A stretch of 64,000 nt of DNA from Turneriella sp. (GTDB taxonomy: Bacteria; Spirochaetota; Leptospiria; Turneriellales; Turneriellaceae). Positions 1 to 64,000 of this stretch are shown one piece after another. The stretch spans positions 124,001 through 188,000 of the forward strand of contig JABARV010000005.1 of NCBI GenBank assembly GCA_019186965.1, read 5' to 3'. The notes beneath the pieces were generated by a model. The model had not been told where the DNA came from. It saw only the letters and a program-made list of their open reading frames with translations, and made no database searches. Numbering within the stretch: position 1 is the first letter of the stretch; each line of letters opens with the position of its first letter. The position numbers and the translations under genes were made by a program.

Positions 1-1472
1 AAGAAATCGAACTTGAAGACGCGTACGAAAATATGGGTGCGCAGCTCGTAAAAGAAGTCTCAACAAAAACAAACGACGTCGCAGGCGACGGTACAACAAC
101 AGCAACCATTCTCGCACAAGCGATTGCACGCGAAGGGATCAAAAACGTGACAGCGGGTGCAAACCCCATGGACCTAAAACGCGGTATCGACAAAGCTGTC
201 GAAGCGGTTGTCGAGTATGTTAAAAAAAGCTCTAAAAAAGTAGAGAGCAAAGATATAGCAGCGGTTGCGACAATCTCTGCCAATAACGATGCGGAAATTG
301 GCAAGCTCATCGCCGACGCGATGGACAAAGTCGGCAAAGACGGAGTGATTACCGTTGAAGAAGCAAAATCAATCGAAACATCGCTCGATACTGTCGAGGG
401 TATGCAATTCGACCGTGGCTATGTATCTTCGTACATGGTAACAGACGCTGAAAACATGACAGCGACGCTTGAAAATGCGTATGTTTTAATTTACGACAAA
501 AAAATTAGCGCCGTTAAAGACGTAGCTCCCATCTTGAACCAAGTCGCTCAGGCAGGTAAACCCCTCCTCATCATCGCCGAAGATCTCGAAGGTGAAGCGT
601 TGGCGACGATTGTTTACAACACCATCCGCAAAGCGATCAACTGCGTTGCCGTTAAAGCACCTGGTTTTGGCGACCGCCGTAAAGCGATGCTCGAAGACAT
701 TGCGATTTTAACCGGCGGCCATGTTATTTCAGAAGAGCTTGGCCAAAAACTCGAAAGCGCAACTCTCGAAAACTTAGGTAAAGTCGAGAAAGTGATTGTC
801 GAAAAAGAAAACACCACCATCATCAAAGGTGGCGGTAAAGATTCCGACATCCAACACCGCATTAAACAAATCAAAAAACAAATCGAAGAAACTACGTCGG
901 ATTACGACCGTGAAAAACTGCAAGAACGCCTCGCAAAACTCGCGGGTGGCGTAGCAGTCATCCACGTCGGTGCGGCAACTGAAGTCGAAATGAAAGAGAA
1001 AAAGGCGCGCGTCGAAGACGCACTCTCTGCAACCCGCTCTGCGGTCGAAGAGGGTATTGTTGCAGGTGGCGGATTAACCCTTCTTAAAGCAATCCCCATT
1101 GTAGAAAAGCTCAAACTCGAAGGCGACCAAGAAACCGGTAAAGCGATTGTTGCCCGTGCGCTCGAAGAGCCACTACGCCAAATCGCCGCGAACTCCGGCA
1201 TGGAAGGTTCGCTCATCGTGCAGCAAGCTAAAGGCGAAAAAGAAAACGTCGGTTTCAACGCGGCAACCTTACAATGGGAAGACATGCTTAAAGCAGGCAT
1301 CATTGACCCAGCGAAAGTAACGCGTTCTGCGCTCCAAAACGCAGCATCGATTGCAGGCCTTGTGCTCACAACCGAGTGCCTCATCGCCGACAAGCCTGAG
1401 AAAAAAGACCCAATGGCAGGTGGCATGCCTCCTGGCGGTATGGGTGGAATGGGCGGCATGGGCGATTTCTAA
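1..1472 (+). CDS. groEL: Chaperonin GroEL (60 kDa), 5'-truncated by window edge
   Basis: ATP-dependent cytosolic folding chaperonin that works as a double heptamer with GroES. The reading frame is open from base 3, so the first 60 or so residues lie outside the window. Visible hallmarks are the ATP-binding [15 protein letters not shown] segment at the start, the apical-domain region ([21 protein letters not shown]), the EEGIVAGGG motif near residue 350, and the GGM-repeat tail ending GGMGGMGDF. Length and tail are typical for the family. groES and any CIRCE operator for this operon would lie upstream, out of view. The 3' flank is unusually rich in inverted repeats (see separate entries). Confidence 0.98.
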
Positions 1473-1478
1473 GGTCGC

Positions 1479-1507
1479 CACCGAAGACGGAGAGCGAAGA
1501 CGCTCGC
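1479..1507. repeat. Hairpin repeat copy A (shared with tRNA leader)
   Basis: Directly after the groEL stop lies CACCGAAGACGGAGA followed by a hairpin GAGCG-AAGA-CGCTC. The same sequence recurs on the minus strand at 57438-57468, where the stem is one base pair longer (GATGCG-AAGA-CGCATC). The paired change suggests that the hairpin itself is conserved. Function unknown. Confidence 0.7.
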
Positions 1508-1513
1508 GATACG

Positions 1514-1659
1514 AAAGGGGCTATCTAAAAAGTCCCCTGCCAAGCAAAAACGCCGGTGTTTGGTACCCAAACACCTCGCAAAACGGCCATAAATGGCCTG
1601 TTTTCGCTTGGCTGCCGCGCCTGTGCAGCGCGGTTCGGGACTTTTTAGACAGCCCCTTT
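1514..1659. repeat. Multi-branched inverted-repeat element downstream of groEL
   Basis: A 23-nt arm at 1514-1536 pairs with 1637-1659 (22 of 23 positions). Inside it a second stem pairs 1539-1551 with 1600-1612 (12 of 13), enclosing two perfect hairpins (1555-1562/1568-1575 and 1585-1590/1593-1598). A further hairpin pairs 1615-1620 with 1628-1633. A small hairpin (1662-1667/1669-1674) follows. The layout resembles a folded RNA or a palindromic mobile repeat. No coding frame fits it, and no known RNA family is recognised. Confidence 0.7.
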
Positions 1660-1707
1660 CACTCGGTCACCGAGGGCAAATCTTATCGAGGTGCCCGTGG
1701 CTATCTC

Positions 1708-1729
1708 AAAGGCAGCTTCGGCTGCCTTT
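1708..1729 (+). terminator. Probable groEL terminator hairpin (UUCG tetraloop)
   Basis: AAAGGCAGC and GCTGCCTTT form a 9-bp perfect stem closed by a TTCG tetraloop, ending in a short T-run. It lies between groEL and the next gene. The T-tract is short, so efficiency is uncertain. Together with the elements at 1479-1507 and 1514-1659 it fills most of the 319-base spacer. Confidence 0.55.
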
Positions 1730-1752
1730 ATTGCGTCCAAATCCGGCTTTAC

Positions 1753-1778
1753 GGGAGTAATCAATGCGAAATACTCCC
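1753..1778. promoter_or_regulatory. Inverted repeat before aldo/keto reductase start
   Basis: GGGAGTA (1753-1759) and TACTCCC (1772-1778) form a perfect 7-bp inverted repeat ending 13 bases before the ATG at 1792. It could be an operator or a leader hairpin near the ribosome-binding region, which otherwise has no recognisable Shine-Dalgarno sequence. Function is inferred from position only. Confidence 0.3.
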
Positions 1779-1791
1779 ACTAATTCTTCTC

Positions 1792-2832
1792 ATGCAGTAC
1801 CGTAAACTAGGGAAAACAGGTATCGACGTAAGTGCAATTTGCCTCGGCACTATGACGTGGGGTGTCCAAAACTCTGAAAAAGAAGCACATGAACAAATAG
1901 ACTACGCGTTAAGCCAGGGCGTCAATTTTATCGACACCGCAGAAATGTACCCCGTCCCCGCAACAGAGGAAAAATATGGGATTACCGAAAATTATATCGG
2001 ATCGTACTTAGAAAAATATAAAAACCGAAGCAAAATAATTTTAGCGACGAAGGTTGCAGGAAACGGAACACGGTGGATGCACGGCGGCAGCGACATCAAT
2101 CGGCAGAGTATTTTAAACTCACTCGACAGCTCTCTTAAAAGGCTTAAAACCGATTATATCGATCTCTACCAACTCCATTGGCCCAACCGAGGCAGCTACC
2201 ACTTTGGCCAGCTATGGAATTACAAAACTAAGCGTAACTCGAAAGAAGATGAAATTGAGAATTTTACCGAAGTCCTAATAACGCTACAATCCCTTATTCA
2301 GGCGGGTAAAATCCGTTACATCGGATTATCCAACGAAACGGCGTGGGGGACGATGCAGTATATCCAGCTTTCCGAATCAAAAAATTTGCCGCGCGTTGCG
2401 TCGGTACAAAACGAGTACAGCCTACTCTACCGCCTGCACGAAGGCGATATGCACGAAATTTCTGTGCGTGAACAAATTGGACTTCTTGCATGGTCTCCTT
2501 TGGCTGCAGGAATGCTTTCTGGGAAATATAGAAACGGTGCAAGGCCACAAGGGAGCCGTTGGGCATTACAAAAAAAATTTAACCAGCGCGACACTCCAGA
2601 AGCACACAACGCCGTTGATGCCTACCTAAAGCTTGCAAAAACACACAGCCTCGATGTTACACAAATGGCGCTCGCGTTTGTACTCTCGCGTCCCTTTACT
2701 ACAGCGGCGATTATAGGCGCAACAACGATGGAACAACTTAAAACCAATATCGCTGCGCACAGCCTTGTACTTTCTGATAGCGTTTTAAATGCGATTCAAA
2801 AAATTTGGCAAAAGTATCCAGTACCGTTTTAG
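1792..2832 (+). CDS. tas: Aldo/keto reductase, Tas/YajO-like
   Basis: NADPH-dependent oxidoreductase of the aldo/keto reductase superfamily (TIM barrel, cytosolic). The start MQYRKLGKTG, the GTMTWGVQNSE segment, DTAEMYPVP (the AKR Asp/Tyr region), KRLKTDYIDLYQLHWP and the C-terminal GATTMEQLKTNI closely follow E. coli Tas, and the 346-residue length matches. The frame is open upstream into groEL, but the family N-terminus fixes the start at the ATG at 1792. No Shine-Dalgarno sequence is evident. The substrate is unknown; Tas was named for a tyrosine-auxotrophy suppression phenotype. It stands alone, with the minus-strand STAS gene convergent to it. Confidence 0.9.
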   Translation: MQYRKLGKTGIDVSAICLGTMTWGVQNSEKEAHEQIDYALSQGVNFIDTAEMYPVPATEEKYGITENYIGSYLEKYKNRSKIILATKVAGNGTRWMHGGSDINRQSILNSLDSSLKRLKTDYIDLYQLHWPNRGSYHFGQLWNYKTKRNSKEDEIENFTEVLITLQSLIQAGKIRYIGLSNETAWGTMQYIQLSESKNLPRVASVQNEYSLLYRLHEGDMHEISVREQIGLLAWSPLAAGMLSGKYRNGARPQGSRWALQKKFNQRDTPEAHNAVDAYLKLAKTHSLDVTQMALAFVLSRPFTTAAIIGATTMEQLKTNIAAHSLVLSDSVLNAIQKIWQKYPVPF

Positions 2833-2863
2833 AAAATTCTCGACACGTGTTGGTTTTTCACCG

Positions 2864-3223
2864 TTAAGTTTTTAGAGCCTCTTTTGCTGCCTCAAAACTT
2901 TCGACAATCCTAAAAAAAGACTTCAACTTTGTAATCTCAAAAACACGCATTACCTCTGCATTAGGTTCAGTAAAAACTACGCGTGCATCGCTATGTTTAC
3001 GTGCGGCCAAAACAAAGTTCACAAGCGCTCCAATTCCTGATGAATCAATTGCGTCTATACCTCCAATATCAAAAATAACACGCACCCGTTCCTTCTTTAA
3101 AAGAGGCTCTAACTCTGCACGCACCTCGCGGGCAGTAAAAAGGTTGAGAGTCCCCCCTAAAAAGACGCTGGTGTACGCACCACCCTCGTGCTCGTCGATA
3201 CCAACGCGGCAACGGTTCATCAA
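2864..3223 (-). CDS. STAS-domain anti-sigma factor antagonist
   Basis: A 119-residue single STAS domain of the SpoIIAA/RsbV type. The motif IDAIDSSGIGALVNF carries the conserved phosphorylatable serine, after a VRVIFDIGGI strand. Such proteins bind and sequester a serine-kinase anti-sigma factor when dephosphorylated. No anti-sigma kinase, PP2C phosphatase or sigma factor is encoded nearby, so the partner is elsewhere. Two adjacent ATG codons (3223 and 3220) are both possible starts. It is a lone minus-strand gene, convergent with the aldo/keto reductase. Confidence 0.85.
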   Translation of the reverse strand: MMNRCRVGIDEHEGGAYTSVFLGGTLNLFTAREVRAELEPLLKKERVRVIFDIGGIDAIDSSGIGALVNFVLAARKHSDARVVFTEPNAEVMRVFEITKLKSFFRIVESFEAAKEALKT

Positions 3224-3319
3224 AATAAAATCCGCTTTAAAGAGAACCCCTTATGCAGCCGCTTGGATTGCCGTTGTGCCATAAGAAATTTCCTCCAAAA
3301 TTAAAAATACTCCTTAAAA

Positions 3320-4387
3320 TCACAATTTATAAATAACGCCTGCTCGCACCAAAGGCGCCAGCGTCAAGAAACCCGATTCCATATAGACAGGCAATTCGAG
3401 TGCAAACGATGCATCAAGCATTGTATTGATGCGATAAATAGCACTTACACCTACACGCGCACAAGGAAAATTATTAAAGAGACTTGCGTCAATACCGCTA
3501 CCTGTGACCTTTGTTGATTGCAATACATAACCTGCCGCAATAAAGGGCTCTAAAATAAATTTTGTTCCTAAAAGAAATTCGTACCCCAGCCCTAAAGAAA
3601 GAATATAGTTTGTTGTTGTGGTTGTAGTGCCTAAGCTTTGTAAAACCGTATCGTTACCGTCTTTGAGGACATGGCTCATAAAAATAAAATCTGCAAACCC
3701 CTTTAAGGATGCCATTATGCGTGGCAAACGCGCTTCTAAAGAAACATTTAACAAAGGCAACTGTGGAGTAAAATATTTTGCGTACCCATTCACATAATAA
3801 GAACCACCTGCACCGATACCAACGCTAAAATCGTTAAAAAATGGCGTTGCCGACGATGCCCCCATCCGTGCTGCGTCTTCTTTACTGGGAATTATTTTAC
3901 GCGCTTCAACTTCCATCTTGTCGGCAACTTGGCCAATCGCAGTAAAAAGTTCGCTATCGGCGGGCAGATCGAAATCTAAATTCGTAATAACTTTTTTAGA
4001 TTTCACCTCCAACAAGAAAACATTTACGTGAATTTTGCTTTTCCCTTGTGCTTTACCTTTTGCGATAATGGGTTTATACCCTCCGGCGATAACAATATCT
4101 TGTTTAGAAAAAATTCCTAAATTCATCGCCGCTGTTTGCGTGTACAAATCTTTTCGTAAAACAAAATGTTCGCCTGCAACAAGCGCCCATTTTTCTTCGG
4201 GTAATTCGTCAAAAGCAAGTTTTTCTCTAAGGCGTGTCCCAAGGCTGTCGCTAATCGATGCCTCAAGGTATGCGAAGTTCGCGTCGTTTTCGATATTGAT
4301 GATTGGCAACAAAACAACTTTTTGCAAAGACCAAAGAGGGAAGGAAAAAAATAAAGCTATTACACTTATAATGCGTAGGCATTGCAT
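3320..4387 (-). CDS. Exported protein with C-terminal outer-membrane-barrel character
   Basis: The 355-residue product has a signal peptide (MQCLRIISVIALFFSFPLWS). Residues 22-150 look like the mixed alpha/beta N-terminal fold of CsgG/TolB-N-like periplasmic proteins (VVLLPIINIENDANFAYLEASISDSL). From about residue 185 the sequence alternates hydrophobic and polar residues with many aromatics and glycines (GIGAGGSYYVNGYAKYF, YILSLGLGYEFLLG), as in an outer-membrane beta-barrel. The function is not recognised. The gene lies downstream of the 4664-6850 lipoprotein on the same strand, separated from it by the nested inverted-repeat element, which may limit read-through. Confidence 0.7.
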   Translation of the reverse strand: MQCLRIISVIALFFSFPLWSLQKVVLLPIINIENDANFAYLEASISDSLGTRLREKLAFDELPEEKWALVAGEHFVLRKDLYTQTAAMNLGIFSKQDIVIAGGYKPIIAKGKAQGKSKIHVNVFLLEVKSKKVITNLDFDLPADSELFTAIGQVADKMEVEARKIIPSKEDAARMGASSATPFFNDFSVGIGAGGSYYVNGYAKYFTPQLPLLNVSLEARLPRIMASLKGFADFIFMSHVLKDGNDTVLQSLGTTTTTTNYILSLGLGYEFLLGTKFILEPFIAAGYVLQSTKVTGSGIDASLFNNFPCARVGVSAIYRINTMLDASFALELPVYMESGFLTLAPLVRAGVIYKL

Positions 4388-4451
4388 AGTTAGTCCTATT
4401 AGAGATATTTCAGGATGTCAAGCACATCGGTTTTTGAATGTGCGCTCTTAC

Positions 4452-4663
4452 GAGCCTGTGCGACAACTCGCTGTAGCAATTTTTTTGCAAATTTTTGTAC
4501 GCTATTTTGCACAAATTCCTCCGCGAATTGCGCCAATTCGCTCTGCAAGGGGCGAGGACGCCCAAATTTGTGCAAAATTTCGCATTTTTAAGCGAACCGC
4601 GTACAAAAATTTGCAAAAAAATTGCCTCTTTAACTAACGCTGCGCGAGTTGGCGCACAGGCTC
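4452..4663. repeat. Large nested inverted-repeat element, MITE/REP-like, with TTAC flanks
   Basis: Outer arms GAGCCTGTGCGACAACTCGC (4452-4471) and its near-complement at 4644-4663 match at 19 of 20 positions. Within them, a perfect 27-bp inverted repeat pairs 4476-4502 with 4599-4625, a 14-bp pair joins 4504-4517 to 4565-4578, and a central hairpin lies at 4523-4541. TTAC flanks both ends (4448-4451, 4664-4667), a candidate target-site duplication. The right end abuts the stop codon of the 4664-6850 gene. The outer arm is shared with elements near 10.95, 37.97 and 44.74 kb. Confidence 0.8.
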
Positions 4664-6850
4664 TTACTCAGGTACGTATTTTTCTGTAATTGGCAAGTAG
4701 TAACATTGGACATCCGATACTTTAAGGTTTGTACGCAGTTTTACTGTTTGGTAAATTTGGTTACCATCGATTGTTACCATCGTACCATCACTTTTTTTAG
4801 AAACAAAAAGGTTGTGGTGGACTAAAGAGCCCTTCATCACGAGAATATCTCCTGGAGTAAACTTGCCGTCGTTTGCTTTGCAGCTCGAAGCAATTCCCTT
4901 AGGGCCAATACCCGTTTGCCAGTTTGCCGCATCGACGTTCGCTTTACGCACCATTGCAACGGCAAAAATTCCACACCATGAATTGATTTTTTTTCCTGGA
5001 AGTTTAATTCCATCCACCGCTGTTTGTCCCCAACTAAAAATATTTGTGTGGTAAGAAGTATCGTAAATATCTTTGAGGAGTTCCCAACCCAGTTTAAAAC
5101 CACCCGTTCCGCCCAAATCGCTAATACGCCCAACGTATGTTCTTGCAGTATCGAGGATGAGCTGGCGCGTAGGGTGTAATTTTTGCCCTAAAGCTTTTAT
5201 ATCAGGCGGGGTATCGTCGAAGGTAACAGTAACAGCTCCATCTGCTCCTCCCGAAGTGCCTCCACCTGTAAGCGGAGTTCCTGGAGTAGGAAGCGTTACT
5301 GCCGCAAAGTTGACGGTAAGTGTATACGCACCTTTACGTTCACCATACGTGTTTACATAGGTATCCGCAACTAAATAGTATGTTCCCGCAACAAGTTCGC
5401 GGGTAAGAGAAATATCATCCCGTGCAAGAACGTTTGCTGCATTTAACGGAGTTGTTACCGAATTGAGTAAGTGGATGTCTATATCGACACCAGACGCCAT
5501 TCCCGAAAGGGTGGCTGTCACCTTTTTAGTTTCAGTAAGCGTAAAGGTGTAAATAAATTCGGCGCCGCTTTCATTTTGTGCATACCCTGGGTATGTATTA
5601 AAAATACGGCTTGGTGCGTTTACTGTATTGCGGTTATCGGTAAACACACCTCCTACAGGAATTACAATGGGATTTGCCGCAATCCCCTCTACGGGTGCTT
5701 GCGCTTCAAGGTTGATTGTAAGGCCATAGGGTCCACTTTTAATTGAGCCTCCCGAAGGTTTATACGCATCGACTGTTACAAAATATGTTCCTGGATTAAT
5801 TGTTTGGGTCGCAATCGAAGTGTTTCCACGAAAAGTTGCCGACGAATTATAAAGCGTCGCTTTTTTATTTGTATCGGTTTCAAGCGAAGTTAAAAGCTGT
5901 ACATCGTTGTCGACGCTCGCATTGTCACCGGTAAGCGTTGCGCTAAAAGTTGCGCTCGTTGCAATAGTAAACGTGTAAATAACCTCACCACCCGTATGGT
6001 TTCCCGTAGTAACATACGGCGCATAGCCATCAATAATGTTTGAAGGAGCTCCCACAGTTGTTGAATTATTCGTGTATACAAGCGGAGTTCCTGGTACAAG
6101 GGTTGTTGTATCGATTGCAATGGGGTTAAGTTTTGACCCCAAAGGTTCTGGATTTAAGAGGGTAAACGAAAATCCCACGCCGCTATTGTCATCGGTCTTT
6201 TCGTCGCCTTCACCGTCTACAAGGCGCAACCTGTAATAAAATGTCCCTGTTTGTGTTGGAGAAAAAACAAGGGTATGATTTTTTTGAAAGCCACTTTCAC
6301 TTTCTGTTAAAAGGGTATACGTACCTGCCGAAAGCCCCACGTCTACCGCTGCTTGCGCGGAAACGTTGGTGTCAAAAGTTAGGGTTACTTGGTAACCTGT
6401 TATCGAAGTTTGGATATTGGTGACGCTAATTGTACTCGCGGAGCTAATTATAAAGGAAGAAGCAAAATCTCCCCCTATTGCCGATGTGAGCTTACCGTCG
6501 GTAGAAACCGCAGATAGTTTAAAAAAGTAACGGCCATTTTCTAAATCGGTGAGAGTAATCGAATGTGTTTTTCCCGTTGCTGATAGGGTTCTTTTATTTT
6601 CTGAAAAATTTATTTTTCCAAATTCAATCCACACGCGTGCGTCGACACCTGTCGTAAATTCGACAGTGGCATTTTTTCCAGAAATTGTTACGCTACTTAA
6701 AGAAAGGGGAAAATCTGATGGAAATGCATCTGTTGCAATGGTTGTTTCTCCACCTTCTTGGGAGGTACTTGGTGTAGAAGCGCGGTTTACACACGCTAAA
6801 AGCAGTGCAGACAAAAACACACTAAAGAAAAAAGCATACAACCGCCCCAT
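4664..6850 (-). CDS. Surface lipoprotein with PPC repeats and C-terminal CHAP-like domain
   Basis: A large exported lipoprotein: the lipobox LLLAC follows a hydrophobic signal, so M at 6850 (MGRLYAFFFSVF) is preferred over longer in-frame starts at 6886 and 6928; none has a clear Shine-Dalgarno sequence. Next come fibronectin-like beta segments (about residues 40-240), two repeats of the bacterial pre-peptidase C-terminal (PPC) type marked by PxxIFNTYPGY / GTYYLVADTY motifs (about 260-540), and a C-terminal CHAP-like region with NSWCGIFAVAM and a later HHNLFVSKK supplying Cys and His. This suggests a surface-attached amidase or peptidase. The stop codon lies exactly at the repeat element's boundary. 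Confidence 0.75.
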   Translation of the reverse strand: MGRLYAFFFSVFLSALLLACVNRASTPSTSQEGGETTIATDAFPSDFPLSLSSVTISGKNATVEFTTGVDARVWIEFGKINFSENKRTLSATGKTHSITLTDLENGRYFFKLSAVSTDGKLTSAIGGDFASSFIISSASTISVTNIQTSITGYQVTLTFDTNVSAQAAVDVGLSAGTYTLLTESESGFQKNHTLVFSPTQTGTFYYRLRLVDGEGDEKTDDNSGVGFSFTLLNPEPLGSKLNPIAIDTTTLVPGTPLVYTNNSTTVGAPSNIIDGYAPYVTTGNHTGGEVIYTFTIATSATFSATLTGDNASVDNDVQLLTSLETDTNKKATLYNSSATFRGNTSIATQTINPGTYFVTVDAYKPSGGSIKSGPYGLTINLEAQAPVEGIAANPIVIPVGGVFTDNRNTVNAPSRIFNTYPGYAQNESGAEFIYTFTLTETKKVTATLSGMASGVDIDIHLLNSVTTPLNAANVLARDDISLTRELVAGTYYLVADTYVNTYGERKGAYTLTVNFAAVTLPTPGTPLTGGGTSGGADGAVTVTFDDTPPDIKALGQKLHPTRQLILDTARTYVGRISDLGGTGGFKLGWELLKDIYDTSYHTNIFSWGQTAVDGIKLPGKKINSWCGIFAVAMVRKANVDAANWQTGIGPKGIASSCKANDGKFTPGDILVMKGSLVHHNLFVSKKSDGTMVTIDGNQIYQTVKLRTNLKVSDVQCYYLPITEKYVPE

Positions 6851-7040
6851 ATAGTTGTATGTGCCATCACATGACAAGAGTGTCATTTTTTTAACAAAAA
6901 TCTTTGATTCCAAAGAGCCCTGCGCCAAATCCCCTTGACACCGCGTCTACTTTTCGTGCGATGCACTATATGGAACTGGATATTTTCCGCACCGCTTATT
7001 TACCTCTTGGGTTGCGAGAACTAAACCAGAGGAAATGACA

Positions 7041-7655
7041 ATGAAAATTATCAAACGCTATGCAAACCGTCGCCTTTACGACCCTGAAACTTCGCGCACC
7101 ATTACCCTGGATGAAGTCGCCCAGTATATACGTGAAGGTACCGATATCAAGGTAATCGACAATACAAACGGTGAAGACATTACACGCAAAGTTTTGGGAC
7201 AAACTTTTTTAAAACTCAACGATACCGACCACATCGGCAATCCCATTTTGCAAAACCAAATGCTCAAGCTCCTTATCCGTGAAAGTAAAGGCGGAGTTAT
7301 CGAGTTACTGAAAAAACTTGTTTTAGCAGGTGTCGGCATGACGCAGAGTACATCCGACGAAAGGCGCACTCTTGTCGAAATGCTTGTAAACCCCTCCGAA
7401 GCGCACGAACAAGAGCAACGTGCATTTTTAAAATCGCTTGCCGATAAAGGCCAGCAAGAGGCCGACCGTATTCTACAAAGTATTTCGGGCGTTGTCTCTA
7501 ATATCTCACAGTCCATACAAGAAAACATGCACTCAGTTTTAGATCCCAACGAACGTGCGCGTAAACTCGATAGCCTTTTAGGGCAAATTGAAAATATCCA
7601 AAAATCAATCCGCAAGTTTAGTAAATCCGAGAAACAAGACGCTAACATTAGCTAA
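7041..7655 (+). CDS. PhaR-type polyhydroxyalkanoate accumulation regulator
   Basis: The N-terminal 60 residues (MKIIKRYANRRLYDPETSR, TLDEVAQYIREG, FKVIDNTNGEDIT-like) are the PHB/PHA accumulation regulator DNA-binding domain, which in PhaR represses granule genes and binds PHB. Residues 70-204 form a long helical region, likely a coiled coil (QEADRILQSISGVVSNISQSIQ). AGAGGA at 7027-7032 lies 8 bases before the ATG at 7041, preferred over the in-frame ATG at 7035. The stop overlaps the next start (TAATG). No PHA synthase or phasin lies nearby, so the target is uncertain. Confidence 0.8.
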   Translation: MKIIKRYANRRLYDPETSRTITLDEVAQYIREGTDIKVIDNTNGEDITRKVLGQTFLKLNDTDHIGNPILQNQMLKLLIRESKGGVIELLKKLVLAGVGMTQSTSDERRTLVEMLVNPSEAHEQEQRAFLKSLADKGQQEADRILQSISGVVSNISQSIQENMHSVLDPNERARKLDSLLGQIENIQKSIRKFSKSEKQDANIS

Positions 7656-8383
7656 TGCTTGTAGTTACTCCCCCGCCTAAACGCAACTTCTTTAAGCAAG
7701 CGGGGGTCTATCTACTCATTTTAGGAGCTATAGCTGCATCTATTTTCTTTCTTGTTTATCGTTTTAGCGACCCTATTGAAGTTAAGGCGGAAAAACTTTT
7801 TATAAAGCGACAGTTAGACGATTTACATAAATTTACAAAAAACAAACTGGAAGGTGGAGCCTCTTCTCCCGTTCTGTTTTCTTACTATGTGGTTGCCGAG
7901 TTTAGCCTTAACAAAGAAGCCAACCTAAATAGCCTTTTGAGTAATCTGGAAGCGATAGATGCACGTCCCGTTTTTCGCCGCGAAACACTTTTACGCCTTT
8001 TGCAAATTCCCTCCAATAATGATCGGCACGGCGCTATATTGTCGGCAATGCTACACATCGATAAAGATACCAGTATGCAGCAACATACCAAGCTGCTTTT
8101 TGAGGGAAATTCTTCTCTAGAAAGCGATAGCAAAAATTTCGAACTCTTAGAAAAATTGTTTGCGCCAAATTTACGCACTGTAAAAGCCAGAAACCTCCAG
8201 TTTCGCGACGCCCCCTCAACCGACTCCTCCGTGCTTCGGCGTCTAACGACTGGCGAAAAGCTTCTTATCCGTAAAAGCGGCGAAAAGACAACGGTCTCTG
8301 GAAAAAGCGGGAAATGGGTATTTGTGCTTGATACAAATATGCACTCGGGCTGGGTATTTGACGCATACCTATCGCAGCCTTGA
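7655..8383 (+). CDS. Membrane-anchored protein with C-terminal bacterial SH3 domain
   Basis: A 242-residue protein with a basic N-terminus and one membrane segment (about residues 14-33, GVYLLILGAIAASIFFLVY), a helical middle (35-165), and a C-terminal bacterial SH3-like domain (about 170-242: VKARNLQFRDAPSTDSSVLR, TTGEKLLIRKSGEK, GKWVFV, HSGWVFDAYL). Such domains often bind peptidoglycan or surface ligands; topology suggests that the SH3 domain is periplasmic. Its start overlaps the stop of the PhaR-like gene by one base, so the two are probably translated together. The function is not recognised. Confidence 0.7.
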   Translation: MLVVTPPPKRNFFKQAGVYLLILGAIAASIFFLVYRFSDPIEVKAEKLFIKRQLDDLHKFTKNKLEGGASSPVLFSYYVVAEFSLNKEANLNSLLSNLEAIDARPVFRRETLLRLLQIPSNNDRHGAILSAMLHIDKDTSMQQHTKLLFEGNSSLESDSKNFELLEKLFAPNLRTVKARNLQFRDAPSTDSSVLRRLTTGEKLLIRKSGEKTTVSGKSGKWVFVLDTNMHSGWVFDAYLSQP

Positions 8384-8423
8384 AGAGCTTGTCCGCCTGT
8401 TTCCAGAATAGTATAAGGCTTTA

Positions 8424-9185
8424 GTGACGTTCAAAGTTTTAATCATCGAAGATAACCATAGCTTCATCGATAGCCTAAAGGTGATGCTACGCGATTTACC
8501 TCTCGAATTTACGCACGCGTTTCGTTATACAGATGCGCAGGATATTATTGAAAAAACAGGTGTTTTTTACAATAAGCAAGTTGCGCTCGTGCAAGAAAAC
8601 AGCGAACTTTCAACAGAAAATACGGCGCATTCCAAAAGGCATGTAAAACCTACTGTTCCAAAATTTTTTAACGAAGGCGGTATATTTCTCATTATCGTGG
8701 AACAAAATACAGAAACCAATATGAAGGGGGTTGATTTCATAGGGCATGCAATCCGTAAATTTCCCAACCTCTCTGAAAGCGACTTTGTTTTACTCACGCA
8801 CCGGCTTGAACTTGTACCTCCTAAAAATTACGTTTTTCCCGTAATTGAAAAACCGCTACGTGCCCCACAAATTAGGCAAATTGTTCTCCAACGTATGAAA
8901 TACGCACAGGATATTGTAGCGATGCAATCGCGTGCAGAAGGCGAAGCAACCCTCACCCTTGGCGAAAAAACACATGCGGATGAACCCAGCAAAAAAAGAG
9001 GATTACGCGAATTTTTAAAAATTAACCGTAAAACCGAAGAAGAATTACAACCTACAGAAGAAAATATAGAAGGCACACCTAAAGCCAGCCAAAAAAAGAA
9101 GATAAAGAAAGCAAAACAAAACCTACCAAAAAAGAAAAACTCTAACCCCAAACCAAAACCAAAGAAAGCAAAAAAGAAAACGTAA
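8424..9185 (+). CDS. Pseudo-receiver protein with lysine-rich tail
   Basis: The start is GTG, with AAGG at 8415-8418 spaced 5 bases away. Residues 1-160 resemble a response-regulator receiver: acidic pocket IIED (E9, D10), a Thr-equivalent strand (FVLLTHR), and the Lys-Pro switch (PVIEKPL). A 40-residue insert separates helix 1 from strand 3. The phosphoacceptor position in FLIIVEQN holds E93 rather than Asp, so normal phosphorylation is unlikely. Residues 190-253 are extremely lysine-rich (KKKIKKAKQ, PKPKPKKAKKKT), suggesting nucleic-acid or polyanion binding. It follows the SH3 gene by 40 bases in the same direction. Confidence 0.65.
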   Translation: MTFKVLIIEDNHSFIDSLKVMLRDLPLEFTHAFRYTDAQDIIEKTGVFYNKQVALVQENSELSTENTAHSKRHVKPTVPKFFNEGGIFLIIVEQNTETNMKGVDFIGHAIRKFPNLSESDFVLLTHRLELVPPKNYVFPVIEKPLRAPQIRQIVLQRMKYAQDIVAMQSRAEGEATLTLGEKTHADEPSKKRGLREFLKINRKTEEELQPTEENIEGTPKASQKKKIKKAKQNLPKKKNSNPKPKPKKAKKKT

Positions 9186-9187
9186 AA

Positions 9188-10903
9188 TTACACCCCCAAC
9201 GCAGCTGCAAATTTATCCAATATACTTTCTGCCTCTTCTTTTAAGTGTACCTTATCTTTTTCGAGTGTCGCTGCCGTAGATTTTTTACTTGCCATAAGGC
9301 TTAAATAAATTTTCACCTTTGGTTCTGTTCCCGAAGGGCGTATTGTTAGCCGCGAAAAATCTTTAAGCCAAAATTGGAGTACATCAGCCTCGCCTAAAAA
9401 TTCTTTCAATTTGCGTGCCTCTACTGTTTTGGGGTCAGCCGCCCCTTTACGTAAATCGAGAATATCTTGAACCTCGCGCCCCAAGTGGATACGCGCAATA
9501 AAATCCGCCGGATCTTTAAGTTTTGCCATAACTTCTTTCAGCAAGTTGGGGTTTTGTGTAAGGTTGATGTTTTTTAAAAGCTCGTGGAAAAGGGAATGCT
9601 TCAAATAAATTTGGTCGAGCGCATCCACCAGATCGACATCCTCAGAAAGCTCCGCCAATGCAAGCGCAGAAGAAAGCGAATCTTTGTCGCGCACCCAAGA
9701 AATGGGTAAATACCCAAAGCTTTCTTCGCCGCCAAAAAGGTAGTTTACTTCGTCCTTTGCAATTTGCTCTGCTATGTATTTAAACCCTGTAAGCGTTTCT
9801 ACTGTGCGGATACCATAACTTTCTGCGATAAGGCGCTGCAACTCTGTGGTGACAATAGTTTTTGCGATGTACGGATTTTTTTTCGTGTTGGTATTCCTAC
9901 GCGCAATACTTTCTAAAAGAAGAGAACCTATTTGGTTACCCGTTAAAAAATGGTACGTTGCATCTTTCGCACGCGCCATTACCCCCACCCTATCGGCGTC
10001 GGGGTCGGTTGCGATAAGAAGGTCGGGCGCTTCTTTGGCGCTTTGTGCAGCCGCAAGAATACGTGTAAACGCCTGGGGGTCTTCGGGATTTGGCGACTTT
10101 ACTGTTGGGAAATTTCCATCGGGTGCCCCTTGTTCAGAAAATAGCTGGAAGGATTTATAGCCTAATTCAATAAACGCTTTTTCAAAAAGCCACCCTCCTG
10201 TGCCGTGGAGCGGAGTATACCAAAGACGTCGCTTCTTCTCGTTATTTTTATAAAAAGATTCCTTCTTTAATAACGCCATATACGCCGTATAAATTTCGTC
10301 TTCGATAAGGTCTTTTGTATCGATGGGTGTCTCTGAAAGCGTGTGCAAGGTATTGGGTAAAGTTGCAAAATCAACTTCGAGAAAAAGCTTTTGGATTTCT
10401 TTGTCCACCGGAGAAATAATTTGTCCGCCATCTGCGCCATACGCTTTGTAGCCGTTGTATTCGGGAGGGTTATGCGACGCAGTAAGCACAACCCCGCAAT
10501 CGGCTTTAAGGTGCCGAACAGCAAAAGAAAGAAACGGAGTCGGCGTTGGCCTTTTGAAAATTTTTACCCGTACTCCGTTTTGCGTAAGAAGATGGTAACT
10601 CAAACGGCTAAATTCGGGCGAAGTGAGGCGTGAGTCGTACGCCATCGCGCATAAAGGATTTGTATTTTTCTTTTTATAATACTGTGCAAGCGCTAAATTT
10701 AAACGCGCAATATTAAAGAGGTTTAACCTATTTGTACCCAACCCTGTTACCGCACGCATTCCCCCTGTTCCAAAAACAGGCTCTCCTGAAAATGCTCCCG
10801 AAGCAACCAGTTCGCCTTTTTGCTCTTCAAGAGTTTTTCTTTCTACAGCTGAAAGCGGGGCTTTAAGGAACGCTTCAAAATATTTTGCTGTTTCTGCGGG
10901 CAT
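9188..10903 (-). CDS. Phosphoglucomutase/phosphomannomutase family phosphohexomutase
   Basis: A cytosolic alpha-D-phosphohexomutase of 571 residues, the long (PgcA-like) branch that interconverts glucose-1- and glucose-6-phosphate and sometimes ribose phosphates. All four signatures are present: the phosphoserine loop TASHNPPEYNGYKAYG, the metal loop DPDADRVGV, the sugar-specificity loop GGEESFGY, and the phosphate-binding RPSGTEPKVKIY near the C-terminus. The stop lies 2 bases from that of the pseudo-receiver gene (convergent). gatB lies upstream on the same strand, separated by a small palindromic element. Exact sugar specificity cannot be read from the sequence. Confidence 0.93.
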   Translation of the reverse strand: MPAETAKYFEAFLKAPLSAVERKTLEEQKGELVASGAFSGEPVFGTGGMRAVTGLGTNRLNLFNIARLNLALAQYYKKKNTNPLCAMAYDSRLTSPEFSRLSYHLLTQNGVRVKIFKRPTPTPFLSFAVRHLKADCGVVLTASHNPPEYNGYKAYGADGGQIISPVDKEIQKLFLEVDFATLPNTLHTLSETPIDTKDLIEDEIYTAYMALLKKESFYKNNEKKRRLWYTPLHGTGGWLFEKAFIELGYKSFQLFSEQGAPDGNFPTVKSPNPEDPQAFTRILAAAQSAKEAPDLLIATDPDADRVGVMARAKDATYHFLTGNQIGSLLLESIARRNTNTKKNPYIAKTIVTTELQRLIAESYGIRTVETLTGFKYIAEQIAKDEVNYLFGGEESFGYLPISWVRDKDSLSSALALAELSEDVDLVDALDQIYLKHSLFHELLKNINLTQNPNLLKEVMAKLKDPADFIARIHLGREVQDILDLRKGAADPKTVEARKLKEFLGEADVLQFWLKDFSRLTIRPSGTEPKVKIYLSLMASKKSTAATLEKDKVHLKEEAESILDKFAAALGV

Positions 10904-10952
10904 ATACTTTTCTACGAGACTTTAAACGCACGTAAAGAAGAAATAGGGTTAG

Positions 10953-10982
10953 GAGCCCGGGCGCCAACTCGCGCACAGGCTC
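10953..10982. repeat. Short palindromic element with TTAG flanks
   Basis: GAGCC (10953-10957) and GGCTC (10978-10982) enclose GCGCCAACTCGCGC, the core shared with the elements at 4452, 37967 and 44740. TTAG directly flanks both sides (10949-10952 and 10983-10986), a candidate 4-bp target-site duplication. It lies 6 bases beyond the gatB stop codon, between gatB and the phosphohexomutase gene. Confidence 0.7.
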
Positions 10983-10988
10983 TTAGGT

Positions 10989-12422
10989 TTATTTTGCAAG
11001 TTCTTCAGCTAAAATTTTATTTGCAAGTTGTGGGTTTACCTTTCCCCGTGTTTTTTTCATAATTTCGCCTTGGAGGTGTTTAAGCGCACGTTCTTTACCC
11101 GCTTTAAAATCTGCAACCGACGCAGAATGCTCTCCCATAACGCTTAAGACAATCTCACGGATTTTGCCCTCGTCGCTAATTTGCCCCATACCTTTTTCAT
11201 CGACGATGGCTTTTGGCCTTTTGCCCGTTTCGACCATTTCGGCAAAAACTTCTTTTGCAATTTTACTTGAGATAGTACCTGAATCAATAAGGTGTATAAG
11301 CTCCGCCAATGCATCTGCGGGAAAAAGTTCGTAAAGCGCCTTATGTTTTTCTTTGACGATGGCCATCATCTCGACCATTACCCAGTTTGAAGCTTTTTTC
11401 GCCGGCGCTCCCGCTTTAAGCACCTCTTCAAAATAAAGCGCGGTTGCTTTATCTGCTGTTAAAACCCCTGCATCGTATTCAGGAAGCCCAAATTCGGAAA
11501 CATACCGTGCCCGCTTTTCGTGCGCGAGTTCTGGCAAATTTTTACGCAAAGCTTCTATTTGTTCCTTAGTTAAGATAAGCGGCACGAGGTCGGGGTCGGG
11601 AAAGTAGCGGTAGTCGTGCGCTTCTTCTTTTGAACGCATCGAAAGCGTAATGTCGCGGGCGGCGTTGTAGAGGCGGGTTTCTTGCACAACTTTTCCGCCC
11701 GATTCAATAAGCTCGCTTTGCCGCGCAATTTCGTACTCAATCGCCGCTTTTACCGATTTAAACGAGTTCAAGTTTTTAATTTCGACCCTTGTGCCAAGTT
11801 TATCGCTACCTTCAGGGCGCACGCTTACGTTTGCGTCGACGCGTAAACTCCCCTCTTCCATGTTGCAGTCGGAGACCTCAATGTACTCTAAAATTTGTTT
11901 AAGTTCGGTTAAATAAAGTACAGCTTCATCGGGAGTATCTATTTCTGGTTCGGAGACAATTTCGATAAGGGGGGTTCCCGCACGGTTTAAATCCACGTAA
12001 CTTTCGTGCACCGAAGCATCTTCTGAGTGCATAAGTTTTCCCGCGTCTTCTTCCATGTGGATGCGCGTTATACCCACCGTTTTTTTTCCCGAACCTGAAA
12101 CGATGCCAATTTTAGCCTTTGTGCAGTAAGGTTCAAAAAATTGCGAAATTTGGTAGCCTTTGGGGAGGTCTGGATAGAAATAATTTTTTCTATCAAACTT
12201 ACTACGCTCATGGATTACTCCACCTAAGGCAAGCCCTGCTTTTACCGCTTTTGCAACCGCTTCTTTATTAAGTACTGGCAACGCGCCGGGTAGCCCCAAG
12301 CACACGGTTTGCACTTCTGTATTGGCGTTTGCTCCAAACGACGTTGCCGCAGGAGAAAAAAGTTTGCTCCGTGTGTTAAGCTGGCAGTGGACTTCGAGGC
12401 CAATGGTAGGGATAAACTTCAT
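10989..12422 (-). CDS. gatB: Asp-tRNA(Asn)/Glu-tRNA(Gln) amidotransferase subunit B
   Basis: Tethers the misacylated tRNA and activates it by phosphorylation in the GatCAB complex (cytosolic), making Gln-tRNA(Gln) or Asn-tRNA(Asn). MKFIPTIGLEVHCQLNTRSKLFS is the canonical GatB N-terminus, so the ATG at 12422 is chosen over an in-frame ATG 75 bases upstream. Other motifs are LPKGYQISQFF, RIHMEEDAGKLMH, DLNRAGTPLIEIVSEPE and the QqeY/GatB tail (DFKAGKERALKHLQGEIMKKTRGKVNPQ). The 477-residue length is normal. gatA and gatC are not in the window. It follows the pab genes on the same strand with a 46-base gap. Confidence 0.97.
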   Translation of the reverse strand: MKFIPTIGLEVHCQLNTRSKLFSPAATSFGANANTEVQTVCLGLPGALPVLNKEAVAKAVKAGLALGGVIHERSKFDRKNYFYPDLPKGYQISQFFEPYCTKAKIGIVSGSGKKTVGITRIHMEEDAGKLMHSEDASVHESYVDLNRAGTPLIEIVSEPEIDTPDEAVLYLTELKQILEYIEVSDCNMEEGSLRVDANVSVRPEGSDKLGTRVEIKNLNSFKSVKAAIEYEIARQSELIESGGKVVQETRLYNAARDITLSMRSKEEAHDYRYFPDPDLVPLILTKEQIEALRKNLPELAHEKRARYVSEFGLPEYDAGVLTADKATALYFEEVLKAGAPAKKASNWVMVEMMAIVKEKHKALYELFPADALAELIHLIDSGTISSKIAKEVFAEMVETGKRPKAIVDEKGMGQISDEGKIREIVLSVMGEHSASVADFKAGKERALKHLQGEIMKKTRGKVNPQLANKILAEELAK

Positions 12423-12468
12423 AGCGCAGTTTTTATGTGTGAAACAGTACGTCGAATGAAATGGGCTT

Positions 12469-13056
12469 TTATAGGCTTTGACGGGGAGCTTCACCAAAAT
12501 AGCGCATTGCGTTTATAAGCTTTACTTCTTTATATATTCCTTTTTCTATATCGCGTACCGTAATACGTGCGGGAGCAACCTTTCCCTCTAAAAGCGCAAC
12601 ATGCCGTGCGACGCCATAAAGGAGCGGCACCTCGGGGGTGAGCCAGCGGATGCCGTCGAAAAAACACACATTTGCATAAAGCGCATCGCGCACCTGTCCC
12701 TGCTGGCAGATAATCGGCTCGACTCCCTCAGGGACATTTTGCCGCAAGCGATCGAGCGCACGACGGTCGGCGTATTTATAGCGATAGTCGAGGCCATCGG
12801 CAGGAACGAGAGCAATCCCCGTCACAGTGCGGCGGGTGTATGGTTCCACTTCGATGCTCTCGATGCGGTTTGAATAGGTGATCCGTATTTTGAAAAGGCC
12901 GTCTCGCGGTTTAGAGACGCCATCCAACGCACGCCGAAGGCCAAGCGACAGTGCAGCTCCATAATGCGCCAAGAGCGTTAAATCCACCCGTTTTTGGTGC
13001 AACTCAATGAGGGGGATTTCTCCATTTTCTAAACGCAGCGTTTCGATAAATTTCAT
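12469..13056 (-). CDS. Short class IV aminotransferase (PabC-like ADC lyase candidate)
   Basis: A 195-residue PLP enzyme of the class IV fold, shorter than typical PabC (about 270). The start MKFIETLRLENGEIP, the likely PLP lysine in YRYKYADRRALDRLR (aligned with the KHLNRLEQV region of PabC), EPIICQQGQVRDALYANVCFF, and LLYGVARH with downstream KLINAMRYFG match the family. The start overlaps the pabB stop by ATGA, so the pair probably completes 4-aminobenzoate synthesis from chorismate: PabB makes aminodeoxychorismate, and this enzyme eliminates pyruvate. A branched-chain or D-amino acid transaminase is less likely given the context. Confidence 0.8.
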   Translation of the reverse strand: MKFIETLRLENGEIPLIELHQKRVDLTLLAHYGAALSLGLRRALDGVSKPRDGLFKIRITYSNRIESIEVEPYTRRTVTGIALVPADGLDYRYKYADRRALDRLRQNVPEGVEPIICQQGQVRDALYANVCFFDGIRWLTPEVPLLYGVARHVALLEGKVAPARITVRDIEKGIYKEVKLINAMRYFGEAPRQSL

Positions 13057-14027
13057 AGGGGGATATACACTTTCTGTAAAAGTTCTTCGTATTCTGCCTC
13101 GGCGTCGCTGTAAATCGTGATGCCCGCACCGCTACGGAATTTGTAGGGCTTTGTGCGTAAATCGATATAGCGGATAAGCACACAGCTATAAAAATTTTCA
13201 CCGTCGAAGAGCGCCGCCACACCGGTGAAAAAACCGCGCGGCTCGGTTTCGTAACGGCGCAGGAGCGACACGGTTTCGCGTTTGGGCGCACCGGTCACCG
13301 ACCCCGCTGGTAAAAGATTGGGCAACCATACATGGATGCTGCGCCGCCAGTCAGGGGGCATCGTTCCACAAATCGCGGTGCTGGTTTGGTAGAGCGTGCG
13401 CCCATCGGCTTGCGGTATTCCAGTCATATAACGGTACTTCTCAATACGGATGGCTTTCGCTACACGCGCCAAATCGTTGCGCAGTAAATCGACCACCGTG
13501 GCGTGTTCTGCTTTTTCTTTTTCACTCGAAAGTAAATCTTCTTTATTATAGCCAGTGCCTTTCATCGGTGTGGCGCAGATGGTGTCGCCTTCGACCGACA
13601 CAAACGCCTCGGGCGAAAACGCAATAAACTCGTTCTCGAAATAAACGGTGAAAGGCGCGGTCGAGTTTTCAAACAATGCATAGGGTTTAAGCGGCAATTC
13701 GACCGTGCTTTGGGTGCAATAGTTTGTAAGGTAAGAAAATCCGCCTTTGAGGTGCGATTGCAAAGCTTGTATCGCGCCGACCGTGCGTGCTTTTTCAGGG
13801 GGATTCACTATTTTCAACGCCAAACGCTGCCGCAGGGGTTCCGATTTTCCAAACCGAAAGTGTAAATTTTTTCCCTGAAAGCAGGCTGTCCCACTTCTTG
13901 AATTATTGTGCGTATCGACATTCAGCGCCTGTCCATTAAGCGGCGCACAATAAACGTGGCCATCGAAGTCTATGAGCGCAAAAAAGGCGCCACCGCTGGC
14001 AGAACACGCGTGCAGAGTGTCTATCAC
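13053..14027 (-). CDS. pabB: Aminodeoxychorismate synthase component I
   Basis: A chorismate-binding enzyme of the anthranilate synthase/PabB family. At 324 residues it is a compact form holding the catalytic domain with a reduced N-terminal part. ICATPMKGT carries the lysine of the PIKGT motif that separates PabB from anthranilate synthase (PIAGT). VVDLLRNDLARVA, LPAGSVTGAPKR and the final FRSGAGITIYSDAEAEYEELLQK are the other signatures. Its stop overlaps the class IV aminotransferase start. A glutaminase partner (PabA) is not in the window and may be shared with tryptophan synthesis. Folate precursor pathway. Confidence 0.92.
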   Translation of the reverse strand: MIDTLHACSASGGAFFALIDFDGHVYCAPLNGQALNVDTHNNSRSGTACFQGKNLHFRFGKSEPLRQRLALKIVNPPEKARTVGAIQALQSHLKGGFSYLTNYCTQSTVELPLKPYALFENSTAPFTVYFENEFIAFSPEAFVSVEGDTICATPMKGTGYNKEDLLSSEKEKAEHATVVDLLRNDLARVAKAIRIEKYRYMTGIPQADGRTLYQTSTAICGTMPPDWRRSIHVWLPNLLPAGSVTGAPKRETVSLLRRYETEPRGFFTGVAALFDGENFYSCVLIRYIDLRTKPYKFRSGAGITIYSDAEAEYEELLQKVYIPL

Positions 14028-14089
14028 GGCTCATCTAAGCTGGTGTGGATAACGAGTCAATGAATACATCAAAAAAACTCATTTTTTTA

Positions 14090-14117
14090 TGGACACTTTC
14101 CGTCTAACCTGTAAGAT
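14090..14117 (+). promoter_or_regulatory. Candidate sigma-70 promoter for the FecR lipoprotein gene
   Basis: TGGACA at 14090-14095 and TAAGAT at 14112-14117 are separated by 16 bases, 37 bases upstream of the ATG at 14154 and downstream of the divergent pabB start. AGGAGG at 14143-14148 gives a strong ribosome-binding site. Pattern-based only. Confidence 0.45.
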
Positions 14118-14153
14118 AGTACGAGAAGTAAATAATCTTATTTAGGAGGATTA

Positions 14154-15065
14154 ATGAAAAAACTCATACTTTCAGCTGCGGTAATGGCATTTGTTGCTAT
14201 TGGCTGCGGCGAAAAAAAAGAACAAGCTACTTTAGATACGGCGAAGTTTACCTATGTTAAAGGTGACGTTTTAGTAAGCGGCAAACCTGCGACTCTTGGC
14301 CAAACTGTAAGCAAAGATGCAACAATTGAGGTGAAAAACAACTCAATGGCTGTGTTGCAATTTGCCAACGCTGCGTCTATTACGCTTAAAGCAAACTCTC
14401 AATTGTCTATCGCAAATTTGAGCAAAAACGATAGCGGTAAACCCGTAATCGAACTTTCTCAATCAAGCGGTAGTTCTTTCAGCAAAATTGCTAAAGGGCA
14501 ATCAGAGTTTTCAATCAAAACACCAACCGCTGTTGCGGGTGTGCGTGGTACATCGTTTGAGTTAATTGTCGGTAACGGCAAAGTAACCAAAATCAAAATG
14601 CTCGAAGGTAAAGTTGCTGTAGCAAAAGCAGATGCAACTCCAGCTGAAGTTGCTGACGCAGTTGTTGTCGATGCTGGACAAAAGGTCGAAGCGACACAAA
14701 CAGCGATTTCAAAACCTGTCGAAATCACAGAAGCAGAAAAGTCTAGCTTACAGGCTATGAACACTGTCGAAATTGCTCCAGCAAGCGGCCAAGTTGTAGT
14801 TCCTGAAAGCGTAGAAAAATATGCTACAGGTGAGGCAGCATCAGCTTCTATAGCTGAAGCAGCAACACCCGAAAAAGCAGCTGCAAAACAACTGACTTTA
14901 GCTGACATCAAAGCTAAGTACGGACGTGTTGCAAAAATCGAAACTAAAAATGGCAAAACCTACTACGGTTACTTCAACCAAGCGGGCGCAAACATGGTCA
15001 TTCAAACAGTGAATGGACAAGTAAGCATCCCAGTTGCAAGCGTACAAAAAGTTACGCCACAATAA
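14154..15065 (+). CDS. FecR-domain lipoprotein
   Basis: The signal peptide ends in a lipobox (AIGC, Cys at residue 19), so the product is membrane-anchored. Residues 30-160 form a FecR-type domain: FTYVKGDVLVSGKPATLGQ, AVLQFANAASITLKANSQL, and the diagnostic TPTAVAGVRGTSFEL followed by LEGKVAV. The remainder is Ala/Glu-rich, with a short C-terminal beta domain (VAKIETKNGKTYYGYFNQ). Such FecR lipoproteins occur in spirochaetes and are not necessarily sigma-factor regulators; no ECF sigma gene is adjacent. It has a strong Shine-Dalgarno sequence and its own terminator, so it is probably monocistronic and well expressed. Confidence 0.85.
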   Translation: MKKLILSAAVMAFVAIGCGEKKEQATLDTAKFTYVKGDVLVSGKPATLGQTVSKDATIEVKNNSMAVLQFANAASITLKANSQLSIANLSKNDSGKPVIELSQSSGSSFSKIAKGQSEFSIKTPTAVAGVRGTSFELIVGNGKVTKIKMLEGKVAVAKADATPAEVADAVVVDAGQKVEATQTAISKPVEITEAEKSSLQAMNTVEIAPASGQVVVPESVEKYATGEAASASIAEAATPEKAAAKQLTLADIKAKYGRVAKIETKNGKTYYGYFNQAGANMVIQTVNGQVSIPVASVQKVTPQ

Positions 15066-15110
15066 GTAGAATAAGGGGGGTATCCAATTGGCTACCCCAA
15101 CTTCCACTAA

Positions 15111-15134
15111 ACCCGCCTTCTGGCGGGTTTTTTT
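15111..15134 (+). terminator. Rho-independent terminator after FecR lipoprotein
   Basis: ACCCGCC (15111-15117), loop TTCT, GGCGGGT (15122-15128), then a run of T residues to 15134. A classical intrinsic terminator 46 bases after the stop codon. Confidence 0.9.
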
Positions 15135-15192
15135 ATATTTACTCTTAAAAAGACTTGTCGCATAGAATGCCCGACCAAGCAATCCCCGACGC

Positions 15193-17394
15193 ATGCTACA
15201 ACGCTTTATCCTCCTGCTTGCCATTATCGCAAGCTTCACAACCCCAAACTTTTCGCTTACCGAAACACAAGAGAAACAAGCATCGCTACAGTTGAGCAGG
15301 GCTTTTAGCGCATACTATGCCGAAGACTTTGTCCAGGCGATAAAGGCGTTTGAAGATTATATCAAAATTAAAGGCGAGAGGGAAGTTGCCTTAAGGTACT
15401 TAGCGCGTATTGCCCTCGCCAATGGAGATGCAGAGCGCGCCATTGGGTATTTAGAACGTGCTATAAAACTCGACACAGATAACTCGTACTCGCTTCAACT
15501 TTTATCCGAAATCTATCTTAAAAAAAATCGCTACGACGATGCTGCGCGTGTTTTACAAACAATCCTCAAGGACGACCCCTTAAACGAAAGGGCTCTACAA
15601 ATTTTAGCGTATATTTACCAGCAAAAGCAAGACCTAAGGCAAGCAGCTACTTACTACAAAAGACTCATTGTCGCGGTTCAAAAAGGTACTGGAAATCCAG
15701 ATTTACTCGTGCAAGCGCTCTATTTCTTGGGTAACTATTACTACCAACAGGATAATTTTTTTCGCTCTCTTACGTATTTCAATAAGTTGCACGAGCTCGA
15801 TAGCGAAAACGCCCGTTATTTACTTATTATCGGGGAACTCCAAAAAATAACAGGCCAATTTAAGGACTCGATAAAAACACACGAAATTTTGGTTGCACAA
15901 CAACCCAATTTTGCCTCTGCGTGGGAATCGCTTGCAGAAACATACTATATCCTGGGAGACAAAAGAGCGCAGCACGCAATCCAAGAATACCAAAAATTAA
16001 AGCGCAAAGATTTACCCGATATTTTACGTGCGATTAAACTACAGACAACCGGAAAAGACGACGAAGCGTTAAAAGCATTTGACCACGCGCTTGTTAATAA
16101 CCAAAACCGCCTAAGCGCTCGTGTGGGGCGTTACCGAATTTACGAAAACCGCTTGAAAGCGCTCACGCCAGATACACCTTCCCAAACACGGGCGGCGCTT
16201 GAGGTAGATGTGCGCAACGAAGCGTTTGCCGTTGTAATTATTTCACAACGTTTGAATGCGTACCCAATGGCACGCGAATACGCGCATAAAACCCTTTCGT
16301 ACCTTAACAAACAAGCCGAAAAAATCAAATTTCGTGAAACATTTTATGCAAAAACCGCACACCCCCTATCGCATTCGTTACTTTCCGCTGAAATGGAGCA
16401 GCTTGCCATAGACTTTATAGAGCTTTACACAACACACGCTTCTACTCTGGAAAACCTTGGAGAAAAAAAAGCATCCATCACATACCAAGAACTTGCAGCA
16501 CAGGCAATCCTCGAACTCCAAATTTTTATCGAGAATGCCCTCAAAGATCCAGAAGTGTTGAAGAACGCAGAAAAAAAAGCTGCCTACGAAAAACGAGCAC
16601 GCGAAGCAAAAAACCAACTATACCAAACCCGCGTAAACCAAGCGTGGACACGCCTCAATACCGAAGGCCAAGTTTCTGAAGCGGAAAAAACCGCAGATGG
16701 CGCCATACAAATCGAGAAAGACTACGCTACTGCGTGGTTTGTAAAAGGTTTAATCCACAACAACATAGCACAAAAAAAACCAAACGAGTATAAAGCGGCT
16801 GCAGAATATTTTAAAAAAGCAATCCAAATTACCGAAGAGCGTAGCAAAAAGAAAGTAGCTCCAGCAAATTATTATTTTAACTTGGGTATGGCTCTCGAAA
16901 AATTTGCTGATTTTTCTGAGGCGGAAAAAGAACTAAAACGCACAATCGAAATAGACCCTTATAACCCCACATACCTCAATTATTTAGGATACATGTATTC
17001 GCTACGTAACATCCATTTAGATGAAGCCAATACTCTGGTACTGCGTGCTTTAGAAGACGACCCTGAAAACGAAGCATACTTAGACACATTTGGATGGATA
17101 CAGTTTAAGCTTGGGCACTACCGCGAGGCGTTGGAGCAATTAACCGTTGCGGCGTCTTTTGCAGAAAAAAAGAAGCCGGTTGATTCAGTAATTTATTTCC
17201 ACTTAGCCGAAGTACACGCGAAGCTTATTAATCGGATTACCGCAATCGAATACTACCAAAAAACTCTTGCAACAATCGACAAAGCGTCTGAACCTCTCGA
17301 TGTGGAATACATACGCGAACAAATTAAAAAACTTGAACTTGACAATAAACAAAATCCAAAAACCAAAAAAGAGCATTCGGAGGATAAAAAATGA
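15193..17394 (+). CDS. Exported tetratricopeptide-repeat protein
   Basis: A 733-residue protein with an N-terminal signal or anchor (MLQRFILLLAIIASFTTPNFS) and many TPR units: AIKAFEDYIKIKGEREVALRYLARIAL at about residues 50-75, then repeats through 100-290, a more divergent helical stretch (300-500), and further TPRs at 520-700 (AAEYFKKAIQITEE, EAEKELKRTIEIDPYNPTYLNYLGYMYS, ALRALEDDPENEAYLDTFGW). The final repeats resemble those of BamD/LapB-type assembly scaffolds. Its stop overlaps the next start (ATGA). It may scaffold envelope complexes, given the exported signal and the LolB-like gene two positions downstream. Confidence 0.8.
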   Translation: MLQRFILLLAIIASFTTPNFSLTETQEKQASLQLSRAFSAYYAEDFVQAIKAFEDYIKIKGEREVALRYLARIALANGDAERAIGYLERAIKLDTDNSYSLQLLSEIYLKKNRYDDAARVLQTILKDDPLNERALQILAYIYQQKQDLRQAATYYKRLIVAVQKGTGNPDLLVQALYFLGNYYYQQDNFFRSLTYFNKLHELDSENARYLLIIGELQKITGQFKDSIKTHEILVAQQPNFASAWESLAETYYILGDKRAQHAIQEYQKLKRKDLPDILRAIKLQTTGKDDEALKAFDHALVNNQNRLSARVGRYRIYENRLKALTPDTPSQTRAALEVDVRNEAFAVVIISQRLNAYPMAREYAHKTLSYLNKQAEKIKFRETFYAKTAHPLSHSLLSAEMEQLAIDFIELYTTHASTLENLGEKKASITYQELAAQAILELQIFIENALKDPEVLKNAEKKAAYEKRAREAKNQLYQTRVNQAWTRLNTEGQVSEAEKTADGAIQIEKDYATAWFVKGLIHNNIAQKKPNEYKAAAEYFKKAIQITEERSKKKVAPANYYFNLGMALEKFADFSEAEKELKRTIEIDPYNPTYLNYLGYMYSLRNIHLDEANTLVLRALEDDPENEAYLDTFGWIQFKLGHYREALEQLTVAASFAEKKKPVDSVIYFHLAEVHAKLINRITAIEYYQKTLATIDKASEPLDVEYIREQIKKLELDNKQNPKTKKEHSEDKK

Positions 17395-18302
17395 AATATA
17401 AAGACTTCAACGAATTTCGCGAAGCGTACAAGGTGCGGGCTTTAAGTCCCGAGTTTAAAAAAGTTGGACTAGAAACGCTAAAAAATATACACGAAGAAAT
17501 TTTAGATAAACCAATCAAAGAATGGTTAGACTTTGCTGTAGATATTTCTCCCGACCGTAACGGAGAAAGCGAATGGCGCCACGCTCTTTCGGCGATTACA
17601 AAAGATATACGCGCAAAAAGCCAAGCGATTATCGTCAAAAATGGGCGCACTGGACGTGAAATTTTGGAACAAACTTCTATTGACGCATGGAAAAAAGTCG
17701 CGCAGCACCCCATTGATATTCCACCGCAAACCATCCGCTCAATTATGAACCAAAAAGCGGTACGCGAGCTTTTTTTAAATGTTGTAAACGATTCTATTAC
17801 TGGTTTTACCAAAAGCATTAAGCTACCCCTCGTCGGTGATTTAAACAAGGTTGTAGATGACAAAATGATTAAAGGCTTCTTGATGCCTTTTATGGATTCG
17901 ATCACAGGCATTGCAACCGATTTTGTAAACAATAAATCTAACCAACCCATGATGAGCGAATTTGCAGGGCAGCTTTTAGAAATTGCCCTCGACCAAAAAC
18001 CCGATATTTTAAACGCTTTGATGAATCCAGAAATTGAAGATAAAATAATCGCGGCTACGCATGCAACTGCTGCGGACACAACCTTCCGCAAACGTGCGCA
18101 CGAACACGTCTTGGATGTTATTTCTGCTATGAAAAAAGACGTTGGCAACAAATCTTTGCGTGAATGGCTCAAAGAACGTGGCCGCGCAATTCCTTTTAGT
18201 GCACCTACCGACAAAGAACTTGAACACGCACAAAAAATTCTTGCTGAATCCGAAGCATGTGCGCGTTTTATGTTCACAGAACTTACTTACCACAGCGCAT
18301 AA
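17391..18302 (+). CDS. Conserved-looking helical protein of unknown function
   Basis: A 303-residue protein with no signal peptide or membrane segment and an even charged composition, predicted mostly helical (KVGLETLKNIHEEILDKPIKEWLDFAV; the motif KSLREWLKERGRAIPF near the C-terminus echoes KPIKEWLDFA near the N-terminus). I do not recognise the family. Translational coupling to the upstream TPR gene (4-base overlap) and a 1-base gap to the LolB-like lipoprotein gene argue that the three act together, perhaps with this one as a cytosolic component. Confidence 0.65.
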   Translation: MKYKDFNEFREAYKVRALSPEFKKVGLETLKNIHEEILDKPIKEWLDFAVDISPDRNGESEWRHALSAITKDIRAKSQAIIVKNGRTGREILEQTSIDAWKKVAQHPIDIPPQTIRSIMNQKAVRELFLNVVNDSITGFTKSIKLPLVGDLNKVVDDKMIKGFLMPFMDSITGIATDFVNNKSNQPMMSEFAGQLLEIALDQKPDILNALMNPEIEDKIIAATHATAADTTFRKRAHEHVLDVISAMKKDVGNKSLREWLKERGRAIPFSAPTDKELEHAQKILAESEACARFMFTELTYHSA

Positions 18303-18303
18303 T

Positions 18304-19068
18304 ATGCAACGCCGTGCAAGAACCGCCGTTCTTGTGGCGGCGATTTTCTCTTCGCTTTTTTTTTCCGTAGGTTACTGTTCATCTACACCAAATAAAGGAG
18401 TAGTTAAAGATAGTACTCAAGAATTAAATTCTTTAGAAAGAGAAGATTTCCAGAAAAAAATTAGCCACAACTACCTACCCTACAAATCGCTGTCTGTTGC
18501 CTTCACCCTTAAAGGAAAAATTGGGGGCGAAGAAATTTTTTACGAAGGCGAACTTACTTCGCAGCAGGACTCCTTAAAAATACAACTTAAAGACGCTGTT
18601 TTCCTCTCCCCTCTTTTAACGCTCACAATTGGAAAAGACACGGTCACGTTAAACGACCATGCCCGCGCAAAGCTTGAAAAAATTCCTCGCGCAGAGTACC
18701 GTTGGGTAAACCTTTTCGGCAGACTGTACCCTATCCACTTTTTTGAACCCTTGATGCGGGGATTTCTCCCCGTAGAAGTGTCGCTTGATTCGTCAAGTTT
18801 TACAAAAACTGCCGCTGGTGAAATTTTGGTACGCACAGATAACGATAGTTTTGAAGCTGCCCTGTATTTCAAAGAAGCAGCTTTAAAGAAAATTTTCTAC
18901 CGTGATAAATCCAAGGGAGAAATTCTGGTTTTTCAATTGGGCAATCCTTTCAAAGTGCGCCTCTATCCGCAGTCTTTACGTATCGAACACACAAGCCAAA
19001 ACGACAGCATTACCCTCCTTTTCAAAAATTTACGCGTCAAGGGTACAAAAAAAATTCCAAACTCTTAA
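18304..19068 (+). CDS. LolB-like outer-membrane lipoprotein candidate
   Basis: A 254-residue lipoprotein. The ATG at 18304 follows the upstream stop by one base, and the signal ends in SVGYC with the Cys at about residue 25. An upstream in-frame extension exists but runs inside the previous gene. The body is a beta-rich fold ([53 protein letters not shown]) typical of the LolB/LolA/DUF4292 superfamily, which receives lipoproteins at the outer membrane. The assignment rests on fold pattern, not on a signature motif. Confidence 0.6.
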
Positions 19069-19073
19069 AGTGT

Positions 19074-19667
19074 ATGCGAACACTTGAGGAATTAAGGCGC
19101 GAAACTGCAATTTGTAAACGTTGTAGGCTTTCCGCTACACGGACAAATGTTGTTTTTGGCGAAGGAAATCCCAACGCAGATTTAATGTTCATCGGCGAAG
19201 GCCCCGGTAAGGATGAAGACCTGACAGGACGCCCCTTTATCGGCCGTGCGGGAATGCTACTTACCCGTATTATTGAAAACGGGCTCAAAATAAAACGCGA
19301 AGATGTTTATATCGCTAACATAGTAAAATGCCGCGCAACAGTAAACGGCTTGGGGTTACGCGACAGGCCGCCCGAAAAAGATGAAGTCGACGCGTGTGCG
19401 CCTTTTCTTCGAGAACAAATATCTCTTGTATCTCCAAAAGTAATTGTAACGCTGGGAAATCCGGCAACACGCTTTATTTTGCAGAAGGCGGAAGGTATTA
19501 CCAAACTGCGCGGGAAATGGGGAGAGTATAACGGAATTGCCGTCATGCCTACTTACCACCCCAGTTTTCTTTTACGTAACGGCGGCGATGCCGTAAACAC
19601 GCGCTATAAACGCGAGGTGTGGAACGATATGAAACTTGTTATGCAAAAGTTGGGACTACCCCTTTAA
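19074..19667 (+). CDS. Family 4 uracil-DNA glycosylase (4Fe-4S)
   Basis: Removes uracil from DNA to start base-excision repair. The 197-residue length is typical. Four cysteines for the iron-sulfur cluster are visible: C14 and C17 (ICKRC), C84 (NIVKC), and the later DACAPF Cys. The family-4 active-site motif [20 protein letters not shown] and the HPSFLLR loop are intact. It follows the LolB-like gene by 5 bases on the same strand and overlaps the 3' end of the convergent carbonic anhydrase gene by 12 bases. Confidence 0.93.
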
Positions 19668-20174
19668 ATTTTTTTGGTACTCCTTCGCATTCGCGACGTA
19701 ATTTTTCCAAGTGCGTTGCATCATTTCTTTTTCTTCAATACGCACCTCGCGTAAAATTTTAGCAGGAGAACCAATCGCTAAAAATCCACTCTTTACAACA
19801 AAGCCTGGTGGAACAAGAGCTCCGGCGGCAACAAAACCGAAAGGCTCAACAAGTGCACCATCTAAAATCGTCGCTCCCATACCGATAAATGCATCGTCCA
19901 TAATTGTAGCCCCGTGGATGATTACGCGGTGGCCAACTGTTACGCGATCGCCTATCGTTGTTGGAAATTTTCCTCCTGTAACGTGTACAACGCTTAAATC
20001 CTGGATGTTTGTTTGTGCCCCAATGCGTACCGAGTGTACATCCCCACGTACAATGCTTCCAAACCATACCGAGCTTTCATCGCCGAGAGTTACATCCGCC
20101 ACAATAGTCGCGTTCGGCGCAACCCAAGCACTTCTTGAAACCTGTGGAGTTTTTGTACCTAATGCGTAAATCAC
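19656..20174 (-). CDS. Gamma-class carbonic anhydrase family protein
   Basis: A left-handed beta-helix hexapeptide-repeat protein (about 172 residues) of the gamma-CA/YrdA/PaaY group. Metal-ligand histidines appear in VVHVTGG and VGHRVIIHGA, and hexapeptide repeats in APNATIVADVTLGDESSVWFG. The family usually starts M/VIYALGxKTP, so the GTG at 20174 is preferred; an ATG at 20207 would add 11 residues. It could be a true carbonic anhydrase (bicarbonate for the PEP carboxylase also encoded here) or an acyl-CoA thioesterase-associated homologue; sequence alone does not decide. Confidence 0.85.
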   Translation of the reverse strand: MIYALGTKTPQVSRSAWVAPNATIVADVTLGDESSVWFGSIVRGDVHSVRIGAQTNIQDLSVVHVTGGKFPTTIGDRVTVGHRVIIHGATIMDDAFIGMGATILDGALVEPFGFVAAGALVPPGFVVKSGFLAIGSPAKILREVRIEEKEMMQRTWKNYVANAKEYQKNLKG

Positions 20175-20262
20175 ACGCCACTCTACAGGTATGTAAAATA
20201 CAGGCAAGCCAAATCGGTTTTGCTTTCTTTACGTCGTATATAAGCGCTATGACACGCCGCAT

Positions 20263-21030
20263 GTGTGCGAAATTTTGGGGATGAGTGCAAATGTTCCTAC
20301 AGACATCATTTTTAGTTTTACGGGACTTATCCGGCGCGGCGGACTAACAGGCCCGCACAAAGACGGCTGGGGAATTGCTTTTTACGAAGATAAAGGAGTG
20401 CGCCTTTTTCACGACCCTGAAGCAAGTAGCCAATCGCAAATTGCGGCGTTTTTACAAACCTATCCCATCCGCAGCGAAACTGTTATAAGCCATATACGTA
20501 AAGCCAACCGCGGTAAAGTAGCGCTTAAAAATACGCACCCTTTTGTACGCGAGCTTTGGGGACGCAATTGGGTATTCGCGCACAATGGCCAACTTAAAGG
20601 AATAAAAAAGGAAAAGCTGGATAGCTTTGAACCTGTCGGCACAACCGATAGCGAAGCGGCATTCTGTTGGCTTTTAGGAAAGTTGCGCCGTAAGTTTAAA
20701 AATCCTCCAGCTTCACATGTTTTAATCGACGCTGTGGAAAAACTTTTTCACGAATTAGCCAAACGTGGGGTAGCCAATATTCTTATGAGCGACTCCGATT
20801 TGCTTTTTACCCACTGCTCAAATAAGCTCGTCTACATTACACGCCGTGCGCCGTTTGGCCACGCGCAACTTTTAGATGCTGACGTAACGGTTGATTTTAA
20901 AAAAGCCACGAGCGAAAAAGATATTGTGACAATTTTGGCAACCCGTCCCTTAACGGGAGATGAAACTTGGAATCACTATTCGCAAGGCGAATACCGTGTG
21001 TGGCGGCGCGGCGAATGCGTTGTAAACTAA
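20263..21030 (+). CDS. Class II glutamine amidotransferase, YafJ-like
   Basis: An Ntn-hydrolase glutaminase domain. The GTG at 20263 gives M-C-E-I-L-G, placing the catalytic Cys at position 2 for exposure after Met removal, so this start is chosen over the ATG two bases earlier in another frame. [26 protein letters not shown] and [11 protein letters not shown] are conserved class II GATase segments; length 255 matches YafJ. No synthase domain is attached, so the amide acceptor is unknown. It is a lone plus-strand gene, divergent from the carbonic anhydrase. Confidence 0.85.
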
Positions 21031-21052
21031 CAGGGAGACCCGCCGAATTTGG

Positions 21053-21112
21053 ATTATGTCACATTAGAGGATAACTATCCCTTATTATGTCACATCAGGG
21101 GATAACTATCCC
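21053..21112. repeat. Tandem 29-bp direct repeats containing GGGATAACTATCCC-type palindrome
   Basis: Two copies of a 29-bp unit (21053-21081 and 21084-21112) differ at two positions. Each starts ATTATGTCACAT and ends with GGATAACTATCCC, which in the second copy is a 14-bp inverted repeat with a 2-base centre. The spacing of 31 bases is near three helical turns, as for cooperative operators or transposon-end repeats. ATTATGTCACAT occurs again at 44410-44421. No transposase is present. Confidence 0.75.
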
Positions 21113-21128
21113 AGCGAGCGATTTAAGT

Positions 21129-21149
21129 AAAAAAATCGCGATTTTTTTT
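21129..21149. terminator. AT-rich perfect palindrome, possible terminator
   Basis: Seven A residues, TCGCGA and seven T residues form a 20-bp perfect palindrome (21129-21148), about 100 bases after the amidotransferase stop and 78 bases before comM. A stem followed by T would act as an intrinsic terminator on either strand. The rest of the spacer up to comM is AT-rich. Confidence 0.5.
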
Positions 21150-21226
21150 AAAAAAACTGTACTTTTTTTTCTAAAAATGAGAAAATTTACGCGTTTTCTG
21201 GTATTTAATATATAAGAGAACAATTT

Positions 21227-22744
21227 ATGATAGCAAAAATAACCACCGCCGGAAGACCCGGCTTTAACTCGACGCTCATCACTGTAGAAGCTGATATTTT
21301 AAGCGGACTTCCTAACCTCACTATTGTTGGCCTACCCGACCACGCTGTTCGGGAAAGCCGTGAACGCATCCGCTCGGCAATTACAAACGCAGGGTTTTAT
21401 TTTCCCGCCAAGCAAATAGTAATAAACCTTTCGCCTAACGACACCCCAAAGGAAGGTGGGCTCATTGAAGCGGCGATGGCAACGGCAGTTCTTGTGGCAT
21501 CTGGGCAACTGCCCCAGGAGGCTTTTCTTGAAACAGCACTTTTGGCATCTTTATCGTTAGACGGTTCGCTTAAAAGCGCACGTGCTTTAGCGGCAACCGC
21601 TGTTTACACCGCAGCACACGGCGGAATTAAAAAAATAATTATACCTAAATGTGCCCTCGACGAAATTGCAGCGCCCAAAGACACATCACTCTTTGCCATT
21701 TCTTCTCTTAAAGATCTGCGTGAGTTTTCCCAACAAAAAATTTTGTGTGTCGAGCACAAAGAATTTATTGCCGACACCGAATTTCCTGAACTTACGTTTG
21801 AGCAAATTTTCGGTTTAGAAGAAGAGAAACGCGCTTTGGCAATTTCTGCGGTGGGGCGACACCACCTTTTGATGGTGGGTTCCCCAGGTACGGGAAAAAG
21901 CCTTTTGGCGCGTGCGTATAGGTACATCTTGCCGCCGCTTTCATTTGCAGAAGCCGCCGAGATAACACGGGTACACTCGCTCGCGGGAATTACTTCGGGC
22001 GACTTAGTGCGTACGCGTCCATTCCGTGCACCCCACCACACGACATCGACCCCTGCTCTCGTAGGAGGAAGCACCTTGGTAAAGCCTGGAGAAATTAGCC
22101 TTGCGCATTTGGGGACTCTTTTCCTAGACGAGCTTCCTGAATTTAGGAACGAAGCACTACAAAGCTTACGCGAACCTTTGGAAGAAAAAAAGATTACTAT
22201 CGCACGCGCACGGGGGCATATAACATACCCATCGGATTTTCAACTTATTGCGGCGGCAAATCCCTGCCGCTGCGGAAATTTATTTTCTGAAAGTAGGCAG
22301 TGCCAGTGCCGCAGTGGAACAGGGCTTGTACAATTTTCTAAAATAATTGGCCCGTTTCTTGACCGTATCGCGGTTGAGCTAAACCTCAACGCAGAGAAAA
22401 AAAATTATTTTGCCAAAGAAAATCTTACAACGCATACCGCACGAGAAAAAATTATAAAAGCACGTAAAAAATCTCTTACTAGAAATTCTGGACTTCTAAA
22501 TAACGAAATAAAACCTGAAGCGTTATACCAAATTTTCTCAAGAGCAAATCCCGTTAAAATTTTTAACGACTATGCAAATTTGGAACGCCTTACCATGCGC
22601 TCTTGGATAAATACCCTACGCGTTGCGGTAAGTATTGCAGATTTTGAAAACGAAGAAGCCTCTGAGATACATATTTTAGAAGCGCTAAATTACCGTTTCC
22701 TTAATAAAAAAATCGACAACTTACGCGCAACCAAAGCAGCTTAA
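21227..22744 (+). CDS. comM: ComM / YifB-family AAA+ Mg-chelatase-like ATPase
   Basis: A hexameric AAA+ helicase that drives branch migration during natural transformation in studied bacteria. An N-terminal Lon-S5-like ChlI domain (residues 1-170; STLITVEADILSGLPNLTIVGLPD) precedes the ATPase core with Walker A GSPGTGKS, Walker B LFLDELPEF, and the zinc-finger-like NPCRCGN...CQC cysteines; a C-terminal Mg_chelatase_C region follows (AREKIIKARKKS). Length 505 is typical. Presence does not by itself prove competence, since comM is widespread. Convergent with the Xer recombinase. Confidence 0.95.
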   Translation: MIAKITTAGRPGFNSTLITVEADILSGLPNLTIVGLPDHAVRESRERIRSAITNAGFYFPAKQIVINLSPNDTPKEGGLIEAAMATAVLVASGQLPQEAFLETALLASLSLDGSLKSARALAATAVYTAAHGGIKKIIIPKCALDEIAAPKDTSLFAISSLKDLREFSQQKILCVEHKEFIADTEFPELTFEQIFGLEEEKRALAISAVGRHHLLMVGSPGTGKSLLARAYRYILPPLSFAEAAEITRVHSLAGITSGDLVRTRPFRAPHHTTSTPALVGGSTLVKPGEISLAHLGTLFLDELPEFRNEALQSLREPLEEKKITIARARGHITYPSDFQLIAAANPCRCGNLFSESRQCQCRSGTGLVQFSKIIGPFLDRIAVELNLNAEKKNYFAKENLTTHTAREKIIKARKKSLTRNSGLLNNEIKPEALYQIFSRANPVKIFNDYANLERLTMRSWINTLRVAVSIADFENEEASEIHILEALNYRFLNKKIDNLRATKAA

Positions 22745-22760
22745 AACTTGGGTGATAATT

Positions 22761-23654
22761 TTACGCACGTGTGTGGAATTCTTGGTGTGTTTTTTTAAGT
22801 TCGTTATTGGCAAGGTGCGTATAAATTTGCGTCGTAGCAATGTCCATGTGCCCCAAAAGCTCTTGCACAGCCCGTAAATCGGCGTTATTTTGGAGTAAGT
22901 GTGTCGCAAAAGAATGGCGCAACGTATGCGGTGTAATGTTGCGGCCAATACCTGCGCGCTTCATATACCTTTTAAGAAGCCTCCACGCGCTTTTACGCGA
23001 AAGTGCGCCACCTTTTTTAGATATAAACACAAATTCAGATTCGTACTGGTTGAGTATTTCTGCGCGTGCTCTATCCAAATATTGGTTTAATAAACTTCCT
23101 GCAACTTCTCCATAGGGCACCAGCCTTTCGCGGCCACCCTTCCCTTTAATGGTGAGCACCTGATTTTCTCTATCGACATCTTGCAGCATAAGCATGCATG
23201 CTTCGGAAATGCGAAGCCCCGCAGAATAAAGAAATTCAAACATTGTTTTGTCGCGTAGTTCAAGAAGATTATCTTCGCTAAAGACCTCGAAAAGTTTTGC
23301 TACCTCATCCTGCGTTAAAAAATCTGGAAGCGCTTTTTCAATTTTAGGCGCCTCGATAAGCTGCATAGGGTTTGTTTCGATAAATTTACGGTTTTCGAGG
23401 TAGCCATAAAATTGGCGTAGCGACGCGACAACACGAGCACGTGTGCGGCTAGACAGCTTCTTTTTTGTCTCTTCGCGTAAAAAATTGGCGATATCTTTCT
23501 GCGATGTTCCTTGGAGCTGTTTTCGTTCCTTCGAGAGGAATTTCTCCAACTTTTGCACATCGGAAACATACGAAAAAATACTGTTTTCCGAAAGCCCTCG
23601 CTCTAGGCTTAAGTACTCTTTAAAGTTTGAGATAAAATTACGTTTTGCAGACAT
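22761..23654 (-). CDS. xerD: Tyrosine recombinase, XerC/XerD type
   Basis: Resolves chromosome dimers at dif with FtsK. The SAM-like N-terminal domain (FKEYLSLERGLSENSIFSYVSDV) and catalytic domain carry the pentad: R in GLRISEACML, K in KGKGGRERLVP, HTLRH, and the HxxxxTTQIYTH segment with the Tyr nucleophile. Length 297 fits XerC/D. The GLSENSIFSY start and the C-terminal HMDIATTQIYTHL resemble XerD more than phage integrases. No attachment site or phage genes are near, so a housekeeping role is favoured. Confidence 0.9.
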   Translation of the reverse strand: MSAKRNFISNFKEYLSLERGLSENSIFSYVSDVQKLEKFLSKERKQLQGTSQKDIANFLREETKKKLSSRTRARVVASLRQFYGYLENRKFIETNPMQLIEAPKIEKALPDFLTQDEVAKLFEVFSEDNLLELRDKTMFEFLYSAGLRISEACMLMLQDVDRENQVLTIKGKGGRERLVPYGEVAGSLLNQYLDRARAEILNQYESEFVFISKKGGALSRKSAWRLLKRYMKRAGIGRNITPHTLRHSFATHLLQNNADLRAVQELLGHMDIATTQIYTHLANNELKKTHQEFHTRA

Positions 23655-23751
23655 TGTATATTATTTTCGACTAACTGAAATTTTATTTTGACACATTTTT
23701 TATGTCACACGACGGAAACGGGATAAAAATTCTTAATAAATTAGTCTCTCG

Positions 23752-23775
23752 CAATTGATAATGCATTATCAATTG
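23752..23775. promoter_or_regulatory. 24-bp perfect palindrome, Fur/Zur-family operator candidate
   Basis: A perfect 24-bp inverted repeat with core TGATAATGCATTATCA lies 22 bases before the TonB-dependent receptor start. It matches the TGATAAT-ATTATCA type of Fur-superfamily (Fur or Zur) boxes, here with a 2-base centre rather than one. Placement before a putative metal receptor supports repression in metal-replete cells. Which regulator binds is inference. Confidence 0.7.
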
Positions 23776-23797
23776 TAATTGACCCACTATACAAAAA

Positions 23798-26068
23798 ATG
23801 TATTTTGGCGTGGTGCCTTTTTCGCGGTATACTGCAATTTTTTTTATCTGTATGCTTCCTCTTGCCGCAGCGGAAATCCGCGGTAAGGTTGTAGACGGCG
23901 AAGGAAACCACGTCCAAGGGGCAAATATCGCCTTGCCCGCACTGCGCCTGCACGTCCATAGCGACAACCAAGGGAATTTTATTTTTACGGATCTTCCTGT
24001 GGGTAGCTATGTTTTAAAAGTGCAAAAAGAAGGTTTGCCTTCTCGCGTCCTTAAGGTTGAGTTACCCGAAGAAGGCGCCGACGTTGTTGCACAGTTAGAC
24101 ATCCGCCATTTTAAGGCCAAAAAAATTATTATTTCGGGGTTTCGTCCCATTGACGAGGCGGATTTCGGTGGGAGCGCAACGGTTATCGAGGGAAAAAGCC
24201 TAACTCGTGTGCGCGGGCAAAACCTTGCAGAAAGCATACGCGACGTTCCCGGCGTCTCTCTGCAGTCGACAGGAAACGCGGTCGCCAAACCCATTATGCG
24301 CGGATTATCTTCGTACCGCTCACTCCTCCTTTTAGACGGCATTCCCGAAGAAGCACAGCAATTTGGCGACGAACACGGCCCCAATATTGATAATTTGGAC
24401 GTCGAACGCATCGAAGTTTTACGGGGACCACAAAGCCTCATTTTTGGCTCGGGTGCCATTGGTGGTGCGGTGAACATCAAGACGCCCTACCTACCCTCGG
24501 CGCTCGAAGGAAGCGAACGCCTTACGGCAAAACTAACGGGCGACCTTTTTTCCAATAACCCAGGCGGAGCTACTTCGCTTTCGCTTGCCGGCGCTTCGGG
24601 AATTTTAGGCTACCGTGGTTCTTTTAGTTACCGTGAAGCGGGAAACACATACACCCCTTTAGGCAGTATACCCAACAGTGCGTACCGTGCTTTAAACGGT
24701 AGCACACTCGTGGGTGTGCAAGAAAAATGGGGAACTATTTCTTTACGCCTGTCGCGCTACGACACCCAAATACACCTACCCGAAGCAATCCAAGATAGCG
24801 CAACAGGTGCACTCGTTGCCGACCCCCACGCAAGTAACTACCAACACGTAATACACAACCGCGCACACCTCCACATGCTTTTTCCCATGGAGTGGGCAAA
24901 ACTCGAAATAAACGCGGCGTACCAACAGAACGAAAGGCGTGAGTTTGAAAGTAAAGAAGCCCAAAATGCTGCGCTTAACCTCCTTCTTGGCACCTTTAAT
25001 AGCGACGTAAAAATACACCATTCTCCGCTTGGCCCCTTTTTAGGAACGTGGGGAGGAAGCTATACGCACCAAAAAAACCAAACGCGTGGCGAAGAAGCAC
25101 TTATTCCCTCTTACGATTTAAATTCTTATTCGGGATTTATTTTTGAAGAAGCGCGTTTCGACGCAATTAGTTTTCTGGGTGCACTCCGGACAGACACGCG
25201 TGTTTTAAACGCGCACGAAAATACGCATCTCGCCGTTTCGCCAACAACGCTGCAAAATAATGCCGTAACAGGCTCATTGGGGATTGTGTGGCGCTTCGTA
25301 GATAGCGCGTCTTTTTTCGCAAATTGGGGGCGTGCGTTTAGGGCTCCTACAGCGTTTGAGCTTTTTTCAAATGGTATCCACGAAGGTGTAGGAACTTTCG
25401 AGCGTGGTAGTTCTACTCTTAAAGAAGAAACGTCGCTTTTAAACGAAGTGGGTTTCAAATGGAAAAACGACACGTTAAAATTTGAAGCAACGGGGTATTA
25501 TAATAAAATCACAAATTATATTTTTTCGACGCCTACAGGTTCTTTTTTCACCGATCCTTCTTCGGGAAATGTTTACCCGCTTTACAATACAACACAGGGG
25601 AACGCAAGCATTTACGGTATCGAAGCTACAATCGAATACCAACTTTTTAACTCTCTCGCGCTTTTAGGCGGTGCCGATTTTATCCGTGGCCGAAACGACA
25701 CCCTTGGTGTTCCTTTATCGCTTATTCCCGCGAACCGCTTTCGTGCTGGAGTCTTACTCAGCACAAAAAAAATATCTGAGCTCTTAAATCCGTATTTGCA
25801 AGTAACGCTGCGATACAGTGCGCGTAAAAGTGAAATTTCGGATGAAGAAAAAAATCTATATTCTTCGTTTGCGCCTTACGCGCTTATCTCTCTTAGCTCG
25901 GGCGCAGATTTTGCTGTTGGCGAAGAGCTTTGGTCGTATACGTTTGGGATAGAAAACTTACTCAACCAAAAATACGTCGATTATTTAAGTAGGCAAAAGC
26001 TCTTTGCGCTCAACCCGGGAATCAATGTGTATTTTAAGATTACAGCCCCCATCAACTTAATCCACTAA
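23798..26068 (+). CDS. TonB-dependent outer-membrane receptor (metal-type, zinc or iron candidate)
   Basis: A 756-residue receptor. A signal peptide (FFICMLPLAAA) is followed by a carboxypeptidase-regulatory-like domain (residues 28-100: RGKVVDGEGNHVQGANIALP), a plug domain (about 110-240; GQNLAESIRDVPGVSLQSTG, VERIEVLRGPQSLIFGSGAIGGAVNI), and a 22-strand barrel with the FANWGRAFRAPTAFELFSNG segment. The DEHGPNIDNLDVERIEVLRGP region is reminiscent of ZnuD-like zinc receptors, and a Fur/Zur-type palindrome precedes the gene. Substrate remains inferred. No TonB/ExbBD genes are in the window. Confidence 0.88.
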   Translation: MYFGVVPFSRYTAIFFICMLPLAAAEIRGKVVDGEGNHVQGANIALPALRLHVHSDNQGNFIFTDLPVGSYVLKVQKEGLPSRVLKVELPEEGADVVAQLDIRHFKAKKIIISGFRPIDEADFGGSATVIEGKSLTRVRGQNLAESIRDVPGVSLQSTGNAVAKPIMRGLSSYRSLLLLDGIPEEAQQFGDEHGPNIDNLDVERIEVLRGPQSLIFGSGAIGGAVNIKTPYLPSALEGSERLTAKLTGDLFSNNPGGATSLSLAGASGILGYRGSFSYREAGNTYTPLGSIPNSAYRALNGSTLVGVQEKWGTISLRLSRYDTQIHLPEAIQDSATGALVADPHASNYQHVIHNRAHLHMLFPMEWAKLEINAAYQQNERREFESKEAQNAALNLLLGTFNSDVKIHHSPLGPFLGTWGGSYTHQKNQTRGEEALIPSYDLNSYSGFIFEEARFDAISFLGALRTDTRVLNAHENTHLAVSPTTLQNNAVTGSLGIVWRFVDSASFFANWGRAFRAPTAFELFSNGIHEGVGTFERGSSTLKEETSLLNEVGFKWKNDTLKFEATGYYNKITNYIFSTPTGSFFTDPSSGNVYPLYNTTQGNASIYGIEATIEYQLFNSLALLGGADFIRGRNDTLGVPLSLIPANRFRAGVLLSTKKISELLNPYLQVTLRYSARKSEISDEEKNLYSSFAPYALISLSSGADFAVGEELWSYTFGIENLLNQKYVDYLSRQKLFALNPGINVYFKITAPINLIH

Positions 26069-26074
26069 CCTACA

Positions 26075-26932
26075 TTGAAAATTGAAACGCAAAACGGCTT
26101 TGTAAGGCTCCTTGAGGGGGGACGCGAACAATCGCTCTGGAAAAAAAATTCTCCCGACCTCATTATACACTCGTACTTGCGTACTGTCGCTTTGGCGTCC
26201 CTATCTTGGAGCGGCTTCAATGACCAAAGAAAAGGGCATGCGCTCATGTTTGGCTTAGGCGGCGGAATTTTATGCCGCTTTTTAGCGCGGCAATTTTCTA
26301 ACCTAAGTTTAGATGTAGTAGAACCCGATACAAAAATTATCCAAATTGCAAAAGAACATTTTTCTCTTACCGAAAGCTCTATACAGAATCTGCGTATACA
26401 CCAAACCGATGGCCGCAGTTACCTAAATAAAAGTACTCAGGTATACGATATGATAATTTTGGATGCATTCGACGCAATTTATATTCCCGCCGACTTAATG
26501 GGAATTGAGTTTCTTCGCCTTGTCCATTCGCGCCTAAAAGAGAGCGGCGTTTTTATTGCAAATACCTGGGTTTCTCCCGATTTATTGCCGCTGGAGAGCG
26601 CAACGTATAGGTATATATTTTCACCGCTTTACGACATCCGCCGCTACCCCAATACCGACGGCAACAGAATTTTACTTTTTAACCCTCAAAAAAATTTTTA
26701 TAACTCCACGAAAAAAAATATTTCGCACATTTTACCAATCCACGCATATATCCGCGAAAACGCGCTTAAAGCAGATAAACGTATTTCGTACAAGACGTTA
26801 CAGGAAAAAAGGTACAGCTTATATATTGCTGCGCATAAAATTCGTATCAAGGAAATAACTCCTCCTTTTGCCTCAGAGCTTATTTACGATACAAACGCAG
26901 ACTTCTTGCGCCGCCAAGCAAAATTTGAATAG
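26075..26932 (+). CDS. Spermidine-synthase-like methyltransferase-fold protein
   Basis: A Rossmann-fold protein of 285 residues starting with TTG at 26075, six bases after the receptor stop. MFGLGGGILCRFLAR is the nucleotide-binding glycine loop, DVVEPDTKIIQIAKEHF the acidic strand end, and MIILDAFDAIYIPADLMGIEFLRLVHSRL the region after the catalytic Asp in the spermidine synthase family. The N-terminal beta domain is reduced. It could be a polyamine aminopropyltransferase relative or an uncharacterised SAM-dependent methyltransferase. Likely co-transcribed with the receptor. Confidence 0.75.
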   Translation: MKIETQNGFVRLLEGGREQSLWKKNSPDLIIHSYLRTVALASLSWSGFNDQRKGHALMFGLGGGILCRFLARQFSNLSLDVVEPDTKIIQIAKEHFSLTESSIQNLRIHQTDGRSYLNKSTQVYDMIILDAFDAIYIPADLMGIEFLRLVHSRLKESGVFIANTWVSPDLLPLESATYRYIFSPLYDIRRYPNTDGNRILLFNPQKNFYNSTKKNISHILPIHAYIRENALKADKRISYKTLQEKRYSLYIAAHKIRIKEITPPFASELIYDTNADFLRRQAKFE

Positions 26933-26957
26933 CGCTATAAATAAAGAATTTGTAAAT

Positions 26958-27860
26958 TTATTTTAGAAAAAATTCGAGAACAGCTTTTTGCGTATGCAGC
27001 CGATTTTCTGCTTGGTCAAAAATACGCGACATGGGCGATTCAAAAACGGCTTCTGTAATTTCTTCGCCTTTATGCGCAGGTAAACAGTGTAGTATAATTG
27101 CGGATTTTTTTGCATACGAAAGGACTTCTTCGTTAAGCTGAAATTTTTTTAAATTTTCTTTTTTTTGTTCAGCCTTCGCTTCTTCGCCCATCGAAACCCA
27201 AACGTCGGTATAAAGCACGTCCGCGTCTTTTGCGGCTTGTAGAACATTTTGCGTAATTGTAACTTGCCCACCCAAGCGTGCGGCGATTGTTAAAACGTCT
27301 GCGCTGGGTAAAAGGTTCTCTGGTGTCGCGATAACAATCTCACAACCATAATGCGCCGAGCCAATAAGAAGCGAATGTGCAACATTTGAAGAACCATCTC
27401 CCACAAAAACCAGTTTTGCTCCCTTACCGATACCGTTTTCTTTAAGCGTCAAAAAATCCGCAAGCGCCTGGCAGGGATGGAACTTATCCGACAAACCATT
27501 TATAACAGGTATACGTGCGTGTGCGGCAAGCGATTCCAACGTAGAATGCGACTTTACACGCGCCATAATAGCGTTTACATACCGCGCCATTACGCGTGCG
27601 GTATCCGAAATTTCTTCGCCACGCGAAAGTTGCAAATCGTTTTGCGTTAAAATTAGTGGATAGCCCCCCAACTCTACTACCGCAACTTCAAACGAAATAC
27701 GGGTGCGTGTCGAAGGCTTTTCAAAGAAAAGCGCGACACATTTATCCGTAAGCGGTTTACCCCAAGCCGCCTTATTTCTTTTACCATCGAGAGCACGCGT
27801 TAAAATCTCCTGAAACTCTTCGCGTGCAAGCGCGGTTAAACTTAAAAAGCTTCGACTCAT
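26958..27860 (-). CDS. argF: Ornithine carbamoyltransferase
   Basis: Makes citrulline from ornithine and carbamoyl phosphate in arginine synthesis (cytosolic trimer). The carbamoyl phosphate motif FEKPSTRTRISFEVA, HPCQALADFLTLKE, and ornithine-binding HCLPAHKGEEITEAVFE are intact; length 300 is typical. The presence of HCLP and absence of an aspartate loop excludes aspartate carbamoyltransferase. It is downstream of coaE and the SPOR gene on the same strand (11-base gap). argC lies far away at 52.3 kb, so arginine genes are scattered. Confidence 0.92.
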   Translation of the reverse strand: MSRSFLSLTALAREEFQEILTRALDGKRNKAAWGKPLTDKCVALFFEKPSTRTRISFEVAVVELGGYPLILTQNDLQLSRGEEISDTARVMARYVNAIMARVKSHSTLESLAAHARIPVINGLSDKFHPCQALADFLTLKENGIGKGAKLVFVGDGSSNVAHSLLIGSAHYGCEIVIATPENLLPSADVLTIAARLGGQVTITQNVLQAAKDADVLYTDVWVSMGEEAKAEQKKENLKKFQLNEEVLSYAKKSAIILHCLPAHKGEEITEAVFESPMSRIFDQAENRLHTQKAVLEFFLK

Positions 27861-27871
27861 TCTGCTGTTAG

Positions 27872-28654
27872 TTATGTTGCGTCGCTAGGGGGAGAAAGCT
27901 TGCGGATATATACATTATAATCAAGTTCTTTAAGCCGAGCAAGCGCACGGTCAAGCTTACTTTTAGATTTAGTCCTTCCTACTGTTACAAGATAGTAATC
28001 GCCGCTTTTTTCTGAACGTGCGCGTATTCCTTCGCTCTTAAGCTTTTCGACAAGATTTTGTGCGTCAGTTGGCCTTTTGAATGCAGCAACTTGGATTGTA
28101 TAACGCGTCCGTGCAGCACTCTGCGCTTTTGCAGTCCCTGCGACTAGAGCTAATTCTTCGTCTACATCTTCACTGACAACAGATTTCACTTTTCGTTTTT
28201 TGCGTTTTTGGCCGCTTGCGTGTTTTTTGCTGTGGTCTATTTCTCCAGACACTTCGCTACGGGTGCGCGTTTTTTTTGCCTGCTTTTTGTGTTGCTTTGC
28301 CGCCGCGTTTCTTGGTGGCCCAGATACTAAGGGGTCTTCTTTAAGGGGGATTTCCGATTTTGTTTCAGGGACACTGGGTACCGCTGGCACAGAGGGAATT
28401 TCAACAGGAGTAGGCGATACATTTTCGCGAACAGGTGATGGACCAGAAGCCAACACAAGTTTATCCGCGCTTTCGATACTTGACGCAACGGGACTTGCTA
28501 CATCTTTATCCGAGGCCAGTTTATCGCTTTTAGCGCTTTGGCTGCGCCCGATTGCCATCCCTAAAAACAGGGTTAAGCCTAATGCGACAAGCGCCCCCCC
28601 TACGAGAATTGCAATACGCCGCATGTCTAAATTCATTACATAAAATTCTTTCAT
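27872..28654 (-). CDS. SPOR-domain inner-membrane protein
   Basis: A 260-residue bitopic protein with a short cytosolic N-terminus, one membrane segment (about residues 12-32, IAILVGGALVALGLTLFLGMAIG), a Ser/Pro/Lys-rich periplasmic linker (35-170), and a C-terminal SPOR domain (about 180-260: RYTIQVAAFKRPTDAQNLVEKLKSEGIRA, YYLVTVGRTKSKSKLDRALARLKE). SPOR domains bind denuded glycan strands at division sites, so a role in division or wall remodelling is likely. The start overlaps the coaE stop by ATGA. Confidence 0.88.
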   Translation of the reverse strand: MKEFYVMNLDMRRIAILVGGALVALGLTLFLGMAIGRSQSAKSDKLASDKDVASPVASSIESADKLVLASGPSPVRENVSPTPVEIPSVPAVPSVPETKSEIPLKEDPLVSGPPRNAAAKQHKKQAKKTRTRSEVSGEIDHSKKHASGQKRKKRKVKSVVSEDVDEELALVAGTAKAQSAARTRYTIQVAAFKRPTDAQNLVEKLKSEGIRARSEKSGDYYLVTVGRTKSKSKLDRALARLKELDYNVYIRKLSPPSDAT

Positions 28655-29295
28655 AAAGATACCAACTTTTGATATACCCGTGAAACCTCTTCTTTAAGCT
28701 TATCGACGGTTCCCGAGTTATCTATTATATAGTCGGCCAAGCTACGCTTTTCTTCAATGGAAATTTGTGCGTTTAGCCGTGCATAGACCTCTTCTTCGGT
28801 AAGCGGCACTTTAGCGTCGTGCGCTCTTTTTAGCGTACGCGCCACGCAAACTTTTTCGGGTGCGTAAACGAGAATTGTTGCTTTTACGCGTTTATTTAAT
28901 CCCGTTTCAAAAAGGAGAGGGACATCGTAGATAACAAGCTTACCCTCCCCTATATTTTTTAAACGCCGTTTAAATTCCTCTTGGATTGGCGGATGCATAA
29001 TGCTGTTTAGTTGCAAAACCCTATCGGGGTCACCAAACGTAATGCTCCCTAAACGCGCACGGTTAAGCACTCCACTATTTGAAAAAAGTGGTTCTGGCGA
29101 ATACTCTTGCCAAGCGTTTTCTATTTTCTCCCTAATTTCTTTGTAATAAGGTGCGGTAGGGTTTACCACATAACGCGCAATTTCATCCGCATCGAGAAGA
29201 GAAGCACCCATCTCTTGAAGCATTTTGGCGGCAGTCGATTTTCCGCTCCCTATAACTCCGGTTAAACCGTAAACTTGTGCGTAAGGATTTTCCAC
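28651..29295 (-). CDS. coaE: Dephospho-CoA kinase
   Basis: Last step of coenzyme A synthesis: ATP-dependent phosphorylation of the 3'-hydroxyl of dephospho-CoA. The P-loop GVIGSGKSTAAKML, the LDADEIARYVV motif, YDVPLLFETGLNK and DYIIDNSGTVDKLKEEV are standard CoaE features; length 214 is typical. First gene of a minus-strand run coaE-SPOR-argF. Confidence 0.95.
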   Translation of the reverse strand: MENPYAQVYGLTGVIGSGKSTAAKMLQEMGASLLDADEIARYVVNPTAPYYKEIREKIENAWQEYSPEPLFSNSGVLNRARLGSITFGDPDRVLQLNSIMHPPIQEEFKRRLKNIGEGKLVIYDVPLLFETGLNKRVKATILVYAPEKVCVARTLKRAHDAKVPLTEEEVYARLNAQISIEEKRSLADYIIDNSGTVDKLKEEVSRVYQKLVSL

Positions 29296-29373
29296 AGGGA
29301 AGCTTTGTGTTTTAGTATTCGGTGAAAAGCAATTTGCTCGCTCGTGTATTGAAAAATAAAAGCGCGGCTCTAT

Positions 29374-30219
29374 ATGCTTATACTAACAACAATTACTCTT
29401 CTTTTTATTTTGCTTTTAACGTATTTAACTATACGCGAGCTTAGGCACAAACCGCTTTCTTTCACTGTATATTTTCCTCATTTTAAACCTACCCTTGCAT
29501 CGCACCGAGGTTTTGGTAAACACGGCCCCATTGCAGAAAACACCCTCCCTGCTTTTTTAGCCTCTGAAAAATTGGGATTTACCATGCACGAGTTTGACGT
29601 ACGCCGCACTATAGACAACGAAGTTATGCTTTTACACGGCCCACGCCTTGAGGTAACAAGCGACGGCAAAGGACGTATGGAAGAGCACACTCTCTCTACT
29701 ATTAAAACTTTGGACGCAGGATTTTACACCAAGAAAAATATAAATCCAAAAAAATATAAACCAACCCCTTTTGCAACTCTGCGCGAAGTGCTTACGAAAC
29801 TTCCTAAAAAAACAAAGTTCAATATTGAAATCAAGCGCGACCGGTGGGATTTCTCCAAAGGGGTCGAAGATTTAACTGTACGCGTAGTTACTTACGAAGG
29901 TGTTGAAAGCCGCGTCTGTTTTTCGGGATTCCATTTTTTGACATTGTGGCACCTACGCCGTTTTCGCACAAAGGTTCCTATTGGGCTTCTTATTGAAAAA
30001 AGTCCCTTTGCGCTTTTAAAGCTACACCTTTACCGATTTCTTCTTTTACCCGACAATATCCACTTAGATTACAAACTCGCCACACCAAAACTTATGGCAT
30101 CTCTTAAACGGCGCGGGTATGGCCTTGCATTTTGGACTGTCAACGACGCTGCAATAGTAAATGATTTATTCGCGCATGGCGCAGATGTTGTAATTACAGA
30201 CAATATGGAGTTAGTCTAA
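29374..30219 (+). CDS. Membrane-anchored glycerophosphodiester phosphodiesterase
   Basis: Hydrolyses deacylated phospholipid heads to glycerol-3-phosphate and alcohol. An N-terminal membrane segment (MLILTTITLLFILLLTYLTI) precedes a GDPD TIM barrel with ASHRGFG (catalytic His, Arg), ENTLPAF (metal Glu), HEFDVRRT (Glu/Asp ligands), MLLHG (second His), FNIEIKRD, and the C-terminal AFWTVNDAAIVNDLFAHGADVVITDN. Length is typical for the family. Its stop overlaps the convergent FtsX-like gene by 4 bases. Confidence 0.9.
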   Translation: MLILTTITLLFILLLTYLTIRELRHKPLSFTVYFPHFKPTLASHRGFGKHGPIAENTLPAFLASEKLGFTMHEFDVRRTIDNEVMLLHGPRLEVTSDGKGRMEEHTLSTIKTLDAGFYTKKNINPKKYKPTPFATLREVLTKLPKKTKFNIEIKRDRWDFSKGVEDLTVRVVTYEGVESRVCFSGFHFLTLWHLRRFRTKVPIGLLIEKSPFALLKLHLYRFLLLPDNIHLDYKLATPKLMASLKRRGYGLAFWTVNDAAIVNDLFAHGADVVITDNMELV

Positions 30220-30722
30220 ATTCTTTCTTTAAGTAGCAACGCGGGAGATTTTTGCGAATAGAGAAAAAGAAAACTTAAAAAAGAAAACGCAACGCCTAAA
30301 AGGAGTAAAAATTGCGCAACAATAACGCGCTCAAAAGAAGCTGTTTGTATTGATTTTTCAGCAAAAAATCCGCTTAAGATTAAATCCGTTGAAACAGCGG
30401 GTAAAAGAGCCAGTAACGCAATAAAAATATTTTGCAAAGTGTAGTAGCCTAAGATTTTAAACCGCGTAAATCCAAGAGTTTCAAAATTACCCATTTCGTA
30501 ACGCAAAGCACGGCACAAAATAGCCTGTACCATAAGTACACCAAAGGCAAACCCAATTAGGAGTAGCGCAAACGCGTAAAGGAGCACCGAATTGTGCACG
30601 CTTAAATATTTGGCGTAACGTACGAAAACCGCCGTCTCAACGTATGCGATAAGGTAAAGAAAACCAACGAGTGCCCACGCCATTGGCGCACGTTTAAGTC
30701 CCAAGCGCCAAAATTGGATCAT
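30216..30722 (-). CDS. FtsX-like single-domain permease fragment/protein
   Basis: A 168-residue membrane protein with about four hydrophobic helices. RYEMGNFETLGFTRFKILGYYTLQNIFIALLALLPAVSTDLIL and the C-terminal SPALLLKERI match the transmembrane unit of FtsX/MacB-type ABC permeases, which normally carry an extra periplasmic domain and pair with an ATPase. No ATPase gene is adjacent, so it is either a minimal permease using a partner elsewhere or a remnant. The start overlaps the gyrA stop by ATGA. Confidence 0.6.
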   Translation of the reverse strand: MIQFWRLGLKRAPMAWALVGFLYLIAYVETAVFVRYAKYLSVHNSVLLYAFALLLIGFAFGVLMVQAILCRALRYEMGNFETLGFTRFKILGYYTLQNIFIALLALLPAVSTDLILSGFFAEKSIQTASFERVIVAQFLLLLGVAFSFLSFLFLYSQKSPALLLKERI

Positions 30723-33226
30723 TTTTTCTCCGCTGGCATTAAGTCGGGTACATAGACAGTCATGTCCGCAACTTTATCAGACTGGACTATGTCGACCACA
30801 CGCACTCCCGACGCGCTACGCCCTTGGACTGCAATTTGTTTTACCTCGCTTCTAAGCACCATACCAGAATTTGTTGTAACAATTACTTCGGCGGCATCTG
30901 TTACTGTACGGATGACAACTGCGTTTCCTGTTTTTTCGGTTACTTTAAAAAATGCCATGCCTTTTCCGCCACGCCCTTTGGCGCCAAACTCATCGTACTT
31001 GACGCGCTTGCCATAACCCGCTTCGCTTACAACAAGAAGGTACGATTTATTTCCCTTAACAACGTCTAAACCGACCATGTAGTCTTGCCCTTCGAGCGTC
31101 ATACCAATAATACCCGACGCAGCACGACCCTGTGCACGCATTTTTCCTAAATTGGTACGCAAGCCCGAGCCTTCGGCCGTCGCGAGAAAAATATCGTCCT
31201 TTTCTTCGACAATGGCGACATCGACCAAATAGTCTTTTTCCGATGCTTTAAATTGCATCGCCATCACTCCGCCTTTTTTAGCGTTTGCAATTTGCGCAAG
31301 TTCAAGTTTTTTAATAATCCCTTGCCGCGTAAGCATAAGAAGATATTTTTTGTCGCTAAACTCTGTGACAGAGCGCACAACGGTAATTATCTCGTCGCTC
31401 CCCATTGATAAAAATCCTTTGATGTGTTTGCCACGCGCATCTTTCGACGCTTCTGGAACCTCATACGCTTTCATATAAAAGACTTTTCCACGCGTCGAGA
31501 AGAAGAGAAGAAAATCTAAGCTTTGGCAAAAATGCACATGCTTAAGCGCGTCTTCTTTTTTACCGCCCGAGATAACTCCCTTACCACCGCGTTGCTGCCT
31601 ACGGAAAGTATCGAGAGGCATTCTACGTATATAACCGCTTTCTGAAATGGTGATAACTTCGTTTTCATTTTGGATTAAATCTTCAGTTTCCATTTTTACC
31701 GAATCGCCATCGACAAGAGAAACTTCCGAGGTGCGGTTAACGCCGTGTTTAGCAACCACGACGCCCAACTCCGATTTAATGATGCCGTACATTCTTGCTT
31801 CCGATTTGAGGATGTCGCGAAGCTCTTTAATAAGTTTTTTGATTTCGGCAAGTTCTTCTAAAATCTTTTTTGATTCGAGCGAAGTAAGCTTCTGCAAGCG
31901 CATCTCTAAAATTGCGTTTGCCTGAATTTCGGAAAGTTTAAAGCGCTTCATAAGCGCAGTGCGTGCCACTTCGACGGTTTCGCTTTTACGGATAATTTTA
32001 ATAACTTCATCGATAAAATCGAGGGCTATTTTTAAACCTTCGAGGATGTGTGCGCGTTCTTCGGCCTTTCTTAAATCGTACCGTGTACGGCGCTCAACGA
32101 CTTCACGGCGGTGCGCAAGAAAGTGTTGCAGCATTTGCTTGAGGTTTAAAACTTGAGGTTCGCCACCAACAAGAGCTAAGAAAATAATTCCATAACTAAT
32201 TTGGAGCGCGGTATGCTGGTAAAGCTGGTTTAGTACAATGTTAGCCTGCGCATCTTTTCGCAATTCAAAAACAATGCGCATTCCTGTACGGTCAGATTCA
32301 TCGCGGATTTCTGCAATCCCTTCAATTTTTTTATCGTTTACTAAAGCAGCGATCCGTGAAAGTAAATCGTTCTTTTTTACTTCATAAGGAATTTGTGTAA
32401 CGATAATTGCCTCACGCCCACGCGTCCCCTCTTCGATGTTTGCCACCGCACGTATTTTAATTGAACCACGCCCCGTCGTGTACGCAGATTTAAGCCCGTC
32501 TTTTCCGATAATTATTCCGCCTGTGGGAAAATCGGGCGCGGGGATCTTTTTCATCAGCTCTTTAATAGACGCCTCTGGATTATCGATTAAAAGCTCGAGC
32601 GCAGAAGCCACTTCTTTAAGGTTGTGCGGAGGAATTTTTGTCGCCATCCCCACGGCAATTCCCGATGAACCGTTAACCAAAAGGTTTGGCCATGCAGCGG
32701 GCAACACTTTAGGCTCGCGCCGCGTACCGTCAAAGTTGTCGGCAAAATCTACGGTCTCTTTGTCGATATCTTTCAAAAGCTCTTCCGCCATGGAAGTTAG
32801 CCTTGCTTCGGTATAGCGATACGCCGCAGGGGGATCTCCATCGACCGAACCAAAGTTACCTTGGCCGTCGATTAAAAGTTCACGCATAGAAAAATCTTGC
32901 GCCATGCGTACCATTGTATCGTACACTGCTGCGTCGCCGTGCGGGTGGTAGTTACCTATAACTTCACCGACTATTTTTGCCGACTTAACGTATGCCCTGT
33001 CTTGCCGCCACGCACGTTCGTTCATCGCGTGTAGAATACGGCGGTGGACGGGCTTCAAGCCGTCGCGTACGTCGGGAAGTGCACGCCCGACGATAACGCT
33101 CATCGCGTACGCTAGATACGACTTTTTCATTTGGTCTTCTATTTCAACCGGTATAATTTCTTTTGCTACCGTTTCGGGAATTTTGGATTCGTCGCCACCT
33201 TTTCCAGTGCGCTTACCTTTAGCCAT
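30719..33226 (-). CDS. gyrA: DNA gyrase subunit A
   Basis: The DNA-cleaving and rejoining subunit of gyrase. The N-terminal winged-helix/tower region includes MSVIVGRALPDVRDGLKPV, AAYRYTEARL with the catalytic tyrosine, and the quinolone-determining segment NYHPHGDAAVYDT. The C-terminal pinwheel carries a GyrA box (QQRGGKG) and a related GAKGRGGKG, which favours GyrA over ParC. Length 835 is normal. The residue aligned with E. coli Ser83 is Ala (A99; codon 32930-32932), while the Asp87 equivalent is kept. gyrB is not in the window. Confidence 0.95.
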   Translation of the reverse strand: MAKGKRTGKGGDESKIPETVAKEIIPVEIEDQMKKSYLAYAMSVIVGRALPDVRDGLKPVHRRILHAMNERAWRQDRAYVKSAKIVGEVIGNYHPHGDAAVYDTMVRMAQDFSMRELLIDGQGNFGSVDGDPPAAYRYTEARLTSMAEELLKDIDKETVDFADNFDGTRREPKVLPAAWPNLLVNGSSGIAVGMATKIPPHNLKEVASALELLIDNPEASIKELMKKIPAPDFPTGGIIIGKDGLKSAYTTGRGSIKIRAVANIEEGTRGREAIIVTQIPYEVKKNDLLSRIAALVNDKKIEGIAEIRDESDRTGMRIVFELRKDAQANIVLNQLYQHTALQISYGIIFLALVGGEPQVLNLKQMLQHFLAHRREVVERRTRYDLRKAEERAHILEGLKIALDFIDEVIKIIRKSETVEVARTALMKRFKLSEIQANAILEMRLQKLTSLESKKILEELAEIKKLIKELRDILKSEARMYGIIKSELGVVVAKHGVNRTSEVSLVDGDSVKMETEDLIQNENEVITISESGYIRRMPLDTFRRQQRGGKGVISGGKKEDALKHVHFCQSLDFLLFFSTRGKVFYMKAYEVPEASKDARGKHIKGFLSMGSDEIITVVRSVTEFSDKKYLLMLTRQGIIKKLELAQIANAKKGGVMAMQFKASEKDYLVDVAIVEEKDDIFLATAEGSGLRTNLGKMRAQGRAASGIIGMTLEGQDYMVGLDVVKGNKSYLLVVSEAGYGKRVKYDEFGAKGRGGKGMAFFKVTEKTGNAVVIRTVTDAAEVIVTTNSGMVLRSEVKQIAVQGRSASGVRVVDIVQSDKVADMTVYVPDLMPAEKK

Positions 33227-33309
33227 GCGACATAATAAAGGGGTGAAACAGCCAGTCGAGAATTTAAGTTACAAACGTGACGCGGCATCCAAAACACATA
33301 AACTAACCC

Positions 33310-34188
33310 ATGTACTTCCAAGATATCATCCAAACACTAAATACCTATTGGGCAGACCAAGGTTGTGTCATTGCACAAGGGCTCGACATGGAAGTGGGCG
33401 CAGGGACGTTTAACCCGCATACTTTTTTACGCGTCTTGGGACCAAATCCTTGGAACGTGGCGTATGTGGAACCATCCCGTAGACCCACCGATGGGCGCTA
33501 CGCAGAAAACCCTAACCGAGGGCAGCACTACTACCAATACCAGGTAATTATGAAACCTTCCCCACCCAATGCACAGGATGTATACCTGGGGAGTTTGCGT
33601 GCTTTGGGGTTTAAACTCGAAGAGCACGACATCCGTTTTGTACAAGACGATTGGGAGTCCCCCACTCTGGGCGCATCGGGTTTAGGTTGGGAGGTTTGGC
33701 TCAACGGAATGGAAGTAACCCAGTTTACATATTTTCAACAATGCGGATCTTTACCGCTTAGCCCTATATCCGTCGAGTACACATACGGGCTTGAGCGTTT
33801 AGCCATGTATTTACAAGGAGTCGAAAATATGTTCGACATCCTTTGGAATAAAAACATGAAGTACGGCGACATACACCGCCAAACCGAGTGGGAATACTCA
33901 CACTACAACTTTGAAGTTGCCGATACCAAAAAGCTTTTCCGTTGGTTCGACGAATACGAAGAAGAAGCAAAAAATATTCTCGCATGGGAAAAAGAACCGT
34001 TAGTTTTTCCTGCATACGATTACATGCTCAAATGCTCGCACGCGTTTAACCTTCTACATGCACGCGGGGCTGTTTCCCCAACAGAGAGACAAACCTTTAT
34101 CGCACGGGTACGCCACCTTGCGCAGCGTATTGCGGAACGCTATGTCGCAATACAAAAAAAGGAGCTTGAGAAAAAAGGAGCGGCGTAG
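33310..34188 (+). CDS. glyQ: Glycyl-tRNA synthetase alpha subunit
   Basis: The catalytic subunit of the bacterial alpha2beta2 glycyl-tRNA synthetase. [21 protein letters not shown] is the canonical N-terminus, followed by [26 protein letters not shown]-type motif 2 ([12 protein letters not shown]), and [20 protein letters not shown]. Length 292 is typical. The beta subunit gene glyS normally follows, but here the stop TAG abuts the ATG of an antiporter with no gap, so glyS must be elsewhere. Confidence 0.97.
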
Positions 34189-36213
34189 ATGCCCACCCAC
34201 TTCGATTTAATTTTATATTCTCTTTTAGTAATTGCCGCAAGCGGCGTCGCGACAATTTATCTTGCGCGGAAAAGCCGAATACACCCTGCGTATTTTTTTC
34301 TTCTTTCAGGGATTGCCCTTCCTTTTATTTTACCGTTTAGTTTTTCGTCGCAAAGCCTTCTTGTGCAACTTGCTGAAATCGGAGCTATTTTTATTATTTT
34401 CTTGGCCGCGCTCGAAATCGAGTGGGATATACGCTTTGTTTGGCAGGCACGTACCATATTCGCGTCCCTCATGCTACAGGCGATGACCGCGCTTCCCGTC
34501 GCAGCGGTTATGTACTTTTTTTCACAACCGCAAATTTCTGCCGCGTTGGCAATTGGGGTTTTAGCGGCAATGCACGCACCCGAAAGGCGGCCGACAAAGT
34601 TTGCTGAATCCTTTAGGGCAAACCGTATTACAAGCGACGTCGCGTTTATGGGGCTTACCTCTGAAATCACTGCGCTTCTTGCAATTACAATCCTTTCTAC
34701 CTACTCACAAAATTTTTCTATTTCGGGAGACATTGCCAAAGCAATCGTCGGAGCCATGATAGTAGTCCTTGTCATGGTTTCACTTTTTCCGCCGATGGTG
34801 CGCTTTCTCGTGCGCCGCGTAGGCGAAGAGTCGTACGCGTTTTTTTATCTTCTTTTACTACTACTTATCCTCGTCGCAGGAATTTTACTCAAAATCGACT
34901 TAGAACCCCTCCTCGGGGTTTACGCGGCTGGATTTGTACTAAAACCCTTTATCTCCGATGGTTCGCGCGCCCTCGAACGCCTACGCTTTACTGGGCATAG
35001 CATCATCGTGCCCGCCTTTTATATCCTCTTAGGGATTTCAAGCGCACTTTTTTCTCCTTTCCAAAGCACCGCTCTTCTTTTAGCACTTCTTATCCTTGTG
35101 ACATCGCTTATTGCGCGTGGCGCGTTTCTTTATTTTGTCCGTGTGCGCGATAGGCGTGCGCGGCTTAACCTCAGCCAACTCATCCGTAAAAACCCGCTTG
35201 TTCTTGTTTTGGTCTATATCGCGTACGCACGGGGAATAATCCCATCGCTTGCGCTCCATACAGTACTTTACTTTCTTATTTTAAACGAAATTCTCTCGGC
35301 GTATTTAAGCCGCAGCGCACGAGCGCCAAAACTCGAACAACTTGTAGAAGAAACGACTCGTGTCCTTGTCCCCGTTGCAAACCCAGAATCAATGATGCCG
35401 CTCTTGTCGCTTGCGGGGCACTTAGGAAACGCCGACGCACCTGCAAAAATTTATCCCTTAAATATCATCCCCGATACTACAGATACCGCTGTACGGATAC
35501 GCAGCGTCGAGAACCAATTCCAAGAACTTAAAGCTCTCTATGCAACCCGCGAAGAGGATCTCGAACTTACAACGCGCATCGACAACGACCGTATCCACTC
35601 GATTATCCATACTTCACGTGAACTTCTCGCAGAAAAAATACTCTTAGGGCTTGGCTCTGTACCCACTTTGCAAAAACCGCAAGGCTATTCTTTTCTCGAA
35701 GCATTAGCTGAGCAAGCAACAATGCAAACCATACTCGCAGCAAACCTTCCTCTGGAGTTACCTATTGCATCGGAAGTTAATATTCTTATTTCTCACGAAC
35801 GCATGGTATTTTCAAAAGAAGTGTGGGTACCAATTGTACTCAACCTCGCAAGGCGATTAAAAGCAGCTCCTGTGTTTTTTGGCGAACCGCAAGTGTTGCC
35901 GCAAATTGCTGAATACTTGGCGGAGCTTGATCCCCGCCGTAAATACCCTGTACGCGCAGGTAGGTTACACGCAGGGCTTGATCTTTTAACGCTGAGCAAC
36001 AACGATAGCGCATTGTGGATTGCTATTTTGGAAAGGCCTACGTTTGCCCCTGAAGAAAGCATACACGCCCGCTTGCCCGAAATGATGCTCCGCGCTTTTG
36101 GCGAAAGAAATTTTATTCTCCTTTACCCTAAAATGGACGCAGAGTCTAAAACAATAAAAAAACCCAAAAAAGGCGCTTGGAAAAAAGTCAAACGCTTCTT
36201 TGGGTTTCGTTAA
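34189..36213 (+). CDS. CPA2-type cation/proton antiporter with C-terminal soluble domain
   Basis: A 674-residue protein. Residues 1-385 hold about 12 membrane helices of the Na+/H+ exchanger fold (SGIALPFILPF, EIGAIFIIFLAALEIEWDI, DVAFMGLTSEITALLAI, LLKIDLEPLLGVYAAGFVLKPFI). The remaining 290 residues are soluble and resemble tandem universal-stress-like modules (PLLSLAGHLGNADAPAKIYPLNI; a second segment around residue 530). The cation is unknown. It starts directly on the glyQ stop. Its last codons overlap the terminator of the convergent 36226-36990 gene. Confidence 0.82.
   Translation: MPTHFDLILYSLLVIAASGVATIYLARKSRIHPAYFFLLSGIALPFILPFSFSSQSLLVQLAEIGAIFIIFLAALEIEWDIRFVWQARTIFASLMLQAMTALPVAAVMYFFSQPQISAALAIGVLAAMHAPERRPTKFAESFRANRITSDVAFMGLTSEITALLAITILSTYSQNFSISGDIAKAIVGAMIVVLVMVSLFPPMVRFLVRRVGEESYAFFYLLLLLLILVAGILLKIDLEPLLGVYAAGFVLKPFISDGSRALERLRFTGHSIIVPAFYILLGISSALFSPFQSTALLLALLILVTSLIARGAFLYFVRVRDRRARLNLSQLIRKNPLVLVLVYIAYARGIIPSLALHTVLYFLILNEILSAYLSRSARAPKLEQLVEETTRVLVPVANPESMMPLLSLAGHLGNADAPAKIYPLNIIPDTTDTAVRIRSVENQFQELKALYATREEDLELTTRIDNDRIHSIIHTSRELLAEKILLGLGSVPTLQKPQGYSFLEALAEQATMQTILAANLPLELPIASEVNILISHERMVFSKEVWVPIVLNLARRLKAAPVFFGEPQVLPQIAEYLAELDPRRKYPVRAGRLHAGLDLLTLSNNDSALWIAILERPTFAPEESIHARLPEMMLRAFGERNFILLYPKMDAESKTIKKPKKGAWKKVKRFFGFR
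36160..36207 (-). terminator. Rho-independent terminator for the 36226-36990 gene, inside the antiporter 3' end
   Basis: On the minus strand AAACCCAAA (36207-36199) pairs with TTTGGGTTT (36168-36160) across a 30-base loop, followed by a run of T and AT-rich sequence. It lies within the last codons of the plus-strand antiporter, so both genes share this segment. Confidence 0.6.
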
Positions 36214-36225
36214 AGTGATTAAATT

Positions 36226-36990
36226 TTAAAAACTACCGCCGACAACTGCGCCGATAGCAAACCCACGTTCGTTATCCAACGCATCCGTCATTTTTATGGT
36301 AACATCAAATTTTACCGAAGCGAGGTGTTTCAAGATGGGAATACGAAAACCTGTGTTAAAAGCGCCGCGGTTAAGCGCACGCGTAGGTGCGTTTGCATAG
36401 AGATAGTCGTAATTTGCAAGTTCGTTGAGCCAATAAACGTATCCCCTAAATAGGCTTGGAAAGAAATCTAACGCAAAGCCCATGGAAAAATCGACATCAC
36501 CGTTGGGAACCCACTGCCCAAATGTTTTACCAAAAACGAGAGTTGTATCGGCGCTCATTCCAAAAAGTTGTGCTTGGTACGTTGCCGCTAAGTATATTTG
36601 GCCAGCCGTCGTTCCTGGGTTCGAGTTAAGGCTTTGGTAGCTTCCGCCAATAGCGAGAGCGGACGCACCCGAACCCGACCACGGCGAAAAGCGCAATTTT
36701 GAGTGGAGTAAAACGTCGTTGTTGTTTTGTCCAGGAGCGGAGTTAAACGCTCCACCTATTTCCCAACGCCTAAAAAGCGACACATTTAATTGTGGAACGT
36801 GGTATACATAGTTATCATTATTAAAATATGTATACCCTGCGGTAAGGCCAAAATCCCGCCCTGCATCTTCCCAGCTAATGCGTGCTGTCGGCGTTGCAAT
36901 AAGCCCCGTTTGGCCTGCAACGTTGGTCGATATATTTGCAAAACTCGGCACAAAAGATGCGCTTAAAAGCAAAATCCATATTTTTTTCAT
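36226..36990 (-). CDS. YjbH-like outer-membrane beta-barrel protein
   Basis: A 254-residue protein with a signal peptide (MKKIWILLLSASFVPSFA). The GQTGLIATPTARISWEDAG segment after it is typical of YjbH/WbfB-like outer-membrane proteins, and the rest alternates as in a beta-barrel, ending with phenylalanine (VVGGSF) as required for BAM recognition. It is shorter than full YjbH, so it may be a single-barrel relative. It may be involved in polysaccharide export, but no capsule genes are adjacent. Confidence 0.65.
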   Translation of the reverse strand: MKKIWILLLSASFVPSFANISTNVAGQTGLIATPTARISWEDAGRDFGLTAGYTYFNNDNYVYHVPQLNVSLFRRWEIGGAFNSAPGQNNNDVLLHSKLRFSPWSGSGASALAIGGSYQSLNSNPGTTAGQIYLAATYQAQLFGMSADTTLVFGKTFGQWVPNGDVDFSMGFALDFFPSLFRGYVYWLNELANYDYLYANAPTRALNRGAFNTGFRIPILKHLASVKFDVTIKMTDALDNERGFAIGAVVGGSF

Positions 36991-37054
36991 AGTTGGGGAG
37001 TATTAATCTGCCGAACGCATCGTCAAGCAACACCTCATTCTTAGTTAAGAATTC

Positions 37055-37918
37055 TTAAGGAGCCTGGAGCCCCATTGCCTGCCAAAGTAGATCAAGGTTC
37101 GCAGGAGTTAACACATGGCCTTCCGTTGGAAACTCTTTAAATATAGCAGTAATGCCATACTGCTCTAATAAAACCTGTCGCGCCTCAGGTTGTTGCTTTT
37201 GCACTCGAGGAGCGTCTTTTTTACCACCCACAGTGAGGATGACTGCTTTGCCTTTCATTAGGCGTGTAAAATATGCTATAAATGCGCTTGGGTCAAGCGT
37301 AGTCATTGGTTCTAAAAACTGGGGATAAAAATTTCCTTTAAAGCTTGCCATACCTGCATAATTAAAAAATATAAGTTCTTTCTCACCTTCCACGCTGTTG
37401 TCAATACTCTTTATAAAAGTTAAAAGCGCGGTGAGGCCGCCTGCCGAAAATCCCGTTACAAAAACTCGCTTTGTATCGCCAATTTGTATTTGCGCTAGGC
37501 GATTTAGGATGAGATTTGTTGCTTGCCGCGAGTCTTCGGCTGCTTCGACCATATCACCCGAGAGAGGCCACCAGTTTTGTACACTTAAAACAAGAAATTT
37601 TTTATTTTGTGCATATCGGTAAAAAACATCAGCAGCACTTTTGTAAGTATTCTTATTTTTACTATTGCCATGGAAAAAGACAACGATGGGACTCGTCGAT
37701 AAGTTGGCCTTTGGAATTGTTGGTGGAATGTAAAGTAATGCACGTACACCACCCTTGCCTGCATACGCCATAAATTCACTCGTGGCGTGGATTTCGTATT
37801 TGCCAGGCTTGCCTTCGCCAAGAGTCTTAGGAAAAATTACATCCGACGCATGAAGCGGTATACTAAAGAAACCTAAATACACGATAGCAAGTACACGCCC
37901 AATGTTACACATACGCAC
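37055..37918 (-). CDS. Exported alpha/beta hydrolase (esterase-like)
   Basis: The signal peptide (VLAIVYLGFFSIPLHA) is followed by an alpha/beta-hydrolase domain: oxyanion-type PIVVFFHGNSKNK, nucleophile elbow VFVTGFSAGGLTALL (G-x-S-x-G), and a C-terminal EGHVLTP catalytic His. Resembles esterase D/polyhydroxybutyrate depolymerase-like secreted esterases. A PhaR-type regulator is encoded at 7.0 kb, but there is no direct link to PHA turnover. Substrate unknown. Divergent from hrcA across a 190-base spacer. Confidence 0.8.
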   Translation of the reverse strand: MRMCNIGRVLAIVYLGFFSIPLHASDVIFPKTLGEGKPGKYEIHATSEFMAYAGKGGVRALLYIPPTIPKANLSTSPIVVFFHGNSKNKNTYKSAADVFYRYAQNKKFLVLSVQNWWPLSGDMVEAAEDSRQATNLILNRLAQIQIGDTKRVFVTGFSAGGLTALLTFIKSIDNSVEGEKELIFFNYAGMASFKGNFYPQFLEPMTTLDPSAFIAYFTRLMKGKAVILTVGGKKDAPRVQKQQPEARQVLLEQYGITAIFKEFPTEGHVLTPANLDLLWQAMGLQAP

Positions 37919-37966
37919 ACTTGATGCAAAATATTGCTCCCGTCAATCCAAAAGCACACACCCTAG

Positions 37967-37994
37967 GAGCCTCAGCGAGTTGGCGCACAGACTC
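37967..37994. repeat. Short palindromic element, divergent copy
   Basis: GAGCCTCAGCGAGTTGGCGC followed by ACAGACTC carries the reverse of the GCGCCAACTCG core and ends resembling the family's GAGCC/GGCTC termini, with mismatches. No target duplication is visible. It lies in the spacer between the divergent hydrolase and hrcA genes, upstream of the CIRCE operator. Confidence 0.55.
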
Positions 37995-38030
37995 CCACCA
38001 GTAACAGTTTAACAAACATCATGCTTTTTT

Positions 38031-38059
38031 TTGCCGATTCCGTATCTAAAGTATATTTT
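38031..38059 (+). promoter_or_regulatory. Candidate hrcA operon promoter
   Basis: TTGCCG (38031-38036) and TATTTT (38054-38059) spaced 17 bases, immediately upstream of the CIRCE operator. A TATATT two bases earlier is an alternative -10. The position fits HrcA-repressible transcription. Confidence 0.4.
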
Positions 38060-38065
38060 ACCCTT

Positions 38066-38100
38066 ATTGATAGCACTCTAAGCTTTAGAGTGCTATCAAT
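38066..38100. promoter_or_regulatory. CIRCE operator (HrcA-binding inverted repeat)
   Basis: Arms ATTGATAGCACTCTAA and its exact complement are separated by GCT. The core GCACTC-N9-GAGTGC is the CIRCE consensus. It begins 43 bases before the hrcA ATG, so hrcA is autoregulated and represses grpE-dnaK-dnaJ. The 16-base perfect arms extend beyond the usual CIRCE symmetry. Confidence 0.95.
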
Positions 38101-38108
38101 AGGCCACA

Positions 38109-39257
38109 ATGACGCACCGCCAAGGAGAAATACTACGCGCTCTTGTAAAAGAGTATGTGACAAGCGGAGAACCCGTCAGCTCGCAAATTCTTGTCGAGAA
38201 ATTTGGTATGGCATTTTCTCCTGCAACTGTACGCAAAGAAATGTCTGTCCTTGAGCAAATGGGGCTTTTAAGCTCACCACACACCTCCGCAGGGCGCATC
38301 CCTACAGACCGTGCTTTCCAGCTCTATTTAGCCGACTTAGTACACTTATTCGAGATAACCCTCAACCAAAAAACAGAACTCGAAAACCTCTACCGCTCCG
38401 CCGCACTACAACTCGACCAGCTACTTAAAACAACTGCGCAAATGCTTTCACAGACATCCAATTTCGCAGGGATTGTCCTTGCGCCTAACAGCGTTGTCTC
38501 TACAATAAAGCGCATCGAACTTATTTCTGTTATGGAAAGCTTGGTGCTCATGGTAATGGTTAGCTCTTCGGGCGCAATATACGAAAAAAAAATAAAACTC
38601 GAACGTATTATAAACCAAGAAGATTTGTACAAAATTAGCCGTTACCTAAACCAAAACCTCAAAGGACACGATTTGGGAGACGTGCAAGAGCGCGGACTGG
38701 AGTTTTTACGCGCATCGATTACCGAACTGGGGGAGCTTTCCGATATCGGTACGCAAGTAACACAGGCGATTGTGTATAATCCCCCCGACCAAACAATCCA
38801 CATCGAGGGCGATGCAAATTTATACCGTAAAATTTACGAGCTAACTCCAGACCGCCACAAAGCCGACCGCATTATTAAACAACTTGAAAGCAAAGATTAC
38901 ATAGCGTCCATTTTCGAAAAAATGAAAAATTTACCACAGGTAGGCTCGCAGGTGGGGATCGAAATCGACGGTGAAACTTTGTCGGGAATAACAATTCTTG
39001 GAAAAGGATATACATTAAGCGGCAAAAGCGTTGGCGCACTTGGGGTCATAGGCGCCAATAGAATGCCTTATGAAAAAATAATCCCTGCTCTGGATTACAG
39101 CTCACAAATTCTCTCGAACGTATTGGGTGAAAAAACAAACATTGAACTTGCAAGCGAAGAGCTCAAGGTGAACGAAATCGAAGTTACCGCACGTAAAGAG
39201 ATTACCGGAAAAACGGTAAAAACTAAACCCACTAGTGCACGGGGAAAAATACATTAA
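38109..39257 (+). CDS. hrcA: Heat-inducible transcription repressor HrcA
   Basis: Represses chaperone genes by binding CIRCE, with GroEL-dependent activity. The N-terminal winged helix (MTHRQGEILRALVKEYVTSGEPVSSQILVEKFGMAFSPATVRKEM) is a clear HrcA signature, followed by LLSSPHTSAGRIPTDRAFQLY and the GAF-like domain with VGSQVGIEIDGE and LGVIGANRMPYEKIIPALDY. At 382 residues it is longer than typical HrcA (about 340) because of a polar C-terminal extension. First gene of the operon behind the CIRCE element. Confidence 0.97.
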   Translation: MTHRQGEILRALVKEYVTSGEPVSSQILVEKFGMAFSPATVRKEMSVLEQMGLLSSPHTSAGRIPTDRAFQLYLADLVHLFEITLNQKTELENLYRSAALQLDQLLKTTAQMLSQTSNFAGIVLAPNSVVSTIKRIELISVMESLVLMVMVSSSGAIYEKKIKLERIINQEDLYKISRYLNQNLKGHDLGDVQERGLEFLRASITELGELSDIGTQVTQAIVYNPPDQTIHIEGDANLYRKIYELTPDRHKADRIIKQLESKDYIASIFEKMKNLPQVGSQVGIEIDGETLSGITILGKGYTLSGKSVGALGVIGANRMPYEKIIPALDYSSQILSNVLGEKTNIELASEELKVNEIEVTARKEITGKTVKTKPTSARGKIH

Positions 39258-39279
39258 ATATATATTTAAGGAGAAATGC

Positions 39280-39918
39280 ATGACCGAAGAGCGTACCGAA
39301 GAAGAAAACAAAATGCACGAAAGCGCAGGAACAGAGGATGAACAAAGCTCTCAAAAAATTGCGGAGGCAACAAATACGCTTAACGATGCGTCGAAAGAAA
39401 GTACATCGGTAGAAATAGATACGCTCAAAGCGCAAATAGAATCTCTTACATCGAGTTTGCAGCGCGAGCGTGCCGAATTCACTAATTTTCGTAAACGTGC
39501 CCTTACCGAAAAAGAACAACAAGCAGCGTTAACCACTGCGCGGCTTTTAAACGACCTTCTTCCCGCGTTAGATGCGTTTGATCAATTTTTTATCGCGTAT
39601 AGCGAAAAGAGTAAAGCGAACACAGATATACAAGCGATTGTCGAAGGAGTCGAACTTGTACAGAAACAAATCGTTCGTGTTTTTAGCGAATCGGGTGTCG
39701 AAGAATTTAATCCCGTTGGTGAAGAATTTGATCCAACGGTTATGGAAGCCCTCACCCTCGTTGAAGGAGATGTGCCCGTCGAAACGGTAATGCAAGTATT
39801 CCAAAAAGGATACCGCATCCAAGGAAAACTAATCCGCGCAGCACGTGTAGTTGTAGCAAAACCAAAAACACCCGCTGAAGCAAACGCTGCAAGCGAAGAG
39901 AACAAAGTTATACAATAA
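39280..39918 (+). CDS. grpE: Nucleotide exchange factor GrpE
   Basis: Releases ADP from DnaK. The ATG at 39280 is chosen because AAGGAG lies 7 bases upstream; a longer frame begins at 39235. A long acidic N-terminal coiled coil (residues 1-110) is followed by the GrpE beta domain signature region (GVEEFNPVGEEFDPTVMEALTLVEGDVPVETVMQVFQKGYRIQGKLIRAARVVVAK). Length 212. Second gene of the heat-shock operon. Confidence 0.96.
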   Translation: MTEERTEEENKMHESAGTEDEQSSQKIAEATNTLNDASKESTSVEIDTLKAQIESLTSSLQRERAEFTNFRKRALTEKEQQAALTTARLLNDLLPALDAFDQFFIAYSEKSKANTDIQAIVEGVELVQKQIVRVFSESGVEEFNPVGEEFDPTVMEALTLVEGDVPVETVMQVFQKGYRIQGKLIRAARVVVAKPKTPAEANAASEENKVIQ

Positions 39919-39945
39919 AACAATAGGTATTAGAAGGAGTAAAAA

Positions 39946-41859
39946 ATGGCAAAAGAAAAAATAATCGGAATCGACCTTGGAACTACCAACTCATGCGTTT
40001 CCGTTATGGAAGGTGGCGAGGCTATTGTTATCGCCAATAGCGAAGGAGCGCGTACAACGCCCTCGATTGTAGCTTTTACAGATAAGGGAGAAACTCTTAC
40101 AGGACAAGTTGCAAAAAACCAAATGGTCACAAACCCCGAGAACACACTGCGTTCTGTAAAACGTTTTATTGGCCGCCGCTTTCAAGAGGTAGGCGACGAA
40201 CTGCGTAAGGTTGCGTATAAGGTTAAAGAAGGGCCATCTAAAGACGTGTTAATCCAAACACGCGATAAGGACTACCGCCCCGAAGAAATCTCCGCACGCG
40301 TGCTTACCAAAATGAAACAAACAGCAGAAGAGTATTTGGGAACTAAAGTCGAAAAGGCTGTCGTTACAGTGCCTGCGTATTTTAACGACGAACAACGCCA
40401 AGCGACCAAAGACGCTGGACGCATCGCTGGTTTAGATGTCGTGCGGATTATCAACGAACCAACCGCCGCCGCGCTTGCGTACGGGCTTGATCGTGATAAA
40501 TCGGGCGAAGTAATTGCCGTCTACGACTTAGGCGGTGGTACGTTCGATATCTCAATTCTCGAATTAGCCGACAACGTCTTTGAAGTCAAGGCGACAAACG
40601 GCGATACCAAATTGGGCGGCGACGACTTCGACCAAGCAGTTATCGAGTGGATTGTCTCTGAATTTAAAAAAGAAACCGCAATAGATGTCAGCAAAGATAA
40701 AATGGCTTTGCAGCGTTTACAAGAAGCGGCAGAAAAAGCTAAAATAGAGCTTTCCAATAAAGAAACTGCGGATATCAACATTCCCTTTATTACGATGGAC
40801 GCCTCTGGTCCGCGCCACCTTAACATGACGCTTACCCGTGCAAAATTTAACCAACTGACCTCTGCACTTGTTGAACGCTCTGTTGAACCGTGCAAAAAAT
40901 GTATCGCCGATTCAGGATACAGCATAAACGAAATTAACAAAGTTGTTTTGGTGGGTGGTTCAACACGGATCCCTGCGGTACGCGAAAAAGTAAAAGAGAT
41001 TTTCGGCAAAGAACCAGATAAGTCGATTAACCCCGACGAGGCGGTTGCTATTGGCGCGGCTATCCAAGGCGGGGTGCTTGCTGGCGAAGTGACGGACGTA
41101 CTTCTCCTCGACGTTACTCCCCTTTCGTTGGGAATTGAAACCTTAGGCGGCGTAATGACAAAAATTATCGCACGCAACACAACAATACCGACAAAAAAAT
41201 CTGAGGTCTTTTCTACAGCGGCAGACAACCAAACTGCGGTCGACATCCACGTGCTCCAAGGCGAGCGTGAATTGGCGCGGGATAACCGTACACTGGGACG
41301 CTTTCAGCTTTCCGAAATACCAGCGGCCCCACGCGGCACACCACAAATCGAAGTAACATTCGATATCGACGCAAACGGTATCGTACACGTTTCGGCGAAA
41401 GATTTGAAAACCAATAAAGAACAGAAGATAAAAATTGAATCTTCAAGTTCTCTCTCAGAAGCCGAAATCGAAAAAATGGTCAAAGATGCGGAGATTAACG
41501 CAGAAGCAGATAAAAAAGCAAAAGAAGCGGCTTCACAGTATAACGAACTCGACCACATTATCTACACTACAGAAAAGATGATTGCAGAAGCAAAAAGTCT
41601 GGACGCAAGTGTAAAAAGCGAAATCGAAGGCGCGTTAAGCAAAGGTAAAGAAGCGTTAATGTCACGCGACGCGGATAAAATGAAAGCGGCGCTATCGACA
41701 ATCAGCGAAGTAGTGCAAAAACACCAAGCGGCGTTTGCAAGCCAAGGGGCTACGCCTCAAAGCGAGCCACAGGCAGATGCAGGCAGTAGCGATGGCAATA
41801 GCGGCAACGAGAAAGTAGTCGATGCTGAGTTTACCGAAATAAAAGACGACAAAAAATAA
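39946..41859 (+). CDS. dnaK: Chaperone DnaK (Hsp70)
   Basis: An ATP-driven holding and refolding chaperone. [25 protein letters not shown] and [13 protein letters not shown] are the three Hsp70 signatures; the substrate-binding domain and helical lid follow, ending in [14 protein letters not shown], the typical bacterial DnaK tail. Length 637. Preceded by a good ribosome-binding site (GAAGGAG). A 26-bp perfect palindrome separates it from dnaJ. Confidence 0.99.
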
Positions 41860-41864
41860 AATAA

Positions 41865-41890
41865 TTTCCCCCACGCATGCGTGGGGGAAA
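41865..41890. promoter_or_regulatory. 26-bp perfect palindrome between dnaK and dnaJ
   Basis: TTTCCCCCACGCATGCG and its complement form a 13-bp perfect stem with almost no loop. It is not followed by a T-run on the plus strand, so it fits an mRNA-stabilising or attenuating hairpin that would set dnaK above dnaJ rather than a full terminator. It could also be a protein-binding site. Confidence 0.65.
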
Positions 41891-41904
41891 AACTAAAATA
41901 ATAC

Positions 41905-43023
41905 ATGGCAGATAAACGCGACTATTACGAAATACTGGGTGTTGCTAAAAGCGCATCGCTCAACGATATTAAAGCAGCATACCGCAAGCTTGCAATGCAA
42001 TACCATCCCGATAAAAATCCGGGAAACGCAGAAGCTGAAAAGAAATTTAAAGAGGCTACCGAAGCGTACGAAATTTTGCGCGACGAACAAAAGCGCAAAA
42101 TTTACGACCAATACGGCCACGCTGGTTTGGGTGGCGCAGGCGCACAAGGGTTTGGCCAGGCAGCGTACAGCGACTTTTCCGATATTTTTTCGGGGACAAG
42201 CTTTGAAGATATTTTCGAAAATCTTTTCTCTGGATCGGGTTTTGGTCGTTCGCGTTCTGGAAGTTCTGCGCGGCGGGGAAGCGATTTACGCTACAATTTA
42301 GAAATTTCGCTCGAAGAAGTTTTTAGCGGCAAAGAAGAAGAAATAGTTATTCCACGCGAAGAAAGCTGCGACGATTGCAATGGCACTGGTTCCTCCGACG
42401 GTAAACTCGACACTTGCCATATTTGTGGTGGCTCTGGACAAGTGCGCCGCTCGACAGGATTTTTTTCCGTCGCTTCGACGTGTAACACCTGCGGCGGCAC
42501 AGGAAAAATTATTAAGAACCGCTGCCGCACTTGCAGCGGACAAGGCACAGTGAGTAAAAAACGTAAACTTGCAATCCGCATTCCTGCAGGTATCGACGCG
42601 GGCACGCGGCTAAAAATTTCTGGAGAAGGCGAAGTGGGTCCACGCGGAGGTCCCTCGGGCGACCTTTACGTTGTGGTACACATACGCAAACATCCCAAGT
42701 TTGAACGCGACGGGGTTGATTTAGCGATGTATATCACTGTACCCGTAACGACAGCTATTTTGGGCGGCGAGGTCACCGTCGAAACACTGGATAAAAGTAA
42801 AGTCAAAGTAAAAATACCCGCTGGTACACAACCCGATACCCTTTTTCGTGTCCGCGGCAAGGGACTGCCTTACATGGGGGGACAGGGCAGGTTTGGCGAT
42901 CTTATTGCACACGCACGCATTGAAATTCCAAAGTCGCTTTCGGCAAAGGCAAAAAATCTTGTAAAAGAACTCGATGCCGAAATGGAAGCAAGCGGCTCTG
43001 GCATCTTTGGAAAATTTCGTTAA
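41905..43023 (+). CDS. dnaJ: Chaperone DnaJ (Hsp40, type I)
   Basis: The J-domain co-chaperone that stimulates DnaK ATPase. The J-domain with HPD ([11 protein letters not shown]) is followed by a Gly/Phe-rich linker, four CxxCxGxG zinc repeats ([32 protein letters not shown]), and the C-terminal substrate-binding domains ([20 protein letters not shown]). Length 372 is canonical. Last chaperone gene of the operon, after the dnaK-dnaJ palindrome. Confidence 0.98.
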
Positions 43024-43049
43024 CGTTAAAAAAAGCGTTGTAACAAACC

Positions 43050-44027
43050 ATGAAACCTCCCATTGAAAAAATTAAATTCGGCATCATTGGCGTGGGGCAC
43101 ATGGGTAGTTACCATCTCAACGTTGTTTCAGCCTTGCCAACGCACGAACTTGTTGGGATTTTTGACGCTCGACTTCCCTACGCAAAAGAAAAGGCTGAGT
43201 TATTTGACACAACAGCATTTGAAACTTACGAAGAACTTGTCGCAAAGTGCGACGCAGTAACAATTGCCGTGCCGACACACCTACACTTTGCCATTGCAAA
43301 GTACGCTCTTGAAAAAGGCGTACACGTTCTTGTAGAAAAACCCATTACGCTTAATATAAAAGAAGCGGAAGAGCTTATCCAAATTGCCGCACAAAAAAAA
43401 TTGATTTTACAAGTAGGCCACGTTGAACGCTTCAACGGAGCCGTTATGGCGCTTGCCAACATTGTCACAGAACCGCTCTTAATCCAAACGCGGCGCCTGC
43501 ATCCACACAATAACCGTATTTTGGACGTTGGGGTCGTCCTTGATCTTTTAATCCACGATATTGACATTGTACTTAATTTAGTTAAAGCGCCGCTTATAAA
43601 GCATGCAGCAATGGGAAGCCTTGTTACAGGTAACCACGAAGATGTTGCAGTCATCGACCTACAATTTGAAGGAGGTTGCATTGCAACCTTGACAGCATCA
43701 CGACTTTCACAATACAAAGAACGTACGCTTACAGTTACGCAAAAAAATAATTTTGTTATTTTAAATTATGGTGCGCAAGAAATTGAAATCCACCGCCAAG
43801 GAAACTCGGTTACCGTAACAGCTCCTGATGAAATAAAATATTCACAGGAGTCCGTTGTTGAGCGCGTGTATGTCCACAAAGACAATCCACTCAAAAGCGA
43901 ACACGAACATTTTTACAAGTGCATTTTAGGTAAGGAAAAACCGCTTGTTACGGGCGAAACCGACCTTAGGACGCTTAAAATAGCTTTGGAAAGTATCGAA
44001 CAAATTAAAGAAAATAGCAAACGATAA
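43050..44027 (+). CDS. Gfo/Idh/MocA-family NAD(P)-dependent oxidoreductase
   Basis: A Rossmann-fold dehydrogenase of sugars or related compounds. KFGIIGVGHMGSYHLNVV is the dinucleotide loop, VLVEKPITLN the EKP catalytic motif, and VGHVERFNGAVMALANIV and VVLDLLIHDIDIVLNL the substrate-side segments. Length 325 is typical. UDP-GlcNAc 3-dehydrogenases (GnnA), used for GlcN3N lipid A in leptospires, belong here, but no GnnB aminotransferase is adjacent, so that role is only a possibility. It follows dnaJ by 26 bases and may be read through from the operon. Confidence 0.85.
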   Translation: MKPPIEKIKFGIIGVGHMGSYHLNVVSALPTHELVGIFDARLPYAKEKAELFDTTAFETYEELVAKCDAVTIAVPTHLHFAIAKYALEKGVHVLVEKPITLNIKEAEELIQIAAQKKLILQVGHVERFNGAVMALANIVTEPLLIQTRRLHPHNNRILDVGVVLDLLIHDIDIVLNLVKAPLIKHAAMGSLVTGNHEDVAVIDLQFEGGCIATLTASRLSQYKERTLTVTQKNNFVILNYGAQEIEIHRQGNSVTVTAPDEIKYSQESVVERVYVHKDNPLKSEHEHFYKCILGKEKPLVTGETDLRTLKIALESIEQIKENSKR

Positions 44028-44041
44028 CGCAAAAAAGCGTA

Positions 44042-44263
44042 CTATTCGTCTTTCCACTTAATGCACTCACCCGGGCAGTCGTCCATCGTTTCTTGCATTT
44101 TTGCATAATCTTCTTCGGGAACAATAGCATCTTGTATGTTTTGGTTATTGTTGTGCGTTTCGGAAAGATCGTCGTTATCCATCCTAAAATATTGGGGAAG
44201 CGTATCAACACAAAGACTGCAACTGGTGCAATCGTCTTTAATAACCCATGCTTTTCGGCTCAT
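44042..44263 (-). CDS. 4Fe-4S ferredoxin
   Basis: A 73-residue electron carrier. DDCTSCSLCVDTLPQYF supplies C12, C15 and C18, and DDCPGECIKW the fourth ligand near the C-terminus with its following proline pattern, giving one 4Fe-4S cluster as in monocluster ferredoxins. The acidic middle (ETHNNNQNIQD) is a spacer between the two halves. Convergent with the Gfo/Idh/MocA gene. The partner enzyme is unknown. Confidence 0.88.
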   Translation of the reverse strand: MSRKAWVIKDDCTSCSLCVDTLPQYFRMDNDDLSETHNNNQNIQDAIVPEEDYAKMQETMDDCPGECIKWKDE

Positions 44264-44409
44264 AATTAGAAAGTATAAAAAGCAAACAAAGCGTCAATTT
44301 TTTGTTGCAACGCCACAAAGAAATTCGACAATTTAGTGACGTGCATTAACCAGTGATAGAGAAAATGCCAAATTTTTTGCTTCAGCAATGGGTAAGACTT
44401 CCGATAGTA

Positions 44410-44495
44410 ATTATGTCACATACGTGGCATTCTCCAAGGAAGGAGGATTTAAAGGCATGGATGCCGTAAGGGAATTTCCCTCTAATTTTAAGGAG
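44410..44495 (+). promoter_or_regulatory. Leader of the Sm-like gene with two ribosome-binding sites
   Basis: The 237-base spacer between the ferredoxin and the small gene holds ATTATGTCACAT (44410-44421, also in the 21053 repeats), an AGGAGG before an in-frame-independent ATG at 44457, hairpins GGCAT-GG-ATGCC (44454-44465) and AGGGAA-T-TTCCCT (44469-44481), and AAGGAG (44490-44495) before the true start. It may be a regulated leader; no known riboswitch is recognised. Confidence 0.35.
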
Positions 44496-44500
44496 TATCC

Positions 44501-44731
44501 ATGCACAAACCTTCAATTGCGGCAAGCCGTAATAAATTCAAAAAAATCTTATCCCAATACGTAAAACACCAAGGGTTAGACTTAGAGGTTACCCTAAAAA
44601 CGGGAGAAAGAGTAACCCTATCTAAAATGCGTAAAATTGAAGGTGATCATGTTGTTTCCCGTACAGCGCGGGGGGCAGAATCATCGCTTGCTATTCGAGA
44701 CATCCGCCACTTGGAAGTTTTTGTCAGTTAA
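44501..44731 (+). CDS. Small Sm/Hfq-fold-like protein (candidate RNA binder)
   Basis: A 76-residue basic protein. After a helical N-terminus (IAASRNKFKKILSQYVKHQG), LDLEVTLKTGERVTLSKMRKIEGDHVV resembles an Sm1 motif (V-x-L-x-x-G) and SSLAIRDIRHLEVFV the Sm2-like closing strand, so a small beta-barrel like Hfq is plausible. Residue-level identity to Hfq is low and the family is not certain. AAGGAG lies 5 bases before the ATG. The stop is followed at once by a palindromic repeat element. Confidence 0.55.
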   Translation: MHKPSIAASRNKFKKILSQYVKHQGLDLEVTLKTGERVTLSKMRKIEGDHVVSRTARGAESSLAIRDIRHLEVFVS

Positions 44732-44739
44732 GTAAGCAA

Positions 44740-44772
44740 CCTCATGCGCCAACTCGTTGGCGCATGAGGCTC
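44740..44772. repeat. Short palindromic element with TAAGCAA flanks
   Basis: CCTCATGCGCCAA (44740-44752) and its perfect complement (44757-44769) form a 13-bp stem with loop CTCG, sharing the GCGCCAACTCG core with the other family copies, and the right side continues to GGCTC. TAAGCAA occurs on both sides (44733-44739 and 44773-44779), a candidate 7-bp target duplication. It begins 8 bases after the stop codon of the 76-residue gene. Confidence 0.7.
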
Positions 44773-44827
44773 TAAGCAAATTCCCTAACTTTATTGCCAA
44801 CGTGTCTAAGGCAGCTTTTCTGTACCC

Positions 44828-45796
44828 GTGCGCCGGATCGCTGCATTATGGCCGCTCGTTTTTTTAGCCGCGTGCGCCACATCCCCTAATTCAGGACCTC
44901 CCGTTCGGTTCGACGAAGTTATTGCACGCGCTACTACCCTTACAGAGACTGGGAGTGTCGATGAGGCCAAGTATGGCGAACTTGTCGACGCGCTCAAACG
45001 AATCCGCGAAGACGCATCCTACTACAAAAGTAACGCACAAAATATGCTTCTCGCCGAAAATTTTATGAAGCTCTTTCCTTCCGTTACGTGCGAATTGGAA
45101 GTAGCCGAGCCCGACGAAAAAATAACTGTTGCGCACGGATACAAAAACCCACTCGAACTTGTCGCTACTTGCCCGGCTAAGGCCCCTTTTGCCTTCGAAA
45201 CGACGAGCGATGCGGTAAAACTTAAAGGTGAAAGCTTTACTTTTAACGATGGAAAACTTTCGGCAAAATTACGCGTCGAAGGAGTAGATAAAAATCCCGC
45301 TAAAAACACAATCCGTTTTGGAGCGCGTTACTACGCCTCTGAACTTTTAACACTACTGCGCCTCGACTTTGATAGCGTTGACAAGAGTGTCATTGCAATC
45401 AATCCTGTAGAATACAAACTTGCAAGGGCCCCTTCTCCCGATGAAAGCGAAAATGGAGTCGCACTTCGCTCCACAAACGATTCTGCGGTACACGAAGGAA
45501 AAAATGCACCCACAGAAATCAGCCTAAAAGTTGAATTCAAGAAAGGTTCTATACAGCTTACACGTGAGATGCGTGAAAAAATTGCAGCACTTAAAATTTC
45601 TCCAGGACAAAAAGTGCGTATTACAGGCTACGGAGACAAAACGGGTAAAAATATGGAGGCTATTGCAAACCTACGTGCGCGTGTTATAGCTTCTTTCCTT
45701 AACGAAACTACAGGTGAAGTCGACGCTGTTCTTGAATGGAAACACAAACCCGATAGCGGTATGGAAAGCATGGCTTTCATAGAAGGAGTTAAATAA
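44828..45796 (+). CDS. OmpA-like-domain lipoprotein
   Basis: Starts with GTG at 44828 (MRRIAALWPLVFLAACATS; lipobox LAAC). The middle (residues 30-200) is a beta-rich domain of unknown type, and the C-terminal 100 residues (ISLKVEFKKGSIQLTREMREKIAALKISPGQKVRITGYGDKTGKNMEAIANLRARVI) are an OmpA/Pal-like peptidoglycan-binding domain, slightly divergent from the classical NxxLSxxRA. Its stop is directly followed by the ccmF ATG, so the pair is translationally linked. May tether the envelope or a cytochrome-maturation complex. Confidence 0.75.
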   Translation: MRRIAALWPLVFLAACATSPNSGPPVRFDEVIARATTLTETGSVDEAKYGELVDALKRIREDASYYKSNAQNMLLAENFMKLFPSVTCELEVAEPDEKITVAHGYKNPLELVATCPAKAPFAFETTSDAVKLKGESFTFNDGKLSAKLRVEGVDKNPAKNTIRFGARYYASELLTLLRLDFDSVDKSVIAINPVEYKLARAPSPDESENGVALRSTNDSAVHEGKNAPTEISLKVEFKKGSIQLTREMREKIAALKISPGQKVRITGYGDKTGKNMEAIANLRARVIASFLNETTGEVDAVLEWKHKPDSGMESMAFIEGVK

Positions 45797-47980
45797 ATGC
45801 ATATTTTTGCCTCAATCGTTTTTAACTTGATGCTTGCAACTGCAGGGTACGCAGTACTTACAGCGCTCCTTTATATCATCCAAGTACGCCGCGTACGTTT
45901 GGCCGCTGGCCAAACGCCCGCCGATGCTCTTTACGCAACTAAAGCTTTGCGCACTTCACTTTCGTCGGCGCGTTCCGCAGTAGAATTACACCTTATCGCA
46001 GTTTCCATTTGTGTTGCTCTTCTTTTATACATGCTTGCTACAGCGGATTTTTCCATCGTGTACGTTGCAGAGCACGTCAACTTACAGCTCCCAATGTTCT
46101 ACCGCCTCACCTCGCTTTGGGCAGGGCAAGCAGGTTCGATGCTTTGGTGGAATTTTTTAGTTATACTCTTTTCTTACTTAGCAATACGCCACATACGTAA
46201 GGTCGAACCCGTGCTTGAACCTTACATGATTGCAATACTCATGGCTATTTCATTATTTTTTACTGCGATTGGCTGCTTTGCGCCAAGCTCAGACCCATTC
46301 CGTATTTTTCAAGCGGGTATAGATGTGTATGCACAACCCGAGGGGCGTGGGCTTAACCCACTACTCCAACATTGGGCGATGATTATCCATCCGCCAATTT
46401 TATACTTGGGCTACGTTGCATTTGCCGTGCCTTTCGCGATAGCTATGTCTGCCCTCCTTTATAGCCGCAATAGCAAAAATACTGCCGAAGCTGTAGGGCT
46501 GCAAAGCCTTGCTGTTTCTCAACGTTGGATTAAATATGTGCGGCGTTGGACTATTTTCAGTTGGTTCTTCTTGGGCGCGGGGATCCTTTTGGGCGGCAAA
46601 TGGGCATACGAAGAACTTGGCTGGGGTGGTTACTGGGCATGGGACCCTGTCGAGAACGCTTCTTTAATGCCGTGGCTTACCGCAACGGCTTTCCTCCACT
46701 CGATTATCGTCGAAGAAAAACGGGGAATGCTTAAAGTGTGGAACATGGTTTTGGTTTCGATTACTTTCATCATGACCGTTGTCGGTACAGCGCTTACCCG
46801 TTCGGGTGTTGTGCAGTCTGTACACGCGTTTGCCCAATCCAATTTAGGGGGATTTTTTCTTGCGTTCATTATCCTCATTATACTTTTTTGCGCATGGCTG
46901 ATTTACCGCCGCTACGATTTACTCAAGTCGGCGACGCCCATTGAGTCCCTCCTAAGCCGCGAGGTAGGTTTTCTCTTTAACAATGTACTTTTGCTTGCAT
47001 CGCTTTTTATCGTCTTTTTTGGTACAATGTACCCTACTATAAGCGAAGCCATTTCAGGAAGGCGTGAGTCTGTTACCGCAGAATGGTTTAACCGTTTTAT
47101 GGCTCCCATGGGAATCATTATTTTATTTCTAACGGGATTAGGCCCCCTACTTGCGTGGCGGGTTACAAAGCTTAAAGTACTCTTTAAAAATTTACGCCTA
47201 CCCCTCGCTATGGCGTTTGTTGCCGCGCTTGCTGCATTTTTTATCGCAGGAGGATTTGTCCTCCATTGGAACACAACACGCATTCTAGCCCTTTTCACAT
47301 TTGCGGGATCTGCATTCGTTATTACTGGAGTTCTCGAAGAATGGTATAAAGCAAGCCGTGCGCGGCGTGACTACACCCGTGAGAATTTTTTTATCGCACA
47401 CCTACTTGTTCTTTTCCAAAACAAGCGCCGTTTTTTGGGTTACATGGTACACATCGCCATGGCGATTTTATTTTCGGGCTTTGCCGGCCTTTCTTTTGGA
47501 ACAGAAGGAAGGCTAACCCTTGCGCAGGGCGAAACACAGGAATTTAGCGGCTACCAAATCCATATCGAAAAATATGAGGAGAAAATGATGCCCGAAGGTG
47601 CGCGTGTGCCACTTTATGGAACGCGTATGGTTACCATCGCGGTTTATAAAGATAATAAACTTTTAGGGCGCGACACCACAGAAATCCGCACATACCCAAT
47701 GTTCAGCTTTCGCGACGCAGCATTTTCCGATTCACAAAACACTTCAGAGCCTGCAATCATCTCGACACTCTTCCGTGATGTCTATGTGCAGCTAGGCGGC
47801 GATGAAAAAGGCCGCCTTGTAATGCAGGTGTGGATCAACCCGCTCGTGCGCTGGGTATGGGCTGGTTTTGGATTTTACATCATTATGGGCCTTTTACTTT
47901 TGCTTCCTATTGGCGAAAAAAAGGTTCTCCGTTTGGGACGCTTTACACTCTCTGTTACTCCACAGCCCAAAACGGCGTAA
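45797..47980 (+). CDS. ccmF: Cytochrome c-type biogenesis protein CcmF (haem lyase)
   Basis: A polytopic inner-membrane protein of 727 residues that attaches haem to apocytochrome c. The haem-handling WWD domain is visible at residues 276-287 (WGGYWAWDPVEN), with WAGQAGS (108-114) and HPPILYLGY (198-206) nearby; a periplasmic loop near the C-terminus (FSGYQIHIEKYEEKMM) is CcmF-type. No other ccm genes are adjacent. It starts immediately after the OmpA-like gene stop and is followed after 12 bases by ppc. Confidence 0.9.
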   Translation: MHIFASIVFNLMLATAGYAVLTALLYIIQVRRVRLAAGQTPADALYATKALRTSLSSARSAVELHLIAVSICVALLLYMLATADFSIVYVAEHVNLQLPMFYRLTSLWAGQAGSMLWWNFLVILFSYLAIRHIRKVEPVLEPYMIAILMAISLFFTAIGCFAPSSDPFRIFQAGIDVYAQPEGRGLNPLLQHWAMIIHPPILYLGYVAFAVPFAIAMSALLYSRNSKNTAEAVGLQSLAVSQRWIKYVRRWTIFSWFFLGAGILLGGKWAYEELGWGGYWAWDPVENASLMPWLTATAFLHSIIVEEKRGMLKVWNMVLVSITFIMTVVGTALTRSGVVQSVHAFAQSNLGGFFLAFIILIILFCAWLIYRRYDLLKSATPIESLLSREVGFLFNNVLLLASLFIVFFGTMYPTISEAISGRRESVTAEWFNRFMAPMGIIILFLTGLGPLLAWRVTKLKVLFKNLRLPLAMAFVAALAAFFIAGGFVLHWNTTRILALFTFAGSAFVITGVLEEWYKASRARRDYTRENFFIAHLLVLFQNKRRFLGYMVHIAMAILFSGFAGLSFGTEGRLTLAQGETQEFSGYQIHIEKYEEKMMPEGARVPLYGTRMVTIAVYKDNKLLGRDTTEIRTYPMFSFRDAAFSDSQNTSEPAIISTLFRDVYVQLGGDEKGRLVMQVWINPLVRWVWAGFGFYIIMGLLLLLPIGEKKVLRLGRFTLSVTPQPKTA

Positions 47981-47992
47981 GCGCCAAATGCA

Positions 47993-50605
47993 ATGGAAGG
48001 AAACACCGCGCTAAGCCTCGAAAGAGACGTTGAATTTTTACATGCCCTCTTTGAAGAGATACTTGTCGAAAGCGAAGGTGAAGCGTTTGCACGCACCGTT
48101 AAAGAAATTCTTAAACTTTCACGCGCATACCGCGAAAAAAAAAGTGAAAAAGAATTTCAAGATTTAATCCACCTTGTCGAAGCAACGCCGCTTAACGACG
48201 CTGAAAAATTAACGCGTGCTTTAACTGTATACCTTACCCTTGTCAACATTGCTGAAGAACACCACAAAGTACGGCTTACACGGCGCGAGAAAGAAGGCGC
48301 AACAGCAAAAACCTTTGACGCTCTTTTAGCTGCGCAAGTAACTCCCGACGCGCTTTACGACGCTGTTATCAACTTGCGCATCGAGCTTGTGCTTACCGCA
48401 CACCCTACAGAAATTATGCGGCGGGGACTTCTCCAAAAATATACCAACATTTCACTTGCGCTACAAATCCGCGATTACGCAGATGTTCCGCCTTTAGATA
48501 GAAAATTTAACGAAGAGGCAATTTGCCGTGAAATCTACGGAATTTGGGAAACAGACGCTATCCGCAAAAAACAACCACGCGCTACAGACGAAGCATACGG
48601 CGGGCTTTTAATTTTTGAACAAACGCTTTGGAACGAAATGCCGCGTTACTTACGCGAACTTTCGCTTGCGCTTAAAGAACGTACAGGAAAGCCGCTTCCG
48701 CTTACTGCAACCCCCATCCGTTTTGCCTCGTGGATGGGGGGAGATAGAGACGGGAATCCCAATGTTACACACTCTGTTACAAGGCGCTCTGTACATTTGG
48801 CGCAATGGATGGCGGCAGTGCTGTACGAAAGGGAAATCGACAAGTTACGCTTTGAACTTTCTATGAGCGGCGCAAGTAGTGCGTTTTTATCGCTTACAAA
48901 CAATGCACACGAGCCCTACCGTGTTTATTTGAAAAAGACCCTCTCTAAAATGGCATCAACGCGTACTCGCCTCGAAGAATTACTCGAAAAAGGTACAACG
49001 CATATTACCGAGTACTACCGCGATACGCAAGAACTTATAGACGAATTAGTTTTAGTCTACGACTCTCTTGTCCAAACAAATATGGAGGCGATTGCCGATG
49101 GCCGCCTATCTGACTTACTACGCCGCTTGGCTGTTTTTGGTCTATCGCTAGTTACGCTCGACATCCGCCAAGAGTCTTCACGGCATGTACTTGCAATAGA
49201 AGAAATTACACAAGCGTTAGGAATTTCTTCGTACAAAGAAATGAGCGAAGAAGAAAGGATTGATTTTTTGTGTACAGAGTTAAAAAATCCACGGCCACTT
49301 GTTCCCCCCGATGCAGAGTTTTCTCCCGAATGCCGTGAAATTTTAGACACATACCATGCGCTTTCCGAGATTCGTACAGAATCTCTTGGGGCATACGTTA
49401 TTTCGATGGCAAAAAGTGCATCGGATATTTTGTTGGTACACCTCCTCCAAAAGGTGGGGGGGCGCAAGAAGCACTTGCGCGTAGTTCCGCTTTTTGAAAC
49501 CATTACCGATTTAAAAAATGCACCGCGCGTTCTTGAAACGCTTTTCCAAATTCCCGAATACTTATCCCTTATCCAAAGCAAACAAGAGATAATGGTTGGC
49601 TATTCGGATAGCGCAAAAGACTCGGGAATTTTAACTGCTGCATGGAATTTGTACCGTGCGCAAGAGGCAATCGTTGAGGTTTGCAAAAAAGCCAAAATCG
49701 AAGTTACGCTCTTCCACGGACGCGGGGGCTCTATCGGGCGCGGGGGTGGCCCAACGCACTTGGGAATTTTATCACAGCCCCCCGGCTCCATAGCTGGCCG
49801 CATCCGCGTTACCGAACAAGGAGAAATGATCCAAGCAAAATTTGCCTTGCCCAGCGTCGCACGCCGTACACTCGAAATTTATTCCGCTGCGGTGCTTACT
49901 GCAACACTACTTCCCGCGCCGAAAGCGCCTAAAGAATTTCGAGACGCAATGGATGTGCTCGCAGAAAAAAGCGCTTCTTCGTACAGGGAGATTGTCTACG
50001 AGAATGCAGAATTTATTGATTTTTTTCAAACAGTAACTCCCGTAAAAGAACTCTCACACCTTAACATGAGTTCGCGTCCTGTTAAACGTGGCACAGGGGG
50101 GTTAGAAAGCTTACGCGCAATTCCATGGAATTTTGCTTGGACACAGACACGCACCTTACTTCCCTCGTGGTTAGGCGTTGGGTACGCAATTAGTACCTTC
50201 AAGAACAAAGAGTTATTACACACAATGCGCAGAGAATGGTATTTTTTTCGTGCGTTTATCGACCTAATAGAGATGGTACTTACCAAAACCGATATGCGGA
50301 TTGCACTTTATTACGCAGAAGTTTTGAGCGCTTTCAAAGACACCAAAGTGCAAAAGGCGATTTACACACAACTCGATGAAACACGCAAACAAATTTTAAG
50401 TCTTTCGGAAAGTACAACGCTAATGGCATACGATTCCAACTTGCAGCGTGAAATCGACGATCGCTCGTTATGGTTAAATCCGCTTAATGTTTTACAGGTG
50501 TTCTTTTTAAAGGCATTACGTAATAACCCTGAAGACGAGGTACTCCGGCGTAGATTGCTATTAACCATCAACGGTATCGCAGCAGGCTTAAAAAACACAG
50601 GATAA
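47993..50605 (+). CDS. ppc: Phosphoenolpyruvate carboxylase
   Basis: Converts PEP and bicarbonate to oxaloacetate, replenishing the TCA cycle. The catalytic His137 in VLTAHPTEIMRR, FASWMGGDRDGNPNV and FHGRGGSIGRGGGPTH are all conserved, as is the C-terminal ALLLTINGIAAGLKNTG ending in the NTG regulatory terminus. At 870 residues it is a full-length bacterial PEPC. The ATG at 47993 is preceded by AATGCAATGG without a strong Shine-Dalgarno sequence. The next gene encodes an SdhB-type subunit, a related step of C4 metabolism. Confidence 0.97.
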   Translation: MEGNTALSLERDVEFLHALFEEILVESEGEAFARTVKEILKLSRAYREKKSEKEFQDLIHLVEATPLNDAEKLTRALTVYLTLVNIAEEHHKVRLTRREKEGATAKTFDALLAAQVTPDALYDAVINLRIELVLTAHPTEIMRRGLLQKYTNISLALQIRDYADVPPLDRKFNEEAICREIYGIWETDAIRKKQPRATDEAYGGLLIFEQTLWNEMPRYLRELSLALKERTGKPLPLTATPIRFASWMGGDRDGNPNVTHSVTRRSVHLAQWMAAVLYEREIDKLRFELSMSGASSAFLSLTNNAHEPYRVYLKKTLSKMASTRTRLEELLEKGTTHITEYYRDTQELIDELVLVYDSLVQTNMEAIADGRLSDLLRRLAVFGLSLVTLDIRQESSRHVLAIEEITQALGISSYKEMSEEERIDFLCTELKNPRPLVPPDAEFSPECREILDTYHALSEIRTESLGAYVISMAKSASDILLVHLLQKVGGRKKHLRVVPLFETITDLKNAPRVLETLFQIPEYLSLIQSKQEIMVGYSDSAKDSGILTAAWNLYRAQEAIVEVCKKAKIEVTLFHGRGGSIGRGGGPTHLGILSQPPGSIAGRIRVTEQGEMIQAKFALPSVARRTLEIYSAAVLTATLLPAPKAPKEFRDAMDVLAEKSASSYREIVYENAEFIDFFQTVTPVKELSHLNMSSRPVKRGTGGLESLRAIPWNFAWTQTRTLLPSWLGVGYAISTFKNKELLHTMRREWYFFRAFIDLIEMVLTKTDMRIALYYAEVLSAFKDTKVQKAIYTQLDETRKQILSLSESTTLMAYDSNLQREIDDRSLWLNPLNVLQVFFLKALRNNPEDEVLRRRLLLTINGIAAGLKNTG

Positions 50606-50654
50606 AAACATTTTTCGCTTTATGCCATAATTCCAAAAAGTAGCATAGTCTATA

Positions 50655-51404
50655 ATGAAGCTCAAACTAAAAATCTGGCGCCAAAACGATAATAAATCCA
50701 AAGGCTCTTTTAAAAACTACCAAGTCGACAACGTAAACGAGCACATGTCGTTTCTCGAAATGCTCGATGTTTTAAACGAAGATTTAACGCATAAAGGCGA
50801 CGAACCGATTGCGTTTAGCCACGACTGCCGCGAAGGTATTTGTGGTTCGTGCGCAATGGTCATTAACGGCCATCCCCACGGGCCAGAGCACGGTACAGCA
50901 ACTTGCCAACTCCACATGCGCAAGTTCAAAGATGGCCAAGCGGTAACAATTGAGCCTCTACGTGCAAAAGCGTTCCCTGTACTCAAAGATTTAGTCGTCG
51001 ATCGCTCTGCGTTCGATCGTGTCCAACAAGCAGGCGGATATATCACCGTCAGCACTGGCTCTGCTCCTGAAGCAAACTTAACACCTGTTCCCAAAGCGGT
51101 TGCAGACGAGGCTTTTCTTGCTGCACAGTGCATTGGCTGCGGCGCGTGCGTTGCCGCATGTAAAAATGCGTCGGCAATGCTTTTTGTTGCTGCAAAAGTA
51201 TCGCATTTATCCCTTATGCCACAAGGTGACGCAGAGCGTGCCGAGCGCGTTCGTAAAATGGTTAAAGCAATGGACGACGAAGGCTTTGGTAACTGCACCA
51301 ACACAGGCGCGTGCGAGGCGGAGTGCCCTAAAGAAATTTCAATTAGCCACATTGCACGTATGAACCGCGAATTTCTAAGCGCAACAGCAATTAGCGAACA
51401 CTAA
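50655..51404 (+). CDS. sdhB: Succinate dehydrogenase/fumarate reductase iron-sulfur subunit
   Basis: A 249-residue electron-transfer subunit. The N-terminal 2Fe-2S domain has [12 protein letters not shown] (C58, C63, C66) and C84 after a His-rich stretch; the C-terminal ferredoxin-like domain has [19 protein letters not shown] and [16 protein letters not shown] for the 4Fe-4S and 3Fe-4S clusters. This is the shorter type seen with single-anchor (type B) enzymes. No sdhA or sdhC lies next to it, so the partner subunits are encoded elsewhere or outside the window. Confidence 0.9.
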
Positions 51405-51427
51405 AAAGCTATAACCAAATTAAATAT

Positions 51428-52294
51428 ATGAAAACAAAAACAATGCTACTTGTCGTGTCTTGTATGGCCACTTTTGCCTCCGCATGCGACAAAACTCCAA
51501 AAAACAAGGCGGCAGCAATGCAAAATGTAAAAAGCGAAATGAAGCGTGCAGCAAACCCCATCGCAATCCTCGAAACATCGATGGGGACCATCACAGTTGA
51601 GCTTTACCAACATGCAGCTCCTAAAACTGTAGAAAATTTTATCGCCCTTGCGCGTGGAGATAAAGAATTTACCGACACCGATGGAGAGAAAGTAAAGCGT
51701 CCCTACTTTAACGGGCTTATTTTCCATCGCGTAATTCCCAACTTTATGATCCAAGGAGGAGACATTAAAGGCGACGGAACAGGCGGCCCTGGGTACCATT
51801 TTGCCGATGAGATAAACGCGAAGGCGTTAGGGCTAGACAAAATTAAAGTCTCTGCAGCGCCCATGGCGCAAAACGAAATTGCTCAGGTTGTACGTAACGA
51901 AATTTTTAAAAAGCTCAACATTAAGAGCCAAGAAGATTTAAACAAAAAAATGGCGCAGGTACAAGCCCTTTTTAAAGAAGAACAAAAAAAGTGGAGTGAC
52001 AAATCCCTCGAAGAACTCTACACAGCGCGTGGTATTACGTATACCCCTAACTTAGAGTCCGAGTCTAATACGAAAGGCTCGCTCTCGATGGCGAACGCAG
52101 GCCCCAATACCAACGGAAGCCAATTTTTCATTAACGTTGTCAATAACACATACCTCGACGGCAAGCATACCGTTTTTGGCCGTGTTTTAGCAGGAATCGA
52201 GGTCGCCGAAAAAATCACGCAAGTTGAGCGTGACCAAAGCGACTGTCCAGAAACTCCAGTAAAACTTAAAAAAGTAACCATCTTAGAAAATTGA
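51428..52294 (+). CDS. Cyclophilin-type peptidyl-prolyl isomerase lipoprotein
   Basis: Folds exported proteins. The signal peptide ends in a lipobox (FASAC), then a cyclophilin domain: AILETSMGTITVELYQHAAPKTVENFIALA, HRVIPNFMIQGGD, GSLSMANAGPNTNGSQFFINVV. Between GPGYHFADE and the GSLSMANAG strand there is an insert of about 75 mostly helical residues (LNKKMAQVQALFKEEQKKW) not in minimal cyclophilins. Its stop overlaps the argC start by TTGA. Likely periplasmic or outer-membrane attached. Confidence 0.88.
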   Translation: MKTKTMLLVVSCMATFASACDKTPKNKAAAMQNVKSEMKRAANPIAILETSMGTITVELYQHAAPKTVENFIALARGDKEFTDTDGEKVKRPYFNGLIFHRVIPNFMIQGGDIKGDGTGGPGYHFADEINAKALGLDKIKVSAAPMAQNEIAQVVRNEIFKKLNIKSQEDLNKKMAQVQALFKEEQKKWSDKSLEELYTARGITYTPNLESESNTKGSLSMANAGPNTNGSQFFINVVNNTYLDGKHTVFGRVLAGIEVAEKITQVERDQSDCPETPVKLKKVTILEN

Positions 52295-53328
52295 CAAATT
52301 TGATTCGTGTAGGTATTCTGGGCGCGGGTGGCTTTACAGGCCAGGAGCTATTGCGCCTTTTCGCCCGCCATCGACAGGTCGATGTCGTTTATGCAACCTC
52401 TTCCGAATACGCGGGAAAAAGTATCGCCGAAGCTTTTCCCTCGCTCTTGAACGAGAAATATAAAAGGCTCTCTTTCTCGGGGCACCCAAAATCTATTAGC
52501 GACACTCCCCAAATGGACGCGGTGTTTCTTGCAACGCCAGACGATGTTTCGCTTAAATGGGCGCCAGAATTTTTGAAAGCGGGCGTTAAAGTCATCGACA
52601 TTTCGGGAGCTTTTCGGCTTAAAGATCCATCCGCATTTTTGGAATTTTACGGTTTGGAACATACAGAACCCAGAGCTTTAGAAAATGCAGTGTACGGATT
52701 AACCGAAGCACACCGTGAAAAAATTAAGAGTGCATCTTTAGTTGCAAACCCCGGTTGCTACCCAACCGCAGCAACACTACCCCTTTGGGTATACCGCGAC
52801 CTTATAGATTTCACAAAGCCTATAATTATCGACGCGAAAAGTGGAACTTCTGGGGCCGGTGGACGCAAAGAAAAAGATGGGCTTGGCTACTCGACAGTCT
52901 ATGAAAATTTTCGTAGCTATAAAAGCGCAAAGCACCAACACGCGCCCGAAATTGCACAAGAAGTAAATACCCTTACAGGCCAAAACGCCGCAGTCAGATT
53001 TACTCCGCACCTTTTACCAATGTACAGAGGTATTTTATCCTCGACGTATGTTTTTCCAAAAGCGGGTATAAATAATGCAGATTTTGTAAAGGCTGCACGC
53101 TCTGTAGCGTACGAACCCTTTTTGCGTTACCGTGAAAACGTCGACGCAGTTGAACTTAAGCACGTGCAGCATACAAACTATTGCGACTTTGCACACTACT
53201 TCGATGAAAAAAGTGGCGTCGTGCTTATTGTTTCTGCCATTGATAATTTAATGAAAGGTGCGGCAGGACAAGCGGTGCAAAACCTAAACCTGATGTTTGG
53301 TTTTCCCGAAAATATGGGGGTTATGTAA
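52291..53328 (+). CDS. argC: N-acetyl-gamma-glutamyl-phosphate reductase
   Basis: Third step of arginine synthesis: NADPH reduction of the acyl phosphate. The dinucleotide loop VGILGAGGFTGQELLRLF, the catalytic Cys in LVANPGCYPTAATLPL, IIDAKSGTSGAGGRKEK and HLLPMYRGILSST are diagnostic. Length 345. The start is TTG at 52291, overlapping the cyclophilin stop (TTGA). Remaining arg genes, except argF at 27 kb, are out of view. Confidence 0.95.
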   Translation: MTNLIRVGILGAGGFTGQELLRLFARHRQVDVVYATSSEYAGKSIAEAFPSLLNEKYKRLSFSGHPKSISDTPQMDAVFLATPDDVSLKWAPEFLKAGVKVIDISGAFRLKDPSAFLEFYGLEHTEPRALENAVYGLTEAHREKIKSASLVANPGCYPTAATLPLWVYRDLIDFTKPIIIDAKSGTSGAGGRKEKDGLGYSTVYENFRSYKSAKHQHAPEIAQEVNTLTGQNAAVRFTPHLLPMYRGILSSTYVFPKAGINNADFVKAARSVAYEPFLRYRENVDAVELKHVQHTNYCDFAHYFDEKSGVVLIVSAIDNLMKGAAGQAVQNLNLMFGFPENMGVM

Positions 53329-53329
53329 A

Positions 53330-53851
53330 TTGGCAACTAAAGACCGTACAATAAAAACAGTATACCTCTTGCGCCACGCTAAGGCAGAAAACCAAGATAC
53401 TAAAAAACCAGATTTCGAGCGAGCACTCATCGACAAAGGGGTACGCCACGCGCAAAAAATTGCAAAACTGGTTGAAACCTTCCGCTTTCCCCCCGAAGCA
53501 ATTTATACCTCGTCGGCAATCCGTGCTCTTGAAACGGCCAAAATTTTTGCCTCGACGCTCAAATTAGAAAACAACTTCTATCCTAACGATTTTTTTTATT
53601 CCGCACCCAAAGAAGGCTACCTACAAAAAATCCAAAATTTCCCAGACGAATTAGATAACATTCTTATAGTTGGCCATAACCCTGTACTCGAAGATTTACT
53701 CCCTTTGCTTACAGCGCGAGCGCCTTTCCACACCAAAATGCCAACGTGCGCTTTGGCGGCGGTACATTTCCACGTTTCGCTTTGGTCGGAAATTCGCCCC
53801 GCAACGGGAATTTTACGCCTGCTTATATTTCCAAAGCTCTTTGCTGATTAG
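53330..53851 (+). CDS. SixA-like phosphohistidine phosphatase
   Basis: A histidine phosphatase superfamily member of about 173 residues. The start TTG at 53330 (MATKDRTIKTVYLLRHAKAE) follows the argC stop by one base and gives the family N-terminus; a longer frame runs back into argC. TVYLLRHAKAE holds the RHA motif, SSAIRALETAKIF the second Arg, and ILIVGHNPVLEDLL the second catalytic His. SixA dephosphorylates HPt domains or PTS proteins. The target is unknown here. Confidence 0.82.
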   Translation: MATKDRTIKTVYLLRHAKAENQDTKKPDFERALIDKGVRHAQKIAKLVETFRFPPEAIYTSSAIRALETAKIFASTLKLENNFYPNDFFYSAPKEGYLQKIQNFPDELDNILIVGHNPVLEDLLPLLTARAPFHTKMPTCALAAVHFHVSLWSEIRPATGILRLLIFPKLFAD

Positions 53852-53853
53852 CT

Positions 53854-54312
53854 TTACGTACGACCAACGATAACAACCGAATTCGCGATAAAATCGTGCA
53901 TCGCTTGTTTTTTGCTGCTGAACGCACAAAGGATATATCCGATAAGTAGTATGTAGCGGCTTAAAATTTTTGCAAAATACCGCTTTGTCGCTTCTTCAAA
54001 GGTGAGTGCGCGTTTATCAACATGGAAGACACGAACTCCTAAAGCAAGTTTTCCCAATGTCCCTTGCAAAGACGAACTTTCCATGAGCGCATAATAAATC
54101 CACGTGAGCCAAATATTCAAGATAAAAATTAATACGCCAAACACTCCATAAATAAGGATAAGGTTTGTTTTAACTTCAAAAAGGTATAAATTTGCGTAAA
54201 GGATGAGCGCTAACACCCCAAAAACAAACGTGCGGCATAACAAGAGGATAATTTGATCCAAAATTGCTGCAATTAGCCTACGCCAAAAGCCACCGTATAC
54301 AGTTTCGCCCAT
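53854..54312 (-). CDS. RDD-family membrane protein
   Basis: A 152-residue protein with three hydrophobic helices. YGGFWRRLIAAILDQIILLL carries the Arg and the Asp of the RDD motif (R-D-D in helices 1 and 2 region), SLQGTLGKLALGVRVFHVDKRALTFEEATKRYF is the conserved loop, and AMHDFIANSVVIV the C-terminal RDD-family tail. Function of the family is unsettled. Convergent with the SixA-like gene. Confidence 0.85.
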   Translation of the reverse strand: MGETVYGGFWRRLIAAILDQIILLLCRTFVFGVLALILYANLYLFEVKTNLILIYGVFGVLIFILNIWLTWIYYALMESSSLQGTLGKLALGVRVFHVDKRALTFEEATKRYFAKILSRYILLIGYILCAFSSKKQAMHDFIANSVVIVGRT

Positions 54313-54405
54313 AGTTATTTATCGAAACAGAAGCCAATTTCTTTGACTGATTATTCTATAGCACATTTCACTTGCCGCCATGCCCAAACACGACAAAAGT
54401 CACCC

Positions 54406-57315
54406 ATGCGCAAGGCGTCTTCTAAAAAAATATCCTCAAAAAAAGATACCAGCACAAAAAGCTCGAAATCCACCTTAATTTTAGTCGATGGCCATGCGTT
54501 GGCATACCGTGCGCATTTTGCATTCGCAGGGCAAAACCTTTCCGACGAAAAAGGTAATCCGACAGAAACAACTTTCGGTTTTTATCGCATGCTTGCACGC
54601 CTTTTAATAGACAGAAAACCTACGCACCTTGTACTTTGCTTTGATCCGGGGCGCGAACACAACCCCCGTTACGAAATTTTTAAAGACTATAAAGCAAACC
54701 GTCCGCCAATGCCGCATTCTTTGCGCGAGCAAATAAACGACATCCAGACTATTGCGAAAGAACTTAACCTTCCCCCACTTATTATCGAAGGCGCAGAGGC
54801 AGACGACGCCATCGCAACTTTTGTTGAAAAATACCGTAACAAGTTTGACAAAATTGAAATTGCTTCGGGGGATAAAGACCTCTACAACGTACTTTACGAT
54901 AACGTGGTAATGCTCCGCTCGAAAATGGGCGTTACCGAAATGGAAGAAATCGACGCACAGTGGGTTAAGCGTAAATTTGGAATTTTACGCACGGAGGTTC
55001 CAGACTATATGGCGCTCGTTGGGGATACCTCCGACAACATTCCAGGCGTTAAAGGCGTAGGCGAAAAAACTGCGGCAAAGCTTATTAATGAATATAAAAA
55101 TTTGGAAAATATTTACGCAAACCTTGAAAAAATAAAACCCGATGGCCTCAAGAAAAAACTTGAAGAAGGCCAAGAGATGGCATACCTCTCCAGAGACCTT
55201 GCAACGCTGCGTAAAGATATTGGTGTTGGTCTAACTAAAGACGAAATGGCAATGCGGATTAATCCCGAAAGTGTGCAAATTTTTAGAAACCTTAAAATGC
55301 CTTCTGTTGCCACCGAATGGGAAAAGGTACTCCGTACTACTACAGGTTTACAAGAAGAAACAACAAGTGCCCCTTCAACCCCTATCCCACAATTTTGTAC
55401 ACAATACACTATTTTAAAAAAAGTGAGCGATGTCGAAGCGTTTGTAAAAAAGATCGAGAACATCCAAGAAATTTGTATCGATACGGAAACTACGGGACTT
55501 AACATCCACGATTCGCAAATTTTTGGAATCTCGATTGCATACTTTGATAAAAAAAATCTTAAAAGCGTTTATATTCCTCTGCCTTTTGCAGAGCCAAGCG
55601 CGTATCTTAACGCAGACTATGCCGATGTAGATAGAAGCGAAGATCTATTAGGCGCGATTAAACCCATTTTAGAAAATACAAAAATTTCCAAAATTGGGCA
55701 AAACATTAAATTTGACATTCAAGTCTTTCGCCGTGCAAAAATTGAGGTTGCTTTTTACAAAGACGATACAATGCTTTTATCGTATTTGCTCAACCCAAAC
55801 ATACGCCGCCACAATATGGACGACATGGCCGCAGACCATCTGCAGTACAAGACCACCACGTTTTCGGAACTTGTTGGTAAAGGAAAAGGCGCCCTACCTA
55901 TTGGCGCAATTCCCCTAGATAAACTTGCTTTCTACGCTGCAGAAGACGCAGAAGTAACGTATGCACTCAAAGATACCTTGCTTCCCAAAGTAGAAAAAGT
56001 GGACCTTAAAAAGGTTTATGAAGAAATCGACGTACCTCTTGCAAAGGTCATCGCAGATATGGAGTACGACGGCGTATGCATTGACGTTCCGTACTTAAAT
56101 AATTTATCTGCTGAATACAAAAAGAAAATACAAAAAGCAGAAAAAAAAATTTTTGAAATCGCCGGTGAAGAATTTAACGTAGCGTCAACAAAACAACTCC
56201 AAGAAATCCTTTTCGACAAACTGCAAATAGAATCTTTGCGTAAAACAGATAAAGGGGCAAAATCTACCGACCAAAGTGTTTTAGAAGAGCTCAAGGACAG
56301 CCATCCCATTATTGAACCTATTTTGGAATACCGTTTTTACTCCAAACTCTTAAGTACGTACGCAGAAGCTTTGCCCACGTATGTTTCTAAAACAACGAAA
56401 CGCGTACACACTTCGCTTTCACAGGTAACGGCAGCGACAGGACGGCTTTCGAGCTTAGACCCTAACTTGCAAAACATTCCCATTAAAGGCGAAGAAGGAG
56501 CAAAACTCCGCACAGCTTTTATTGCAGAAAAAGGCAAAAAGCTCTTAAGCCTCGATTATTCGCAAATCGAATTGCGAATTTTGGCGCATTATAGCGAAGA
56601 TAAAAATTTAATTTCTGCATACGAAAACAATGCAGACATACACGACCGCGCTGCGTATATGCTTTTTCGTTCACGGTTCGACACCCAAAAAAAGGCTTTC
56701 GATAAAGACACACGCGGTGTTGTATTCGAGGTAAACGAAGAAGAACTGAAAGAGATGAAAAAAGCGCCACACTTTGCCGATTTTCGTTCGCAAGCAAAGG
56801 TCCTTAATTTTTCAATTGTGTACGGCGTTACTGAATTTGGGCTAAGCCGTAACTTAAACATTTCACGGCAAGATGCAAAAGAGCTTATCGAAAGCTATTT
56901 TACCGCTTTTCCCGGAATAAAAAAATATATGCTCCACGCTGTAGAGGAAGCGCGTAAAAAAGGTTACGCAGAAAATCTTTTTGGGAGGCGCCGTTTTATA
57001 ACCGACCTTACCAACACCAACCGTTTTGTACGCGAAGGCGCAGAGCGCCTTGCAATCAACACCCCCATCCAAGGGACTGCGGCAGACCTTATCAAAAAAG
57101 CGATGATCGCGATCCAAAAGGAAATTCGACAGAGGAGACTACAATCGCGGATGGTTTTACAAATCCACGATGAGTTACTTTTTGAAGTTGAAAAGGGCGA
57201 AGAAGAAGCTCTTGAAAAACTGGCACGGCATGCAATGGAAAGCGCCGTTAAGCTTAAAGTTCCTCTTAAAACATCGGGTTCTTTGGGGACTAACTGGAAC
57301 GAATGCAAAGGCTAG
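54406..57315 (+). CDS. polA: DNA polymerase I
   Basis: Repair and Okazaki-fragment processing polymerase. The 5'-3' exonuclease domain (LILVDGHALAYRAHFAF, YKANRPPMPHSL, GDTSDNIPGVKGVGEKTA), an intact 3'-5' exonuclease (EICIDTETTGLN with DxE, YAAEDAEVTYAL), and the polymerase (LDYSQIELRILAHYSED, QIHDELLFEVE) are all present. The N-terminus carries a Lys/Ser-rich stretch; the ATG at 54406 is preferred to a TTG at 54343. A 29-residue insertion lies between DIHDRAAYMLF and the O-helix (RSQAKVLNFSIVYG), which still keeps the Arg, Lys and Phe equivalents of E. coli R754, K758 and F762. Confidence 0.95.
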   Translation: MRKASSKKISSKKDTSTKSSKSTLILVDGHALAYRAHFAFAGQNLSDEKGNPTETTFGFYRMLARLLIDRKPTHLVLCFDPGREHNPRYEIFKDYKANRPPMPHSLREQINDIQTIAKELNLPPLIIEGAEADDAIATFVEKYRNKFDKIEIASGDKDLYNVLYDNVVMLRSKMGVTEMEEIDAQWVKRKFGILRTEVPDYMALVGDTSDNIPGVKGVGEKTAAKLINEYKNLENIYANLEKIKPDGLKKKLEEGQEMAYLSRDLATLRKDIGVGLTKDEMAMRINPESVQIFRNLKMPSVATEWEKVLRTTTGLQEETTSAPSTPIPQFCTQYTILKKVSDVEAFVKKIENIQEICIDTETTGLNIHDSQIFGISIAYFDKKNLKSVYIPLPFAEPSAYLNADYADVDRSEDLLGAIKPILENTKISKIGQNIKFDIQVFRRAKIEVAFYKDDTMLLSYLLNPNIRRHNMDDMAADHLQYKTTTFSELVGKGKGALPIGAIPLDKLAFYAAEDAEVTYALKDTLLPKVEKVDLKKVYEEIDVPLAKVIADMEYDGVCIDVPYLNNLSAEYKKKIQKAEKKIFEIAGEEFNVASTKQLQEILFDKLQIESLRKTDKGAKSTDQSVLEELKDSHPIIEPILEYRFYSKLLSTYAEALPTYVSKTTKRVHTSLSQVTAATGRLSSLDPNLQNIPIKGEEGAKLRTAFIAEKGKKLLSLDYSQIELRILAHYSEDKNLISAYENNADIHDRAAYMLFRSRFDTQKKAFDKDTRGVVFEVNEEELKEMKKAPHFADFRSQAKVLNFSIVYGVTEFGLSRNLNISRQDAKELIESYFTAFPGIKKYMLHAVEEARKKGYAENLFGRRRFITDLTNTNRFVREGAERLAINTPIQGTAADLIKKAMIAIQKEIRQRRLQSRMVLQIHDELLFEVEKGEEEALEKLARHAMESAVKLKVPLKTSGSLGTNWNECKG

Positions 57316-57334
57316 TTTTTAGCGTTTAAATTTT

Positions 57335-57408
57335 TGGGCACACCAGGACTTGAACCTGGGACCAACGGATTATGAGTCCGCCGCTCTAACCAACTGAGCT
57401 ATGTGCCC
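57335..57408 (-). tRNA. tRNA with CAU anticodon (elongator Met or Ile2)
   Basis: The minus-strand cloverleaf has acceptor GGGCACA/TGTGCCC, D arm GCTC...GAGC, anticodon stem GCGGA-CTCATAA-TCCGT, T arm CCAGG-TTCAAGT-CCTGG and discriminator A: 74 bases. The anticodon CAU could be elongator Met or lysidine-modified Ile. The initiator type is excluded because the G1-C72 pair is formed and the anticodon stem lacks the three G-C pairs. The variable region TTGGTC resembles Ile2 tRNAs, but Met cannot be excluded. CCA is not encoded (AAAA follows). Confidence 0.95.
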
Positions 57409-57410
57409 TT

Positions 57411-57536
57411 GTGGCACATAGCATCCTCTAACCAACTGCGATGCGTCTTCGCATCTCCGTCTTCGGTGCTATGTGCCCTTGTGGCACATAGCATCCTCTA
57501 ACCAACTGCGATGCGTCTTCGGTGCTATGTGCCCTT
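57411..57536 (-). repeat. Two tandem tRNA-derived modules upstream of the tRNA
   Basis: Minus-strand units of 56 (57481-57536) and 70 bases (57411-57480) each begin AAGGGCACATAGC, the tRNA's own 5' end with its two flanking bases, then an insert containing ACCGAAGACG, then CAGTTGGTTAGAG (the tRNA D-arm sequence), then GATGCTATGTGCC, which perfectly complements GGCACATAGC. They differ by a 14-base insert in the downstream unit. Both would be transcribed ahead of the tRNA. No anticodon arm or T arm is present, so they are not functional tRNAs. Confidence 0.85.
57438..57468 (-). repeat. Hairpin repeat copy B (matches groEL 3' flank)
   Basis: On the minus strand CACCGAAGACGGAGA precedes hairpin GATGCG-AAGA-CGCATC. 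This matches 1479-1507 except for one extra base pair (T-A) in the stem. It lies inside the longer tRNA-derived module. Confidence 0.7.
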
Positions 57537-57629
57537 CTTTTTTAAAGCCGAAGCATTTTAAAAAAAACTCAGCGCGTCAAGCGTGTAACGTCTTTACACC
57601 CCACTTAAACCCTGCTTAAGGGCTTAGGT

Positions 57630-59612
57630 ATGCCAAATAAAATTCAACCGCAAGAAGGCGTTTACGAAATAGGTTGCGGTATTTACGACATTACAGGCCC
57701 TGCTGCCGAAGTAGGCATGATGGGGTTTGCAGATGCAGCGCAAACCACACAGGGAATTTACATGCGCCTGTGGTCGCGGGCGTTTATTATAGGGGATGGA
57801 AACAAAAGGTTGGTGTATATATGTGCAGACCTTTGCATGGTTTACCAAGCGGTTAAGCAAGCGGTTGTACACAAAATCCAAAAAGACAAAGACCTCAACA
57901 GATTTTATAACGACCAAAATATTTTAATTAGCGCGACGCATACGCACTCTGGCCCAGGGGGGTATTCGCACCACTTTATGTACAACGTTACAACAAAGGG
58001 GTTTATCCGCCAAAACTTCGAAGCAATTGTAAATGGAATTTACCAGTCGATACGGCGTGCACACGAAAATTTAGAACCGGGAAAAATTTTTATTGCCCGC
58101 GGTGAAGCACAAGAATATGGATTTAACCGCGCAAAAAGGCCGTACGCAATGAATCCCGAGGAAGAACGTGCCCGCTACAAAAGCGATATAGACCAAGAGA
58201 TGATACTCCTTAAGTTTGTCTCGCTTAAGGGAGAAGAGCTTGGGATGGTCAACTGGATTGGGGTGCATCCCACTTCGGTTGGCCCCACAAACCGTCTCAT
58301 TGGCGGGGATAACAAAGGGCTTGCTGAATATTGGTTCGAGCGCGACAAAGGTTCAAACGTCCATGCAAAAAAACCGTTTGTTGCTGCATTTGCCCTCGCA
58401 CCTTCGGGCGATGTATCGCCCAACCTGTGGGGAATCGCCGATGGAACAAACGATTATGCGCACATGGAAAAAATTGCAAAAATTTTATACGCCAAAGCAT
58501 CTGAGCTCTACTTGAACGCAACAACTTCTATTGTGGGCGCTTTAGATTACCGCCACCGCTATACGGATTTTTCTAAAATACACATCGATGTTTTGGGTGT
58601 AGATACCGCGCCTGCCGCAATGGGAGCAACTTTTCTCGCGGGCTCGACAGAAGATAACGTTTCGCAAGTAAAAATTTTTCACGACGGAGCGACACTAAAC
58701 TCTCTACAACGCTCCGAAAAAATTATTGCAAGCGCAGTTTCATCTGCCTTTGGCGCTTTATGGCCAGAGACACTCTCACGTGAATACATCGAAAGACAGG
58801 CTCCTAAACAAATTATTTTGCCTACTGGACTTGCTTCGTGGGATGGAAATCCATGGACACCGCAAATTCTTCCCGTACAAATTTTTCGTTTGGGAACTCT
58901 TGCACTAATTGCGCAACCCACGGAAATAACTACAATGGCGGGACGCCGCGTGCGAGAAAAAGTAGAATCAATACTTTCCCCTTTGGGGGTTACGCACGCA
59001 GTTGTTGTATCGCATTCCAACGCATACGCATCTTATGTTACCACTCCCGAAGAATACAGGGCACAAGAATACGAAGGCGCTTCTACACATTTTGGGCCAC
59101 ATACTTTGGATGCATTCTTGCAAGAATACACGCACTTAAGTAAAGCCCTTGTTCAAGGATATAAAGTATCGCAAGGAGTCTATCCAAAAGATTATTCGTG
59201 GTCGCAAATTTCGCTTCAACCGGGCGTTCTTTACGATTCAGCACCAAAAGGAAAAAAATTCGGCAGCGTACTTAAAGATGCAAAGGAAAGCTACCGTATT
59301 GGTGAAGAAGTTACCGTTGAATTTCAATCTGCGCACCCCCGCAACGATTTAATGGCAATGGATAACTTTGCCATTGTAGAGCGGCGAGTTCAAGATAGCT
59401 TCGAATTTGTTGCCGGCGACCGCGATCCAGAGATAACATTCACATGGGAGCGCACACGTACAAGCGAATCGAAAGCGATTTTACGCTGGAAAACAAAAGA
59501 TGCGCTTCCGGGAGAGTACCGTATAGTCCATCGGGGTGTTGCAAAAGCATTTCTTTGGGGAAAGAAAACCCGCTTTGAAGGCAAAAGCCGCTCCTTTTTT
59601 CTAAAACCATAG
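57630..59612 (+). CDS. Neutral/alkaline ceramidase family protein
   Basis: Hydrolyses ceramide to sphingosine and fatty acid in characterised members. Residues 10-450 are the catalytic domain: YEIGCGIYDITGPAAEVGMMGFAD at the start, zinc-binding NILISATHTHSGPGGYSHH, GFNRAKRPYAMNP, NWIGVHPTS, and LAPSGDVSPNLWG with the nucleophilic Ser. A C-terminal beta domain follows (about 500-660). At 660 residues it is full length, but no signal peptide is visible at MPNKIQPQEG, unlike secreted bacterial ceramidases. TAAGGG precedes the ATG. Lone plus-strand gene followed by the cyclase-tail and bactofilin genes. Confidence 0.88.
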   Translation: MPNKIQPQEGVYEIGCGIYDITGPAAEVGMMGFADAAQTTQGIYMRLWSRAFIIGDGNKRLVYICADLCMVYQAVKQAVVHKIQKDKDLNRFYNDQNILISATHTHSGPGGYSHHFMYNVTTKGFIRQNFEAIVNGIYQSIRRAHENLEPGKIFIARGEAQEYGFNRAKRPYAMNPEEERARYKSDIDQEMILLKFVSLKGEELGMVNWIGVHPTSVGPTNRLIGGDNKGLAEYWFERDKGSNVHAKKPFVAAFALAPSGDVSPNLWGIADGTNDYAHMEKIAKILYAKASELYLNATTSIVGALDYRHRYTDFSKIHIDVLGVDTAPAAMGATFLAGSTEDNVSQVKIFHDGATLNSLQRSEKIIASAVSSAFGALWPETLSREYIERQAPKQIILPTGLASWDGNPWTPQILPVQIFRLGTLALIAQPTEITTMAGRRVREKVESILSPLGVTHAVVVSHSNAYASYVTTPEEYRAQEYEGASTHFGPHTLDAFLQEYTHLSKALVQGYKVSQGVYPKDYSWSQISLQPGVLYDSAPKGKKFGSVLKDAKESYRIGEEVTVEFQSAHPRNDLMAMDNFAIVERRVQDSFEFVAGDRDPEITFTWERTRTSESKAILRWKTKDALPGEYRIVHRGVAKAFLWGKKTRFEGKSRSFFLKP

Positions 59613-59627
59613 CTTTTTTCCTTTACA

Positions 59628-59876
59628 ATGCCTGCTTTATCCATACAAATGCCCATGCTTTCAGAACAAATGCAACAAGTGTTGCAAGTTTATAACGAAG
59701 GGTTAGCCCTTTACAAGAAGCGTGATTTTAAAACAGCGGCCGAAAAATTTAAAAAAGCCCTCAGCATTAAAAAAGATGATGGCCCATCGCAGGTATATTT
59801 AGAACGGTGCGAACACTATAGCGCAGAACCTCCTCCCCCCGATTGGGATGGCGTCTACGTAATGAAGACAAAATAG
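59628..59876 (+). CDS. Short TPR protein resembling the C-terminal tail of class III cyclases
   Basis: An 82-residue protein. Two helices form one TPR-like unit (VYNEGLALYKKRDFKTAAEKFKKALSIKKDD), followed by GPSQVYLERCEHY and PPPPDWDGVYVMKTK. The GPSxxxLERC...PPPxWDGVxxMxxK ending is what I know as the tail of TPR-bearing adenylate/guanylate cyclases, especially in spirochaetes, but no catalytic domain precedes it; the ATG at 59628 lies 15 bases after the ceramidase stop. It is either a free-standing tail module or the remnant of a deleted cyclase. Confidence 0.65.
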   Translation: MPALSIQMPMLSEQMQQVLQVYNEGLALYKKRDFKTAAEKFKKALSIKKDDGPSQVYLERCEHYSAEPPPPDWDGVYVMKTK

Positions 59877-60242
59877 ATGGCAGCAAAAGAACCGAAGCGC
59901 CGCTCCGATACAACCTTGTTTGCAAAGGGCGCCAACTTCAAAGGAATTTTGGAGTTCAAGAGTCCCTTGCGTGTCATGGGAAACTACGAAGGCGAAATCA
60001 AGGGAACCGAATACCTCGAAATTGGCCCAGAAGCAAAAATTACTGCACACATTGACGCTACATACGTTGTTGTTTATGGGCAAGTTACGGGTAACGTCGT
60101 CGCTAGTGAAAAAGTGGAACTTAAAGAAGGCGCAAAGCTCATCGGCAACATCCGCTCTCCCAAACTTGAAATAGACGACGGCGTTATCTTTGAAGGCCAA
60201 TGCGAAATGAAATTTGCAACCGAGGCAGCTGAAACAAAATAA
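59877..60242 (+). CDS. Bactofilin
   Basis: A 121-residue polymer-forming cytoskeletal protein. TTLFAKGANFKGILEFKSPLRVMGNYEGEIKGTEYLEIGPEAKITAHIDATYVVVYGQVTGNVVASEKVELKEGAKLIGNIRSPKLEIDDGVIFEG-type repeats form the right-handed beta-helix core, with short disordered ends. Bactofilins self-assemble into filaments that place wall-modifying enzymes and shape cells, including helical ones. It begins directly after the cyclase-tail stop (0-base gap), so the two are probably co-translated. Confidence 0.92.
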   Translation: MAAKEPKRRSDTTLFAKGANFKGILEFKSPLRVMGNYEGEIKGTEYLEIGPEAKITAHIDATYVVVYGQVTGNVVASEKVELKEGAKLIGNIRSPKLEIDDGVIFEGQCEMKFATEAAETK

Positions 60243-60257
60243 AAGGCGGATTTATCT

Positions 60258-60716
60258 ATGCGGAAATTTTATTTTTTGTGTTTTTTTAGCATAATACTTG
60301 CTGGATGCCGTTCAGCACAAAAAAAAGATTTTGCGACGCCCACAGACGCTATTATTAACGCTTCCGAAGAAGGCGACGAAAAACAGGTGGCCGCGCTTAT
60401 TGCGAAAGGTACTCCGATTAACCAAAAAAACGCACACGGATACACTCCGCTTATGAGCGCAGCAGAACGGGGGCAGCTAAAAATTGTTGAGATGCTCCTT
60501 GCAGCAAAAGCAAACGTACACGTAACAAATAATTTTGGTTGGACGCCTCTTATGCTTGCATCTGTTGGCGGCCACACCGAAGTTGTTCGCGCTTTAATCG
60601 CTGCGCATGCAAACATAAACTACCGCACACGAAACGGTGAAACTGCGCTTATGCTCGCCAAACGCGGTAACTACACAGATACCGTTAACCTTCTCAAAGA
60701 AAAAGGCGCACGGTAA
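60258..60716 (+). CDS. Ankyrin-repeat lipoprotein
   Basis: A 152-residue lipoprotein with lipobox LAGC (Cys 17) and four ankyrin repeats from residue 32: AIINASEEGDEKQVAALIAKGTPIN, HGYTPLMSAAERGQLKIVEMLLAAKANVH, FGWTPLMLASVGGHTEVVRALIAAHANIN, GETALMLAKRGNYTDTVNLLKEKGA. Protein-protein binding at the membrane is expected. It follows the bactofilin by 15 bases on the same strand and may anchor it or a partner. Convergent with the histidine kinase. Confidence 0.88.
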   Translation: MRKFYFLCFFSIILAGCRSAQKKDFATPTDAIINASEEGDEKQVAALIAKGTPINQKNAHGYTPLMSAAERGQLKIVEMLLAAKANVHVTNNFGWTPLMLASVGGHTEVVRALIAAHANINYRTRNGETALMLAKRGNYTDTVNLLKEKGAR

Positions 60717-60734
60717 AAAACTTAATAAAAATAT

Positions 60735-62561
60735 TTAACGTTTACCGTATTTTTCGCGTATTTCTGAACTTAATATACTGGGGATTATAATTTTTCGTAA
60801 TGTCCCTTCTTTATGCGGTAAGAATTCAATAGTCCCTTGTAGGTGCCTAAGGCGTTCGTGGAGTAACTCTATACCCAACCCCTTTTTTACACTTTCCCCT
60901 GTAAAAAGAATCCCATTATCCGCAATAAGTATCTCGAGATAGTTTTTTTCACGGCGGGCTTTAACAGAAATTTCTGTTGCTTCGGCGTGCTTTAAAATGT
61001 TTGTTATAAGTTCTTGGATAATACGGTAAAATTCGAGATTCCAATTGTTGGGGAAAAAGCCGTGGATTGCCTCAATATCCGATTTTATTTTAATTCCCGA
61101 AAGCTGTACCGCATTTTCAAACATATCTTCAAGCGCCAAATCAATACCAAGATGCTCCATGTGTATTGGCGTAAGCGCATGCGATAACTTCCGTACTTGT
61201 TCTAAGACATCCGCAATTGGATCGACAAAGGCTTCTAAGTTTTGTTTGTCACGTAGTTTGTGCTTCTCAAGAAATTGGATTGCATTGAGTTTAAGTAGAA
61301 CCAAACTTTGCCCAATAGAATCGTGGAGTACACTCGCAATTTTCTCTAATTCCTCTTCACTTATATGCATCAATTTTTCAGAAAGATCAAGGATTCGTGC
61401 TTGTTGCGCTTTACGCTCAGTTATATCGAGCACCACCCCTACGTAACGTTCCCTATCTCCTTTTGGACCGTGACTAACGATACGCCCATGGAGGCGCACC
61501 CAAACCAACTTACCGCTTTTATGGACAAACCGGCATTCAAAGTCGATAGTATTTGTTTTTGACAAGCTCGCTTGTTCAATATGCCGCCATAGCGCAGGTG
61601 CATCTTCTGCACATACCATCTCTCGCCAGGGTGGCTGGGCTTTTTGTAAATCTTCTTGTTGCCAACCGAGTATTTCTGCAAAGCGTGAACTAAAGTATGT
61701 ATACTCTGTTTTACGGTTCACGTCGATATACCCCATTTGCGATGCATCGAGAACCATCCGTGTTCTCTCCCATGCATCCGCCAAATGGCTTTCCAAGGTA
61801 ATGCGTTTAGAGACATCTTCGTGCAAAGCGACAAAATAGCGTACAACGCCTTTGGTATCACGGATTATAGACACGTATTCGTGCGCGTTGTAGACGCTCC
61901 CATCTTTGCGGTAAGCGCGAAAATAGTATCCGCCACCTTTGCCACGGCTTAAATTTTTTTGCATTTCCAAAAGCCCTGGCTGTTCTTTTTCGGGTTGCGT
62001 TAAAATTTTTATACTTTTTCCAATAAATTCCGTAGCTGTATAACCTGTAATTTTTTCAAAACGCCTATTTACGTATAGGACAGAAGTTGCTTCATCCAAG
62101 GCATCTGTAATAAAAAAACCTGCATTGACATTTTCAATCGCAGATTCTAAAAGTTGTAATTTTAAAAGCTGTGTGGTATGAGTTCCTTCAAGCGCTTGTA
62201 TTTTTCTTTTACACCTTAACTCCCGTGAAATAATTGCTTTAATTCTATGGGAAGATTTTAACGTAAAGTAATCTGCCGCGCCTCTTAAAACAAATTCGAG
62301 AGCTTTTTCTTCTTCAGAGTAATCTTTCAGCACAAATAGCAGCGGTGTGTCTTTTAAAATACAGTGCGAAAGAATTGTGTTTAGTCCACTTAAAGGGTAT
62401 GCCGCTTGGACAAATATAATGTCGTAGTTTTGCGAAAGCGCTTTAAGCGCTTTTTCGGTATTAGTGGCAAAAGCCAAAGAATAACTAAACCCTTCGCCTT
62501 TAAGGGCTAAATCGAGCCCAGCAAAATCTTGTTCTGTGTTACAAAGGTAAAAAAATTGCAA
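60735..62561 (-). CDS. PAS-domain sensor histidine kinase with N-terminal pseudo-receiver
   Basis: A 608-residue cytosolic kinase without membrane segments. Residues 1-125 resemble a receiver in which the phosphoacceptor is Q (DIIFVQAAYP). Two PAS/PAC units follow (about 140-260: ENVNAGFFITDALDE, GYTATEFIGKS; and 265-385: DITERKAQ end). The dimerisation helix is the HisKA_3 type with H413 in EKIASVLHDSIGQSL, and the HATPase ends LGIELLHERLRHLQGTIEF. HisKA_3 kinases usually pair with NarL-type regulators, but the adjacent gene encodes a CheY-like single receiver. Redox or ligand sensing by PAS is likely. Confidence 0.85.
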   Translation of the reverse strand: MQFFYLCNTEQDFAGLDLALKGEGFSYSLAFATNTEKALKALSQNYDIIFVQAAYPLSGLNTILSHCILKDTPLLFVLKDYSEEEKALEFVLRGAADYFTLKSSHRIKAIISRELRCKRKIQALEGTHTTQLLKLQLLESAIENVNAGFFITDALDEATSVLYVNRRFEKITGYTATEFIGKSIKILTQPEKEQPGLLEMQKNLSRGKGGGYYFRAYRKDGSVYNAHEYVSIIRDTKGVVRYFVALHEDVSKRITLESHLADAWERTRMVLDASQMGYIDVNRKTEYTYFSSRFAEILGWQQEDLQKAQPPWREMVCAEDAPALWRHIEQASLSKTNTIDFECRFVHKSGKLVWVRLHGRIVSHGPKGDRERYVGVVLDITERKAQQARILDLSEKLMHISEEELEKIASVLHDSIGQSLVLLKLNAIQFLEKHKLRDKQNLEAFVDPIADVLEQVRKLSHALTPIHMEHLGIDLALEDMFENAVQLSGIKIKSDIEAIHGFFPNNWNLEFYRIIQELITNILKHAEATEISVKARREKNYLEILIADNGILFTGESVKKGLGIELLHERLRHLQGTIEFLPHKEGTLRKIIIPSILSSEIREKYGKR

Positions 62562-62584
62562 AGGAAGTTACAATTTTTATCTCC

Positions 62585-62965
62585 TTACGCTTCGCCAATC
62601 AATTTTTCAACTGCCATAAGAAGCTTTTCTGGCGCAAAAGGTTTTACCATCCAGCTTTGCGCACCTGCGCTTTTACCTGCGTCGCGCATTGCTTCGCTAC
62701 TTTCAGTTGTTAGAACAAGCACAGGAGTAAATTTGTAGGCTGAAAACTCTGTGTCTTCACGCAATTTTCGTACGAATTCAATACCCGGAAGGTTGGGCAT
62801 ATTAACATCGGAAATTACCAAATCGGGTTGAAATGCAAGTACCGATTTTAAACCCTCTAAACCATCGGACGCCTCTTGGACAATATACCCCGCTTTTTCT
62901 AATGCCATTTTAATCATCCGGCGCATGGTCACAGAGTCGTCGACTGTTAAAACTTTTTTTGCCAT
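62585..62965 (-). CDS. cheY: CheY-like response regulator
   Basis: A 126-residue single receiver. LTVDDSVTMRRMI (acidic pair), DLVISDVNMPNLPGIEFV (phosphoacceptor Asp), VLVLTTESS (Thr) and MVKPFAPEKLL (Lys) are all present. The VDDSVTMRRMI start is typical of chemotaxis CheY. It lies 12 bases downstream of cheW on the same strand and upstream of the histidine kinase. It may be phosphorylated by CheA (not in the window), the adjacent kinase, or both. Confidence 0.92.
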   Translation of the reverse strand: MAKKVLTVDDSVTMRRMIKMALEKAGYIVQEASDGLEGLKSVLAFQPDLVISDVNMPNLPGIEFVRKLREDTEFSAYKFTPVLVLTTESSEAMRDAGKSAGAQSWMVKPFAPEKLLMAVEKLIGEA

Positions 62966-62976
62966 TTTGAATCCTT

Positions 62977-63480
62977 TTAATTTTTACTTACTTTGTCGCG
63001 CAATTCCTTTATTTCTTCAATATCCAACAATTTTGTAATATCCAGCAATAAAACAAATTTACCCGCGACTTTTCCAACATTTTTTATAAAATCTAAACGC
63101 ACGTTTGCTCCAAAGCGCGGCGACGCTTCGATATTTTCTTCGGAAAGGCGCACGACTTCGTTTACCCTATCGACCATAAGGCCAATTTCTAATTTACTCC
63201 CTTTGTGTTCGACCTCGGTGACGACAATACAGGTAAAGCGCGAAGGTTCGAGTATTTTCCATCCGAACCTTCCCCCTACGTCGACAACCGGCACTACAGA
63301 ACCACGCAAGTTTAAAATGCCTCGAATAAAATTGGGTACAAGCGGTACCGGAGTTACTCCGCCGTACTCGATTATTTCTTTGACATACAAAATATCTAAG
63401 CCAAAATTTTGTTCGCGTACTTGAAACGTGAGAAATTGCTCTGTGTACAAAGCGTCGTTATTTTTTTGCGTCTTTTCCAT
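62977..63480 (-). CDS. cheW: Chemotaxis coupling protein CheW
   Basis: A 167-residue adaptor linking receptors to CheA. EQFLTFQVREQNFGLDILYVKEIIEYGGVTPVPLVPNFIRGILNLRGSVVPVVDVGGRFG is the canonical SH3-like CheW sequence, with NLRGxxxPVxD intact, and the C-terminal VRLSEENIEASPRFGANVRLDFIKNVGKVAGKFVLLLDITKLL completes it. The start overlaps the upstream MCP stop (TAATG), so receptor and adaptor are translated as a unit. Confidence 0.93.
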   Translation of the reverse strand: MEKTQKNNDALYTEQFLTFQVREQNFGLDILYVKEIIEYGGVTPVPLVPNFIRGILNLRGSVVPVVDVGGRFGWKILEPSRFTCIVVTEVEHKGSKLEIGLMVDRVNEVVRLSEENIEASPRFGANVRLDFIKNVGKVAGKFVLLLDITKLLDIEEIKELRDKVSKN

Positions 63481-64000
63481 TAGTCGAACGCGACAAAATC
63501 GCTGCCTTTATTTTCCACACGCTCGGCTTTTACAACACGCGGACCTTTACCGTTTTTTCTATCTAAAGTAAAATTATGGTGAGAAGAATCGTGGCCTGCA
63601 AGTTTAAAAAAGCTCACTCCATCCCACAACGACTGCGCCTGTGCGTGTAGCTCTTCTGCGGTACTTGCAAGCTCTTCGGATGACGCTGCATTTCCCTGCG
63701 TTACCGAATCTAAATGGTGGACAGACCTTTGCATTTGGTCGACGCCATCTTTTTGTTGCTGCGAGGCCACTTTAATTTCTTGCACTAAGTCGGATGTCTT
63801 TTGTATTGCGGGAACAATTATCTCAAGCAAACTTCCCGCCTTTTCTGCAACGCTTACGCTACGCTGCGAAAGCGAACCAATTTCCTGCGCTGCTGTACGC
63901 GAGCGCTCTGCAAGTTCACGTACCTCGGAAGCGACAACCGCAAAACCACGACCGTGTTCGCCCGCACGCGCCGCCTCGATTGCGGCATTTAAAGCAAGCA
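63480..64000 (-). CDS. Methyl-accepting chemotaxis protein, C-terminal part (runs off window)
   Basis: The frame is open to the window edge. The signalling hairpin tip is visible as [39 protein letters not shown], followed by the descending coiled coil with methylation-region-like residues ([25 protein letters not shown]). The C-terminal 40 residues are basic ([19 protein letters not shown]) and lack an NWETF pentapeptide. The sensor and membrane parts lie beyond base 64000. First gene of the MCP-cheW-cheY-kinase set. Confidence 0.95.

Follow-up and report, generated by a model that had tools for sequence, protein, structure and literature searches.

It is mainly in mitochondria that double-hairpin repeats have been described next to tRNA genes, where they raise the question of how they spread. 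Small palindromes scattered inside and outside bacterial genes include REP/BIME sequences, with their RAYT transposases, and the Rickettsia palindromic elements. Where mobile elements leave scars in tRNA genes, it is usually the 3´ half of the tRNA that is affected. Double-hairpin elements (DHE) are reported from the mitochondrial DNA of Allomyces and other fungi (Paquin et al., 2000, in the account given by PMC5910586). Here we describe two tandem modules upstream of a Turneriella tRNA gene, which, judged from their sequence, are members of a Turneriella-specific repeat family, and we report their anatomy, recurrence, insertion point and genus limits, the covariation of their second hairpin and their presence or absence in relatives.

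The two modules upstream of a probable tRNA-Ile2

ARAGORN detects a single tRNA in the 64-kb window, which is the whole stretch of DNA analysed. This tRNA has the anticodon CAU and lies at 57335–57408 on the minus strand (Rfam RF00005, 76.4 bits). Its anticodon loop is CTCATAA, and the two further CAU tRNAs of the genome are of the initiator and elongator Met type, which indicates that the window tRNA is probably tRNA-Ile2. Two tandem modules occupy 57409–57534 of the minus strand, between the tRNA and a promoter-like element. An earlier note on this DNA had recognized them as tandem and tRNA-derived, and the copies of the tRNA head, D-arm and inverted head bear this out; its end point of 57536 is 2 nt too far.

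The proximal module (57409–57478, 70 nt), delimited by repeat comparison and sequence reading, comprises a copy of tRNA nucleotides 1–11, a double hairpin, a D-arm copy, an inverted copy of nucleotides 1–11 and ACAA. On the minus strand, which carries all parts of both modules, it reads GGGCACATAGC / ACCGAAGACGGAGATGCGAAGACGCATCG / CAGTTGGTTAGAG / GA / TGCTATGTGCC / ACAA. The direct copy (X) lies at 57468–57478 (head search, at most one mismatch). The core of hairpin 1, CACCGAAGACGGAG, was located by sequence match at 57455–57468, and its first C is the copy of tRNA C11. Hairpin 2 (57440–57455; GATGCG-AAGA-CGCATC in the alignment of hairpins) shares its first G with the core. It is followed by the copy of the D-arm segment at 57426–57439 (up to one mismatch), in which T12 is replaced, and by the inverted copy (X´) at 57412–57422 (inverted-match search). 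X´ and the tRNA's own 5´ end form complementary 10-bp arms with a 5-nt loop between them.

The distal module (57479–57534, 56 nt), delimited in the same way, equals the proximal sequence without GGAGATGCGAAGAC, and the two modules share a 54-nt block with 100% identity. Read directly from the sequence, the distal module lacks 14 nt between two CGAAGACG direct repeats, and its hairpins are fused. Its direct and inverted copies of nucleotides 1–11 lie at 57524–57534 and 57482–57492 (head search, at most one mismatch). In transcript-sense numbering, three segments recur twice each with at most one mismatch: the 11-nt head GGGCACATAGC (−126, −70), the D-arm segment (−101, −31) and the reverse complement of the head (−84, −14). 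The earlier note's account of each module as tRNA head, D-arm and inverted acceptor 5´ strand is confirmed; the longest exact inverted match is 10 nt. Each module is the tRNA 5´ end split exactly between C11 and C13 by an inserted ACCGAAGACGGAG plus hairpin.

This arrangement is not due to chance, because the leader and tRNA fold at −94.4 kcal/mol versus −66.7 ± 4.4 kcal/mol for shuffles (z −6.3), and inverted heads are rare in a shuffled-head control. An inverted head copy within 100 nt upstream was found for 2 of 31 tRNAs in this genome and 5 of 32 in Turneriella parva, compared with 0.005–0.015 tRNAs per genome in the control. In the Rfam search, the tRNA alone reached the gathering score and no structured-RNA family was found for the modules. 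A plus-strand match to Plastid-ycf2 fell below the cut-off, overlaps the complement of the tRNA and was discarded.

Distribution of the hairpin core

A search of the window's genome (G000, a draft of 27 contigs) with a 142-base query revealed a comparable tandem set ahead of tRNA-Val-GAC, together with many short matches that fell on one stretch, CACCGAAGACGGAG. This core has 19 exact copies in G000 and none in the reversed control. Among 61 genomes searched, it occurs in all seven Turneriella genomes and in 1 of the 54 outside the genus, which is another member of the same family; the Turneriella genomes beyond G000 hold further copies. The copies in G000 lie in tRNA pseudo-copies next to Ile2, Val-GAC (three), His (two) and Asn (one), in an Arg-TCT-like copy beside tRNA-Pro (two), and at tRNA-Asp (three), where they sit on the complement of the T-arm 3´ of the gene. 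Others lie in attC-like sites on contigs 1 and 14, after a groEL-like gene (window position 1479), and at one further site. Inverted repeats other than the attC-like sites also harbour the element. The groEL-associated copy is a double hairpin (CACCGAAGACGGAGAGCGAAGACGCTCG plus adjoining bases, by sequence match) at 1479–1508 on the plus strand, directly after the stop codon. A long inverted repeat, GAAAGGGGCTATCTAAAAAGTCCC...GGGACTTTTTAGACAGCCCCTTTC, also follows the groEL-like gene, at 1511–1665, and is possibly a small transposon-derived repeat; a related stretch, GGGACTTTTTAGACAACCTCTC, precedes the Ile2 modules in another Turneriella genome (G004).

Other Turneriella genomes add modules at Arg-ACG, Val-TAC, Asp and Arg-TCT. 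T. parva DSM 21527 (G005) adds modules at Thr-GGT, Asn, Met, Ile-GAT and Ala-TGC, the last two in paired Ile/Ala genes. The 14 core copies of T. parva are in mixed orientation, and no replication-relative pattern was seen by eye. In the same genome, the Ile-GAT/Ala-TGC pair and Val-TAC have full-length pseudo-tRNAs with hairpins in the D-stem and also in the variable loop, anticodon loop or T-loop.

A fixed insertion point and two compensated hairpins

Beyond what the earlier note described, the insertion between tRNA nucleotides 11 and 13 recurs throughout the genome and the genus. About twelve tRNAs have a pseudo-copy in which a two-hairpin insertion takes the place of the T in the D-stem CTCAG. 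Insertion after C11 was found in the pseudo-copies of Ile2, Val-GAC, Val-TAC, Arg-TCT, Arg-ACG, His, Asn, Asp, Ala, Ile-GAT, Thr and Met. All D-arm cases read tRNA nucleotides 1–11, AC, one or two hairpins and usually TCA or TCG, followed by D-loop sequence from C13 or directly by the inverted arm. tRNA-Ser-GCT has the same architecture on the opposite strand, again at CTCAG, and the T-arm insertion at tRNA-Asp is at CTCGA. The target would then be CTCR with the T replaced. A pattern for the D-arm arrangement has 16 matches in the seven Turneriella genomes and three single matches in the 54 others, the latter at about the level of the reversed control.

Hairpin 1 (CACCG-AAGA-CGGAG) hardly varies, and its few variants are compensated (CTCTG-AAGA-CAGAG and CACTG-GAAG-CAGAG). 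The sequence of hairpin 2 varies between tRNAs and species, and its pairing is kept. Its five outer pairs are 92% paired over 21 distinct rows versus 64% with the arms shuffled; none of 2000 shuffles paired as well, and the third pair was found as CG, GC, TA and AT. Two adjacent hairpins kept by compensatory change are the mark of double-hairpin and repetitive hairpin-forming elements. The outer stem of the modules is tRNA-specific by definition.

The Ile2 locus across Turneriella

In at least six of the seven Turneriella genomes, tRNA-Ile2 is preceded by the start of a divergent ceramidase gene. Two modules lie before the tRNA in G000 and G004, and one in T. parva and G001. G003 has a plain foldback: its inverted copy of the tRNA 5´ end matches perfectly over 20 bp, with the loop GTA. 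G002 and G006 have neither module nor foldback and carry unrelated short hairpins instead; the one in G002, a 15-bp hairpin followed by TTTTTT directly before the tRNA, resembles an intrinsic terminator in the leader. The earlier note would have counted plain leaders in relatives against its reading: two of the seven genomes are without a module, and five have a module or a plain foldback. Such presence/absence polymorphism at orthologous sites is a further property by which double-hairpin elements are recognized.

The ceramidase proteins at this locus are only 66–74% identical, so the flanks are saturated. G000, G004 and T. parva have flanks that cannot be aligned, yet the outer parts of their Ile2 modules (~42 nt) are nearly identical; hairpin 2 has turned over between species while the outer parts were kept. 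By this comparison, the module is older than some of the species splits, yet gained, lost or remodelled repeatedly. Conservation of the outer parts could reflect selection; alternatively, gene conversion with the tRNA or palindrome correction would have the same effect. Hairpin 2 also differs among the Val-GAC modules common to G000 and G004 (with a variant in G006) and among the His modules common to G000 and G006. In the sister genus G008, the DNA upstream of tRNA-Ala-TGC contains a copy of the head, two hairpins, a hairpin resembling the D-arm and part of an inverted head copy, all without the Turneriella core; this single case hints that the two-hairpin architecture is older than the core sequence.

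Foldbacks and palindromes near tRNAs

Of 95 tRNAs in three Turneriella genomes, 9 have an inverted copy (at least 10 nt) of their 5´ 25 nt no more than 100 nt upstream. Inverted copies of the same length of the tRNA 3´ ends were found downstream of none of these 95 tRNAs, and G008 has no inverted copies of tRNA 5´ ends upstream. This 5´-only placement is an asymmetry that a purely mutational model does not predict. Plain foldbacks reach 17 bp at T. parva Arg-TCG and 19 bp at G006 Thr-GGT. Perfect palindromes (arm of at least 14, loop of at most 8) number 8–14 per ~60 kb around tRNAs in the three Turneriella genomes (12–24 per 100 kb) and zero in G008; those in Turneriella have arms of 14–25 bp and loops of 0–6 nt. 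Since palindromes abound in general and the tRNA foldbacks are among them, an origin by mutation or mobility is favoured over a regulator specific to tRNAs. Loss of SbcCD was rejected as the cause of palindrome persistence: SbcC above the cut-off is missing from Turneriella and from the palindrome-poor sister genus alike.

Transcription and folding of the leader

A promoter-like TTGACG element lies upstream of both modules at 57575–57580 on the minus strand, 172 nt from tRNA-Ile2, and a related motif, TTGACGNNNTGTC, was found before other tRNAs of the genus. Among the plain tRNAs with this motif, most have it ~40–90 nt ahead; where modules intervene, the distance is 107–187 nt. Since the modules are downstream of the promoter-like element, they are probably part of the transcript and cut away together with the 5´ leader; the sequence thus makes the leader location proposed in the earlier note probable. 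A motif, TTGACGNNNTGTCT, is conserved ~40–90 nt before many Turneriella tRNA genes and is present in sister genera too; it is probably a tRNA promoter element.

In equilibrium folding, which excludes co-transcriptional folding and proteins, the acceptor-stem probability of the G000 tRNA is 0.97 without leader and 0 to 0.07 with 20–60 nt of leader; it is back at 0.91 with 75 nt, drops to ~0 with 100 nt and reaches 0.82 with 140 nt. The full leader restores the stem because the two modules pair with each other in the minimum-energy fold, leaving the tRNA free. With their full leaders, G003 Ile2, G004 Ile2, T. parva Arg-TCG and T. parva Thr-GGT have an acceptor-stem probability of 0. These values are no more than suggestive, since certain leader lengths also lowered the acceptor probability of two of the three control tRNAs (Phe and Ala). 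By calculation, the modules can trap the tRNA 5´ end, possibly costing or modulating maturation. As regards the idea that module stems compete with tRNA folding, the proximal inverted copy can abolish the acceptor stem at equilibrium, and the complete two-module leader restores it. The foldbacks raise the question of how tRNAs mature (Ile2 is apparently single-copy) whose precursor is predicted to prefer a 16–20 bp hairpin over the cloverleaf, as for T. parva Arg-TCG, G003 Ile2 and G006 Thr-GGT.

A regulatory leader, in which the inverted head copy would pair with the nascent tRNA and control its folding or RNase P access, thereby tuning tRNA supply, would account for the loss of the acceptor stem with short leaders in G000 and with whole leaders at the four other loci. 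It would also fit the recurrence of inverted copies at several tRNAs and species, and the placement of short-loop inverted copies solely upstream of 5´ ends. However, the tRNA folds again when both G000 modules are present, the dips of Phe and Ala and the equilibrium treatment weaken the folding argument, two of the seven species do without a module at Ile2, and most tRNAs carry none. Downstream placement is seen too, with modules behind the tRNAs for Asp in G000 and for Val and Ala in T. parva. On balance, we regard such a regulator as unlikely.

Origin of the modules

The explanation that we favour, and consider probable, is foldback or tandem duplication of tRNA 5´ ends, followed by invasion and re-amplification by a mobile double-hairpin element that is tolerated in the leader. 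First, a foldback or tandem duplication would copy the tRNA 5´ end in inverted and direct orientation, with the intact gene remaining downstream. Second, the double-hairpin element (CACCG-AAGA-CGGAG plus a variable second hairpin) would insert at the D-stem CTCAG of the extra copy and replace the T. Third, slippage between direct repeats would re-amplify the composite. We infer this order from intermediate forms. The element is presumed to be mobile, and most likely behaves as a non-coding, selfish or neutral repeat. A deletion removed both hairpins from the distal module, so not every copy needs them, which fits a tolerated repeat; the modules are more likely tolerated than selected. Against mobility, no transposase or integrase travels with the element. 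RAYT/Y1 transposase was considered as the mover and rejected: its domain (PF01797) is patchy and not linked to the element, it is absent from two module-bearing genomes (82–83% complete), and no core lies within 1.5 kb of the Y1 loci examined. A bolder and rather unlikely version has an active element of the two hairpins only, which would move as folded single-stranded DNA and target CTCAG in tRNA copies and attC-like sites, its foldbacks acting as a tRNA-specific maturation brake.

Slippage or tandem duplication acting alone on the 5´ region of the tRNA would dispense with the mobile element of the favoured explanation. The earlier note had listed slippage, and it does account for the tandem copying: the 54-nt repeat is exact, and the pseudo-tRNA duplications at T. 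parva Val-TAC span the leader and full tRNA copies. It leaves unexplained why the same foreign double hairpin sits at a fixed position in about twelve tRNAs and recurs in attC-like sites and behind groEL, which makes it quite improbable as the whole explanation.

Integration of phages or other integrative elements at the tRNA, or integron-like recombination into tRNA hairpins, is very improbable as the source of the modules. In its favour, the tandem arrays resemble successive insertions, and the same double hairpin lies inside attC-like sites with RYYYAAC/GTT ends, which suggests contact of the element with integron-like arrays. Nevertheless, the attachment-site scars that the earlier note had considered find no integrase next to the tRNA, whose neighbours are polA and the ceramidase gene, and the modules use the tRNA 5´ end, unlike the usual 3´-half scars. 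No integron integrase (TIGR02249) exceeds the cut-off in any of 13 genomes: the best candidates score 178–190 bits versus 265 and split around profile positions ~178–236, the IntI-specific insert. By reading, R and L boxes (RYYYAAC...GTTRRRY) were found around none of the tRNA modules and solely at the attC-like sites. These sites span ~280–330 bp, with RYYYAAC...GTT ends and an inner L-box-like sequence, and stand ~1–7 kb apart in arrays on G000 contig 1 (~300–330 kb), on G000 contig 14 and at ~2.057 Mb in T. parva. IntI-like recombinases without the IntI insert are encoded at G000:C14:37004 and at 3,455,166 in T. parva. Finally, an assembly or amplification artefact, conceivable for a draft of 27 contigs, can practically be dismissed, since the T. 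parva isolate genome (1,675x Illumina and 47x pyrosequencing; PMC3746428) has a module of this kind at the corresponding locus.

Comparison with known systems

The literature searched contained no report of such elements in Turneriella and no paper joining Turneriella and integron, and a search of the T. parva genome paper for these terms found no mention of such repeats (PMC3746428). The statement that no element of this design has been described holds within that literature, with mitochondrial hairpin elements as close parallels. The question of spread would become testable in cultured T. parva, where copies are many, insertion points are fixed and empty sites are clear.

Unlike REP/BIME and the Rickettsia palindromic elements, the Turneriella element has no visible link to Y1 and is site-specific in tRNA copies. 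It shares with integron attC sites the folded single-strand hairpins, and it occurs within attC-like sites of the same genus; unlike attC, the tRNA modules have no attC boxes found around them, and no canonical IntI was found. By analogy, the nearest described kinds are the mitochondrial double-hairpin and hairpin-forming repeats (PMC5910586, PMC2800124). The palindromes of cryptophyte mitochondrial DNA likewise have tRNA genes at their ends, but they are AT-rich and no double-hairpin core is described there (PMC5910586). The hairpin-forming elements of sponge mitochondria undergo complementary substitutions, lie 5´ of many tRNA genes and form double hairpins by tandem insertion, but they are not made from tRNA copies and reside in different genomes (PMC2800124). 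The fungal DHE, in the available descriptions, are similar in having two adjacent hairpins and in being short, non-coding, patchy between relatives and thought to be mobile. Against those descriptions, the Turneriella element is set apart by its bacterial chromosome, its conserved hairpin-1 sequence, its fixed point in D-stem copies and its tie to tRNA 5´ foldbacks.
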